Shown: positions 1 through 64,000 of the stretch, in pieces
How the letters are laid out: each line of letters starts with the position of its first letter
How positions within the stretch are numbered: the first letter of the stretch is position 1
NCBI GenBank assembly: GCA_947561395.2
Contig: OX387195.1
Span: forward strand, 4,849,828-4,913,827
Length of the DNA stretch: 64,000 nt
DNA from: Buxus sempervirens
Taxonomy: Eukaryota > Streptophyta > Magnoliopsida > Buxales > Buxaceae
Direction: 5' to 3'
The notes under the pieces: model-generated
Seen by the model: only the letters and a program-made list of their open reading frames with translations
Database searches by the model: none
Told to the model about the DNA's origin: nothing
Translations under genes and position numbers: made by a program

Positions 1-2310
1 AAGTACTGGTGCAGCCCAAGGTGATACACTATGCCTAATGAAACCCTTCTCCATCAAGTCATGCAATTGAATCTTTAATTCATCATATTCAACTTGTGAC
101 ATCCAATAAGGTTGCCTTGATATAGGTTGTATGCTAGGCAAGAGATGAATCCTAAACTCAATCTCTCTCGGAGGTTGTAAACTTGGAAAGTCATCTGGAA
201 ACAAGTCTGCAAACTCACAAACAACAGGCACCTTACCCACACTAGACTCCTTGCCATCCTCTGCCTCCACTTCAATTGAAGCTACCAAACTAACACGGGT
301 ATTCAACCCTTAACTTCGGAAACAATGGATAGGATGCTTTGGACGACGGACTGTGATTGTCTTATGGAAACAGCCTATGGTCAAAGTATTTTGAAAGCCA
401 ATCCATTCCCAGAATTACCTCAAACTCCCTAAAATTCAGACATATCAAATCATTGGGCAACTCTAACTGGCCTAGTCTGATCATGGCATCTCTATACACT
501 GTTTGTACCCTACTAATTTCTCCAGGTGGTGTTCAAACAGATAATGCAGACTCCAATAATGAAGGTAACAAACCTATACGCACAACAGATACAGGAGTAA
601 TAAATGAACAAGATGCTTCGAAATCAAAGAGACAACAGCCACAAATAAAAATGATACCTCCCACTAGAGCTAGGGTGTCAGGCTCAAGCTCTGGCTCTGG
701 CTCAGGCTCCTGCTTCTCATGAGCAGCAATAGCGTATGCTTTAGCCTGTGGTGGTGGCCGTGGAGCAGCTGACTGTGGCCTCTGATGTAATCTCTGGGGT
801 CCACCTTTGCCTGCCGGCCTATCCTACTGCCTCAGGCCTACCGGTGCTCTTTGATCCAGGCGCTGTCGGAAATGTTGAATGGGAGGGGCTATAATAGGTG
901 GTGCTGGAATTTGATGTACTGGCCAGGTCTGTGGCATCCGATATGTGGAAGGGTGTGAGCATTGCCCGATGTGATGTCCAAACTGACCACACTGATAGCA
1001 AGCTCCCCATGATGCAATATTGCCAGTTTGACCCTGACCTCTTGAAGATCCGGCCCCACCAAACCTCCTCGGCTCTGTATAGCCAATCCTCTGCCGCTAT
1101 CTCCCCCAAACCTTTGTCCATACCTCTGATTAGTAGCAGGTCGGGGCGGCACTTCCGGCCTCATTTCCTCCGGTTGGCTCATAATTGAGCCCTCTATAAT
1201 AGAGGCCCTACGTATTGACCAGTGTTTACCGCAGTGTGCCGCCGAAATTTCGTTTTTGGGAAGTGACGATGTGTTTCAGAGGGTAAAAATCGCTTAATTG
1301 CATTGCTGGCGATTTTTCAGCTAAACGGGGCGGCATGTCGAGCGAAACAGGCAAAACAGAGAAGGGAAATGCAAATTTGTTTAATTTTTATTTGCGAAAC
1401 GAAGCAGTGTGCTGACAAATTTCCCCAAAATCCAAAAAAAACCATTTTTTGCCCTTTTAACTTTTCGTCGTCGACGGCGTGCCGCCAAAATTTCGTTTTG
1501 GCCGATGAGTGGCACGTCCATCGGCACCGAAACAGTAAACCTTGGTACTGACTCATGAAAATTGGTGCTCATAAAGGCCACCACCCTTTCTTTAATGTTG
1601 GGACGAAGACCTTTCTCAAAGTGCTTGGTCTTCCTTTTGTCGGTGTCCACAATGTGTGGAGCAAACCAAGATAACTTCGTAAATTTGGCCTCATACTGTG
1701 TAACAGTCAAATTTCTTTGTGAGATTGTCATAAATTCCGACTCCTTTTATGCCCTCACTTCCTCAGGGAAGAACTTGAGATCAAACTGATCCCTAAACTC
1801 CTTCCAGGTAATCTCAATATCTTCCTCTACCAGCTCCTGGTGTAGAGACCTCCACCTATGTTCAGCCTCCCTTTCAAGTACATAGACTGCCAGTCTCACC
1901 TTGTCCTCTTCCAAACACCTTATAGCTTCAAAAACTTTCTCAATTCTCATCATCCACCTCTCCGCCTACATGGGATCAAGATGACCCTGGAAGGGAGGAA
2001 GGGACATCTTTCTAAACTCCCCCATGATCCTGGAGGATCTATCCTCTACTTGTCCTTGACCCTCTTCATTCCTAGGCTGATTTAGATTTTGCCCGTGTTG
2101 ATGGTTTACAGCAGCCTGTTGCTGGAACAAGGCTGAAACCTCCCCAAAAGATCTCCATACAGCGTCCATCTGGACTGTGTGAGCTGGGGCCTCAAGTGGT
2201 GCATCCACCGGAACATCAGCTAGAATATCAGCTAGCTCATGGGCTGGCACATGGGTAGTAGCAGCAGATGCTCTACGGGTTCTACCCCGTATTGCCATGT
2301 TCAACTGCAT
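1..2310 (-). pseudogene. Ty3/gypsy gag-pol remnant (5' part)
   Basis: Decayed gag-pol of a chromovirus-like Ty3/gypsy retrotransposon, reading leftwards from an ATG at 2310 (or 2298). Gag-like segments lie in one frame at 2310-1966, 1953-1747 and 1731-1545. They include AERWMMRIEKVFEAI and WKEFRDQFDLKFFPEEVR, the usual gag core. In-frame TAG and TAA codons separate the three blocks. A MITE at 1220-1544 interrupts the gene. A CCHC zinc knuckle (CYQCGQFGHHIGQC) is readable near 965-1010 only in another frame, so there is also a frameshift. At 1-200 the frame reads like the start of reverse transcriptase (IQLHDLMEKGFIRHSVSPW). The rest of pol lies left of the window. What is seen: gag, zinc knuckle and RT similarity with stops. 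What is inferred: a dead element. Lineage is tentative. Confidence 0.8.
1220..1544. mobile_element. hAT-like MITE, 325 bp
   Basis: Non-coding insertion in the gag remnant. Ends are CAGTGTTTACCG and, inverted, CAAGGTTTACTG. It is flanked by GTATTGAC (1212-1219) and GTACTGAC (1545-1552), an 8-bp target duplication with one change, as hAT elements make. The GC-rich ends contain CGCCGAAATTTCG-type motifs, shared with the MITE at 6385-6764, so both belong to one family. The ORFs across it are chance. Confidence 0.65.
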
Positions 2311-2440
2311 TTCAAAGAAACCTGATTAAGCACAAGAACTCTCATCTTATGCATAATAACTTAAAGAGGATCTATCTAACGAGCACTCAATCCCCAAAAC
2401 ACCTTAAGATGTCTTCTAATTCCTAATTTGGATCTTATTC

Positions 2441-2452
2441 GCTCTGATACCA
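2441..2452 (-). promoter_or_regulatory. primer binding site (initiator Met tRNA type)
   Basis: The minus strand reads TGGTATCAGAGC, the standard plant retrotransposon PBS complementary to the 3' end of initiator tRNA-Met. It lies four bases from the LTR end at 2457 and about 130 bp upstream of the gag start, fixing the element's orientation. Confidence 0.85.
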
Positions 2453-3221
2453 TAACTGTCCCCGAGACTTACTTATGGGCCCAAAAAAACCTAATTAATA
2501 TAATTAACCTAGGCAATTACAAAGTAATCATTAGAGTGCATAAGCTAAAGAAGCATGGAATAAAAATTTCCATATAACAAAAGAAACCTGTATGATAACT
2601 CCAAAAGATATGATGTCTATGGGTACAAAAGACAATCAAGATCTCACCATCGCTGTCTCTCACTTGAACATTCATATACAAAGGTGATAATCTAAAGAGA
2701 GCTCTCTAGTTTATAAGTCCAAAAAGAATATTTACAACCCATTTACAATTCCCCAACAAAATACATCACAAAGAGACTCCTACTATGAGTGGTAGTAATC
2801 CTCTGGCCTGTACTCAAGCTTACCCTCAATATCTTCCCCAATGCATAGCTCACCAAGAGGATCTGAAAACAAATCCGGTAAAACAAATCACGTGTGAAAC
2901 GAAAGTCCCAGTAAGCAGCAAACATTCATGTATAGAAACAATTTATGTAGTTTTATAACATCATGATAATATTCACAAATATAAAGTATAAATCTCAAGT
3001 GAAAGTATCTCAATCGGAGAATACAGGAAATCAGTTCAATAAAAGCAATCAAATACTGCAAGCATGTCTTGTTAGGACTCGTGGGTTAGCGTGTTTCTAA
3101 ATTTTATTAATGACCACTGTCCATTTGCCACCTACACGACTTGTAGAGAGAAGCCTAGCTAGGAACATCTTAGCAAGCGAAGCACCCATGTATGGGCTGG
3201 CAAGTGACAACAAAACCAATA

Positions 3222-3625
3222 ATCAAGGCCAAGTGGAATACCCTATCTACTATCGAACCAAACCATATGAATTACAAGAACTTCCGCCAATACCCCATGG
3301 CGGGTGGTTGCCGCAGCACCTCTATGCCCCAAGAGGGCCTCACTGATACCCCCACAGTGGAAAGCTATATGGACAACGACATTAACACTAACAAGCCAAC
3401 ACCAATACACTGACTAGACTCACTGTGGATTCACACTAAGAACAACGTCTAATTAAACGACTCACAATTCAAAACCAAACCATTAATCAAATCCATGAAT
3501 AAAACCAATGCTCAAACCAAGGCCAAGTGGAATTCCCGATCTAGCGTCAAATCATAACATATGCCAAGTGGAATTCCCCATCCATTACCAAATCAACCAA
3601 GGCCAAGTGGAATTCCCCATCCACC
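3222..3625. repeat. dispersed short repeat, AAGGCCAAGTGGAATTCCCC type
   Basis: Four copies of a GCCAAGTGGAAT(T/A)CCC motif occur near 3228, 3523, 3564 and 3602, the last three spaced about 40 bp. They lie inside the LTR and have no coding value. Confidence 0.6.
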
Positions 3626-3799
3626 GCCAATAAAGCCAAAGGCCAAGAGCCTTGTCAAATCACATAAGAGTTTTTTACCTTCGCTTTCATAAATCCAAAT
3701 TAATCAAAACGAATACCACAAAATCCTTAAAATACCTATTTGATAAGTGGGATAGTCTTAGGATTCCCAATAAAGTCACCATACCAAAAATCAATGGAT

Positions 3800-4480
3800 T
3801 CTGAGACAAAAAGTTTTCGGCCTTGAAAAATATTCTACGCCTGGTTAAAAATGTTGGCTTTTTGGGTATATGATTTTTCTAAACAAATCTATATGGAGTT
3901 TCGGGCTCAAATTCTGGTTGTAGTCTAATGAATGGTAGACAAATTTTCTGAAATTTTATGGGCTCTTGAATCACTCATTTGGGTATCAAACTCAAAAAGT
4001 GGTTTTTGATGAAAATCGGGCAAAACTGAAAATTTAGGCATGAACTGGAAAGTTTACTTTTTATTGGTAAGGATTAGGTCTTTGGAGTATTTTTAATGGT
4101 TCCAAATGGTGGTAAAACCTTATTTACATGTAAAGACTTAAGTAAATGGAAACATAAAATACACATGACATTTACTTGAGTGTCTTTCGTGTAATAAGCG
4201 TGTTGTGTAGGAGGTTTAGGTTGTTTGGGAAAGAGTTTGGGAAGAAAATGGTGAAGAACTATCAAAATAGGGCTCACGATTAACTTTCACAATTAATTGA
4301 CTAGGGGCGATTAGCTCCCACGATTAGGTCTGTGATTAGTTGTCGACCTAATCCTGATTCGCGATTAATCGTCAAGACTAATCTTGTGCTAACATAGACT
4401 GATCTTTGGGGGTTTTGGCTCAGGATTAATCGCCACCTTGGGTTTTGAAATATTTTTGGCTATTTTCAACACAAAACTCA
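3800..4480 (+). mobile_element. diverged fragment related to the U3 of the 47-62 kb element
   Basis: Plus-strand similarity to about 47.36-47.55 kb: the 'aactggaaagt' and 'actttttatt' stretches, then a ~30-bp inverted repeat whose left arm (4119-4148) nearly matches 47453-47482. The right arm at 4169-4198 is more decayed. Then follow GATTA/TAATC dyads, including CGATTAA and TTAATTG around a 9-base loop at 4277-4299. Probably an old piece of a related LTR. Ends are not defined. Confidence 0.5.
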
Positions 4481-4990
4481 TACAAATCATTTCTAACCTT
4501 TCCAACACCAAATGGGATGATCATAAAATATCCCAACATGCTTAGAAACACCTTCCAAGACAGGAATCCATCCAAAATACGTATAAACACCAATCCAACC
4601 ACATGAAACCTCATTCAACCCACCAAATTCAAACCTAAAACTGAAATGTGATCAATATAAGTTTGAAATCCATGGCAAATCAATAGAAAACTAAACAACA
4701 TTGTTATAAAGCCAAAACCCTACGAATTTTAGAAGTAAAAACCAACATGCAAGATCATTTCTTCAAATAAATCAAACCCTAGAGAGAGAATACGAATTTT
4801 TACAATACATTTTGGTTTGAAGGGTTTGTTACTTTCTTGTTTAATGAAGAAGCTTACTTCTCTTCAATCTCTCCTCTTCTTCTCCTTCTTCTTCAAGCTT
4901 TCAAGCAAAGCTCTCACTCTTCTCCTTGTTCTATATGTCCAATACAAGAGAAGGAGGGTTCAAAACACTTAATATTTTAGTTAGGGCATC

Positions 4991-5000
4991 CTTTTATATA
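4991..5000 (-). promoter_or_regulatory. TATA box of the minus-strand LTR
   Basis: The minus strand reads TATATAAAAG, upstream of a GA-rich leader (4850-4920) typical of plant LTR R regions. No transcription start can be fixed. Confidence 0.5.
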
Positions 5001-5039
5001 CCCAACTTTTGGTTTTTCAAATTTGCCCCTCAATAAAGC

Positions 5040-5745
5040 CTTTATTCCACTAAATCCTTAGGATGTACCTAAGGCATACTAAGGGGTACCTTAGTGTTAT
5101 TTGAAGGGGTTTCTTGGTGTTTCAAGGGGTTTACCTTAGTCATTCAAGGGGTTATACTTTAGATATGCTTTGGGGGTGTTCCTTAGTTAACACAAAGGGG
5201 TACCTTAGTTGTAGAAGGGGTGTACCTTAGTTATACAAGGGGGTATCTTAATTATAGAAGGGGTGTACCTTAGTTATACAAGGGGGTACCTTAATTATAG
5301 AAGGGGTGTACTTTAGTTATATAAGGGGGGGTACTTTAGTTATATAAGGGGGGTACTTTAGTTAAAACAGAGGGGTACTTTAGGTATACAAGTGGGGTAC
5401 TTTAGGTATATAAGTGGGGTACCTTAGGCAATACAAGTGGGGTACCTTAGGTATACAAGTGAGGTACTTTAGGTATAATTAGGGGGTACTTTAAGTAATA
5501 CTTGGGTGGTACCTTGGGTAATACATAGGTGTACTTTGGGTAACACATGGGTGTACCTTAGGTATAGAAGTGGGGTACCTTGGGTATATTTGGGAGTTAC
5601 TTTAGATATTCTTAGGAGATACTTTAGGTACACTTGAGAGGTACCTGGGGTATTTTTAGGAGGTACTTTTGGTATACTTGGGAGGTATTTTGGTGTATAC
5701 ATGAAAGGGTGTACATTAGATTTACTTGGGGGTGTGCTCTAAGTG
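5040..5745. repeat. minisatellite, ~25-30 bp units (GGGGTACCTTAGTTATACAA type)
   Basis: More than 20 degenerate units of the form GGGGTACYTTAG plus TATACAAG or a variant, in head-to-tail order. It lies in the U3 part of the minus-strand LTR. The ORF on the complementary strand (5469-5702) is repeat-derived, not a gene. Confidence 0.85.
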
Positions 5746-6119
5746 TACTTGGCCCAAATTGGTATTCATTGAGGGTTTAAGAATGATCTAGAAATGTTGT
5801 AATTTGAGTTTGGGCTCAAAACAAGAAATCTGGAAATTTTGTACTGGACACACGAACGTTAAAGTTGAACGTTCGGGCATTAAACCTTTATCAAATTGTT
5901 TCTACAGGATTTAGCTCAACACACGATTCAAGGTTCACATGTCAAGGCAAATTTTCACACTTAAAATTTTCAGAATTTGATTTCCAATTCACTAGAACTA
6001 CTTGGAGGGTATCTTAGTTAGTTGAAATTGAGACATAGCATTAACTTGGCTTACCTTAATAACCTTCAATGAAGTTCAATTTGATTTCCCCAAATCCTCA
6101 AACATGATCCATGTCCACC

Positions 6120-7685
6120 CAGGGTACTAAGTATCGTGCCGTATCGAGCGATACGCACGATACGTATCGAGTATCGTGCCTAGCGGCACGATACTCATGT
6201 CTGTATCGCGAGTGTATCGACTATATCGAGTCGATACAGTCGATACAGGGGCTGTATCGATCAATACAGCCCCTTAAAATAGGCTTCCACGTTAAAAAAC
6301 GTGGAAACAACCCTTTACAAGAACTTCAATAGCTCTTTCATACGAAATCTTTTCAAAAATTTGTCAAACCCCATTGATTATAACCAAGGTTTGCCGTTTC
6401 GAAATTTCGTATTTCGCTAGGTCAGCAGCACGAAAAATGGCCTCGAAATGGTCCTACCTGCGTTTCGCTGGCTTTTCGCCGACACGCCGCTAAATTTCGC
6501 CAACAGTTCTCCAGAATTTTGCTAATTCTGGAGAAATTCTGGCACGCCGCTGGCACGCCGAAAATTTCGCTAATTATTGTGTTTGTCTAATTTACTTATG
6601 TTTTTTTTTTCAAAAATGGCATTTCGGCGGCACCTCGGCGGCACGCCGCCAATTTCGCTAAAAACTTGTTTTTGGCCATTTCGGACCATTTCGACTGAAT
6701 TTCGCCCAAATTTCGTTTCAGCCGCCTAGCGGCGCACCACGAATCGCCGAAAAGTCGATCCTTGATTATAACCCATTTTCGACCTAATTAGTGGTGTAAA
6801 TTCTTCAAAACAAGTTTGAACAACGAATCAAACAACCAAATTAAGATTCGTCAACAGATTTGAGAGGTATGTTAGGTTTTTTATTTTTTTCATTCTAAAT
6901 CTTTATATTTTCATATTTAAGCATGATTTAACAATCTTTTGTATGAATCTATCAATTTCAAGTGAAATCGATAGATTGAAATTGTGTTTTTAGGTAAAAA
7001 ATCAAATTTTTTTGAAATATGGAAAAAAGGGACGAAAATTCCAATTTTTTTTGAAAAAAATTATACAAACCTTAACGGTTTGTGTTCAATTTTTTATATG
7101 GGATTCACATGGGGTTGATCTATCATCCCTATGATTCTTGCATTTTTTTTCATGAACAAAATTATTTTTAATAATTGTTTTTGTTGAATATTAATTAAAA
7201 ATATAGGAAAATAATATTATATTTTTATCAAATTTGATATTTTGGTTCCACCTTTTTTATTAAGAGAGGTTGGTGATGCCATTTACATGCTTCTTGATAT
7301 AGTTTCATGATAGTAATTTATTGTTGATTTTGATGTTTTAAGTGTTAATAACTTAATGTGTTACTTATATTACTTGAATAAATTTTCTAACCTTATTTAT
7401 TTGTTTATTTAACCTTTTATAGCTTTTATTATAATTTTCATTCATTTTCGCGTGTGCCTATTTGCTTCTAAAATGCATAGATATTCTTTGTATAGCCTTA
7501 TAATGCTAGAAACATGTTTATTTAACATAGTTTTAACTTATCTTTCTATCTAGATAGGTTTTAATCTATGTATCCACCGTATCCACCCGTATCCACCATT
7601 TTAGTGCGTATCCGTGCGTATCCTCGATACGTTTCCATTTTTGGATCGTCCGATACGGCACGTCGATACGATACTTTGAACCATG
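6120..7685. mobile_element. non-autonomous hAT-like element, 1566 bp
   Basis: Ends are CAGGGTACTAAGTATCG and, inverted, CATGGTTCAAAGTATCG. It is flanked by perfect 8-bp duplications TGTCCACC (6112-6119 and 7686-7693). Both termini are dense in CGATAC-type subterminal motifs. The interior is AT-rich with no transposase. A second MITE is nested in it (6385-6764), so the original length was about 1.18 kb. Confidence 0.75.
6385..6764. mobile_element. nested hAT-like MITE, 380 bp
   Basis: Starts CAAGGTTTGCCG and ends CCTTG, with perfect 8-bp flanks ATTATAAC (6377-6384 and 6765-6772). GC-rich, with many GGCACGCCGCC and AAATTTCG motifs, like the MITE at 1220-1544. Confidence 0.75.
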
Positions 7686-7788
7686 TGTCCACCTTGCCTT
7701 CATAACACAAGTACTTAATTAGTCTAATAATCCTTCTTTAGATAATTAAACTTAATAATTAAGATATGATCCGGGTCGGGGTTTTACA

Positions 7789-8160
7789 ATATGGTTGAAG
7801 ATAAAAAAACTTGGAGATAAACTTCCCCATCTTCTCCCTGATGTTGCCTCCACTGAACATATCAGGCAGGCTTCTCTATCTAGAATCCTTGCCCTTATAA
7901 AGGGACGGCTCTATAGGAGGATCAAGAAACCTTGTACTCTGTGCCTTCCTCAAAGGTGGATCTCTACGTCCTAATGGGCCACCACCTGCTCCAGATGACC
8001 CAGCCCCACGTGAGAAGCCCCGCCTCAACCTCTCTAACTCCATATACTGACGCCACTGATCCCCTGAAATGTCTCCTCTCAGCTGGAGTTTGTATATTTG
8101 CGGGATACGGCGTATCATCCTCCTCATCAAGATCATCAATGTCCTTTCTAACTCCATTTA
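7789..8160 (-). pseudogene. hAT transposase fragment (N-terminal linker region)
   Basis: Minus-strand reading from about 8157 gives a charged, Gly-rich linker (SRGAGSSGAGGGPLGRR) and then SLYKGKDSR, a stop, and SLPDMFSGGNIREKMGKFIS. The last block resembles the segment after the BED zinc finger in plant hAT transposases. An in-frame TAG lies between SR and RSLPDM. The reading frame runs straight into the LTR end at 7788, so the Ty3/gypsy element appears to have inserted here. The family is recognised from memory only. Confidence 0.5.
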
Positions 8161-8491
8161 CTAATTTTGTTTTATAGATAATGTAGCAAATTATTTTTAA
8201 GTATTTACTTATTTTATTCATATGTTATTTAGAATTTTTTTAAGTTTTTTCCTAATATATTACAATTTTTTTGAATAAAATGATATAAAATAATGATATT
8301 TACTAATTTTAGTCATAAAATTTAGCAAATTATTTTTAAGTACATACTACTTTTATTCAGAATTTTTAAAAGTTTTTCCCAATTTTTTTAATAAAATATT
8401 ATAAAATAATTATTATTTCAATTTTAAGAATATTTATTTATAATACTGTTTTTTATTCTCATAATTAGTATTTTTTCCTTTTAACTACTTA
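8161..8491. other. AT-rich sequence, no feature
   Basis: Low-complexity A+T-rich DNA with short repeats of TTATTTTTAAGTA type. No coding signal is seen. Confidence 0.6.
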
Positions 8492-10483
8492 TGTAATGCC
8501 CCGAACTTGGGTCAATGCAAAAACCGGCACTCAACCCAAATCCAAATTGCTATGGGCCCAAAACATCAAATTACTAGACCAATAATATCATTCATTAAAC
8601 AATTAAAATCAGAGTGCGGAAGTCTTATCATCGATAAAACCAATAATAATAATAATCGTGGATTAAAGGCATCCAAACCTTCTCATCAAAATATAACTCA
8701 ACTCTGGTAAAACAGGTTCTATCACTCTCACTCTCATAAACATCAATTCTTAAATTAACAAATAACTAATCAATGTTTCAAATAACAAAACAATATCAAA
8801 ACCTAACTATTCTGGATAATAGTAGTCCTCGGGAAGGAAATCAGCAAACTCGCCCCTAGAAGCAAACCCCACGTCTCTCTCACGCGTATCAGCTGAAAAC
8901 AAAACAAAACAAATAAGAATGAGATACGAATATCTCAGTAGGTAACAACATACATGAATCAGTTTATATATATAGAAGATAGTTACTTTCATGCTCGGTA
9001 AAAATAAACAAGATAAGCAAGGTACGATACAATCTCAACAGATTAAACATTACTCAAATCAAAATAGTTTACAAGTATAATCATATCCATCAACATAAAT
9101 TCCCATCGCAATAGTGTAAAAAGCAAGATCACAACTAAACTATCATCATCCATCATACAACATTGTAGGACTCATGAAGACAAGCAGGACTTTGAAAAGA
9201 AACTCTCCATTCATTATGCCACCATGCGACTTATGAGCGAAGCTACTAAGACCCTCAAACTCGTATATCACTGAGACAATAGGTGTAGTCATCAACTTAT
9301 TGCATACGAAACTTAGGAAGTTCAGCACGTACCACCAGCATGCAGCACCTGAATCAATACATGGAGATGGCCGCTTATCCGCATATACAGGACTCACCAG
9401 CGAGGCTCGAAATGACCCTATAGACATGCAAACTCCTCAATGCAAACTAACTTGCAAAGGAAGCGCGGGCGCTAATTAGGAGTACCCAAACAAAGAAAAA
9501 CCTCTCCACTCTCAAGCTTAACCATATGGATTCATATGCAGTTATGCCCACTAGACACCAACAACATCAATTTACTTAAACGAATATGGTTTAAATAATA
9601 TTGCCTAGCGGCATATAAGGATTTTCGAAGCTTAAACTCTTTCCAAACATAATTTTACAAAATAGTTCTGAAGTGAAGATTTTTCTAAAGTTCCAAAATC
9701 AAGATACTTTAAAAATATACATTTGCTTAGTAATAATTTTTCAAATCAAATCAAATCAGATAGTGAAATAACCCAAAAATCATTTTATTTTCAAAATAAG
9801 ACAACTCTTTTTGCAAACGCCCTAAATCACTCATCAATTTGTTTAAATACATAAAGTCATTGAAAACAGTTGTAAACATTCACTATTGGTAGGTTCAGGT
9901 ATTTAAAAATTCCTTTAAAATTATTTTGGAATTGAATAACTCTTTAAAATTGGAAAAATCAGCTTACTGTAATGGTTGCTCGTCGCTGTCGCTCAGGCAA
10001 CCTGGTTGAGCGGCCATGCTTTTTAAAACAAAACTTTCGATCAATGGGCGCTCAGGGTGGGCGCCTATGTGATCCCCCTGGGTGACCTTCCAAAAACAAG
10101 TTTTTAACAATAGCTCAGGCGATTTGGTTGGGCGACCTATGTAACTTAATTCTAAAAATACACAGGTGAGGCGCTCGTCTAGATCGCTTAGGCGATCGTG
10201 CTGAACGCTCGACAAACAATGGCTAATCTGACTTCCAAAAACTAGTTTTTATACATCAAAACGAAAATCTACGTATTTAGATCAACTTTAACAACTTCAA
10301 AACAACTATATCATCCTTCCAAATCATGTAGAAACATATATACGATCATGTAGAATAATCAAACATAAGAAAACTAAGGAACAACTAAACGGCATGCTAC
10401 CTACCTCTGTTCGATTGAGTTTCCTTCTTCTTCCTCAACTGTAGATGACGATCTCTCTCTACAGCAACACAGAACTCCTTCTA
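8492..10483 (-). mobile_element. truncated LTR (same family as the solo LTR at 31.2-33.5 kb)
   Basis: Starts TGTAATGCCCCGAAC and is collinear with 31176-33056: GTGCGGAAG, then a block around GTAGGACTCATGAAGACAAG, then AACTCTCCATTC, then short CGCTCAGGCGATC-type repeats (9980-10210). A splice-donor-like GGTAGGTAGC lies on the minus strand at 10396-10405. The usual LTR end is missing; a different repeat begins at 10484. Confidence 0.7.
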
Positions 10484-10621
10484 GTGAGGTATTGTCCGCT
10501 TTGGGCCTAAGTCCGCATGGTTTTGCCCCCAAAAAAGCGTCTCGCTAGTTAGAGTGGTAATCTTGACTCTTATACCTTACCGGGCATTCATCCGTTTCCA
10601 ATGTGGGATTGGGTTGTCACA
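10484..10621 (-). repeat. inverted-repeat arm, ~138 bp (TRIM/LTR-end type)
   Basis: Its reverse complement begins TGTGACAACCC and contains ATCCCACATTGGAAACGGAT, GGTAAGGTATAA, GGGGGCAAAACCATGCGG and GGCCCAAAGCGGACAATA. These are hallmarks of a very common plant repeat. It matches 13192-13346 in the opposite orientation. Confidence 0.75.
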
Positions 10622-11721
10622 ATCATGTGAGGATATGGTCAAACAAAATTATTAAATATAATAGAACCTTGACCATGACCTAGGGTCTTAATTATCTTGG
10701 GTTTTCATTGGTTGGTGTACGATTGCGTGGTGCTTGCACACACATCGTATCACTCTTATTATCAATGAGATCTAACCTAATCTAATAGTTGGGATTGTTT
10801 CGTCGAGTGAAGGGATTTAAGTTAAGAGAAGGATTAGACTCCAAAAAAAAAAACCTGATTTTCGTTGGCTAAAAGGGGGGCGGCTGCTTGTGGAGAGCTT
10901 GAGAAGAATACCATAAAGATTTTCTGTTCTCTTTTTGTGAATCAAATATTTGAGGTAAGTTGAGTTAATGCATTCTTTATGATTCCGTGCATTGTTCTTA
11001 ATAATATAACGAATCCTATCAGAACCTGTGAATGTAAAGAATCGCATAAGTCCAGAATCTTACAAATCAAATTTTGTAGACTTTTATTTTCTCTCTTTTG
11101 ATCTAATACGGCAGATTATTTGATTATAAAATTCTTGTAGTTGTACGAGCTGAGCAACATGAAATCTTCTCAACAATTTTTAATATTTGTTTGTTCAAAA
11201 GCATCATCATTGCAAAGTTGCTTTAACCTTTATTCAATATTTTATTATTATTTGATCTTTTGTACCTGTTAGTGAAACTTGGTCTCAAATTTCTTTAATA
11301 TTAATTGATTGTCGACAATGATCGAATACAACATCTCATTAAAGAGGTTGTATAATATTTATCTTTTGGTCACTTGGTTTTAATTTTTAGGACTTGATAT
11401 ATATTTAATTTTTTGGTCATGAGAAAGTGACGTTTTGAGGTTTAAAGGGACTTTGTTTTCTCGCTTTTGCTATTTGTCCTTTGTGCCATTAAGACCATGA
11501 TTACAATGATTGGTTGTAGGATAAAGAGAGAAAGTAAAAGGGTTGGTTTGGTTTGCTGGATAGAAAAAGAAATGGACTACAGAATAGAAGAGAGAGAAAG
11601 AATTATAATAATAATGAAATGAAAATAAAGGGCTTGCTTAATGTATTAAGCAGGGTTTGAATTAAATCTAAGAAAACTAATTAGTTTCCTGAAAGTATGG
11701 AAGATATGAAATGATTGTACT

Positions 11722-12260
11722 GCTAGTACAAAGTTACTAGTCCAGTACCCAGCATGTGTTATTGCAGGGATATGTTTTGAGTTACTACTGCTAGTACAAA
11801 GTTACTAGTCCAGTACCCAGCATGTGTTATTGCAGGGATATGTTTTGAGTTACTACTGCTAGTACATCGTTGCTAGTTCAGTACCCAGCATGTGTTTTGC
11901 TGGAGATTGATGATGAGATTGTATTGTTAGTTCTACTAATTCAGTACCCAATGTGAGATTATCTATTGGGAAGTTGATTACACCATATTACTGCTGGTGG
12001 CCAGGGTCCACTAGTCCAGTACCCAATATGAGAATTGTCAAACACCTTGATGGTAGTACTTCTAGTTGTGAAGCGAGTCGGGCGACACACAATTTATGTA
12101 GTCTGACAGGGATGCTCTATTGGAATGAGATTACTGCTAGTCCTTCCTAGTTCAATACCTAGTATGTGACGCCTACTGGAAGAGGATATGATGAAATTAC
12201 TCCTAGCAAACACAGTTGCTAGTAAGAGTACCCAGAGTGACCTTGAGATCTACTGGAAGA
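11722..12260 (+). repeat. tandem repeat, 68-bp unit
   Basis: Units begin GCTAGTACAAAG at 11722, 11790 and (variant) 11858, exactly 68 bp apart. They carry CTAGTCCAGTACCCAGCATG. More degenerate units follow to about 12.26 kb. The ORF at 11953-12150 is a shadow of this repeat. Confidence 0.8.
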
Positions 12261-12464
12261 TTTGATATTAGCATGGCTGAATTGAATTATGTTAGATTTT
12301 ATTCTAGTAAATTTTTTGATTATAATATTGTTCATTGTTTAATTTCATTACATAATTTTTATTATGTGCATGTCAGTTAGTTTATTTCATGTTTCTTCTT
12401 AAATTTTCACTTGTTTAGTTAAATGAATAGCATGATAGAGAATCATGATCACTTAAATTCAAGT

Positions 12465-12471
<7 letters not shown>

Positions 12472-12524
<53 letters not shown>
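12472..12524. repeat. (TA)n microsatellite
   Basis: An almost pure TA run of about 26 units. Confidence 0.95.
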
Positions 12525-12529
<5 letters not shown>

Positions 12530-13191
12530 GTTGATCACATGGAACCTAGGAAACATTTGAATGCTTATTACCATGGCTAAGGAAATTATTATTTATTTTG
12601 TGTAATTATATTATTGTAAAGGAAATTAGGTTCATATAATCATGTGGAGTATATTAGCTCCACTTACTGAGTTGTGAAACTCACCCATACAAATTTTGTA
12701 GGAAATAATCAAAATCGTGGAAACGAAAGGAAGCAATGAATAATTTTTTATGATTTGCTTTGTTTTATTTATAGGACATGTAATTATTTAATGTTGAAGT
12801 TTTGGGTTTGATTCATGTAATAATTTAGCTGTTTAGACTTGGTTGGATTTTTTTTATTATTCAAATTTTATCACTGATTCCGTTGTAACTCTGAGAGTTG
12901 AAGTAATTAATGGAGTTAAGCATTTCAAGATGTATTAATTAGGTGATTTGGGTTTCGCTTACGAGCAAGGTTACGTCTGGTCCTACACGTGTATCGTTAT
13001 ACGCAATGTATGGATTCAAGGCGTGACAAAGTGGTATCGAAGTTGGATCTGGGTCCAGTAGTCCGTGGTTGGTGTGGGTCTTGGCATTGCCCCGTAGGAG
13101 GTGGTTGGACCATCAAGGGCAGGCCCATGAGGGGCTGACATGCTTCTAGGTGGCCACTGTACGGGGATGTGCAGCCCTGAAGGGGGGAGAT

Positions 13192-13346
13192 TGTGACCTT
13201 CCGATCCCACATTAGAAACGGATGAATGCCCGGTAAGGTATAACAGTCAGGAATAACACTCTTAACTTGTGAGGCACCTTTTGGGGGCAAAACCATGCGG
13301 GCTTAGGCCCAAAGCGGATAATATCTCGCTGGGTTGGGTCATTACA
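13192..13346 (+). repeat. inverted-repeat arm, 155 bp (TRIM/LTR type)
   Basis: Runs from TGTGACCTTCCG to GGGTCATTACA, so it has TG...CA ends. It shares CCCACATTAGAAACGGATGA, GGGGGCAAAACCATGCGG and GGCCCAAAGCGGATAATA with the inverted copy at 10484-10621. Confidence 0.7.
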
Positions 13347-13901
13347 CTGGATTTTTCATAGTAACCACAATGTGCAGTGTAGTACCATGTGACACCATCA
13401 AATAAAAAGAATAAGAGAATAGTCAAGAGAGAGGGGGAAGACAGAGAGAGAGAGAGAGGAGAGAGAGGATGGAGAAAGAGAGACAGAAGTGAGAGAGAGG
13501 GGAAGGGGTGGTGTATCTGATCTTTAGTCATTCCTCTCTTACACTCCTAGTTGCCCTTTTGTAAGAGGAAAGCTCTTGTCAACAAGAGCCTTATATCATA
13601 TTAGACTATTAGCCTTTAGGGTTTAGGTATATATTAAACATTAATATTATATATCTATAACTATCTATTATATATTACCATTATATATATAATGGTAATA
13701 TGTAATAATAGTATCTATTTATACATATATATCTATGTTATATAAATGTTATTATTATATACTTATATACACAGATATGTATATATATATTAGAAAAATT
13801 GGTGAATTAAAAAATTGTAAAAAAATGATTACTAAAAATATGTTTGTATATATATGTAAAAAAATATAATAATATTATTATATTCCTAGTAATATAATTG
13901 T

Positions 13902-13935
<34 letters not shown>

Positions 13936-15323
13936 AATATACATATATATACACATATTATTAATTTAGAGTTTTATTATTATCAATAATAATGTCTCAT
14001 TAATATTACTTTAATATTTGGTTTTTATTTTTATAATGTTTTTTTTTCTACAATTTGTTTTATTTTAAAAATTTTTAACAGTTTTTCAGCATGGTGGCAC
14101 AAAAATTCAGCAGAGCAAGCGCTAATGACATTTTGGCAAAATGGCATGCGAGGCCCTCACCAAAATAGCATTGAAACTGAGGGGGCGAACATTTTATATA
14201 ATAGTAAAAGTAATGCATAATAGTTATGATTATCATTATGTTGTGGTATATTATATTATTAAATGTTATAATATTATTTTAATTTAATATTTTCTAACAT
14301 TACTATTGTAATATTGTTATAGTATGTAAAACTAGAATATAATAATAATAAAATATTCAGAAAAATATTATATTTATTTTGTTTATTATTATTTATATTC
14401 TTATTGTATTTATGATATAATATTTTTATGTTGTGGTTATGATAATAAATGTTATGGTTATGATTATTGCCATTATATTATAATATAAAATTAATATTAT
14501 ATGACTTTTAGTACTATATGATTTAAAACTTATAATATTGTAAAAAATATTATATTTTTAAGAGTTGAAATATTAAATATAATAAATAAACAATAATTTT
14601 ACATTATACATAATATTACAGTATCCAAATCTATATTATTGATTGTTATATTACATACTGTAATTTACATTATTCTAATATATATTATGCAATAATAGTA
14701 ATATAATGTAATATGATAATAAAAGTAGAATGTAATAATAAATAATATGATAATATAAATCATAATAAAATATTTAAAATAATATTGCAGTAAATATAAT
14801 ATTATAATAACTATAATAATACTATTGTATTCTAATTTTATCTATTATAATAAAATTATAGTGATAATATTACACTATAATAACATCTTAATGATAAAAG
14901 ATTTATATTATTCTATAATATATTATACAGTATATAGTAGAATTAATATATTACCTAGAATTGTAGAATCCTAATTTTTAGAGATTCTAATCTAAGGCGC
15001 GCAGAATCTGCATAGGAATCCTACAATCCAAGTCTGAAATGTATTCTAATTATAAGTTAGATTACGGTGTCAGATTCTTTAATCTCTATGATAATCTGAA
15101 CCAAACACCTCACCTGGATTCTAGAATTCGATTCTGGCCAGATTCCAGAATGCCCACCAAATGCCCGCTAAGTATATGATTCAAATTGCTGACTTTTGAT
15201 GAATCATATGGGAAATGAAAGAAATCAGTATATGTTTATTTTCTCTGCTCTTTCTTTGTTGTACAATTTTGCTCTGTGTATTATCTGTGATCACATTTTT
15301 TATTGCTGTATCGTTGTTTGTAG
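13347..15323. other. AT-rich intronic sequence upstream of the first visible LETM1 exon
   Basis: Contains a (GA)n tract near 13440-13510, a perfect 30-bp palindrome at 13672-13701, AT microsatellite-like stretches to 14.95 kb and a MITE-like block (14990-15180). No exon matching the upstream part of LETM1 was found. A TTTGTAG acceptor ends it at 15323. Confidence 0.6.
14990..15180. mobile_element. MITE-like block rich in GATTCTA motifs
   Basis: Repeated TAGAATC/GATTCTA words, followed by CCAGAATGCCCACCAAATGCC. It resembles the block at 41.4-41.8 kb (TATAATGCCCACAAAATACCCC). Probably related MITEs; termini and target duplications were not established. Confidence 0.4.
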
Positions 15324-15470
15324 ATAGCATTGTATAATTTCATGGTAGACAAAGAGGGCACAGAAGGTGAAGAAGATGCTAAAAAGGCATATAAAGCTGC
15401 CAGGGATGACAGTGACTCTGCTGCTGAAATGGCTGTTGATGACAAAGTCTCTTCAGCATTAATAGACAGG
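15324..15470 (+). CDS. LETM1: LETM1 exon a (49 codons, phase 0)
   Basis: Bounded by TTTGTAG on the left and GACAGG/GTAAAG on the right. It begins IALYNFMVDKEG and ends VSSALIDR with no leftover base. The next exon begins with a Val codon, as expected for the family. Confidence 0.85.
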
Positions 15471-18400
15471 GTAAAGATTTACAAGATAGATACTCTCACT
15501 TGCATGCTTCTGTCCCTGCGGTTCATGTTTGCATATTCAACATTTTGGCTGTTTGCCTCATGGAAAATGATGCATACTGTCTTCTTTTTGTATGTTCCTA
15601 AATATATTGCATCGCTTTATTGGACTTTAGGTTGATGCCATGCTCCAAAAACTTGAAAAAGAAATTGACGATGTGGATGCAAAAATTGGTGATCGTTGGA
15701 GGCTACTTGACAGGTATGTAATTGCTTTGGCATTTTCTCTTTGATTCTGTTATAAAATTGTAAAGACCTAGCACCCCTTTCCGGTTCCCCGCACATAAGA
15801 GAATGGCTCACATGGGTCTTAAATATATTTCTGAGGGTGTGGTGATACTCTATTATTTTCCATTAACTAGGTCGCTGTGCTTTCATTGAGATCATCCAGC
15901 TAATTTAACACTTCTATGATAGACCATTAATAACACACGATCCCAATGATTCAAATGTCAATGTTGCAAGCAATGCTCACATGGGGGAATTGCCCTTAGG
16001 TTGGGGCGAAATGGAGAGATCTTCCCAAATGTCAAAACTTGACATTTGAAGTGGTTTTCTGCTTTTATAACATATAAAATAATGGTAATAATAATATAAT
16101 CAGAAAAATCTATTTCACAATAGGGATATCTTATTAAGAGACGCTTGAATGCAGGCATTTATTATCAACAGTCACCAAAAAACATGGAACAATTTCATAA
16201 TTAAAATTCGAATGATTCTAATAATAAGAAAATGTAATGGAATGAAAGACTAAGCACAATAAATGTTATATCTCGTAAATACATAACCTTACATCCACAA
16301 CAAATAGCGAGGAGGCTCAAAATGATCATCACCACCTTCAAGCTGGCCATTCACCCAAAAATGCATAGAAATTTTGTACACTTCCTCATAATTTTTATTC
16401 TTTCTATATTCTTCAAATATTTTTTGTTCATAATTTCCTACCTCAATAACTAATCAAGTTGTTGATTAGTAAACAATTTTTAGGATAAAAAGTTTATAAT
16501 AAGTAAACTTTAATTCTAGTAATTTAGTCAATTGAATTCTATCTTAAAAACTCAAGATATAACATTTCTAAGTTCATTTTTTATTAAAATAATACTATTT
16601 TTCATAATAAACAAGGACACCCAATGATGTAGATCAGGTGTCCTTGTATAGAAACAATAGCATTTTTTTAATTTATTTTTTTCATAAAAAAATGGCATTG
16701 TTGGATTGAACGTTGTTGTACAACATATATTAAATTCAAAAATTTCCATCAATTTTTAAGAATTAAAACAGAGGAAATATGTTTTACCTTTGAAAATTGA
16801 CCAAAATGCTTCATTTCAAACCTTCAATATCCAAGAAGTAGGCTTAGATTTGTTTGACTCAACCAAAGCAAACAGGAGGAGGAGGAGGAGTTTTGCTGTG
16901 GCGGGGGGGGGTGGTGTGGTGTGTGGTTTGTGTGTGTGGAAGGGAATGGAATGGGGAAGAAGAAGAAGTTTTTGAATTTTCTTTTTGGGAGGAAATAGGA
17001 AGTTTTGTGTAAAATGGTGTTCAAAATGGCATCATTTCAAGATAAATAAGTAGTTATAAGCTAATTTCGAACATGCTACTTGACATTTTTGAAAGTAGCC
17101 TGAAGGCATGTTGGAAAATCGACATTATTCTATTTATTCCAAGACTTTGTGTCACCCTATATGAAATTGGAAACATACCGGCAAAAATGTTGCCAACATT
17201 TTAAATTGATGCAAGGACTTCATAAATGTATGAAGAAACATCATCCCTCCCTGATGACATTGCACAGTTTGTTCTGCTGTTTTAAGTCCTTGAAACTCGA
17301 AAGCCTTGATGTTCTGAGATCCAAAAACCTGGGTGGATTTTGTTTTTGTCACTGCATTCTCTAGAAAAGGAAAAATTCTCCTCAAAGATCTTGCTGTTCC
17401 TCTCCTTCCTTAGCTCAAATAGGTTACTGCAGAAATTACCTTTTTGGCATAAGATGTTTCGTTTCTATTCGTGAAGAACCCCCACCATTGAATTCCAGAG
17501 ATGTCTATGAAACTCTTCAGGCCACTTGTGAAACTGTAATTGATAAAACTACTTTTGGGTTCCATTTTGTCAAGTTTACGTGTGCAATGCAATTAAAAAT
17601 CTTTAAATTATGAATATAAATTTTTTGGCTTATTTAAACTCTTTTTTTTTTTTTAACGAAGTTGGTAGTTCAACAGTCTTGGGACTACTGCAGTTGTAGA
17701 TTAATTTCTGTATCTTTTAAACATTTTGGCTCCAAATATAACTATCCTTATTACTGATAGAAAAATGTGCAAAATTTCATTTTTCCCCTTACACGTTGCC
17801 TGCAATCACAATTCATCCCTTTATCTATAACTTTGGATATTGCCATCTATAAGGCTCATATTCTACTACAAAAGCTCCTTTGGGTAATTTTATGATAAAT
17901 TTAGCCTCAGAAAGCATAAAATTTATCTAACAATGAGTTTGGTCAAAGAGTTTGAATGTGCATTGGTTTTGAAAATTCTCAGGTATATTTCAATATTCTC
18001 CTTCAAATATATGAGTATCATTGTTTCTTCCCCCAATTGTCCTTGCAATTCGTTGTTACAGATACCATTTTAATGAGGCTTCAACAAAGATAATGAAAAA
18101 TCAATGGGTACATTCATTTATGAACTAGATGATCTTGAAAAAGGAAGCTTGAACAAAAAGAAAATAATGTGTACTAACCAATTCCTAGCCCGAGATATGG
18201 TGCCAAAACACCGAGAGTATCAGTAAACATGAAGGTCGAAGAGTGCCACCTTCTTGCTTTTCAAGGTGGCATGCAATAGAACTGACACAAATATCTTTAT
18301 AGTAGGCTGGTAAAATGGAAAAACGTTTAAGGAACCATATTTAGCAGCATATCATATGGATAACAAACTACATAAGAAAAGCTGGTAAAATTTCTAAAGA

Positions 18401-21400
18401 TCGTTAGGAAATTTTATATCTTTTGAAAATGAAAATTTCAATAATTTCTGTGCAATTTAAAAACCTAGGGCAATCCCCAGCTGTCCTTTTGTTCTGAGAA
18501 GAAATTCTAAATTTGTCCCTCGCCCTATGTACACTTTTTAAAAGGGAATGGGTCAAAGAGTTCGTTCAGAGTGAGCTTATGCTATAAACATACCATATCC
18601 TTGGACTACAAACATTTTTTTTAACGAATCATAACAATTACAAATTCAAAACAATTAGGGCATAGATTTTGTCAAGATGTTTTTAAATTCATATATTGAA
18701 TGCCTTTTTTTGGCACATTTGAGGCTGGATATGGTAATTTTATCTTTTTTTATTCTTATTATATTTTCATGCGATAGAATATATGACCCAATATTTGACT
18801 GAATTTTCTCAAATTCTCTATAAAAAAGAATGGATTTAAATAGGTTGGATTGGAAATGTAACATAGTTTGATATCCCATGCTCAACCTAACCCTACTATC
18901 CGTTGTCATTTTTTATTGGTATGAGAATTTTCTAGTCATTGCAAATTATCTTGGTTCAGTCAAATCTGAATTTTTATACAATATCATAATTTTTCAATAT
19001 GCTAATTTTATGTAATTTTACCTACCATTAGTTCTTATGCGTTTCCAAAGTAGATCCCTAGATCATCTATGAAAACGACAACAAACTCTTAAAGTTTATT
19101 GGCGAAACCTTTGTTATTATAATTTTACAATCTATTTTACGAATCTTATGATTCAACCCCTAGTTTGATCCAGACTGATAGAAAATTTTATTAGTTTTTT
19201 TGGTCATATGATGCACACGTTGAATCTTACAATATAAGATTTAATCATGTGATTGGAAATGTTTCAAGTGATTTGCCTATATGGCACTATAAAAAAGAAT
19301 GTATTTGCTTTTTATAGTGAAAAATACCCTTTTTTGTATTTTGTTCGTTCCTTTGTATGGATTGTATTAGAGGTTATTATGATACTTAGGGAAACTTATG
19401 ATAGATCTATCTATGCCCTAGGTAATTAGGCTGTAGACTAAGTGATTTGCTTAGGAGTAATCCACTCTAGACAATTCCTACCTACTCTACAACTAGTTGA
19501 ATAATAGCATATGCAATATTGATCTCACATGTTTCCTAATAACATAGTCTTGTACAATGATCAACAAGTTATTGAATGTGGGGGACTTAGAATGAAATTG
19601 ATTTTAACTGAAAATGAAGTGTGGGAATTATGAATTTTTATTTGATGAATGATTGATGTAGAAGCTAGGAATGAAAATTTTGCTTACAAATAAAAGGATA
19701 TGTTAATTAACCAAAACGCATCATATTGAAAAAAGTGAATAGAACTAATGAAACTAGAAGATAGTTGTTATAGAAACAGAAACAGCCAAAGATGTTTGAA
19801 TTATGGAAAGAAAGATAGGAAACTCAAGTACTTCTAAAAAAGATTGAAAAAAATAAAATCAATAGTAGATTATGGAGTATGGATGATTAGAGAGAGAGAG
19901 AGAGGGAGAGGGAGGATGAGCAGGTTGGTAAGTACTTGTAAAAGAAAAAAAAAGGGAAAAAGGAAAAGGGTCAATTGGAATGGTTAGTTATGGAGGGAGA
20001 TGGGGAGAGTAGAGGTAGATTTTTATGTAAATAAAAATCCTTCTCAAAATAATCCCCTTGCGAGTCAAATACCGCAAGTCCTCTCCTGGAGTATCTAAAA
20101 ACAAAAACGATAAAATGATGTGAGATATAAAATATCAGCAAGTAGTCGTGCAGAAAATAGATCTTATACAATTCTAAATATGCAACGAGTAAACCGGTAA
20201 AGCAAAACAAACCATACACACTAAAAGTACCAAACACATCAGTAAACAGAAAGACATACTGTCAAAAACAATGCAAGAATTCCTACTCTGTATAAGACAT
20301 GAACCAAGCAATGTAATCAAATAACCCAATTACCTTCTTGTCGAGTACATGTGCTAGGAAGAACAACCAATTACCAATCTAACATTCCCACCGAGTACAC
20401 GGATTTAGAATGTAAGCAAGTCCTGCCAAGTACACGAATAGGGAAATAGTAAAAAAATTACCAATACCACATTCTCACTGAGTACACGGATTTAGAATAT
20501 AAGTAAGTCCCGCCAAGTACATAGATGGCAAACAATAAACAAATTACCTACACCACATTCCCACTGAGTACACGGATTTAGAATGTAAGTAAGTCCCACC
20601 GAGTACACTGATAGGGAACAACAAGGCATACGCCACATAACGCAATATTCCAACCAAATTACCAATACCACATTCCTACCGAGTACACAGATGGGGAACA
20701 ATAAGGCATATGCAACATAACACAATATTCCAATCAAATTATCAATACCACATTCCTACCGAATACACAGATTTAGAATGTAAGTAAGTCCCACTGAGTA
20801 TACGGATGGGGAACAATAAGGCATACGCCACATCCTAAGTACATGGGTAAATCAAAATATCAATACTAGAAATAAGGCATACGCCATGAAATAGCAGCAT
20901 ACGTGAGAATATAAGGCATATGCCAACTGCCAAGTTACATATATGATAGAACAAACCCACATACGTGGAGACATATACATGTCAGGAACTAGATAACTGT
21001 GAATTTCATCTCTTTAAACCATAGACCAAAACGTGGTCAAAATACACAAATTAGGTTCAAGTTTGATTTCAACTCTTTTGGAACTCAAAACATGCCCAGA
21101 TAATTCTAGTAATAATGTTGGAAGCAATAAATATTTCTCAAGTTAAAAGAATTCCACATGTTTTCCCAAAACCCCAAAATATGAGTCATTTTAGTAGAAT
21201 GTACCCAAAATCCTTATAAAAATCTAAATAATTATTTGGCCAGTGTGCACACTCTCAAAATGCCCTAATCTAGTTGGTATATGAGTTAGAATTACTCAAA
21301 AACAAGTTTAGAATCGGAAACTAAGTCAAAAACCTCAAATTATGAAAACTTGTGTATGGGCACTCAATATAGCGTTCGAGCGACCTATTGGGCATTGGTT

Positions 21401-24400
21401 TTCTGGGTTTCATTTCATTGGTTGCCTAAATTAACATTTGGGCGTCCTATCGGGCGCTCGCACATTCCCTAAAATCAGCTCTTAGGTTCCCTGTTTTAAA
21501 AAAAAAAAAAACACAGGCATGGCACCTGCTTGGGCGTTCAAATGATGAATTGGGCATCCTAAACTGAAACATACAAAACAAAAGGCACCTTAAAACGGCG
21601 TTCAAACCACGATTTGGGCACTAGTGTAAAATCGCAGAGTTCTAGATTTTTCTAAAATTTCCAAAATTTCAAACTAAAATTATTGATCATGTTTTTATCA
21701 CTTCAAATAAATTCTAACATGTCAAATAACATCTCCTAAACATGTTCAATCAATCCAAAACAAATAAATCATAACATACAAGGATTTGATCATCAAAACT
21801 CCAATAAAACATGCGTATAAACATGGATCCGGAGAAATACGAAAATCTGATTTTAATGCATGTTTGAAGGGACTACTTGCCTTGATTCTTAAATCAAATC
21901 CTCTCCAATAAATCTAGATATAACCTTCTTAAAATCGCCACAAAATACAGCAACCTCTCTTCTCGTCTAAGATCACAAGAAAGCATGAATTTAATAAACT
22001 AAACCATACATATGGGATATAAATCATGGTTTTCTATTTAGTTTTACTTATCTTGAATCCGACAAATCTCCTTCTTCCTTCTCTCTCTCTCTAGCCGTAT
22101 GAAACCACCAAGAATAATAAGAAACCCTAATTCTCTTTATCCTCTTCCTTTTATACACACCCAACTAGGAGTTCTAATTGTATTTGGAAACCTTCCTATT
22201 ATCCAACTTTCCTGTTTTGCCCCAACTCTCTTTCTAAAATCCTTCTTCATGAATCCCATACAAAAGAAACTTCTATTTTAGTAATTTTCGTGCTATTTAA
22301 TTTACCTATTTTTAAATATTACTAAAACTCCCCAAAACCTTAATTATTCTTCAAATTAAGGCTCCTAATTAAGTATAATTACTAATAGGTCCTTTTTTCC
22401 ATTAATTAAGCCATAAATCAAGCTATATAAATCCAAATTCAACCTAACTTAGATCTAATTAATTGTTTTAGATCTAATATTATTTAATTAATCAATTTAT
22501 TAATTGGCTTATTAGAAAAAGACTAAAATACCCTTTTCTTTACTTTGATCATATTTAACCCTTGACTTTCTTCCAAAATTTCCAGATTTAATCTCCTCAT
22601 TATTTTTATCTAATATTGCATCCCGGATTAATGAAAAATACCAAAATTATTATACTATAATAAATCTCCCAATTATTTCAAATAAACTCATTAATACTCC
22701 AAATATTCATATTTAATTCTTTTTATTTGTTTTTCTGAAAATTTTGGGATTTCACAAAGGGACCTCATCTTGAATATGATTCATCAACTCATGTGTAACT
22801 AAAGTGAATAAATAAGGGTTGATAGCTGCATAATGCAAATCAATCTTAATCAAAAACTTTGTTGTCTTACTGCCAACAATTTTTACTTTAGCTAACGCTC
22901 CCTCGTCAATATCCTAAATTGCATCAATATATTTCATTGATACACCTACATCCTTTTTATACAAAGTCCACCAAATTAATTCCTTTGAAATCCTATTACA
23001 TGCTTTTTCCAAGTCAATAAAACCAATTTGAGGATCTTTTTTATTTTCTCTAAACTTCTTTATTAGTTGCTTAGTAAAAATATAGCTTCCATAATGGACC
23101 TTCCAAGCATAAATCCAAATTGGATTTCTGTCACTTTGGTTATTTGTCTTAATCCAAAATTTTAACATTTTATTTAAATAAGACGACTCATGCTTAATTA
23201 AATAACTACTAGCTTCAAATTCACTTTGTTTCATCAGAATTTCAATAGGATTTACCAAACATTACACTTATGGTTCTAAATTCTTATACTACATCATTTC
23301 GACTAGCATATACAATATATCTACATTTCTGATATAATACCAGGATCTTGCACTGGAAACCAGAAGTCTGATAAAATAAAATTTCATATAGAATTAGCAA
23401 CAGAAAGAATGTCTATAATCTAAATATTAAAATCATTACCTGTCAAATTCCAAATACAAATATCCTTATATAATCCAACATAATAATCTAATCATCCAAC
23501 TACCAAATAAGTCAGCATCCTATCTACTCTCATACTCTTGAGTTGACCAATTCAACATCAAGTCATGCCAAAGAAAATAAAAGTTTACTCCTATGCCACA
23601 TTTGGTTCCTTATCCTTATATATTTCAGTACCTGCAAAATATATTAAGAGTGAGTAATGTTCATTAAGCTTCATTCTATAGTCTCAATTCCAATGTGAAA
23701 CCTCAATTTGTTGAATATAAACCCACACATAAACAAACAGCATCTATATATGTGGCATGAACAATAAACCGAGTGTATGTGCAACAAAGATAATGTCCCT
23801 AATGCAACTACGTGATCCTAGAGTACATGATGCCTTAAGCATGATATGTATATGAAGACACACCAAAATCCACAAATTCATGCACATTCAGTATGAATGC
23901 ATGTATCCCCACTAGTTTCCACTCACCATAGCCACGTGAACAACTATAGGGTTGCAATACTGTAAGTCCATCCTCACTCCCACTTATAACATGCCGAGTA
24001 TCATTGTGAATTTTCATGTGTATTTGTTCTACAGGCTTTTAACTAATCAGAGGACAATGCCAAGCCACTATTTTTGAAAAGGGGAATACATCCGCATATG
24101 TCCCTAACATCCCTATGACAATTTGACTATAAAACAAACCACGGCATCATCTAAATCATATACTTAACTGAATCTTAAGTCAAGGTTCTCTAGTAATCCA
24201 CATCCTACAAGCTAGGTCTTAGACCCTGTGGATGTCCTCACAACTACATGCAAGGATAGCAATACTAAATATTAAGTTATTTTTTATTTTTAACTTCCAA
24301 AAAAAAAAAGTTATTGTTGACTTTTGAGATCACCCTTCACATCTCACCAAATCCATAAAGTTATTGATGATTGTTAGGCACTATCCTTCATACATTACTT

Positions 24401-27337
24401 TCCCATAGGTATAATGCAATATAAGTGATGATAGTGCAAAGGGCTTGTCGTGCTGGCAAAATTTTGCCTGTGTCGGTGAAATTTCGTCAATACCAACCAG
24501 AAGTGGCATCAAAACCACTAGGTTTCTGTGTACCGCTAAAAGTCTGCCTGTGTCAACTAGCACAAACAAGCAAAATTACACCTGTGCCAGATGAAATTCA
24601 AACGATTTCAACAAAATGGTTTGTTTGCAGTCGAAATAGTTAGATTCCGTACAGCACACATCGCTTGCCATGAAAAACCTGTAAAATTGGCATAAAAGAG
24701 AGTGGAGAAGAGATGACGTGGAGGAGGGGATGTAATGTTGCCCTCCTAGAGAGAGACAGACGGAGTAAAAAAGAGGGGAAGGAGGTGGAGGGGGGCGGCA
24801 ACACGTACCTGGTAATTCGTAGTCCTCATTTTCTTCTCAAGCTTCTCTTGACAACAAACAAATGTCCTCTTCTTCACTTTTTTCGAGAATGAAAGGCATA
24901 AACCCTTCATTTATAAAAGAAGGGCTTATCTATATATATAAAAAAAATTTGATTTGAAAAATATATCGCGTGTAAAAATTTTACTGTATTGAAAAAAAAT
25001 TGTAAAACATTATTGTTATGATCACACCTCCTTTCAGTCATCTCCCTATCCAAAATTGTGATCACATGATTCCTTTATCTAAGTGCGATCAACGATATGA
25101 TGACTCATAAAAACAATCCAACAGTTCATAAAATAAGCCAATACCTAAGAATATATTATATCATCGTATATATTTCACACATCAATTTTTCTAACGTATA
25201 ATTATGGAAATCATAATTAATCATGCAACTTTTACAACCTGAAGTCTCTGACAGGAAAAAAACTATAGATCCACCTACCTGTGATCACAAAAATATCCTA
25301 TAGATTGCTCTTCGAGTGCAGTTTCTGAACTTCTGCTAAACCTCTTCTCCTCCAATAGTTCAAGTCATAACACATCCAAAACTCTCCAACAATCCCACAC
25401 GTCTAGATCTTCAGTAATAAAATGTAATGATTTGAAATATGCTTAGGGAATACTTATATTAGGGTTATTATAAGCCTTTAGCTTACTAATGGGTTATTAA
25501 TGGTTAAGTCCTAAGGCCCTTTAGCCTTCTTAAGATATAATTCACATTATGTATTGGGTTTTAAGCTGGCAGGATTATTATTTAATAGAGTTTATTATAA
25601 TAGTTTTTGAAATACCAGTTCTGCCCCTAATGAACTTCTAGATCATTAAATTCATATGCCTTTGTAATTATAACTTTGCATTCACTTGTTTGGTCCACCA
25701 AAACCACATAATTTGCAAGTAACAAAATGCACTTTTGTGTCTAAGCTGTCAATTCATTCATAATTAAGCAAAAAAAAAAAATCATAGATGACTCTTTGTA
25801 AATTGACTATTATTGGAACCTATTTGTCTCACTGCCCACTTCCATCTCCTTAGTGCCTCATACTCGTTAATAACTTTAATGAATTTCATTAGCACTTATT
25901 TCCAGTCCAAACTTTCCAGATTACCTTAGGTATTCTTATCATATTCTTTCTCTAGCTCAACTCGCATCCTCTGCAGTGTAAGCTGCATACACCCCCTCAC
26001 ATTGGGTGGGGGGTCCCACCATTCACTTTGGGGGCCCACCCCATTCAATATGAGGGGCTATCTACAGCTTATGCTTTAGACGATGCCCATTCAGAGTACT
26101 GTCATTCTTCTTGTCCAAAATTCGACTTTTCCTTGTCCTATAATTTCCGTCAAATAATATTGTAAGCCACAAACAACAATCTCTCCACATGCATTTTTTC
26201 CAAATTTCAATTGGAACAACATCTGGTCCATAGACCTTTCTTATTTTTATCTTGGCCAAGGCTCTCTTCACTCTAGTAACGCTAATTGTAGAAATATAGT
26301 AGTTTTGTTTGACTTCAATAATCTTCTAGTCCCTAAGCCATAATTCAATGGTGTTTAGGTGGTTTTCCACACAATCTCTTGTCTTCCTTCTATTTTTTCT
26401 TTAGGTTAACTAGCTCATAGAGACCTTCACCCTTCATATCTATTATATTGACAAATTATGAAGCTTGTGGCTTCCATCCTATAGTAACCAAATTCTCTAT
26501 AAAGCTCTTAAGTTGGCACTTAAAGTTGCACTTCAATGACTTGAATGTGGAATCTCGCTAAAAATTAATTCATGGGAACATGTGTTCAGGTTGAATTTTT
26601 TAATGCATTGCAACTTTGCTCATTTTAAAATGGTTATTTGCTATTATATTAAAATTTTAGACACACCCTTTTCACCTCTCTCCTAGTTGTTAGACAAACA
26701 CTCTCAACCATAGGGCCATGAAATAATTTTTATTTATCTTTTTTTTTGGTAGAGCAAGATATTTTATATTTTTAATACAAGAGCCATAGCTATCTACATT
26801 TTATTTAAAGAGGAAACAAATATAAAGATTTACATAATAAATTAACAATAAAAACTTGTTATTGATTATAAAAAAGAAGCATTAAAGTAAAGTATTATAC
26901 ATTGCACATATAGACGTATGCATGCATGAACTTTGAATCAGCTCAAGCAAGTTGCTTTATAGTTGGTTTTCATGAAAAGATAAACAACTCAAAATAGGGC
27001 TTTGCATTGTTATATAATGTAAAATGAGCATATATATAGTGCGGCATCAGTAAGTGTTATGATGTGTTATAAAAAAAATGACGATAAATATCGTTTTTTG
27101 ACTGGTCGATGTCACATTTAGAGGGATCTTATGGAATTTTCTTATAACCAATTTCTATAATTTCAGTGCACGCTGGCAGAATTTCACCAATTTTCCCTTG
27201 GCACACAAATTTGGAGAGGAAATGACTATATCATGAAAATTGTCTCATGCAACATGGGAAAATGTCACCTCATTTCAGTCACCTCATTTCAACGAAATTT
27301 TCCTGATTCATCTTCTAAAGCATTTCATGAACTAAAA

Positions 27338-27371
<34 letters not shown>

Positions 27372-28900
27372 CGGGGGGGGGCGCGGCGCGGCGGTGGGAA
27401 ACATCTTCCCATGATAGCCTAAATGTATGATATACGTATCTATGTTGTCATATTTTGGTATAATTTGTTGTAATTGTCTTATTTAGACCTTTATTAAATT
27501 TCACAGGCATTTAGGTCTATTTTACTCTTTTAAACCCATTACCCACTTTGAAAATTCAAAGAATAAACACAAATTTCCCAAAATTTCTACATGTTTGTAA
27601 TTTTGGTGAAATTTTCAATCATGCTGATGAAAGTTCTAGGTGAAATTTCACTGGGTCTGCCCAGTGAAATTTTAGCCAAGATTTAAATGCAATATCTTGC
27701 TTATAACATGGCACAGACTACTTTGCTTTATCAAGTTTAGTTCTGAATGACGTTCTGCACTCTAAAACACTTTAGATTGAAGGAACACGTGAGAGGGGCC
27801 AAGTGTGAGTTGCACAATTCCGAAATGCTTTGAGGCTGTGGATGATTCCTACTTATTTATTACTTAAGTGAATGAAGTTTGTGCTAGCAGTTGCAAAATT
27901 CGTAAATATTATGAAGCTTGAAGATTTAATCTACCTTTTAATTTCATTACTAATTTTATGCAAGAAGTGTGTCTTTGTCCTTCCAGTTTTGACAATGTGC
28001 TCATACTCACTTGGACTCGCCTCTTTCATAAAAAGCCAAAAGTTGCTCCAATTCTGCCATCAATATTTATCTTGGCATCATAACAATATCCATGTAACAC
28101 GTCATCATCCCATCTCTTTTCAGGGATTACGACGGGAAAGTGACTTCAGAGGAGGTGGCATCTGCTGCTGCATACCTCAAGGACACCATAGACAAGGAGG
28201 GTATTCAAGAACTCATCAGTAGCCTTTCCAAAGACAGAGGTCAGTGACTTGATGTTTGTTTTATTTTTCTTCTCATTTCCGTTTCTTTGTTTGATGAATT
28301 TGAAACTTTTTTTTAAACATATCAAGCATAATATTAGATAATTATATGACACTATTTATACAAGCTACAGATTATTCTCTGCATTGTTAAAATATTAGAA
28401 GTCGAAGAGGTGTTTTAGAGCAGTGTTAAAATATTAGAAGTCGAAGAGGTGTTTTAGAGCAGATAGGAAGTTCAGTATGCTTTTGAAACTGAGTGGTTAG
28501 TTACAGGCCTTGGTTCATTTTGGCAGGCAATTTATATCAGTGCTTGTAGCTTTGCCCATCAATCCAATGTCCCATAGTTTTTTCTTTTAAAGAATTGACA
28601 ATTTATAATTTTTATTTTTGTCCTTGGAATAGTGACTTTATTTACAATTTCCCTGCAACAGATGGAAAGATTCTCGTCCAGGACATTGTTAAATTGGGCA
28701 GTCGAATTGAAGATGGAAATATAGAGGAAGCCAGGTGAATTTAGTAGTTAATATATCTAAATTACTAATTGTTATGTTTGACATTTCTGTTGGTGCCCTT
28801 TTCGCTTAACAGGTTTGCATGTCATATGTGACATCTATTACATGTTATACATACAGAATAAGTCTTGACCAATGTCTTTGTGATTCTTTGTAGGAGATGA
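15324..28900 (+). CDS. LETM1: LETM1-type mitochondrial inner-membrane protein, C-terminal exons
   Basis: The 3' end of a spliced gene. Four exons join in phase: 15324-15470, 15631-15713, 28124-28239 and 28662-28734, plus a tiny last exon. They encode about 139 C-terminal residues. The sequence matches the plant LETM1 C-terminus as I know it. A helical segment (MVDKEGTEGEEDAKKAYKAA) comes first, then a coiled coil (VDAMLQKLEKEIDDVD). Next is a canonical EF-hand loop, DRDYDGKVTSEE, and then a second EF-like loop, SKDRDGKILVQD, which has Ser at position 1 and Asp at 12. LETM1 proteins sit in the mitochondrial inner membrane and act in K+/H+ or Ca2+/H+ exchange. The membrane helix and ribosome-binding-like LETM1 domain must lie upstream of the window. 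Both EF-hand loops are split by introns, the first by a 12.4-kb one. No stops or frameshifts are seen, so the gene is probably functional. Confidence 0.85.
15631..15713 (+). CDS. LETM1: LETM1 exon b (coiled coil, start of EF-hand)
   Basis: Acceptor GGACTTTAG, donor CAG/GTATGT. It encodes VDAMLQKLEKEIDDVDAKI and on to WRLLD, leaving AG of a split Arg codon completed by G from exon c. The first acidic residue of the EF-hand loop is its last whole codon. Confidence 0.85.
16611..16647. repeat. short perfect hairpin in the LETM1 intron
   Basis: ACAAGGACACC and GGTGTCCTTGT are perfect 11-bp arms around a 15-base loop, in AT-rich flanks. It could be the core of a small MITE; no termini were found. 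Confidence 0.6.
20035..22756 (-). mobile_element. LTR fragment (same type as the outer LTR at 30.3-35.2 kb)
   Basis: Ends TTTTGGGATTTCACA at 22756, matching the analogous end at 35249. It contains the usual plant LTR blocks, a repeat of the CGAGTACACGGATTTAGAATG type (20300-20830), and a minus-strand TATAAAAGG near 22147-22155 with a CT-rich stretch beside it. The other terminus near 20.03 kb is missing. It abuts LINE sequence on the right. Confidence 0.65.
20300..20930. repeat. degenerate tandem repeat inside the LTR
   Basis: About six units of roughly 75-130 bp, built from CCGAGTACACGGATTTAGAATG, AAGTAAGTCCC and AAGGCATACGCCACAT. The ORFs on the other strand are repeat-derived. Confidence 0.7.
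22757..23300 (-). pseudogene. RTE-type LINE reverse transcriptase fragment
   Basis: The minus strand encodes IGFIDLEKACNRISKELIWW, the conserved RT block before the catalytic loop, preceded by a decayed fingers region. It belongs to the same coding sequence type as 35250-36300. Frameshifts are present. Together with 25880-26600 it is probably one LINE copy interrupted by later insertions. Confidence 0.75.
23301..25879 (-). other. probable inserted LTR-like block, uncharacterised
   Basis: It separates the two LINE pieces, so something inserted here. LTR-like traits include a minus-strand TTTATAAATG near 24900 and CT-rich sequence near 24820-24870. No coding region is seen and the ends were not resolved. 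The 24420-24680 stretch, rich in TGAAATTTCG words, resembles parts of 27.16-27.66 kb. Confidence 0.35.
25880..26600 (-). pseudogene. RTE-type LINE fragment (start of RT domain)
   Basis: The minus strand encodes IRKVYGPDVVPIEIWKK followed by WLTILFD. This matches the RTE block 'GKALGPDGIPIEVWKCLGD...WLTKLFN'. It is interrupted by a foldback element at about 25976-26080 and by frameshifts. Confidence 0.7.
25976..26080. mobile_element. ~105-bp foldback MITE
   Basis: The left half (GTAAGCTGCATACACCCCCTC) pairs imperfectly with the right half (GAGGGGCTATCTACAGCTTAT), with GGGTGGGGGG opposite GGCCCACCCC inside. It lies within the LINE fragment. A target duplication was not defined. Confidence 0.55.
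27341..27394. repeat. poly-G run (31 G) and G/C tract
   Basis: An uninterrupted G run at 27341-27371, then C, more G and GCGCGGCGCGGCGG. Extreme for an AT-rich intron. The length may be a sequencing or assembly artefact. Confidence 0.85.
28124..28239 (+). CDS. LETM1: LETM1 exon c (EF-hand loop)
   Basis: Acceptor TCTTTTCAG, donor AGAG/GTCAGT. Its first G completes the split Arg. It then encodes DYDGKVTSEEVASAAAYLKD and on to SSLSKDR, leaving one G for a split Asp codon. Confidence 0.85.
28385..28462. repeat. 39-bp direct duplication in a LETM1 intron
   Basis: TGTTAAAATATTAGAAGTCG and the following bases to GAGCAG occur twice, head to tail, in the intron between exons c and d. Confidence 0.9.
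28662..28734 (+). CDS. LETM1: LETM1 exon d
   Basis: Acceptor CCTGCAACAG, donor CCAG/GTGAAT. It completes the split Asp and encodes GKILVQDIVKLGSRIEDGN and IEEA, leaving AG of an Arg codon for the last exon. Confidence 0.8.
28894..28900 (+). CDS. LETM1: LETM1 terminal micro-exon with stop (preferred model)
   Basis: After TTCTTTGTAG, the bases GAGATGA complete Arg, add Arg and give TGA. The alternative is an acceptor at 28812 (TTCGCTTAACAG), which would add RFACHM before a TGA at 28829-28831. I prefer the first because an EEARR end looks natural and the pyrimidine-rich TTCTTTGTAG is a good acceptor. Transcript data would decide. Confidence 0.5.
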
Positions 28901-30337
28901 GGATTGATCTGATTCTGCTGTAAAAATTATGTTATGTAAGAGAGAACAGGAGAGAGAGAGAGAGAGAGAAGAGGAGAAATATGTATAGATGGCACAAGGC
29001 TTGAGCCTTCTATTTTGGCTTTCCACTATGGTTCTGCAAAGTTTGTAGCCATTTAAAGGAATATTAACTTCGATATATAGAGAAAAATACAAATTGGGTT
29101 CCTCTGCCTGTTTACTAACAAACTGATGCTTTTTTCGCACTCACCCTCACACACATAAATTCGGATTCAACTTGTAGTAGGTATCCTTGTAGGAAAACTT
29201 TCATCAGTTGAGATCCTGGAGAAAAATGAGATTATGTGGTTTGTTAAAGAGAGCATTGCAGTTTCAGAGAAAATCTTATTAGAGATGGAGAAAAGAAACA
29301 GCTTCATCTTCAGAGTAAGATTCGGCACTCTGTTGCGAGGAGACTGCATTTGGAGGAAATAGAGCAAGATGGAGAGATTATAAGATGAACATGGCATTTC
29401 AGTCTCAGGTCGCCGGGAAGATTGCTAGTTGATGATTTAATGATTTAGTATACTGTAATCAGCAGGGTATGGCATCCCTTCATGGTTGCACTAATTACAT
29501 TCAAGTATATTATACCCTAATGAACTGTTTGACACAGAGAATTAGAATATGGTTAAAGAATTATAATCTTATGTTTTGCTATTCATTGAAATACAATTGA
29601 TTAGTGTCAACTTGAAGGATTGAAATCGTCTGTCGCACTGCCTAGGTTTGTGTTTTCCCAGGAAAATTACCGGGAACATTTTTTTTCCTTTAAAAATATC
29701 ATATGGTTAAAATAATTTAAAATAGGGTGTAAACCTGCCAGTAATTCATTTATTAGCCAAGATTTTAATGGTGATAGTGCCTTATGCCTCAAGTCTTTTA
29801 ACGGATTTATCAACGGAATTCACTTTTTCAACCATGATTTTTTGCGGTGAACGTACCTCATTTCGTAGTGAAAATTATAATACAAATTGTCATGGTAATG
29901 GAAATTTACAAACATGAAATGCACTCATATTAAGGATGGCAATGGGGTAGGTTGGGGGTGGGCTTTGGTAAACACAAACTTGCCCCTAAAAGTTTGCCAA
30001 TACCAAACTCCAACCCACCCCTACCGGCTTGGTAATAGGGTAGATCGAAGTTGACCCGATTGTATAAAAAAAATGCAAAAGATTTGTTATTAAATAAAAT
30101 ATATTAATTAATAATATATTTTTCATTAAATATGTATTTTTTATATATGATATGTTTTAAACATACGAGTGGCACGTGGTAAAAGAATTAAATTAAAGGA
30201 CATCGTGGGAAATAGAAGTAGTTATATGTGTAAGGATATAAAAGCATGGTTGTAAATACCGGGATCGGAGACCAAACAGGCCTAGGCCGGTCCCGATACA
30301 AACTAGAGCAAACAAATAGGATTGGGCGGTCCCAGCC
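28901..30337 (+). other. LETM1 3' UTR and flanking intergenic DNA
   Basis: Begins right after the stop. Holds an (AG)n tract near 28950-28970. No clear poly(A) signal can be assigned. The 29.93-30.08 kb stretch (GGATGGCAATGGGG) and 30.24-30.33 kb (GGTCCCGATACAAAC) look repeat-derived but were not delimited. Confidence 0.5.
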
Positions 30338-33300
30338 TGTAGCACCTCGAAACCAGGTCCACCCGGTTAGGGTTTATACTTGCACCCGAGCGCTAACTTA
30401 GGGCCCAAAGCATGATAAGTCACCTTATAGAAACAGCCTAGACAATTATAAACCTAAATTAGTATAAAAACAGTTATATAACGGCTGTAATAGCAAAGTT
30501 GTGTGAAGATTCTAAGACCTAATTAATCACAGTTATATATCAACATCAACTCATCCAACAAAATCAATGATCAAAAGGGGTTTCTCTATCTCTCACTCTC
30601 TATCACAGTAATCATATATAGACATCCAAAATATATATGTACAATGACACCAAAATACATCCATGATATCAAAAGAAATAACAAATTGAACTATAGACCC
30701 TCAGGGACGATAATAGTCTTCTGGTTTATACGCTTGGTCTCCCTCACGTATATCCCCAGGTTGCTCTCCTGGTGCTAAAAACAAAACACTGAATAAACAG
30801 GGAAAAACACACATGAGAAAACTCATATTAACCTAATTACTAGTGGTTTAATTACAAAAATCCTAGAAAAATCATTAAATATTGATTTCCTAAGTTTTTG
30901 TGAAATTTTACAAAGGCACGCTCGAGCCTAAGTCGAGCGCTATATCGAGCGTCCAGTTATTTATATGAGTATGCACGTAGCGCTCGAGCTTGGGTCTTTT
31001 TGGGCTTGCATGCTCGATATATCGCTCAAGCGTCTATCAATCGTTCGTAAAGAGCTCTCGGGTTCTGTTTTAATTCTAAGACGCTTGAAGTAACATTCGA
31101 GCGTCAGTCGTGCATTCATAATTTACTCTTAGTGCTCGAATTAGTGCTTGAGCGCTCATTGTGCGCCAAGGCTAATGTAACGCCTCGAACCTAGGTCAAT
31201 GCAAAACAGGCACCAAACCCGAATCTGAAGTGCTACTGGGCCCAAAACATCTAATTACCAAAAAATTAAATATAATTCATTCAACAATTAATATCAGAGT
31301 GCGGAAGTTTATCATTTATAAAAACCAATAAATGTGGATAAAAGTATCATCAAAACCTTCAAATCAAAATAAATCCAAGTTTGGTAAGTGGGTTCTGTCA
31401 CTCTTACTCTCATAAACATCAAATCCATAAAATAACAAATAAATAATCAATGTCTCAATCAACTGTATTAACCTCAAATCTAACTACTCAAGATAGTAAT
31501 AATCCTCTGGGAGAAAATCTGCAATCTCGCCCTGAGTATCAAACCCCAAGTCTCTCTCTCACGTATTAGCTGAAAAACAAAACAAAACACAAATGAGATA
31601 CAAATATCCCAGTAGGTAAAACTATGCATGAATAAACAGTTTATACATAAAAATAGTCATGTTTTCATGCTCAATAAAGTAAACAAATAAATAGGATATA
31701 ATCTCAATAAATTAAACAGTAATCAATAGAACATTTTAGCAGATATAATCCTTCCCATTAATATGATTTTCAACACAAAAGTGTAATAGGCAAAACCAAA
31801 ACCAAACCATCATATGTCTTTGTAGGACTCATGAAGACAAGAAGGTCTTTAACAAGAAACTCTCCATTCACTCTGCCACCATGCCATTTATGAGCGAAGC
31901 TAGTAAATATCCTCAAACCCAAATCTAAATCTGACGATAAGAGGCTTATACATCGACTTATTGCGCACGAAACTGGAGTTCAGCACGTACCACCCAAGCA
32001 TGCAGCCCTTGAATCAATACATGGGGATGGTTGCTGATCCGCAAATACAGGGTACTCACCAGCAACTCAAAAACTGAAATGAGACCCTACAGACATGAAG
32101 AACCCCCCCAATGCAAACTAACTTGCAAAGGAAGTGTGAACGCAAACTAGGAGTATCAAACCAAAGAAAAACCTCTTCACTTTTTAGCTTAACCCTATGG
32201 ATCCATATGCAGCTATGCCCACTAGACATCATCAACAACAACTCACTCAAACCAATATAGTTTAGTAATAGTGCCTAGTGGCATATAGGGTTTTCCAAAG
32301 CTTAAACTCTTGCCAAAGATAACTCTACAAAATATTTCTGGTATGAAGTTCTTCTAAAGTTCAGAAATCAAGATACTTTAAAATATATTTTACTGAGTAA
32401 AAATTTTTCAATCAACTCCAATCAGATTGTGAAATAGTCCAAAAATCCTTTTATTTCCAAAATAAAACAACCTTTTTGCAAACAAACCTAAATCACTCAT
32501 CAAATTGTGTTTTAATGCAAAAGATCATTGAAAACAGTTGTAAACACTTAATATTTGTTGATTCAGATATTTAATATCATTTAAAATTCATTTTGTATTG
32601 AAATTTCTCTTCAAATTCAAAAAAATCAGAATTCTGTATTTGTCGCTCGACCCAGTCGCTTAGGCGATCTGGTTGGGCAATCTTATATAAAATAAATCCG
32701 AAAATCAACACGACCATTCGACGTAGGTGCTCAGGCGATCTCATAGGCAACCTAACTAAAAATCAAGTTTTTCAATTGTCGCTCAACCCTAGTCGCTTAG
32801 GCGATCGGTTGGGTGACTAAGTTTCTAAAATACACAGGCGAACCACTCGACTAGATCACTCAAGCGATCGTGTCAAGCGCTCGACAAACAACGGCTAATT
32901 CCAATCTCTGAAACAAGTTTTTATGCAACAAGGTACATTCTATTCATCGAAATCATCACTAATATGTACATAAACATATATTCAACACTTCTAGAACATG
33001 CAGAACAATCAAACTACAATAAACGTAATGTCGACTAAACGAGTGTGCTACCTACCTCTGTTTGTTCAAGAACTCCTTCCTTTGCTTTCCTCTTAGTGTA
33101 GGTTCTGATCCCTTCCTTTTTAACAACCCAACACCTTCTGGACGTGGATCTCCTCAAGAACAACAAACCTCCACAGTCCTCCTTCTCCTCTCTCTCGGTT
33201 CTTCCCTTCTTCTTTAGCCATCAAAGAATACGAAAATAATAGGTATACGATTAGTTGTATACCCTCTTAATAAAAACCCTATTTTAATCCTTATGATTCT

Positions 33301-35249
33301 TTGTATCTCCCCCTATCAAATCCTATACTTCTAACCAATCAGATTAAAAGATAGCCTTAATTTAATACTTACCCCATTATTTCATGATCCAACAGTCGGA
33401 TTTGCATCAAACTCTTGATCTCCTTCACCAATATAATCACCTATATATTCCATTACAAACAATCAATAAAATCCACAATAAAATACTGATTTTTATTTAA
33501 TTAAAATTTTTGAAAATTTTCGGGGTCTTACAGCTAATTCTGCAAATCTGAGTTTTTCTGTTTATACAATATTTGATTTATTTTCTCCAGTTTCATTTCA
33601 ATCTAACCAATTGTTTTCCATCCCATAATACCTCTAAAACCCTTCTAATCAAATTTTATTAAATAAATTATTAATCTAATATCAACCTAAGTTTAATTCC
33701 TCAATTTCACGTACTTTTTTTTGGGAATGTAAGTAGTTTCCATTAAATATAATCAAAAAAGATATTTACAGTATAGTGACCTTTTCCATGTCACACAGTG
33801 AGATACTATAGACTCCAACTGAAGACATTCCCTTAAGGATACCAATACCAAAAGCTATACTTTCCACAGTATGCAAACACCATATGCACAAAATCTAAAC
33901 AAAAATAGGATTGATGTCCCAGAAAACTTCTCAATTTCATGTACTTTCTTATTCTTTCCAAAAACTCTATGATACGACAAAATTCTAGAAAACTTCTCAA
34001 TATCAATTCATGATTACCAAAGCAATCATATACATTCTAAATCATCAAAACCATAAAGGATGACACAAATTCCTCTAGTTTTCAAAGTGTTTGCTACTTA
34101 CCTCTTTACGCAATTCTTTCTTTTTTAATGAACCCAATTGTACAGTCATGTTCTCCTCAAAATGGGGCTATACTACAGGGCTCCAATCACAATCTCAACC
34201 ATTCAAATTTAAGAACTATCAATCATGAACCTTTCCTCCAAATTTCAGCTCGATCTAATGGTGGATCATCTCCAGATCGCATTTTGATGAAAGCTAGTTA
34301 GGGAATTTCTGCACGGCTTTCTTCTCTCTTAAAGTCTCTTATTCTCTCTCTCTCTCTCTAGGATATGATTTCTCCTTCTTTTCCTTCGTCTTCTCCACGA
34401 CCAGAACTCTCTCTTATGGCTTCCACACATTCATATCTCCATCAATAGGATTTCAAAAGTCTAATAATGAGGTAGGGTTCACTATTTATAATATAGTCCT
34501 AGAGTTTTCTACTCCAAGTAGGCTAATAGGTTTCCTTCTCCAAATCGATTAATTGTTTTCCTACTTGAATTATAATTTTTACTAGACTTCTATAATCTAA
34601 TCATAATTACAATTTATTGGGTTATTGTAATCAAATTAGAATTTTTACTAAGACTTCTAATCTAACTAGGATTTCCTATTTTCTAAAAATCCTACTTTAA
34701 CTAGGACTAAAATTTAAATTTATTCTACAACTTCTAAGTTAATTAATTTTCGCCCTATTTGTATTCCATATTTTTAAATATTACCTAAACACCTCATAAC
34801 CTTATTTATTTCCCAAATTAAGGCCCCTAATTAAATATAATAACTAGTAAGCTATGTTCTCACTTATTAGGCCATAAATAAAGCTATTTAAATTCAAATT
34901 AAACTAAACTTGAGTCTAATTAAGTTCTCATGTTTAATAATTATTTATTTAATCATTTTATTAATTTGGCTAATTACGAAATGACTAAAATACCCATTAT
35001 TTATTTAAATCTTACTTAACCATTGGATTTCTTCTAAAATTCATAGATTTAATCTCCTTAACACTTTTCTCCATATTATACATTTGAGTTATTGCTTACT
35101 TCCCTAAATCGCCTAGATGTATCTTATTAATCTTTCATCATTCATATTTTATCTTTATTCCTCAATATTTTTAGATTTATCTTTAAATTATTTCTCCCTA
35201 TATTCTTATTTAATTGTATTATTATTTCTCCAAAATTCAGGATTTCATA
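30338..35249 (-). mobile_element. outer LTR, interrupted by a nested solo LTR
   Basis: Begins TGTAGCACCTCG and ends CAGGATTTCATA, homologous to the end of the LTR at 22756. It resumes at 33538 after the nested insertion. It carries a minus-strand GGTAAGTAGC at 34093-34102. It sits against LINE sequence on the right (35250), evidently inserted in it. No matching target duplication was seen on the left, so that border may be rearranged. Confidence 0.65.
31176..33532 (-). mobile_element. solo LTR, 2357 bp, with perfect 5-bp target duplication
   Basis: Runs from TGTAACGCCTCGAAC to CGGGGTCTTACA. Direct flanks are GCTAA at 31171-31175 and again at 33533-33537. No internal domain lies between, so this is a solo LTR left by LTR-LTR recombination. 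Same family as 8492-10483. It holds CGCTTAGGCGATC-type repeats (32640-32890) and a minus-strand GGTAGGTAGC at 33047-33056. Confidence 0.85.
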
Positions 35250-36300
35250 TATCCTGATTGTCAGTTCTAATAATTTCATTAGTTATATTGTTATTTGTAT
35301 TACATGGCATTTCATATATTCAATTTTCGCACGGCTTATTTTAGAACCCTTTGACTCTAAGTTACCTCTCCACAATTCTAGCTTAATATTTATTTCTTCT
35401 CTAGTGTGGCCCACCAATACTATATCGCCTGCAAATAACATACACCGACACACCTCACCTTGAATATGACTCATTAACTCATCTATAACTATTGCAAAAA
35501 GATAAAGGCTGACAGCTGACTCTTGATGAAAAACTATCTTAACCGGAAAATCAGTTCTCTCATCGCCAACAAATTTTACTTAAGGGTCTCATACATCTCC
35601 TTTATTATATCAATATATTTCATTGGCACACTTTTTTTATATACAAATTCCACCAAATTAATTCTCTTAGAACCCTATCATATGCTTTTTCTAAATCAAT
35701 GGAAACCTTATGCAAATTTTTTTTCTTTTCTCTAGACTTTTCTATTAATTGTCTCAATAAAAATATAGTTTCTATAGTGGATCTTCTAGGCATAAATCCA
35801 AATTGGTTTTTGTCACTCTAGTTATTAGTCTTGATCTATATTTAATTATTCTTTTCCACAATTTCTAATATGACTCATAAGTTTAATGCCATGTTAATTT
35901 ACACACTCTTGTACATCTCCTTTATTCTTATATATAGATATTATTGTACTAATCCTCCAAGCATTTGGCTTTTTATTCGGTCCTTAAAATTTCATTAAAT
36001 GATTTAGTCAACCAAATACACCAATATCTCCTATGCACTTCCACACCTCTATTGGGATACCATATGGGCCCAAGGCTTTCCCTATTCTCATTTTGGTTAG
36101 AGCATCTTTAACTTCTACAACTAGTTTGTTCTCTAGTTCCATTATTGATATCATCCATACAGAATACAGATTTCTGTGTACAGTCTCCCATTTAATAATT
36201 TCATAAAATATTCTTTCTAAACCTTTCTTTAATCTGCTCATATTTTACCAAAATTCTTGAATTTTCACTTTTAATACATCTAACTTGATCTAAGTTCCTC
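35250..36300 (-). pseudogene. RTE-type LINE reverse transcriptase remnant
   Basis: The minus strand encodes, in order, MRIGKALGPYGIPIEVWKC (about 36.1 kb), a decayed middle, and CMLFAGDIVLVGHTREEINI (about 35.4 kb). The last block is the RT catalytic motif region, where the usual FADD reads FAGD, so the second-position Asp is lost. KLELWRGNLESKG follows, as in plant RTE LINEs. Frameshifts are frequent and the copy is dead. Confidence 0.8.
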
Positions 36301-37337
36301 GTTTTCCCTTCTCTAAATCTTACTAATTTAATACATAGTTCTACTTTAGTTTAGTTTCGCATAATTCAATTCAAAGATCAGCTAAGTTACAAGCCTAACC
36401 AAATTGACATTTTTAGATTTGGTTAGTTCGGTTGTTGTATAGACCAAACCAATGGACAATCATACAATTTGTGACAGGAGTGAATCTCACTGAGAAAGTG
36501 AAACAGAAGGGTGGCTGTATAATTTTTCAAATGTCAAGGATATTGGTATCATTTCTTACGCCAAAAGAAAAAGAAAAAAAAAATATCACTTGCCAAAACT
36601 TTTTATTTCACATTTCTTTTTTGTTACTTTTTGTTTTTAAAAATCAGAGAGGGACGGGTTAGCTTTAAGCAACGGTCGGATAACATTACCAAAAAAAAAA
36701 AAGCAACGGTCGGATAAGATTCTTCACTAGCCGTTTGAGATATCGAAAATCTTCTTGAAGGTTTAATCCTCTGAGCAATCACGCTTGAAATTCAAAATTT
36801 TGGTTTTAAATATAGCTGTTGAGAAAGGAAACTGCAAATCTCGTTTTTCAATATCTCCAATTATCACTGCTCGTCCTTCAATTGAAGTTTTTCTCTTTGT
36901 TGGCGAAGATTCAACAATCTTTTATATCACTTTTCCATTTTTCTTTCTTTTGGGTGTATCAGAAGTCATGATTTCTAACGAAAGTTCTTCTCTTTAGGTA
37001 TCTTTTCTTCCGATCTTTCTTTCTGATGTTGGCAGGCAAGAAGGGATCCATCTGAAGCCCCAGTTCGCCTTTATTATTTCGTGTATTCCCAATTCACCTT
37101 TCAGAACCCTGGTAACTTTTTTTTTTTGTTTTCTTTTATTATTTCAATTTGTTATTGATAGTTTCCATCATGAAATAATGACTAGTCTTGAGGAATCTTG
37201 GTTTGCTACTCTTCTTGGTTGATAATTAAATCGAGTGTTGAGCACATACTTGACTTGGGTGAATTTTCAGTTCTTATTAAAATAGATCACTCTTTGAGAA
37301 TTTGACTGTCTTGAGTGAATCCTTCCCCATTTTAAGC
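36300..37337 (+). other. leader region of the copia-type gag gene
   Basis: No long ORF. Contains an imperfect direct duplication of AAGCAACGGTCGGATAA (near 36668 and 36701). There is a possible donor (CCCTG/GTAACT, 37110) and acceptor (AATTTTCAG, 37270), so a small leader intron is conceivable. No LTR or PBS could be recognised with confidence. Confidence 0.4.
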
Positions 37338-38873
37338 ATGTCCCAGATGGAAGATGAATCGGAGTTCAGACTTCCTTATTTTGATGGAACCAATTTTGCC
37401 CACTGGAAAGCTAGAATGGAATTTTTTCTAAGATCTCTAGATAATTCTGTTTGGGAAGTAGTTGTCAGAGGTTGGACACCCCCCACCATTGAGGTTGATC
37501 ATGATGGGGTTAAGACTATTGAGCCATTGGATGTGATGTCGTGGTCTGATGCTCAAAGGAACTTAAGTGTGGCAAATGCCAAAGCACTCAATGCCATTTA
37601 CTGTGCAATCTCTCAAGATTTATTCAAGAGAATTTGTAGATATGAGAGTGCCAAGGAGGCCTGGGACAACTTAGTAATGATCCATGAAGGGACCCCTGCT
37701 GTTAAGAGGTCAAAACTTCAACTCATAACAACTCAATTTGAAAATTTAAGAATGGGTGAAAATGAATGCTTTATGGATTTTTATACTAGATTAATGGACA
37801 TTGTTAATTCCATGTGGGAGTTAGGAGAAAAGGTTTCGGAAGCTGAAATTTGTAAGAAAATTCTTAGATCACTTCCAGAGAGGTTCGCTGATAAAGTGAT
37901 CATTATAGAAGAATGTAAAGACATTGGAACTATGAAAGTTGAAGAATTAGTTGTATCCCTACAAACTTATGAAGAGGTTCACTGTAATCCCTCTAAGAAG
38001 AAATCCATGGCAGAAAAAGCCTCTAACTCTGAAAACAAAAACATAGTTAAGTCTGATTCAAAGAGTATAGAAGATGAAGAAATGGAACTTCTTGTTATGC
38101 AATTCTTGAAACATATAAAATCAAAAACAAGAGGAAAAGTGGAGAACACTAAAATTTCTTTTGATACTCAGGTCAAATCAAAATCTATGAGAAAGTCAAA
38201 AGAAATCCATTTAGTTAAATCTGAATCTGGCACCTCTGTTAATGAAGCTGATCCTGAAGAGGAAGATCTCAAACAAGCCTATGTCTCACTATATGAAGAA
38301 GGTTTTAAATTAGCTAAGAAAGTGAGCCAATTTAAAAATGAAAATAAAAGGCTGAAAAATGAGCTAAAAACAGTTAAATTTGAAAAAGATTTGTTGGTCA
38401 ATAAATATGAAGAGTTACAGTTAAATGTGAAAATGGCTAATGAACATCTTTTTAAGGCTTTGGAAGAAAATAAAGTCCTTGAAGTAGTTAAATCTGAAAA
38501 CCAAGCCTTGAAAGAGCAAATAATGCAGTTAAATGACCTACTAAACTCTGAAGAAAAATTTGCTCAAAGTGAAAAGACAGTGAAACACTTAGAAATGGGT
38601 AAACCAATTGGGGCTAGGTTTGGTCCTGGGCTTGATAGATATACTGATCAAAAGGTCCAGACCTCAACTGTGTTTGTGAAAGGAGAATCCTCTCACACTC
38701 AATCCCCTAGGCAAATGACTTCTCATCCTACAAGTAAGTGTGATGCTAAAATCATGAAATCTAACAAGATGTTCTTACCAGTAAAATCTGAAGAACAAAT
38801 GGCAAACAATAACAAAAGGGAGTATTCACCAAAAGCTAAACAAGTAAAAGTGAAAGAGCCTCCTAAGCAATAA
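37338..38873 (+). CDS. Ty1/copia-type gag polyprotein (UBN2 family), gag only
   Basis: An uninterrupted 511-residue ORF from an ATG at 37338; a second in-frame ATG follows three codons later. Residues ~10-40 give the copia gag start (PYFDGTNFAHWKARMEFFL). Residues ~70-215 form the UBN2 gag core: NAKALNAIYCAI, AKEAWDNLVMIHEGT, KILRSLPERF, MKVEELVVSLQTYE. Residues ~300-400 are Lys/Glu-rich and likely coiled coil. The pattern resembles the Sire/Maximus-type copia gag. A zinc knuckle is missing from the ORF. A wrecked trace (CNCG...C) lies past the stop near 39020. No protease, integrase or RT follows. Gag would form the virus-like particle. It could be a non-autonomous element or a co-opted gag; no LTR pair was identified. 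Confidence 0.8.
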   Translation: MSQMEDESEFRLPYFDGTNFAHWKARMEFFLRSLDNSVWEVVVRGWTPPTIEVDHDGVKTIEPLDVMSWSDAQRNLSVANAKALNAIYCAISQDLFKRICRYESAKEAWDNLVMIHEGTPAVKRSKLQLITTQFENLRMGENECFMDFYTRLMDIVNSMWELGEKVSEAEICKKILRSLPERFADKVIIIEECKDIGTMKVEELVVSLQTYEEVHCNPSKKKSMAEKASNSENKNIVKSDSKSIEDEEMELLVMQFLKHIKSKTRGKVENTKISFDTQVKSKSMRKSKEIHLVKSESGTSVNEADPEEEDLKQAYVSLYEEGFKLAKKVSQFKNENKRLKNELKTVKFEKDLLVNKYEELQLNVKMANEHLFKALEENKVLEVVKSENQALKEQIMQLNDLLNSEEKFAQSEKTVKHLEMGKPIGARFGPGLDRYTDQKVQTSTVFVKGESSHTQSPRQMTSHPTSKCDAKIMKSNKMFLPVKSEEQMANNNKREYSPKAKQVKVKEPPKQ

Positions 38874-39440
38874 AATGAAGAATCTGCATCAAATTGCCAG
38901 AATAAATGAAATATATAAAGGAAAAAAGGAGGTGGAGGAAAACAAAAGAAGTCATTCACCTAAGAATAGTCCTAAAAAAATTTGAGCAAGATAAAGGCAA
39001 ATCAAAAATTTGTAATTGCGGACAATTAAAAATGATTTGTGTTTATAATTAAACCATTTGCATTTATGTGCTATAGCTAAATCAGAGGATCTAAGCCTCA
39101 TTTTCATTTGTGCCCTATAGTAAAACATTTAATCTACCTCTCTTTCTTTTATGTGCTGTATAGTTATTTCCTGACAATAAGGGGAGAGAGATATATCCCT
39201 CCAGAATTGTGTAATGTGCTTTGTTGCAGGAAAACTTTACAGGTATGCAACTCAGGGGGAGCAGAAGATGTCTAGTTAGGGAGAATCCGCACGAGATGTA
39301 TTGTTTTGCTTTTAATTAAGTCTGTAGTAAAATCTTTATTTTAGAAGGAATTTTTTTAGGTCTCATGTTGTAGTTTGTGTCTAGGAGATACCTATAAACA
39401 GTTTGTCTAGAAATTGACAAAGGGGTATATAGTTAGTGCC
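38874..39440 (+). other. degenerate 3' flank of the copia gag
   Basis: A+T-rich, with decayed gag-like codons and then purine runs GGGGAGAGAG (39181) and GACAAAGGGG (39417), which could be polypurine-tract relics. No ORF. Confidence 0.4.
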
Positions 39441-39722
39441 ATGAGCACAGAGCACACTCTTTTGTCAATTCCATGAGTTTGGGAAGTGTTTCATACTTGA
39501 CTTGGGTGCACTTTCAGTTGTTCTTTTTTGAACTTTCATCAAGTATCTCTGATTTTATATTGCATGTAAACTCACTCATGTTAATCTCCTAGTGAGCCAT
39601 TGTTGCTTCTGTTGCTACATGAAATTGAACTGTCAATTCAGTGCAGTCCTTAGATATTTTCAAGTCCTCAGAGAAGGAATGAATGGTATTTCACTGGTAT
39701 TTTAATTTTTATTTATTTTTAA

Positions 39723-39765
<43 letters not shown>

Positions 39766-42564
39766 AGAAGGCAGATTTTCGGAATTTATGCTTGCATGAC
39801 TGGTTTTGGCTTTAGGGACATTTTTTCGAATTTTAGCTTCCTAAATTGGTTAAATATCCTATGCATGAGTTGTTGCTCTATGAGGAACCTCACTCTTCTT
39901 GAAAAATGTCATTGACTTCACATGACTGCTTGATTACCGTGGCTTCATATTTTTGGGTGTACTTGAGCAGTTACATTTTTTGTTCTTCATGAAGTGTCTA
40001 TAATCTCCAATGTCAAGTTAAAACTTAAAAGCACTTATTCTCTTATATGGCTGATATGCCTGCTTCATGGTCTACTAAGTTTTATAGTCTTAATAGGATG
40101 AAAAGAAAGCCTTTCAGGTACCTCTATGATTGATTAAATGTTTTCCCTGTCCTTTTTAGGTGGTTATTACTAGACAGGGTAGAAAAAAAGGGTATTTTGT
40201 ATCTTCATTCTTCCAGGTCTCTAAATCTCCATTGAAATTGATAGAGAAAGATGTAGGGATTGCGCATCCATTTCTGAGGTTAATTCATCTTTCCACAAAG
40301 TCATGAGTCACCAAAAATACCCCACACTAATCTCTCATAGGCATCTGCATTTCTAATTTATTCCCATCACTGAAGAATGGCGGCCTTTTCCCTTTTGAGG
40401 TTTGCATAATTTCAGTTGCAAAAAGAATATCAGCTAATTTCCTTCTGGGGACAAGAGGATGTACTGATGGATGAAGTAAGGTTCGTTGGTATCGACCTCT
40501 TTCTATTTACCATAATTCTAGTTATAATTGTGTAGTTCAGGTCTCATCTAACCATGTGACTTAATTCTTTTTCACTGTTCTCCCATTATGAAAGAAGGCC
40601 GAGATCCATACTGAAAACACTTCCCCACCTATATCCTTGAAAGTAAGGAAAAGAAATTTTTGATAAAACATAAAGTCCTGGAGCTTTAGGTGCACCATTT
40701 TCAGAAGTGCAATTATACTTAATCTCTTATGATACATCTAAGCAACAGATCATAGTCTCCTCTTCTATGGTGCTAGTATTTACTGTACACTATCAAGCAA
40801 GATCAGGTTTGAGGTTTCCTGTGTTTGAAAGCTATTTCTAAATCCTGTCTTATTGTGTTTGAAATGACCTCTTTGTTATCCGTCCACAACACATCATCAT
40901 TTCTATTCTTGAAATCCTGTTATGAGCCCTTCAAAGAAAAGCTTGGTATGTGACGTATGTCTCCATATTTAAGTTTGATATTCCCATGTTTTTGCATTAA
41001 AATCTACTAATTTTTTCATCCATGTTAGTTATACTTGTCAATTCCATCCCTTTACAAAAACTTTCATACGCCTGAGGTTCTGAACAAGTTAGAACTGCCT
41101 TAGAGCCACGGAAGGACTGTGCTCTTCCGAATAGTGTCAACCAAAAGTGGTAAATCAAACATGGGGTCTATCCGGACCAGGTCCATAGATGGGTAAAATT
41201 GCGTACCACTGTGGGTTAGGCAGTCAATAGGGTGGGTTGGGCTGGGTTTTGACGAGTCCGGCCTCAGCCCAATTTATATCTAGCTAGTCTAAATTTAACT
41301 GGCCTACCATAAACCAAACTCTGTGTGTCGAAGCCCAACCCAAACATTTTTTAAAAGCCTAGATTTATTTAATAATTTAAATGTATAGTTTAAGGCGTCA
41401 ATAAAAATCTATAATAAGGTGAGGTGCCTCTTTGGGAATCGTGCCAATAAAACTATGCAAGATTCCAAAACAACCCACCCTTACACATCATTGTGAAGAT
41501 TAAAGGGCACGATAATCAATATAATCTACTATACGTAATCTCTAGAATCACCTTATAACATATTATATGTTTTATAAAATATGTTATACATAATCTCTAG
41601 AATCACAGATTTTGAAAATTTAAGCACCAATGTCCATAATCCCTATAATCACCAAAAAGGTAGATTCTGATTATGGGCTTGATTATACAATCGAATAGTA
41701 GAATCTGGCATTAAAATTCCAACCAAACACAATTTTTGGATTATGGAATCGAATTCTACTAGAATCTAGATTCTATAATGCCCACAAAATACCCCCTAAG
41801 ATACTTAGCCAATTTCTTACCCATGCGAGAAACACAAGTTTAATGAAACATATGATTCCTTTTGAGTCAAACAAAGGTCTTTTTTTTTTTTTTTCCATTC
41901 AATCAGAACATAAAACCAAAAGCCTTCTTTCTCATATCCGCTGTATTTTAAGACTTGGGGATCTAACTGTACACACAAATTTCAAGTGATTTGATGTAGA
42001 TAAATGCCAGGTGGCGTTCTTCAGTTTCAGAGTGATTGTAGGTGTTCTTCACTCCGGGATTTGTGTTTGCTTCGACTTTTCTGCTAACTTCAAAGAGGAT
42101 TTTCTCTTTGTAGAGAAGTGTCCCTTTCTTTGGGAGGAGGTTTTTTCTTTAAGAAAAGTGCTCCTTTCTTCTTTGGGATGGAGGATTTGCTCTGGTTTTC
42201 TCTTCAAGAGAATTTCTCCAAAGCTTCAACATTTAACTCCTTGATTTGATTTGTATGTCTCCTCTTGTAACCAAGCCCCCTATTTATAGAGCTAAAATTA
42301 CAGGGAATTGACAAATTTACCCTTTAAAGGATAAATAAAAAATTTGAATTAAAAATAACTCATATTTATCTTATGGAATATTTGATCACAATTGGGCTCA
42401 ATGAGCTGTTCTTTTACAAGCCCATTTACAAACTTGGGTTTTGGGTCTTGTAAATTTTGATGCCTACAAATAGCCCCTCGATGCTTGTTTATTAAAATTT
42501 TTTTTAATGAACAAGCCTAGACCTGCTTTGCATGAGGTTGAATTTTGTTTACTACCACTACCAC

Positions 42565-42565
<1 letters not shown>
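39441..42565. other. intergenic DNA, mostly unassigned
   Basis: Contains a (TG)n microsatellite (39732-39764) and a stretch at 39490-39530 that shares ATACTTGACTTGGGTG with 37248 upstream of the copia gag. A MITE-like block lies at about 41400-41805. No convincing gene. The ORFs at 39733 and 42011 lack recognisable domains. Confidence 0.45.
41400..41805. mobile_element. MITE-like block with GATTCTAG palindromes
   Basis: Many AGAATC/GATTCT words, ending TATAATGCCCACAAAATACC. This resembles the block at 14990-15180. Borders and target duplications are unresolved. Confidence 0.4.

Positions 42566-42606
<41 letters not shown>
42566..42606. repeat. poly-C run of 41 bases
   Basis: Pure C, followed by CACACCCCCACCCCACCCCG. 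It lies where the following LTR should start, so the LTR's own TGTAAGAC-CCCG terminus may have been expanded or lost here. Confidence 0.9.
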
Positions 42607-42978
42607 ACACCCCCACCCCACCCCGACCCTGGATTTTTAAGTAAGAATAAATAGAGGATTAAATTATTTAAGTCAATTAATTACATCAATTTAAAATAAC
42701 CCTTTGGTTTGGTTCGGGTTGGTTTACTTTAAGTGAATGGGTTAGTTGAATTGAGTTTGGATCGATTGGATCAATTCAATTCAAGTGAATCGGTTGAAGT
42801 GATTGAGTTCGATTTAGTTGGTTTAGGTTTATTTTATTTGGGTTCGGTTTGGTTGGTTTAGTTGGGTTCGGTTTATTTAATTGATTTAGTGGTTTAATGG
42901 GTTAATTGTTTAATTGATTTAGGTTTGGTTGGTTGGGTTGGTTCAATTCATCAAATTGGTTTATTGGTTTAAGGAATT

Positions 42979-43023
<45 letters not shown>

Positions 43024-44870
43024 TTAAAGAACCCAAAGGTTCTTATTTTCGTTCGTCGAGGGTTAGAGAAAACCGCAGAGCAAAGAAGGAGAAGAAGAAG
43101 AAGAAAAGGGGAAGGCTTGTCTTTGGATTTTGAACTACCAAGTAAGTAGCACCTTTCCAACTATTTTTGTGTGAAGAAAATCGTAGTTTAAAACAAAATT
43201 CCAGGTTTATTTGGTTTCGTGCAAGGTTTTGGCGTTTCTGTCGTTTGATCTGGATTGTGGAAGTTATAGGGGTTTAAAACTTGTTTACCCAGTTTTGTTC
43301 CTAGAGTGTTTTAGGATGTTTATTGATGTTTTTGATATGAAGAAAAACGAGTTTGGTGGTTGGATTTGAAAGAAAATCAAAATTTGGAATGTTCGGTTTT
43401 GGACATGCAGATTTTATAAGGGGCGCCAAGGGGACCGCCTAGGCGGTTTGTAAGCGCCCATTGTAGAGAAAAATTTTGGTCGAGGGCCAGCTAGAGCGCC
43501 TAGGCGCCGATGCTAGGTGCCCATCGCAAAAAAAATGTCATTTTGACTGTTTTGAGCAGATTTTCAACGCAGAACTAGTTTTTGTTGATTTTAAACCATG
43601 TATAAATAATTTTAGGTGTTTAGAAACTTCTTCTACTTTGTTTACATTTGACAAAATTGGAATTTCTATACGTTTTTACTTAGATTGGTGTTGATTGGGT
43701 ATTTCAAGAAAATGATGTCTTCAAAAGCAAATTTACTGGTTTCGAAAACCTAATGAGATTTGTGATTTGAATGATGAAGCTGAGGCTTCTTGTGGACTTG
43801 AAAAGGGACTGAGAGCCCATGGTAATCCAAAAGGGCAGTGAGGCCTAGGGATTTAAAGGAAAGTGAACAAGAGTTCACTCGATATCGTTTTGTGCTTTAG
43901 GCAAGCATTGCCTTTATGAGATTGGTTTTACATAAACTGTTTTATTGATTTAACATTAGTTTGTATTGAGTTTAGTGGGCATAGAGGTGGTTATGGATCT
44001 ATGGTCAATCTAGTTAGTGTATTAGTGATGGCTTGTCGAGTTAACACCTTGAGCCAATTGGGTACCACTGTATGGGATCAGTGAGGCCTTCTTATGGGAT
44101 AGGTTGAGCTGCAGCATGCCAGCCCCGACGTGGGTGCTTTACTCGTGTGATGACTATGCGCGGCTTCGACGTCAAGTAGTGAGGTGGCAAACCGGCTAAA
44201 GGTGGTTATCTCGATTTACAAACACGCTAATCCACGAGTCTGCATAGACACTTTATTAATGATATTGTATTGTTATATTTGAACGGCTTCTTTATATTTG
44301 AACTGTTTCTTAACATGATTTGATGGAGTTTGATCGTATGATATGTTAGCATGTTACTTCATTATCTTAAAGCTGCATAATTGTTTTGTATCATGCATTG
44401 TGTTGCTTATTAAGACATTAGTCTCACGCGTGTTTTATTTTTACCAGATTTGTTTTCAGATCCGTTTGGTGAGCCACGTACTGGGGCAGATATTGAGAAT
44501 GAGCTTGAGTACAGGCCAGGGAACTACTACTACCCATAGTAGGATTCTTTTTATGATGCGGTATTTTCTTTTGGAAAATTGTAAATGGAATGTAAATATT
44601 CTTTTGGACTTAAAAACTTGAGAACTACCTTAAAGGATCATTTTTGTATATAAATTTTCTTGTGAAAGACAGTGAGGGTGAGATTTTTAGATGTCTTTTT
44701 GGATTCTCAGATATCATGTTTTGGAGACTATAATACAGGTGATTATTTTGTTTTATGGAAATGTTTATTCCATGTTTCTTTAGTCATGCACTCTGATTAT
44801 TACATTGTAATTTCCCAGGATTTATTGTGTTAATCAGGTTCTATTGGGCCCATATGTAGGTCCAATTTTC
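42607..44870 (+). mobile_element. LTR (solo or truncated), family of 2457-7788
   Basis: The 44.2-44.87 kb part matches the reverse complement of 2480-3100 closely, e.g. TTTATTCCATG, GCACTCTGATTATTACATTG and TTGGGCCCAT. It stops short of the usual GGGACA end. The GA-rich leader at 43070-43115 is followed by AGTAAGTAGC (43141-43150). No internal region follows. (TG)n at 42983-43022. Confidence 0.7.
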
Positions 44871-46892
44871 TAATTTTCTTCTTTTTCTAATTTAATCCAC
44901 ATTCATTTCCTCCTCGTTGTTGCAAGCAATCCGGCTGGGTTGATCTAGTTGGGGGATATAGACGAGTTTCACTTGGAGAACGAGATTCCCAGCCTTCTGG
45001 TTGCATTAGAGTTCCTGTTAAACTAAAACACTTTCCCTTTATAATCACCAAACCGAGAGCCTAGCGTTATTATTTCCAGAAGAACCTTGCTTGTTGGCTC
45101 CCATTGAAGGACCTCTGCCTCTATCGGAGAACCGTCACAACACCTACAGGTATGCCTCTTCTTCTTTTTGTCTTATTGTGCAGCATTAACTGATCTAGTG
45201 TTCCTCCATGCCATTGTTTGATTTCAACTTGCCCAAAATACGATTGAAAGAGTGGTCTTTTTATAACCAAAACCGGATGATTTTATGGGGCGCTCAACAT
45301 GTTTCTGGGGGTTAAAGTCAACAAGTTGAGAATAACATAGAAGGAGAGACGAGAATCAAATTTCTACCACTACCCGAAGAACAAATTTACTTAGGTATTC
45401 AATGTGAATAGTGTCTCATCGGTATTCAAAAAGCCTCTTCCCGAAACCAAGTCCTTGAAGTAAATGGCATAGTCAAGATTTTCATTCAGGGTGGGCAAAG
45501 TAAACCTTTGAACTAAAATGATCATGATCGAAATAAATGTAATTTTCCTCTAATTGATCAAAGTTTTTTAGTTGATACACAACAACAACAAAAACCTTAA
45601 GTGCACCCGATTATTCTTTGTAGTTGAAACTAGAGCTTTTCTCTATTTTCTAACTCTTTTCTCTGACTATTAAATAGATGTAGAGAAACTGAGAATGCTT
45701 TGGCTATATTCCGATAATAAACAACACCCCATCAAACTCTTATAAGCTTGTCATTTGATGAACAGACCACATTAAGAAATGGCTTAGATAGACCAATTGT
45801 GAGAATTGAGAAAGTGGATGGGCAATTTAACAATTTTAGAGGGGGCAAAATTTATTTATACAAGTACACTTGTGACTATGTAGCTCCGCCCCTGCTTGAA
45901 GTAGTGATTGTTGAAGATCAGAGGCGTCGCATCGAGGTCTCCAATGACGTTCCCATCCTCGCCGAGCAGACACAACCGGTCTAGCTTCTCTCTCAATATA
46001 GGCTCGATTATGGAGTCAGGCCTTTAGTGCCAGACTGGTTATAGAGGCGGAAAAAAATCGAGAAATAGTGTCCCTCACGGACAGGGGCGGCTTAAAGGGG
46101 TAGGCCACTAAGGCCCCCCAACTATGAAGGACCCCCAGTAAGGCAAAATTTTTCCAAATTTTTTTTGGGAAAATTATGAAAAAGGGTCACTTTTTAAAAA
46201 TATTTATAAAAACAGTCCACTAAGATGCCGAATTGCAGAAAAGGGCCACTTTTCATTGATAATATAAAAAAAGACCATCGAAATTAAATTACAAGATCAC
46301 TTTTCAAAAATAATTAAATTTGAGGATCACTTTACTTGTACATGAGATGGGACGCAAACTTCTTACATGGGATACAAATTCATTTTACATGGGACACAAG
46401 TGCATTTTATGTGAGATATGAGCGCATCATATGTGGACACAAGCACATTTGGCTATAATAACATGGCGTTATTTTTAATTATTTTTAAAAAGCGACCCTT
46501 CAGGTAATTATTTTTTAGAAGTGGCCCTTTTCTGCAATTCGGCATCTTAGCGGACTATTTTTATAAATATTTTAAAAAGTAACCCTTTTTCATAATTTTC
46601 CCTTTTTTGTGGACCCCACCCCTCACTAAGGCTAAGAAGTAAGGCCCCCCATTGCTTTCTCTCTCTCATTTTTTTTATAGAAATTGATTATTTTCTTGCT
46701 AAATCTTTTTTTAAAAATGGAAAAGGGGGCATAGGGTTTCTATCTTTTGTGAAAAACGAAAGATCCATCTTCTCACACCTATCATCTCTTCTTATTTGCT
46801 TTTGAAATCAAAGAATGACATTGCTATTGAGTTTGCCTTTAGACCAATATTCGAGTGCACGTTACTGATTTACCGGAAGAAGTCTCCGACCG
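44871..46892. other. intergenic DNA with MITEs
   Basis: A possible untranslated exon ends CCTACAG/GTATGCC near 45150, but no coding exon is recognised. The stretch ending CTCCGCCCCTG (about 45890) and AGGGGCGGCTTA (46084) look like hAT-type termini. The ORF at 45748-45984 spans one of these and is unconvincing. Confidence 0.4.
46167..46602. mobile_element. MITE with ~90-bp terminal inverted repeats
   Basis: Begins GGGAAAATTATGAAAAAGGG and ends with the complement. Inner arms CCGAATTGCAGAAAAGGGCC and GGCCCTTTTCTGCAATTCGG are also inverted matches. The long inverted repeats suggest a Mutator-type MITE. The flanks are T-runs, so the target duplication is unclear. Confidence 0.75.
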
Positions 46893-47003
46893 TGTAAGAT
46901 CCCGGAATTTTGAGAAATTGTAATTAAGAGTAAATATATTAAATAAGAACAATTAGAGGAAAAAAAATTCAATTAAACCAGTTGGTTTAAAGGGCTTGGT
47001 TAG
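46893..47003 (+). mobile_element. start of an LTR split by the 47-62 kb element (left part)
   Basis: TGTAAGATCCCGG opens an LTR resembling the start of the family at 7788 read in reverse. It is cut after 111 bp by the next element and resumes at 62068. The last five bases, GTTAG (46999-47003), are the target site. Confidence 0.65.
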
Positions 47004-47452
47004 TGTAGACACCCCAAAATTGCACGATTTTTGATAAATCTTGAAGGAGAGAAATATTTTATTGGAATTTTCAATTCTTTGCATTGGGTTTGAGATACTT
47101 AACCTATTTGAATCCAAAACCGTAAAGGAAAAGGCCCGAATTCAATCTTTTGTGCAAAGTCAAACTTTTTCCGGTTGAATTTTGTTGACTTTTGACCTCA
47201 GAAAATGAAATATTTTTTTAAAGCCAGATTTCAAGATAATTTTTCCCGGTAATCAGGTTTTTAGCCATGTTATTGCATAAAAGAATTTTTTGAGATTTTA
47301 AATCTTGACGAATACCTTGGTTTTAACATATTGAACCTTTTTTCCAGACCTGAAAAATCGGAATTTTGCCTAGAACTGGAAAGTTGACTTTTTATTCACT
47401 TGGAATTTGGGTCTGGAACTATTTTTCATGGATTCAAATGGGGGGGTGTTTG

Positions 47453-47534
47453 CTTATTTACATGTAATATCTTAAGTAAATGGAGATTAAAAAATACGAG
47501 GACATTTACTTAAACGATATTACATGTAAATAAG
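47453..47534. repeat. large inverted repeat in U3 (30-bp arms)
   Basis: Arms 47453-47482 and 47503-47534 are complementary throughout, except for a 2-base insertion in the right arm. The loop is 20 bases. Repeated in the 3' LTR at about 59747-59828. A decayed homologue lies at 4119-4198. Confidence 0.9.
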
Positions 47535-47573
47535 TATTGCCTGTGTTAAAATTTGAAAAAAAGGCTTTTTTCC

Positions 47574-47717
47574 TTGTATCCGGCAACTCAGGCCGGATAC
47601 AAGTGTCCTTCTTTGTATCCGGTGGATAATGCCGGATACAAGTAGACCTCAGTGTATCCGGCATCATAGTCCGGATACATTAAGGTACTTGTGTATCCGG
47701 CCTGATATACCGGATAC
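47574..47717. promoter_or_regulatory. four GTATCCGG/CCGGATAC hairpins, 39-bp phased (5' LTR)
   Basis: Stems at 47574-47602, 47613-47641, 47653-47679 and 47693-47717 share the arm core GTATCCGG/CCGGATAC. The 9-base loops are all different: caactcagg, tggataatg, catcatagt, cctgatata. Loop centres are 47588, 47627, 47666 and 47705, exactly 39 bp apart. They lie about 170-300 bp upstream of the TATA box. They could be paired protein-binding half-sites or structural elements. Confidence 0.9.
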
Positions 47718-47884
47718 GCTAGTTTTGCTCAAAATTAGGGTTTTTCGAGAGCTTTTCACTTTTACCATCATATCCCTCATTAAATGAGGGGAAATCTCGG
47801 AAACAGCCTTAGGGTTAAGGTTGGTGGGCTATAGACCTTATGTTGTGTCTACCATTCTCACCAACCCTAACCCTAACCTTTGCC

Positions 47885-47892
47885 TATAAATA
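47885..47892 (+). promoter_or_regulatory. TATA box of the 5' LTR
   Basis: TATAAATA, followed by GGAGGC. Transcription would be expected to start about 30 bp downstream (near 47915). The same sequence is at 60179-60186 in the 3' LTR. Confidence 0.75.
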
Positions 47893-49769
47893 GGAGGCTC
47901 CTCCTTAAGCAAATGGCACACAACTCTTGTTTTGAATTCTCGCAAAGAAGAACTCCAAGAGAAGAAGAAAACCGCTGTGGAATCGCCTCCAGCACTCAGG
48001 TAAGCCTCAACTTTTCTTTTTATTTTCTGTCTTTACATTCCTAGATCTAGATCTCTTCTTCTACCTTTCTGTAGTGTAAAGCCTTGTTTGTATGTGTAGA
48101 AATCCTTCCCCGGCTCAAAGTATCTCAAGACTCCCCTAGCCGTAAAACGTGAAGGCGGATCTAGGAGAAACGAGACTGGGGATTGACCCTAGTGCTAGAA
48201 CCTATGTAGCATAAGGCCTTTTTGATTGATTGTAAACCGTTCCATATTCAAAGTACCCTTGATTATCTTAAAGAGAACAGAGGGAAACGATAATGGAACG
48301 GAACCCTAGGCTATGCTAGAACCTATTTTATTGAATCTATATGCATGTGTATGGATCTTGCTAGGTTTTTTTCACTTTTGCACAAATATCACTATTTTGG
48401 CGGGATAGGCTCATATTTGGGGTTTATTGCATTTATTGTGATAAATCTCAAATAAATGGCCTCAATCAATTCTGGAATGCCTTTCGGATGATTTTGAAGT
48501 ATTTGTGTTCATCTTACACGAATTTCATTTTTTATCAATTTTCGGATTTGGTTTTTACTCAAAAATGGCTTAGCTTGACAGCACCTGTACCCTTACTTCG
48601 GACGTCCGTAACTTCATCATCCGGATGAATTTTGGGGCGATTCTAGAACCATGGGAAAGGTGAGGCTGTCTAGTTTATGTCCACCAAATTTCATGAATTT
48701 CTATCTAACCGATTTTTGACACTTCTCTGTCGAAGTTAAGTGGACAGTTCAGGTCCAAGTACAGAACTTGTCACTTCGACGGACCGCCATGTGTTCGTTT
48801 TAAGTCCGATTCGAGTGGTTTTTATTTCTGAGTACTCCTTTTTGAGTCTATTTTCAAATCCAGTTGGTTTCATAATTTTTGGATTCCATTTGAATTATTG
48901 GTAGCCGATTTACTCAGAACTGCTCATTTGCATTTTTCTGGGTAAATCTGTGATCTTCGGGGCCTGTTCGGGAGACCACCCAAGGCACGTCCGAAGGGAT
49001 TTTTGTATGAGGCTAGTTTCTCTGGAAAGATGGCCATACAGACTTCAATCACACCAAATTTCGTGGACTTTTGTGTAGTGGATTTTTCTAGACAATTTTC
49101 CAAAGTTGCCCACTTACCACTTTTAAAAATCCCCAACAGCAACTTCAAAGGAGCATAACTCCTAGATTTTTCATCGGAATGAAGTGAAATTTTGCACGAG
49201 ACTCTTATTTACCCTAATCTTTCAAATGGATTTGGTTTGGGTCAATTTAGAATTGGATTTGAATGATTTCAAGGCAAATGGCATACTTTTTACCAAATTT
49301 TCCGGATTTGATTTAACTTGGTTTTGAGCAACTTGTGCTTTGATTTCCATCTTTTGAGATATTCCAGAAATGATATTGACATGAGAGAGGATCTAAAATC
49401 CATTTAGATCTTCATGTGAAAATATCATACATTAGTCTTTTTTCAAGATTTTCTATGATTTTAGCAAGCTTTCCATTTTTTTTTGCATGAACATACACTT
49501 GGCAACCACTTCGTGTGGATGAATTGGGGTGCCTAACACCTTCCCCCGTTCATAATCTAATCCCCTTACCCATCTCTGGATTTTATTTTCAAGTAGGGTT
49601 ATTTTTACCCTAGAATTTGTCTTTTGGCTATTTTTGCTTATTTTTTGAATCTTTGGTGTCCATTCTCACCCCAAAATCATGAATGGTGGCGACTCTCCCA
49701 TTATTGCGTTGAGCCCGTGTGTTGACGGAGGGACGATCACTCCGGTGATTTTTTCCCATGTCTCACAAC

Positions 49770-49788
49770 TGGCGACTCTGCTGGGGAC
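49770..49788 (+). promoter_or_regulatory. primer binding site
   Basis: TGGCGACTCTGCTGGGGAC lies two bases inside the 5' LTR end. This sequence is what I expect for Tat/Ogre elements (reported as tRNA-Arg primed); the tRNA assignment is from memory. Confidence 0.75.
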
Positions 49789-51240
49789 TTGTGGATTTAA
49801 GCCTTTTTTGTATGTTCATGCTTTTTCTTTACTTTTTGAATGCTTGCTATTTTGTTTACTTTATTTGTGTATATTCTTGTATTTCAAATCAGATTGGGAT
49901 GCTTTTGAATTTTATATGGATCAAGTCATGTATGTTTTGATTGATGTTGCCTAGAGATTGATTTAGGAGAAGCCTATCCTGAAGCATGATTTTGATGCAT
50001 TTGGTGATAACATGCTCTAATTTGGATTTTGAATACCATGGTTTGAACATGAGAATTAGAAGCATGAAATCTAGGAGTTCAGAATTTTTGGGGTATTCAA
50101 ACATGATTCCCATAAAGCATGCTTTTTGTGCTTAAAAATTTTTGTTATGCTATGCCTTTGATTTGGGGTATAGGGGGATTTGATTTGAGCATGAAAACCA
50201 AGAGCATGAAATCTGGAATTTTAGTGCACATTGTAGATTTTTTTAGCATGTTCACCAATATAGCATGTCAAGTAGTTGCTAAACTTTTAGGCATTAATTT
50301 GGGGTATAAGGAATGCACTTTTGAGCATGAAAATTCTGGAAATTTCAGTGTATATTTGGGGGATTTCAAGCATGTTTTACCTCATTGAAACACTTTGGTA
50401 TCATGTCAAGTAGTGCTAAAATTTTAGGCTCCAATTTGGGTAGAAATGGTACACTTTGAGCATGAAAAAGAGCATGAAATCTGGAATTCTAGGAATGCTT
50501 TTGGGTTTCAAGCATGCTTACATGAGTTGATTGTTGTTTGCACAAATAACATGTTTTGTATACCACTTTTTGGGCATGTAATATTTTTGTGCATATTTGG
50601 TGCTTGCTTGCTTGTATTTAGCTTCATTATTTTGACATATATGCCTTGGCTTGAAATTGAATGCATGGCTACGAAAAAGAGTGGCAAGGGGCTGGGACGT
50701 TATGAATGTTACCACAATTTTAAAATTGCACTTGAGCACTTGAAACAATTTGCACAGCCTACCCTTTACCTATTAGGAAGTTGAACCATGAATGTGTGTA
50801 GCTTGGCGCACCGAGGTCGTGACTTCGGAAAGTGAAAGTGAAAACATTTACCTTAGAATTTGGGACAATGATGTGATGACAATGGGATCTGTGATTCGAT
50901 TCCGGGCATCATTAGACTTGAGTTCTAAGTTGCCAATTAAGCCAAAACCCAAAAACCATACGCTTGAAGGTGGAGAAACACGTTTTTGGCTAAAAGCACA
51001 CAATTGCGTTTGGGGAAATTGGGTGTAAATGTGGGAAGGCCGTTTGCATGTTTTACAGGCCAAGGTATAATGTGAATACCATATTAAATGAATGTAATAC
51101 AAGGTGGCAAGGTAAAACCATGTTCTTTTCATGAATTTGGGGATTTTGCAAATATAATATCCAAGCCCAATTTGGGGCAAGTTTTGAAGGTCAAATTAAG
51201 GTGAACATCAATTGGGAATGAAAATAAATCAAATCTGGTG
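49789..51240 (+). other. non-coding leader, degenerate GCATGAAATCTGG repeats
   Basis: From about 49.95 to 50.55 kb, loosely repeated blocks contain GAGCATGAAAA, AGCATGAAATCTGGAATT and AAGCATG, spaced 130-190 bp. Ogre elements often have an extra ORF here. None is intact, and the short ORFs at 49679-51028 show no domain. Confidence 0.55.
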
Positions 51241-51272
51241 AAAAAATGAGTCAAAAAGGGCTATTTCGGCAA

Positions 51273-51411
51273 TAACCGGCAACTCAGGCCGGTTAATAAT
51301 AACTGTGTTCATATCCGGTACATATATCCGGATACAAAGACATATGCGCATATCCGGATAGATTGACCGGATACAATAAGGCATATCTTATCCGGTATAT
51401 TATACCGGATA
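51273..51411. repeat. second set of four phased hairpins (internal)
   Basis: Stems at 51273-51295, 51312-51334, 51351-51373 and 51389-51411 with 9-base loops and centres 39, 39 and 38 bp apart. The first loop, caactcagg, is identical to the first loop in the LTR. Its stem has changed on both sides (TAACCGG/CCGGTTA instead of TATCCGG/CCGGATA). The other three loops differ from the LTR ones. Confidence 0.88.
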
Positions 51412-51720
51412 CATTCAAAAAAGGGCACAAATTGGCTGTTCAGCCCAAATTTTCAGAATAAAATGCCTAAAACACTGTGGATAATCCTTAGGCACCCCGA
51501 AAAGAACATAAGAAATTTTCCCAAAAATGCAGAATCAAAGAAAAAAAAAACAAGAAAAAGAATAAAATAAAATATTCTTTCAGGATTTAACCTAAGTTTG
51601 AAAATCAAAGAGGAAACCAAGGTGTCATATTTTTTGACACCAACTCAACTCAAACATATGTCAATCCAGCTTTAGAACTTGAAAATCTTCTAAAATGCAT
51701 CAGATTTCAAATAAAAAAAA

Positions 51721-53096
51721 ATGAAAACCTTGGTTGGTTATTTTTATCAATCAAATCAAAAAAAGTGGGACACTTGGAAGCCCTAGAATATTCCATGAAA
51801 ACCTTGGTTGGTTATTTTTATCAATCAAATCAAAAAAAAATGAAAACCTTGGTTGGTTATTTTTATCAATCAAATCAAAAAAAGTGGGACACTTGGAAGC
51901 CCTAGAATATTCCATGAAAACCTTGGTTGGTTATTTTTATCAATCAAATCAAAAAAAGTGGGATACTTGGAAGCCCTAGAATATTCCAAGACACCTTGGT
52001 TGGTTATTTTTATCAATCAAATAAAAAAAAGTGGGATACTTGGAAGCCCTAGAATATTCCAAGACACCTTTGGTTGGTTATTTTTATCAATCAAATCAAA
52101 GCATTTGTGGGATACTTAGAAGCCCTAGAATATTCCAAGACACCTTTGGTTGGTTATTTTTATCAATCAAATCAAAACATTTGTGGGATACTTGGATAGA
52201 ATATTCCAAGACACCTTTGGTTGGTTATTTTTATCAATCAAATCAAAACATTTGTGGGACACGTGGAAGCCCTAGAATATTCCATGAAAACCTTGGTTGG
52301 TTATTTTTATCAATCAAATCAAAAAAAATTGGGACCCTTGGAAGCCCTAGAATATTCCATGAAAACCTTGGTTGGTTATTTTTATCAATCAAATCAAAAA
52401 AAAAAAAAATGGGGACCCTTGGAAGCCCGAGAATATTCCATGAAAACCTTGGTTGGTTATTTTTATCAATCAAATCAAAAAAAATTGGGACCCTTGGAAG
52501 CCCTAGAATATTCCATGAAAACCTTGGTTGGTTATTTTTATCAATCAAATCAAAAAAAAAAATTTTTTTTGGGACCCTTGGAAGCCCTAGAATATTCCAT
52601 GAAAACCTTGGTTGGTTATTTTTATCAATCAAATAAAAAAGATTGGGACCCTTGGAGCCCTAGAATATTCCATGAAAACCTTGGTTGGTTATTTTTATCA
52701 ATCAAATCAAAAAAAAATTGGGACCCTTGGAAGCCCTAGAATATTCCATGAAAACCTTGGTTGGTTATTTTTATCAATCAAATCAAAACAAATTGGGACC
52801 CTTGGAAGCCCTAGAATATTCCATGAAAACCTTGGTTGGTTATTTTTATCAATCAAATCAAAAAAAAAAATTGGGACCCTTGGAAGCCCTAGAATATTCC
52901 ATGAAAACCTTGGTTGGTTATTTTTATCAATCAAATCAAAAAAAAATTGGGACCCTTGGAAGCCCTAGAATATTCCATGAAAACCTTGGTTGGTTATTTT
53001 TATCAATCAAATCAAAAAAAATTGGGACCTCTGGAAGCCCTAAAATATTCCATGAACCCTTGGTTGGTCTTCTTTTTACCAATCAAATCAAAAAAT
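51721..53096. repeat. tandem array 1, ~19 units of ~72-85 bp
   Basis: Units contain CCTTGGTTGGTTATTTTTAT and CAATCAAATC, a variable A-run, GGGACCCTTGGAAGCCCTAG and AATATTCC. Length varies mostly by the A-run. TTGGAA and TTCC(A/C) can pair across GCCCTAGAATA. Several units have CTTGGAA/TTCCAAG, a full 7-bp stem. The long ORFs on both strands here (e.g. 52031-52636) are artefacts of the repeat. Confidence 0.95.
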
Positions 53097-54040
53097 TGTA
53101 GGCCATTTGAAAGCCTCTGAATTTCAAACATCAAACTTTTTTTGGGCCGTCTAAAAGCCTCTGAATTTTAGACACATTTTTTTGGGCCATTTGAAAGCCT
53201 CTGAATTTCAAACATCAACCTATTTTGGGCCATCTATAAGCCTCTGAATTATAGACACATATCCTTTGGGCCATCTAAAAGCCTCTGAATTTTAGAAACA
53301 ACCTTTTTGGGCCATTTGAAAGCCTCTGAATTTCAAACATCAACCTGTTTTGGGCCGTCTATAAGCCTCTGAATTATAGACACATATCCTTTGGGCCATC
53401 TAAAAGCCTGTGAATTTTAGAAACAACCTTTTTGGGCCATTTGAAAGCCTCTGAATTTCAAACATCAACCTATTTTGGGCCATCTATAAGCCTCTGAATT
53501 ATAGACACATATCCTTTGGGCCATCTAAAAGCCTCTGAATTTTAGACACATATCCTTTGGGCCGTCTATAAGCCTCTGAATTATAGACACATATCCTTTG
53601 GGCCGTCTATAAGCCTCTAAATTACAGACATACAACCTTTGGGCCATCTAAAAGCCTCTGAATTTTAGACACATATCCTTTGGGCCGTCTATAAGCCTCT
53701 GAATTATAGACACATATTCTCTGGGCCGTCTATAAGCCTCTGAATTATAGACATATATCCTTTGGGCCATTTAAAAGCCTCTGAATTTTAGACACATATC
53801 CTCTGGGCCGTCTATAAGCCTCTGAATTATAGACATATATCCTTTGGGCCATCTAAAGGCCTCTGAATTTTAGACACAACCTTTTTGGGCCGTCTATAAG
53901 CCTCTGAATTTTAGACACAACTTTTTTGGGCCGTCTATAAGCCTCTGAATTATAGACATGTATCCTTTGGGCCGTCTAAAAGCCTCTGAATTTTAGACAT
54001 TGCTCATTCTTTGGGACCTTTGGAAGCCCTAAAATATTCC
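53097..54040. repeat. tandem array 2, 22 hairpin units of ~41 bp
   Basis: Each unit is GGGCC(A/G), a left arm, the loop GCCTCTGAA, a right arm, and a CACATATCCTTT-like linker. Arms come in three matched pairs: TTTGAAA/TTTCAAA (4 units), TCTAAAA/TTTTAGA (6) and TCTATAA/TTATAGA (8). Four units are imperfect, two of them only by G-T wobble. The first 11 units run in a three-unit order repeated three times. A final unit (54018-54042) is intermediate with array 1. Confidence 0.93.
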
Positions 54041-54248
54041 AACAATAAAAAAAAAAACAAAACAAAAAATGGAAAAATATAAAAAAAAAAACAAATAAAT
54101 CCGGACTTGTGTTCACCTAACCCACTTATCTACATTTATAGGTGTGTGACTCAGATTAAATGGGAGCTGACATGTTTCTTTGCTTTTCCTTACTCAGGTA
54201 CACTTATTTGCAATCATTGCTCCCGTGACCAGATCCAAAGCCAGAGCT

Positions 54249-56312
54249 ATGAACACTGAAGAGAATCAAGCCCAAGCCACCGTACCCGCTCAAGACTTTG
54301 CTCAGCTGCAGGAGCAAGTGGCTGGTCTGGCCAAGATGCTTGGAGACCTACTGGTGGCTCAGGCCCAACAGGCCCAGGCCCAAAACCAAGCATCGACTTC
54401 CCATCAAGCACCACCACCTCAGGCCTACATTCCGCCTCCGGCTCAACCCATGCCTGAGCCCATTTCTGAACCAGTCCCTGAACCCATTCTGATCAGGGAA
54501 AATACAGCAGAATCCGAGAAAGAACTGGAGAAGGAAAAAGCCAGGGAAGAAACTGAAAGGAAAATGCTGCTCAGGATAGAAAGGATCCAGGAAGAACTGA
54601 AAGAGGTGAAAGGGGGAAATAGCTATGGAGGCACCACTTTCGAGGATCTGTGCATGTATCCTGACGTATGTCTACCGGCCAAGTTCAAGTACCCGGACTT
54701 TGACAAGTTCGACGGCACAGGCTGCCCTATGAGCCACTTAAAATTATACTGCGGGGCTTTGTGCCAGTTTGGCCGGGATGACGGCATATTGATCCAACTC
54801 TTTCAGAGGAGTTTGACAGGATCGGCTCTTAGGTGGTTCGCCACAGTTGATCATGGGAAGATTAGAGGATGGAAGGACTTGGCAGACACCTTCTTAGACC
54901 AATACAAATTTAACTCGGAGATCGTGCCAGACCGGTACGACATTATAAGGATGAGCAAGGGCAAAGATGAATCTGTGCGGCAATATGCCAAGAGGTGGAG
55001 AGAGGCTGCCTCTCAGGTCAGGCCACCTATGCAGGAATCGGAAATGATTTCAACATTCATGGGCACACTGGGGCAGCCCTTCTACAACCATTTGGTGGGT
55101 CAGATCACCACCAATTTTGCAGCCCTGGTGCAGGTGGCAGACCGGATTGAGGATGGGATCAAATCTGGCAAGATAATTGATTATTCCGCCTTGGTCAGTC
55201 AACAAGACTCCATTCATAACAAGGGAAATGGAAATGGAAAGAAAAAATCTGAGGAAAGGAGAGAAGCAGAAGTGAATATGGTGCAGCTTCCCAAGGGACC
55301 CGTTCAAATCAATGCCCATCCAGTTCCTTTGCTGCCTATCCAAATTAATGTCCCCTCTGCACAGCCTGTGAAGGAGGAAACAGAAGTAAGGAAGAGAAGG
55401 GAGTTTTCAAAACTGCCTATGAGACCATCTGAACTTTTGCCTACCCTACTTGAAAAGGGTTATGTGACTTTGAGGTTGCCAAATCCTCATGCAAGCAAGG
55501 GGAAGGGTTATGATCCATCTACAATCTGTGAGTATCATATGAGCACTCCAGGGCATACCACAGATCGTTGCTTGGCCCTAAAGCATGCAATTCAGGATTT
55601 GCTGGATAATAACTCTTTATCATTCAATTCAGTCACACCCACTCCTCCTCCCACCAGCAACAATGGGGCAAGCAGCTCAAATGCAATAGGGTCAATTTTT
55701 TCAGGAAAAAGAAGATTTGACCCTTCTCAACTTATTGCTCCGGTTGGTACCACAGTCCAGGTTTATTTTGAAAAAGAAGATGAAGGGGGCCATGTGGAGA
55801 AAGAGACTCAAACAGGGGCAGATTTTAAGTCGAAGGTGAAAGAAAATGAAATGACAGGTGAAAGGGCAAAGGAGGTGCAAACAATTCCATTTGAGCAGTT
55901 TGGGCAAACAAATGGCTTAGCACGGGATGTTGAACAAGAATTCAGTATGGATGATAATGATTGTCTGAAGGGTATGGAATCACTCTTCATACAAGAAGAA
56001 AATGAAGCAGAGGCAATTGAAACAGGAGAATCCCAGGAAAAGAAAGAAGAAGAATCAAAAGAAAAGATTGAGGTCAGGTTTAAGCTGCCATTGATTGATT
56101 GGGCTGCTATCCAGATTCCATATCAAGGAATGCCATTTCTTTCAGAGACTGAGCATAATGCCCCAGGGAAGGAGATCATCCCAAATCATGAAGGTTTGCC
56201 TCACTCAGTAGGAGAAAGATATTTTCTAAAAAAGAAAGAAGAGTCAACTTTTTTCTTGGAGAACGGGGGCAATTCTCGAATTCCCATGTTCTCTGAAAAG
56301 AAACCCCCATAA
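54249..56312 (+). CDS. Gag of the Tat/Ogre-type element
   Basis: A 687-residue ORF from the ATG at 54249. The open frame extends 23 codons upstream without an ATG, across the predicted splice acceptor at 54197, so this ATG is the likely start. Residues ~1-80 are Gln/Ala-rich (LQEQVAGLAKMLGDLLVAQ, probable coiled coil), then Pro-rich and a charged helix (~95-135). Residues ~150-310 are the retrotransposon gag core: GTGCPMSHLKLYC, FQRSLTGSALRWF, TWKD-like GWKDLADTFLDQYKFN, FMGTLGQPFYNHLVGQ. At ~425 comes CEYHMSTPGHTTDRC, the modified zinc knuckle of this lineage, followed by LKHAIQDLLDN. The C-terminus (~490-687) is acidic and poorly conserved. Gag would package the element's RNA. The frame is fully intact, in line with the young LTRs. 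The ORF ends with no protease fused. Confidence 0.92.
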   Translation: MNTEENQAQATVPAQDFAQLQEQVAGLAKMLGDLLVAQAQQAQAQNQASTSHQAPPPQAYIPPPAQPMPEPISEPVPEPILIRENTAESEKELEKEKAREETERKMLLRIERIQEELKEVKGGNSYGGTTFEDLCMYPDVCLPAKFKYPDFDKFDGTGCPMSHLKLYCGALCQFGRDDGILIQLFQRSLTGSALRWFATVDHGKIRGWKDLADTFLDQYKFNSEIVPDRYDIIRMSKGKDESVRQYAKRWREAASQVRPPMQESEMISTFMGTLGQPFYNHLVGQITTNFAALVQVADRIEDGIKSGKIIDYSALVSQQDSIHNKGNGNGKKKSEERREAEVNMVQLPKGPVQINAHPVPLLPIQINVPSAQPVKEETEVRKRREFSKLPMRPSELLPTLLEKGYVTLRLPNPHASKGKGYDPSTICEYHMSTPGHTTDRCLALKHAIQDLLDNNSLSFNSVTPTPPPTSNNGASSSNAIGSIFSGKRRFDPSQLIAPVGTTVQVYFEKEDEGGHVEKETQTGADFKSKVKENEMTGERAKEVQTIPFEQFGQTNGLARDVEQEFSMDDNDCLKGMESLFIQEENEAEAIETGESQEKKEEESKEKIEVRFKLPLIDWAAIQIPYQGMPFLSETEHNAPGKEIIPNHEGLPHSVGERYFLKKKEESTFFLENGGNSRIPMFSEKKPP

Positions 56313-59284
56313 GGAGAATGCACATTTCCTGAGGACTCTAAGGAGCCTTGTTCTCAGGAAGTGATTTCAATAAAGGCTCTTTCAAAAGCAAATAAAAAAA
56401 AAAAGTTTTTTTCCCTTTAACATTTTTCTAAAAAAAAAAAAAGAAAAAAAAGTTTTCAATAAGGTCCTGTTTTACTTATGAGTCATATCTCCTATTGAAT
56501 TTCATTAAGTTGAATATGACTTCGACATTGGGCTCAATTTTGAGACCAAAATCGAAGAAAAAGACATTTTATATGAAAATTCAAATCTTTTTCAGTGTCA
56601 TGAGAAGAATATTCTGCAAAATTATGAAGTGACCAATTTTATGGCCTTTGGAACCAAAGATGACCCACAGTCTTCAACAGAAAGATAGAAGAAGATTTAA
56701 AGTTTCTTCATTAGAATACAGAAAGGATCGCATCACTTGCTGATTCGTTCAAAGGGAAGTTGATAATATTGTTTGAAGAAATTTTGGAGCTTTGCACTTG
56801 AAAATATGGGAGAAGATTTGACCTTTTCGTTGGAAATAGAATTGGGCATCATCTGATAGAAAGAATCCAAATTCATAAGATTGATCACAAGGTGAAGAAC
56901 TTGTTCATAACAGAGGTTCTATTTGAAGAGGCTTTTATCTTGACAGAAGTTGAAAAAAAAAAAAAAAAAAAGAAAAAAAAAGAGGAAAGAAGGAAAAATC
57001 CTGAGCCAGTCATGTAGTGCAACTCTACCAAGTCTGAAAATTCAAACTTTTCTTAAAATGATTAGAGGCCTTTCTTTCTTATATCCCCAAAATTTTTTGA
57101 AAACCCTAGTTAGACCCTTTGAGCTTGATAAATTTTTCAAAGTAACCTAAATTGAGAATTGTAACCCCACACTGGGGCAAATTTATTAAGGCAAAAAAAA
57201 AAAAAAAAAAAGGAATGAAGGGACAAATTTTTTTTTTTAAAACAAAAGAAGGGGGCATTATTGAAGTTCAAAAGGGATTTTGAAGATGTTTTATGAAAAG
57301 GGAGCAAAGCAAAAAAAAAGAGGAAGAAAGAAGGAAAAGAGATCATCAAATGTTATGGGATAAATAAAAATTGTGAAGGGAAGAATGAGAAAAAAAGATC
57401 AATACTGGGGAATAAGTTTCAAATGAAGAAATCACCATGGAGGAAGAACTTCATTACTAGGGGGCAATTTTGTATTCATTCTAAGGGAAGAAATGCCTTA
57501 AAAATTGCAATTTCAGTTAACCCATTAGATCATATGGTATTTGAGCCTTTTATTCCTTTTCTTTCTAAACAAACACAAGCCTTCGTTTCGTCCCATCCAT
57601 AAGTCCTCTTTGATTAAGAAATTTTGAATTAAGGCGGTTTCGACTACATAGTTGCTGGTGATGAAGGATTAAAAAAAAAAAAAAAAAGAAAGGAAGAAAA
57701 AATGGAGAAAATGTAGTGAAAACCCAGAAAGGCGCTACATGGCAAATAATCAGCTATCTATAAGAAGGAAATTGTCAGAGAGAAAAGTCCAGAATTGGCA
57801 TAAATCCAGGTGAAATCCTCAGGCTAGTGGTTATTTTTCACTCTTCAAGTGATTGAGGAAAGTCTTCTTTTCAAGATTGAAGCAAACATAATTAGAGCTA
57901 TGGTATAAAGCATTTGTGAACAAGTTGATGGCCATCAAAATTGCCATTAGGAAATTATTGCGGAAGTTGAAGTCATAAATTCTCATATCATGGATACAAT
58001 GGAGAAACAATTGCTCTTCAATTGGATGAAGGAAAATGTCTTTCTAGACTGGGGCAAAATAGTCAGATTGAAAGAGTCGGCATATCTGGAGCATCAATTG
58101 ACAAGCCGATGGTCATGGGAATGATTCTAAAGGTTCTGAAGGCTTATTTCGGTCTTTCTTCATTTTCTGAAATAATCTTCTCATTATTCAACTTGATTTT
58201 AATTCTTTTGGACTATATGCTAATAAATGATTGGATCATTTTTTAAAATAAAAAAAAGCACAAAAAAGCAAAAAATATATTTTTGGCCTATGATGAGCAT
58301 CTATGTCTTTTTCATAAAAACATTGGTTTTGCAAGCATTGGAGAATTCTGAGGCCACTAGTATAAAACCTATTTTTGTATTTGCATTCCTTTATAAGGGT
58401 TTCTTTTTGCAAAGGTTAAAAAAAGAAGAAAGAGAAAAAGAGAAAAAAAGAAAAAAAAAAGGAAAAAAAAAGAGGATCATCTCTGCTGAGGGGCAAATAC
58501 TACTTCAAGCAATCAAAACTGGGGCATGCTCAGCGCCTTTCCCTCTGGGTTTTCATTGGAATAAATTACAGCATCTGGAAGAAGCAGTCAGGCTTTAGTC
58601 TTTGGATTTGAAAAAAGAAGCTTCGAAGCAGTTGCATGTTTTCTTCTTTAAACAAAGGTTTCCAATTCTGAAGAAGGATTTTACTGGAGCAGTAAGAAGG
58701 CATGAATGAGAGGTCATGGGTTGTAAGGGCATGAGGTTAGATCAACATATCATAATTTTCAAATCCATCAATCAAGAAGAGGCATTCACTTGGGCAGTTG
58801 AAAAGAATGAAGGAAGGCTATGGGTAGCAATGGCTCATACATCCTTATTGAGAGAGCAAGAAGATGAAAAAGCAAAAGCAAGTTGCAGAATATTCAAGCA
58901 CAGGTTTGGGCATCAAATGGCACCCAGGTAAATCAAATAAGAAAATCAATCAGGAAAATTCAATAAAATATTTCCTTCCTTATTGTTGAAAAACATCAAA
59001 AGCAATTGAGTTTGCAGTGGTCAAGTTTAAATCCACATTCTTTTCAAAATTTGCTTGTCTCAGATTTCTTTTCATAGCCACGAGAGCTCAAAGAAATCTG
59101 AGATAAGGAAGAGACGCCACCCCGTCAGACTATACACAGCAGGGGTTTCATTGGCTATCTTCAAATCCATGTTTTTTATCACTCATTTGTTTGACCAAAG
59201 GAAGTTCAATTAATGAGGTGTCTTTCAAACGTGCAATTTTGAGTTGTGTCTATTCTTTGCTGTTCATTGTACTACAACTCCAGC
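56313..59284 (+). other. non-coding 3' region replacing pol
   Basis: Searched in all frames for protease, RT, RNase H and integrase motifs; none seen. Instead there are A- and GA-runs (56390, 56430, 56950, 57195, 57670, 58430) and recurrent ACTGGGGCAAA-like words (57170, 58050, 58515). Such words are typical of the spacer before the 3' LTR in this lineage. Pol therefore seems to have been lost cleanly. The ORFs at 58022-58931 are not recognised. Confidence 0.7.
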
Positions 59285-59297
59285 AAAGAGGGGCAGC
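59285..59297 (+). promoter_or_regulatory. polypurine tract
   Basis: AAAGAGGGGCAGC directly before the 3' LTR; the expected plus-strand priming site. Confidence 0.8.
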
Positions 59298-62062
59298 TGT
59301 AGACACCCCAAAATTGCACGATTTTTGATAAATCTTGAAGGAGAGAAATATTTTATTGGAATTTTCAATTCTTTGCATTGGGTTTGAGATACTTAACCTA
59401 TTTGAATCCAAAACCGTAAAGGAAAAGGCCCGAATTCAATCTTTTGTGCAAAGTCAAACTTTTTCCGGTTGAATTTTGTTGACTTTTGACCTCAGAAAAT
59501 GAAATATTTTTTTAAAGCCAGATTTCAAGATAATTTTTCCCGGTAATCAGGTTTTTAGCCATGTTATTGCATAAAAGAATTTTTTGAGATTTTAAATCTT
59601 GACGAATACCTTGGTTTTAACATATTGAACCTTTTTTCCAGACCTGAAAAATCGGAATTTTGCCTAGAACTGGAAAGTTGACTTTTTATTCACTTGGAAT
59701 TTGGGTCTGGAACTATTTTTCATGGATTCAAATGGGGGGGTGTTTGCTTATTTACATGTAATATCTTAAGTAAATGGAGATTAAAAAATACGAGGACATT
59801 TACTTAAACGATATTACATGTAAATAAGTATTGCCTGTGTTAAAATTTGAAAAAAAGGCTTTTTTCCTTGTATCCGGCAACTCAGGCCGGATACAAGTGT
59901 CCTTCTTTGTATCCGGTGGATAATGCCGGATACAAGTAGACCTCAGTGTATCCGGCATCATAGTCCGGATACATTAAGGTACTTGTGTATCCGGCCTGAT
60001 ATACCGGATACGCTAGTTTTGCTCAAAATTAGGGTTTTTCGAGAGCTTTTCACTTTTACCATCATATCCCTCATTAAATGAGGGGAAATCTCGGAAACAG
60101 CCTTAGGGTTAAGGTTGGTGGGCTATAGACCTTATGTTGTGTCTACCATTCTCACCAACCCTAACCCTAACCTTTGCCTATAAATAGGAGGCTCCTCCTT
60201 AAGCAAATGGCACACAACTCTTGTTTTGAATTCTCGCAAAGAAGAACTCCAAGAGAAGAAGAAAACCGCTGTGGAATCGCCTCCAGCACTCAGGTAAGCC
60301 TCAACTTTTCTTTTTATTTTCTGTCTTTACATTCCTAGATCTAGATCTCTTCTTCTACCTTTCTGTAGTGTAAAGCCTTGTTTGTATGTGTAGAAATCCT
60401 TCCCCGGCTCAAAGTATCTCAAGACTCCCCTAGCCGTAAAACGTGAAGGCGGATCTAGGAGAAACGAGACTGGGGATTGACCCTAGTGCTAGAACCTATG
60501 TAGCATAAGGCCTTTTTGATTGATTGTAAACCGTTCCATATTCAAAGTACCCTTGATTATCTTAAAGAGAACAGAGGGAAACGATAATGGAACGGAACCC
60601 TAGGCTATGCTAGAACCTATTTTATTGAATCTATATGCATGTGTATGGATCTTGCTAGGTTTTTTTCACTTTTGCACAAATATCACTATTTTGGCGGGAT
60701 AGGCTCATATTTGGGGTTTATTGCATTTATTGTGATAAATCTCAAATAAATGGCCTCAATCAATTCTGGAATGCCTTTCGGATGATTTTGAAGTATTTGT
60801 GTTCATCTTACACGAATTTCATTTTTTATCAATTTTCGGATTTGGTTTTTACTCAAAAATGGCTTAGCTTGACAGCACCTGTACCCTTACTTCGGACGTC
60901 CGTAACTTCATCATCCGGATGAATTTTGGGGCGATTCCAGAACCATGGGAAAGGTGAGGCTGTCTAGTTTATGTCCACCAAATTTCATGAATTTCTATCT
61001 AGCCGATTTTTGACACTTCTCTGTCGAAGTTAAGTGGACAGTTCAGGTCCAAGTACAGAACTTGTCACTTCGATGGACCGCCATGTGTTCGTTTTAAGTC
61101 CGATTCGAGTGGTTTTTATTTCTGAGTACTCCTTTTTGAGTCTATTTTCAAATCCAGTTGGTTTCATAATTTTTGGATTCCATTTGAATTATTGGTAGCC
61201 GATTTACTCAGAACTGCTCATTTGCATTTTTCTGGGTAAATCTGTGATCTTCGGGGCCTGTTCGGGAGACCACCCAAGGCACGTCCGAAGGGATTTTTGT
61301 ATGAGGCTAGTTTCTCTGGAAAGATGGCCATACAGACTTCAATCACACCAAATTTCGTGGACTTTTGTGTAGTGGATTTTTCTAGACAATTTTCCAAAGT
61401 TGCCCACTTACCACTTTTAAAAATCCCCAACAGCAACTTCAAAGGAGCATAACTCCTAGATTTTTCATCGGAATGAAGTGAAATTTTGCACGAGACTCTT
61501 ATTTACCCTAATCTTTCAAATGGATTTGGTTTGGGTCAATTTAGAATTGGATTTGAATGATTTCAAGGCAAATGGCATACTTTTTACCAAATTTTCCGGA
61601 TTTGATTTAACTTGGTTTTGAGCAACTTGTGCTTTGATTTCCATCTTTTGAGATATTCCAGAAATGATATTGACATGAGAGAGGATCTAAAATCCATTTA
61701 GATCTTCATGTGAAAATATCATACATTAGTCTTTTTTCAAGATTTTCTATGATTTTAGCAAGCTTTCCATTTTTTTTTTGCATGAACATACACTTGGCAA
61801 CCACTTCGTGTGGATGAATTGGGGTGCCTAACACCTTCCCCCGTTCATAATCTAATCCCCTTACCCATCTCTGGATTTTATTTTCAAGTAGGGTTATTTT
61901 TACCCTAGAATTTGTCTTTTGGCTATTTTTGCTTATTTTTTGAATCTTTGGTGTCCATTCTCACCCCAAAATCATGAATGGTGGCGACTCTCCCATTATT
62001 GCGTTGAGCCCGTGTGTTGACGGAGGGACGATCACTCCGGTGATTTTTTCCCATGTCTCACA
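59298..62062 (+). mobile_element. 3' LTR, 2765 bp
   Basis: By eye, identical to the 5' LTR except for transitions at about 60937 (T to C), 61003 (A to G) and 61075 (C to T) and one extra T in the run near 61775. It carries the same hairpins, TATA box (60179) and splice donor (near 60294). Confidence 0.93.
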
Positions 62063-62067
62063 GTTAG

Positions 62068-64000
62068 TTTAGTGGTTTAATGAAGTTGGTTTAGTTTAAG
62101 TGAACCGGTTCATTTGTTCAATGGTTTAGAAAGAAAAAAAAAACCACAAAAGCAATTTTTGTTTTTAAATTGGGATTTGGGGGTTTATGTGTGGGCGTTA
62201 GGGTTTGAGAAGAAAGAAGGGGAATCGTGGAATAAAAGAAAGGGGGAAAACGAAAAAGAGGAAGAAGAAAGGAAATCGCAGGAAGAGAAGGGAAAAGAAG
62301 GGAAGCAAGGGGGCGTTCGTTGGGGGTTTGGCCGCAGAAGAGAAGGAGGAGAGAAAAGAGAAGAAATCGAGTGAAGGAGAGGAAGCAAATGAGTGGAGGA
62401 GAGGAAGAGAAGAAGAAGAAGAAAAGGGAAAAACGTGGAGGAGAAAGGAGAAGGAGAAAACGAGGGTTTGGGCGATTGGGCGTGGTTTTTGGCGAAATCA
62501 GGTAAGTAGCATGTTTTATTTTCTTTGTTTAATTGATTTCTTGCTGTTTGCATGATTTTAGGTTGTTCGATATGCTTGTGTGTGTTTCTTCCAACCTTGC
62601 ATCATGCGTTAACTCTTCACTTCATTGCTGCAAATTAGTTTTGATTTCCTCCGATTGATGATAAATTAACTGTTAGGGTTGATTAGTAGTGGCTTTGGGT
62701 ATGGGTTTGTGATAAAGTAACTGCTTGCTGCTTTCGTTCGATAAATGTTGTTTTTCGATAAGGGTTTGAGCATGAGCTAAGTTGATTTATTGCTGTTGGT
62801 TTCTATTTGGTCGATTGATGTTGTTTTTCGATAAGGATTTGAGCAGGAGTTATGTTGATTGATTACTGTTTGATAAATTCCTGTTGAACGATTCCTATTG
62901 ATTAGTATTCTGATTTCTGTTTGTCATTTCTCTGTTGCAAATGAAAAGTTCTCCAATCGGAGGATTACCAACTCAGGCTTATTTTATCTTGGTGATAGTA
63001 GCTAATTAGATTTTACACATAAGGTAATCTGGCACCAGCTCCAAAGGAACACCACCAGCAAATTTTGATTGTTTTAAAGTATGAATGTAAACCTCTTAAT
63101 TGGATTTGTGAAGTACCAGCAGATTTTTGATTGCTTTAAAACGTAGATTTAGATTTTATACAACTGTTGGAAATTACTGTTAGGAATTGCTGTTAGGAAT
63201 TGGTAACTCCATTGCTATTAGGAATTGGTAACTCCGTTGGTGTAGGACTGTTGGTAATTGGTTAATTCACTGTTAGTAATTACTTTTAATAAATTATTGT
63301 TAGTAATTGTTAGTACTCGGTTGCAATATGATGCCTAGATTAATTATTGTTAGTAACTCGAAAATAAATTGCTGTTAATAACTATTAGTAATTGCTTGCA
63401 AGAAGATGTTTAGATTAATTGCTGTTAGTATTGGGTTAATTAATTGGTAAATCACTATTTCTGTTAGTATTGGGATAATTGTTAGTATTGGGTTAATTAA
63501 TGTTAATTATTTTCTGTTAGTATTGGTAAATCACCATTGGTTAGTTGCTGTTAATTAATATTGGGTTAATTGTTAGTATTAGGTTAATTTCTGTTAGTAT
63601 TGGTAAATCACCATTGGTTAATTGCAAGAAGACGTTTAGATTAATTGCTGTTAGTATTGGGTTAATTGCTGTTAGTAACCAATAATTACTATTAGTAATT
63701 AGAATTTACTGGTAGTAATTATTGTGAGTATTGGGTTAATTAATTGGTAAATCACTGTTGGTAAATTACTGTTAGGAATCACTGTTAGTAATTACTATTA
63801 GTAATTGGTTAATTATTGTTCGTAATTGCTGTTAGTGTTGGATTGTTAGTGTCGGACAGTTCGTAACTGCTGTTACTATTCACTATTGTTTTGGTGACCA
63901 ATGGTTGGGTATTTGAAAGGAAATGTGTTGATGGCAGTAATGCCAAGAGTGAAAATGTGTGCTGTGAATTCTATAACATTAGTTTTGATTGATGGTGGTT
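62068..64000 (+). mobile_element. right part of the LTR split by the gag-only element
   Basis: Continues the LTR begun at 46893, with GGTTTAGTTTAAGTGAACC-type repeats as at 42.7 kb. A GA-rich leader follows (62205-62460), then CAGGTAAGTAGCATG (donor GT at 62502) and TTAGTAATTGCTGTTAG repeats (63160-63860). Runs off the window. The GA-rich ORFs at 62114-62555 are compositional. Confidence 0.65.
63160..63860 (+). repeat. degenerate short repeat, GTTAGTAATT/TTGGGTTAAT
   Basis: Dozens of 10-25 bp units such as TGTTAGTATTGGGTTAATT and TTGGTAAATCAC in irregular order inside the LTR. Confidence 0.85.

Follow-up and report, generated by a model that had tools for sequence, protein, structure and literature searches.

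The 64,000-nucleotide stretch of Buxus sempervirens contig OX387195.1 that we analysed, hereafter the window, contains a gag-only LTR retrotransposon whose leader carries a tandem array of short hairpins sharing a common loop. Hairpin arrays stand at the same place, upstream of gag, in related families, the stem arms change in pairs across these families, and splice-site sequences at both ends of the leader are kept between copies. The explanation that we favour, tentatively and at short of an even chance, is that the array serves as a multi-copy stem-loop signal on the genomic RNA, perhaps one bound by Gag for packaging.

The element occupies positions 47004–62062 (15,059 bp; Table 1), and its paired LTRs, TG...CA ends, GTTAG target duplication (46999–47003 and 62063–62067) and gag domain identify it as an LTR retrotransposon. 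Because the two LTRs are nearly identical, the element is probably young. The gag product contains the motif CX2HX5HX4C at residues 427–441, which we take to be zinc-knuckle-like, and the ten gag relatives found were plant proteins throughout. No pol domain was detected, and the region 46000–61500 contains no frame longer than 123 aa besides gag and the frames of the 76-bp array. Between gag and the 3' LTR the longest stop-to-stop frame is 123 aa, two small frames scanned against Pfam gave no match above the cut-off, and TRF identified only A-rich repeats. Tandem arrays between pol and the 3' LTR, a trait of Tat/Ogre elements, were not found in this element, as it has no pol and its arrays precede gag; we presume a place in the Tat/Ogre lineage from gag and architecture only. 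The original prediction of an otherwise minimal element was therefore correct as to the gag-only content and incorrect as to size, given the total length and the ~2.76-kb LTRs. Elsewhere in the window, a 22-bp tandem array is found at 5123–5701.

Table 1. Positions in the window of the features of the element (the slash in splice motifs marks the junction).
Feature	Position	Strand	Basis or remark
5' LTR (TG...CA)	47004..49767	+	99.855% identity to the 3' LTR over 2765 aligned columns, self-BLAST
TATA box TATAAATA	47885..47892	+	read directly; retained in L092 and L093
Predicted 5' splice site CAG/GTAAG, within LTR	47997..48004	+	motif in 2/3 copies compared
Putative primer binding site, just 3' of LTR	49770..49790	+	read directly
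76-bp tandem array	51840..53095	+	TRF; directly precedes the 41-bp array; two inverted repeats per unit
41-bp tandem hairpin array, 22 units, loop GCCTCTGAA, three arm pairs	53101..53999	+	TRF and unit listing
3'-flanking hairpin TTGGAA-GCCCTAAAATA-TTCCAA	54020..54042	+	in seven aligned copies, both subfamilies
Predicted 3' splice site (pyrimidine-rich stretch, CTCAG/G)	54180..54197	+	~50 nt before the gag ATG
gag, 687 aa, PF03732 (E 3.5e-11)	54249..56312	+
3' LTR	59298..62062	+	each LTR ~2.76 kb

The leader is predicted to form a 6.2-kb intron. The motif of the candidate 5' splice site lies 112 nt after the TATA box; in L092, a copy of a sister subfamily, both are retained at a distance of 102 nt, and L093 reads CAA/GTAAG at the splice-site position. 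Before gag, a pyrimidine-rich stretch with CAG/GTAC is found in both the window's subfamily and this sister subfamily, and is invariant in a seven-copy alignment. A pattern search identified CAGGTA before gag at 72 of 81 loci, the other nine falling outside the pattern, and in pairwise alignment the AG occupies the homologous place in 52 of the 81; the other 29 are sister-subfamily copies in which the AG has slid past their 3-nt insertion. The implied intron (48000–54197, 6,198 nt) contains 110 ATGs, no further ATG intervenes between it and that of gag, and one ATG lies near the putative start site. Since the arrays lie within the predicted intron, gag mRNA would lack them and genomic RNA would retain them, so that the array would mark the unspliced genomic form.

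The 22 units of the 41-bp array have loops starting at 53113 to 53982, spaced 40–44 bp apart, and the array ends 250 bp upstream of the gag ATG. An additional loop row at 53027 was assigned to the adjoining 76-bp array and is counted outside the 22 units. As originally described, 18 of the 22 stems form seven Watson-Crick pairs in three arm sequences (TTTGAAA/TTTCAAA, TCTAAAA/TTTTAGA and TCTATAA/TTATAGA), and two of the four imperfect stems differ by a G.T wobble only (at 53777 and 53859, one each), the remaining two having A.C (53613) and T.T (53900). The eighth pair reported for some units is likewise present, with G before and C after the arms in 10 of the 22; these positions are A/C in another 10 and A/A in two. 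The loop, which had been called the same throughout, is GCCTCTGAA in 20 of the 22 units, the exceptions being GCCTGTGAA at 53406 and GCCTCTAAA at 53613. Across the 676.5-Mb genome GCCTCTGAA occurs 17,099 + 17,097 times versus 989 + 947 for the word read backwards, an excess that argues for a genome-wide repeat over chance. Both at 53113–53990 and in L012–L041, the order of the unit types is partly periodic (C-B-A, B-A-A).

With the stretch following the array as query, 2,126 first-look candidates were recovered from the 676.5-Mb genome; the sister subfamily, whose gag is 73% identical, gave 2,351 first-look candidates, which may overlap the 2,126. For each subfamily the best 40 candidates were scored and 30 cut out, and the remaining 20 of the 80 were fetched too; these sets include near-identical members (e.g., L044–L047, and L060–L063 with L071), and L012 and L042 duplicate the window and L010. 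The copies L044–L047 (G000:C10:18202177-18232234) lie 9.88–9.89 kb apart on one strand, as if arranged head to tail. The three arm pairs of the window account for 613 of 662 units in 33 arrays, whereas a fourth, type D (TCTGAAA/TTTCAGA), is the commonest in the sister subfamily (361 of 820 units). Intact pairs of types A, B, C and D were present at 40, 40, 36 and 0 of 41 loci in the window's subfamily and at 38, 38, 4 and 40 of 41 in the sister subfamily. Both subfamilies thus hold the A and B arm pairs, although the non-coding stretch adjoining the array is identical at only 127 of 186 positions between the window and L010 and gag at 73%, which speaks for a signal. The number of units per fetched stretch ranges from 0 to 50, and a few copies lack the array or nearly so (no A–D unit in the fetched stretch of L077, two in L089 and three in L032), which counts against a signal common to all copies.

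Recent changes within the two subfamilies were assessed at 82 loci with 2,158 units, of which 1,931 lay no more than two changes from types A–D and were analysed; the 227 left out were mostly hairpins of the 76-bp array and the flank. Canonical stems made up 1,751 of the 1,931, and none of the 159 distinct non-canonical units carried a compensated change. The absence of compensation among these units suggests that the paired arms in both subfamilies are old types spread by duplication. Covariation within the window's subfamily and its sister is thus thin, and the outcome named at the start as contrary to it, arm types merely spread by duplication, is nearly what we find here. The array could accordingly comprise a few old types, paired because of an origin by inverted duplication and dispersed by duplication, recombination and transposition, with pairing no longer kept. 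In line with this, the types are common to many copies, and stems joining the arms of two types exist, 84 genome-wide having B on the left and A on the right and 26 the reverse arrangement; some of these may be point changes. We consider this explanation unlikely, although it is the alternative we take most seriously. It does not readily account for the roughly ten paired base changes by which arms within one loop family differ, for the paired variation in two other hairpin kinds (both described below), or for the same pairs occurring in both subfamilies beside such dissimilar flanks, unless recombination exchanged arrays.

Evidence that pairing is kept over longer distances came from more divergent leaders. 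A gag relative from Tetracentron (P0002, 40% identical to the window's gag) used as query gave 12,449 candidate places, of which 48 were scored and five leader pieces read (L094–L098). Hairpin arrays were present upstream of gag in all five: L095 carries D units, L094, L096 and L097 have another common architecture, and L098 is mixed. These leaders contain related GCC-type loops flanked by other, paired arms. Located by loop word, the arms comprise TTCTAAA/TTTAGAA, CTGGAA/TTCCAG, CTTGGAA/TTCCAAG, CTTGAAA/TTTCAAG, CCTGAAA/TTTCAGG, TAAGGAA/TTCCTTA and TCTAGAA/TTCTAGA, together with A-, B- and D-like pairs.

For seven leaders (L094–L098, the window and L042), we collected 42 distinct loop-anchored arm pairs, of which 34 have at least six of seven Watson-Crick pairs, compared with a mean of 8.9 and a maximum of 18 in 5,000 permutations of the arms that ignore descent. 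The mean was 5.95 of 7 Watson-Crick pairs versus 4.40 when permuted (maximum 4.93 of 5,000). The loop words were derived from hairpins first found as inverted repeats in the same loci, so this anchoring was not blind; array bounds were set by hand, and a loop hit was dropped if another started no more than 13 nt downstream of it. Where A follows GCCTGAA, the loop was taken to be 8 nt long, a rule chosen after inspection of the listed arms. A repeat run gave 34/42 (permuted mean 8.8, maximum 19), and 33/43 (8.3, 19) without the 8-nt-loop rule; the corresponding values for the four distant leaders alone were 20/24 (5.1, 12) and 18/24 (4.3, 11). In a wider set that retained chance hits outside the arrays, 0.816 of positions 1–7 were paired versus 0.644 when permuted (maximum 0.7045), and 30 of 73 arm pairs had six perfect pairs. 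Nine distinct fully paired 6-bp arms are connected by about ten paired base changes in a minimum spanning tree, two of which possibly reflect a register shift. Subject to these limits of anchoring and descent, the leaders display the repeated stem-loops with a common loop and paired stem changes that are expected of a packaging signal. The original prediction that pairing itself is kept is thus supported by the distant leaders and finds little support within the window's own subfamily and its sister.

Paired variation extends to other hairpin kinds. A second kind, with loop [AG]CTTTTA, has the arms CTAAGG/CCTTAG, CTACAG/CTGTAG and CTATGG/CCATAG; of 13 hits to this loop, three are chance matches without paired arms. 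The units of the 76-bp array contain GGTTGGT-TATTTTT-ATCAATC, with two G.U pairs, and inverted repeats of the TTGGAA-GCCCTAGAATA-TTCCA type. A third kind has the loop CTTTTTCGT or a similar one. Of its ten distant copies, nine have G-C at two positions of the stem and the tenth (L097 at 833) has A-U there; the 76-bp array of the window has G.U at these positions, plausibly an intermediate. Against this, nine of the ten distant copies have one mismatch elsewhere in the stem, and the fully paired GGTTGGT/ACCAACC form was not seen. Inverted repeats with a CCGG core and differing arms, GTATCCGG/CCGGATAC and TAACCGG/CCGGTTA, occur in the LTRs (47573–47700 and 59867–59994) and in the leader (51273–51411), and may also covary. 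For all kinds together, inverted repeats of at least 8 bp number eight in 47004–51700 versus a shuffled mean of 1.15 (maximum 5 of 20). A longer imperfect foldback, TTATTTACATGTAATATC...GATATTACATGTAAATAA, was spotted by eye in the LTR at 47450–47540.

Paired changes could also arise by mutation. Template switching, or quasipalindrome correction, during DNA replication or reverse transcription would make and repair stems, with pairing as an unselected by-product. For RNA genes, PMC8794818 describes how one template switch can alter both arms and keep the loop, and some of the old changes consist of paired transversions (from A-U to U-A in type B, and in the TAAGGAA arm) that would need a poorly tolerated intermediate. 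Recent changes in both subfamilies bear no such mark, as none of the 159 non-canonical units is compensated and no inverted loop was found beside 1,852 forward ones with A–D-like arms. The process would also leave the likeness of the loops unexplained. This option, proposed at the outset, is weakened as a consequence; frequent correction is unsupported, and the process may have contributed to the old changes. As an account of the array we rank it as unlikely, behind the spread of old types.

Folding predictions gave no support for selection on the sense RNA, and strand comparisons gave mixed indications. The 944-nt stretch folded whole showed no unusual energy (z -0.47 for the sense and +1.04 for the antisense strand, 20 shuffles each). 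Single hairpins are predicted to be weak (-3.0 to -9.0 kcal/mol), and for type C, folded within 37 nt, the prediction does not include its own hairpin. Of seven hairpin strings tested, five are predicted to be more stable on the antisense strand. If pairing in the transcript matters, U.G should be tolerated better than its mirror C.A, the near-palindromic context otherwise equalising the two. Two genome-wide mirror counts agree with this expectation: U.G exceeds C.A in A-type units (95 versus 53; by locus 90 versus 50, p 0.0009), and U.U exceeds A.A (84 versus 26; by locus 64 versus 25, p 4e-5). Two others, for D-type units, are slightly against it, with G.U 761 versus A.C 879 (p 0.004 in the opposite direction if all are independent) and U.G 693 versus C.A 778. 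These D-type counts are of individual occurrences without collapsing by locus, and D-type units are more abundant than those giving the counts in favour. At two stem positions of D-type units the sense-strand G-to-A change exceeds the mirror C-to-T by 12–16%, and at one position of A-type units the order is reversed; the D-type excess could reflect a mutational strand bias in copies undergoing decay, a background over which the A-type excess is conspicuous. Among the 159 distinct non-canonical units G.T outnumbers A.C 52 to 35 (p 0.086), and with the genome-wide mirror counts in conflict we dropped this comparison as proof of sense-RNA selection.

An RNA structure might alternatively serve splicing, export or translation, the row of hairpins tuning the amount of gag mRNA or letting ribosomes bypass the ATG-rich leader. 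The array ends ~200 nt upstream of the predicted 3' splice site, the unspliced leader has its 110 ATGs, and PMC5902531 describes control of translation by long structured leaders in plant pararetroviruses. Such roles would not obviously need one common loop sequence, nor would they lead one to expect a unit number as variable as that seen here, and we consider them rather improbable. Least probable by far are inverted repeats acting at the DNA level, as binding sites of a dimeric protein or seeds of recombination or satellites: PMC2829016 describes non-coding palindromic repeated motifs with a CGG-CCG core in Sireviruses and this element has CCGG hairpins in its LTR, but for a dimer that binds DNA one would expect conserved half-sites and not, as here, changing half-sites around a conserved spacer.

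Many copies combine a kept loop with arms that are exchangeable yet paired, which is more in keeping with a stem-loop bound by a protein than with a passive repeat or a palindrome for DNA binding. In the stem-loop signal that we favour, the loop (GCC...GAA in the window's array) would be the recognised part, and the stem would be kept as a stem, its arms free to change if they change together. The leader would be spliced out from the 5' splice site in the LTR to the 3' splice site before gag; Gag would be made from the spliced RNA, and the hairpins would remain only on unspliced genomic RNA. The row of like loops would then mark the genomic RNA, most simply for Gag binding and packaging or dimerisation. 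Gag, with its zinc-knuckle-like motif, is the natural candidate reader, which makes marking for packaging or dimerisation our best guess; judged from sequence, packaging, dimerisation or Gag binding is a plausible role. A bolder version, which we find doubtful, is a distributed packaging code: this superfamily would tag its unspliced genomic RNA with tens of loop-coded hairpins in the leader intron, the loop being the word that Gag reads. The stem types would diversify pairwise, and their alternation might help each arm to pair with its own partner and not with its neighbour's.

Among known elements, those of the Tat lineage (Ogre, Retand) carry tandem repeats between the coding region and the 3' LTR according to PMC7004042 and PMC11963269. 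The present element is similar in its Ty3/gypsy-type gag (PF03732), large internal region and family-specific variable tandem arrays, and differs in having the array between the LTR and gag and in building it of hairpins. The main text of PMC7004042, PMC11963269 and PMC3305785, a further paper on such repeats, contains neither "hairpin" nor "secondary structure", and "palindrom" occurs there 0, 2 and 0 times, at least once in the title of a reference. The matches listed in a literature search (titles and the beginnings of abstracts, mostly without subscription papers) included no paper on hairpin arrays in retrotransposon leaders. Sireviruses, plant LTR retrotransposons as well, likewise have dyad-symmetric motifs repeated in their non-coding regions; these palindromes are located next to env and, within the 3' LTR, upstream of the TATA box (PMC2829016). 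The CCGG-core LTR hairpins found here resemble them, but the Sirevirus motifs are without the GCC...GAA loop of our array. In the plant element BARE, Gag comes from a spliced RNA and a different RNA is packaged, and the authors of that work describe the packaged RNA of elements other than BARE as fairly little known (PMC3735527). Splicing in BARE takes out 104 nt where gag ends, whereas the intron predicted here spans the leader.

Little is known of how plant LTR retrotransposons distinguish RNA to be packaged from RNA to be translated. The apparent thousands of copies, judged by the two sets of first-look candidates that may overlap, would provide natural hairpin variants for comparative tests of binding and packaging, and because copies can be dated by their LTRs, they could help to separate selection for RNA pairing from template-switch mutation. 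The packaging signals of retroviruses lie downstream of the major splice donor and upstream of gag, on unspliced RNA, and are bound by Gag. The array shares with them stem-loops with common loops upstream of gag, and its confinement to unspliced RNA is predicted. Gag binding, putative here, is established for the retroviral signals, which consist of a few hairpins where the present element carries tens.
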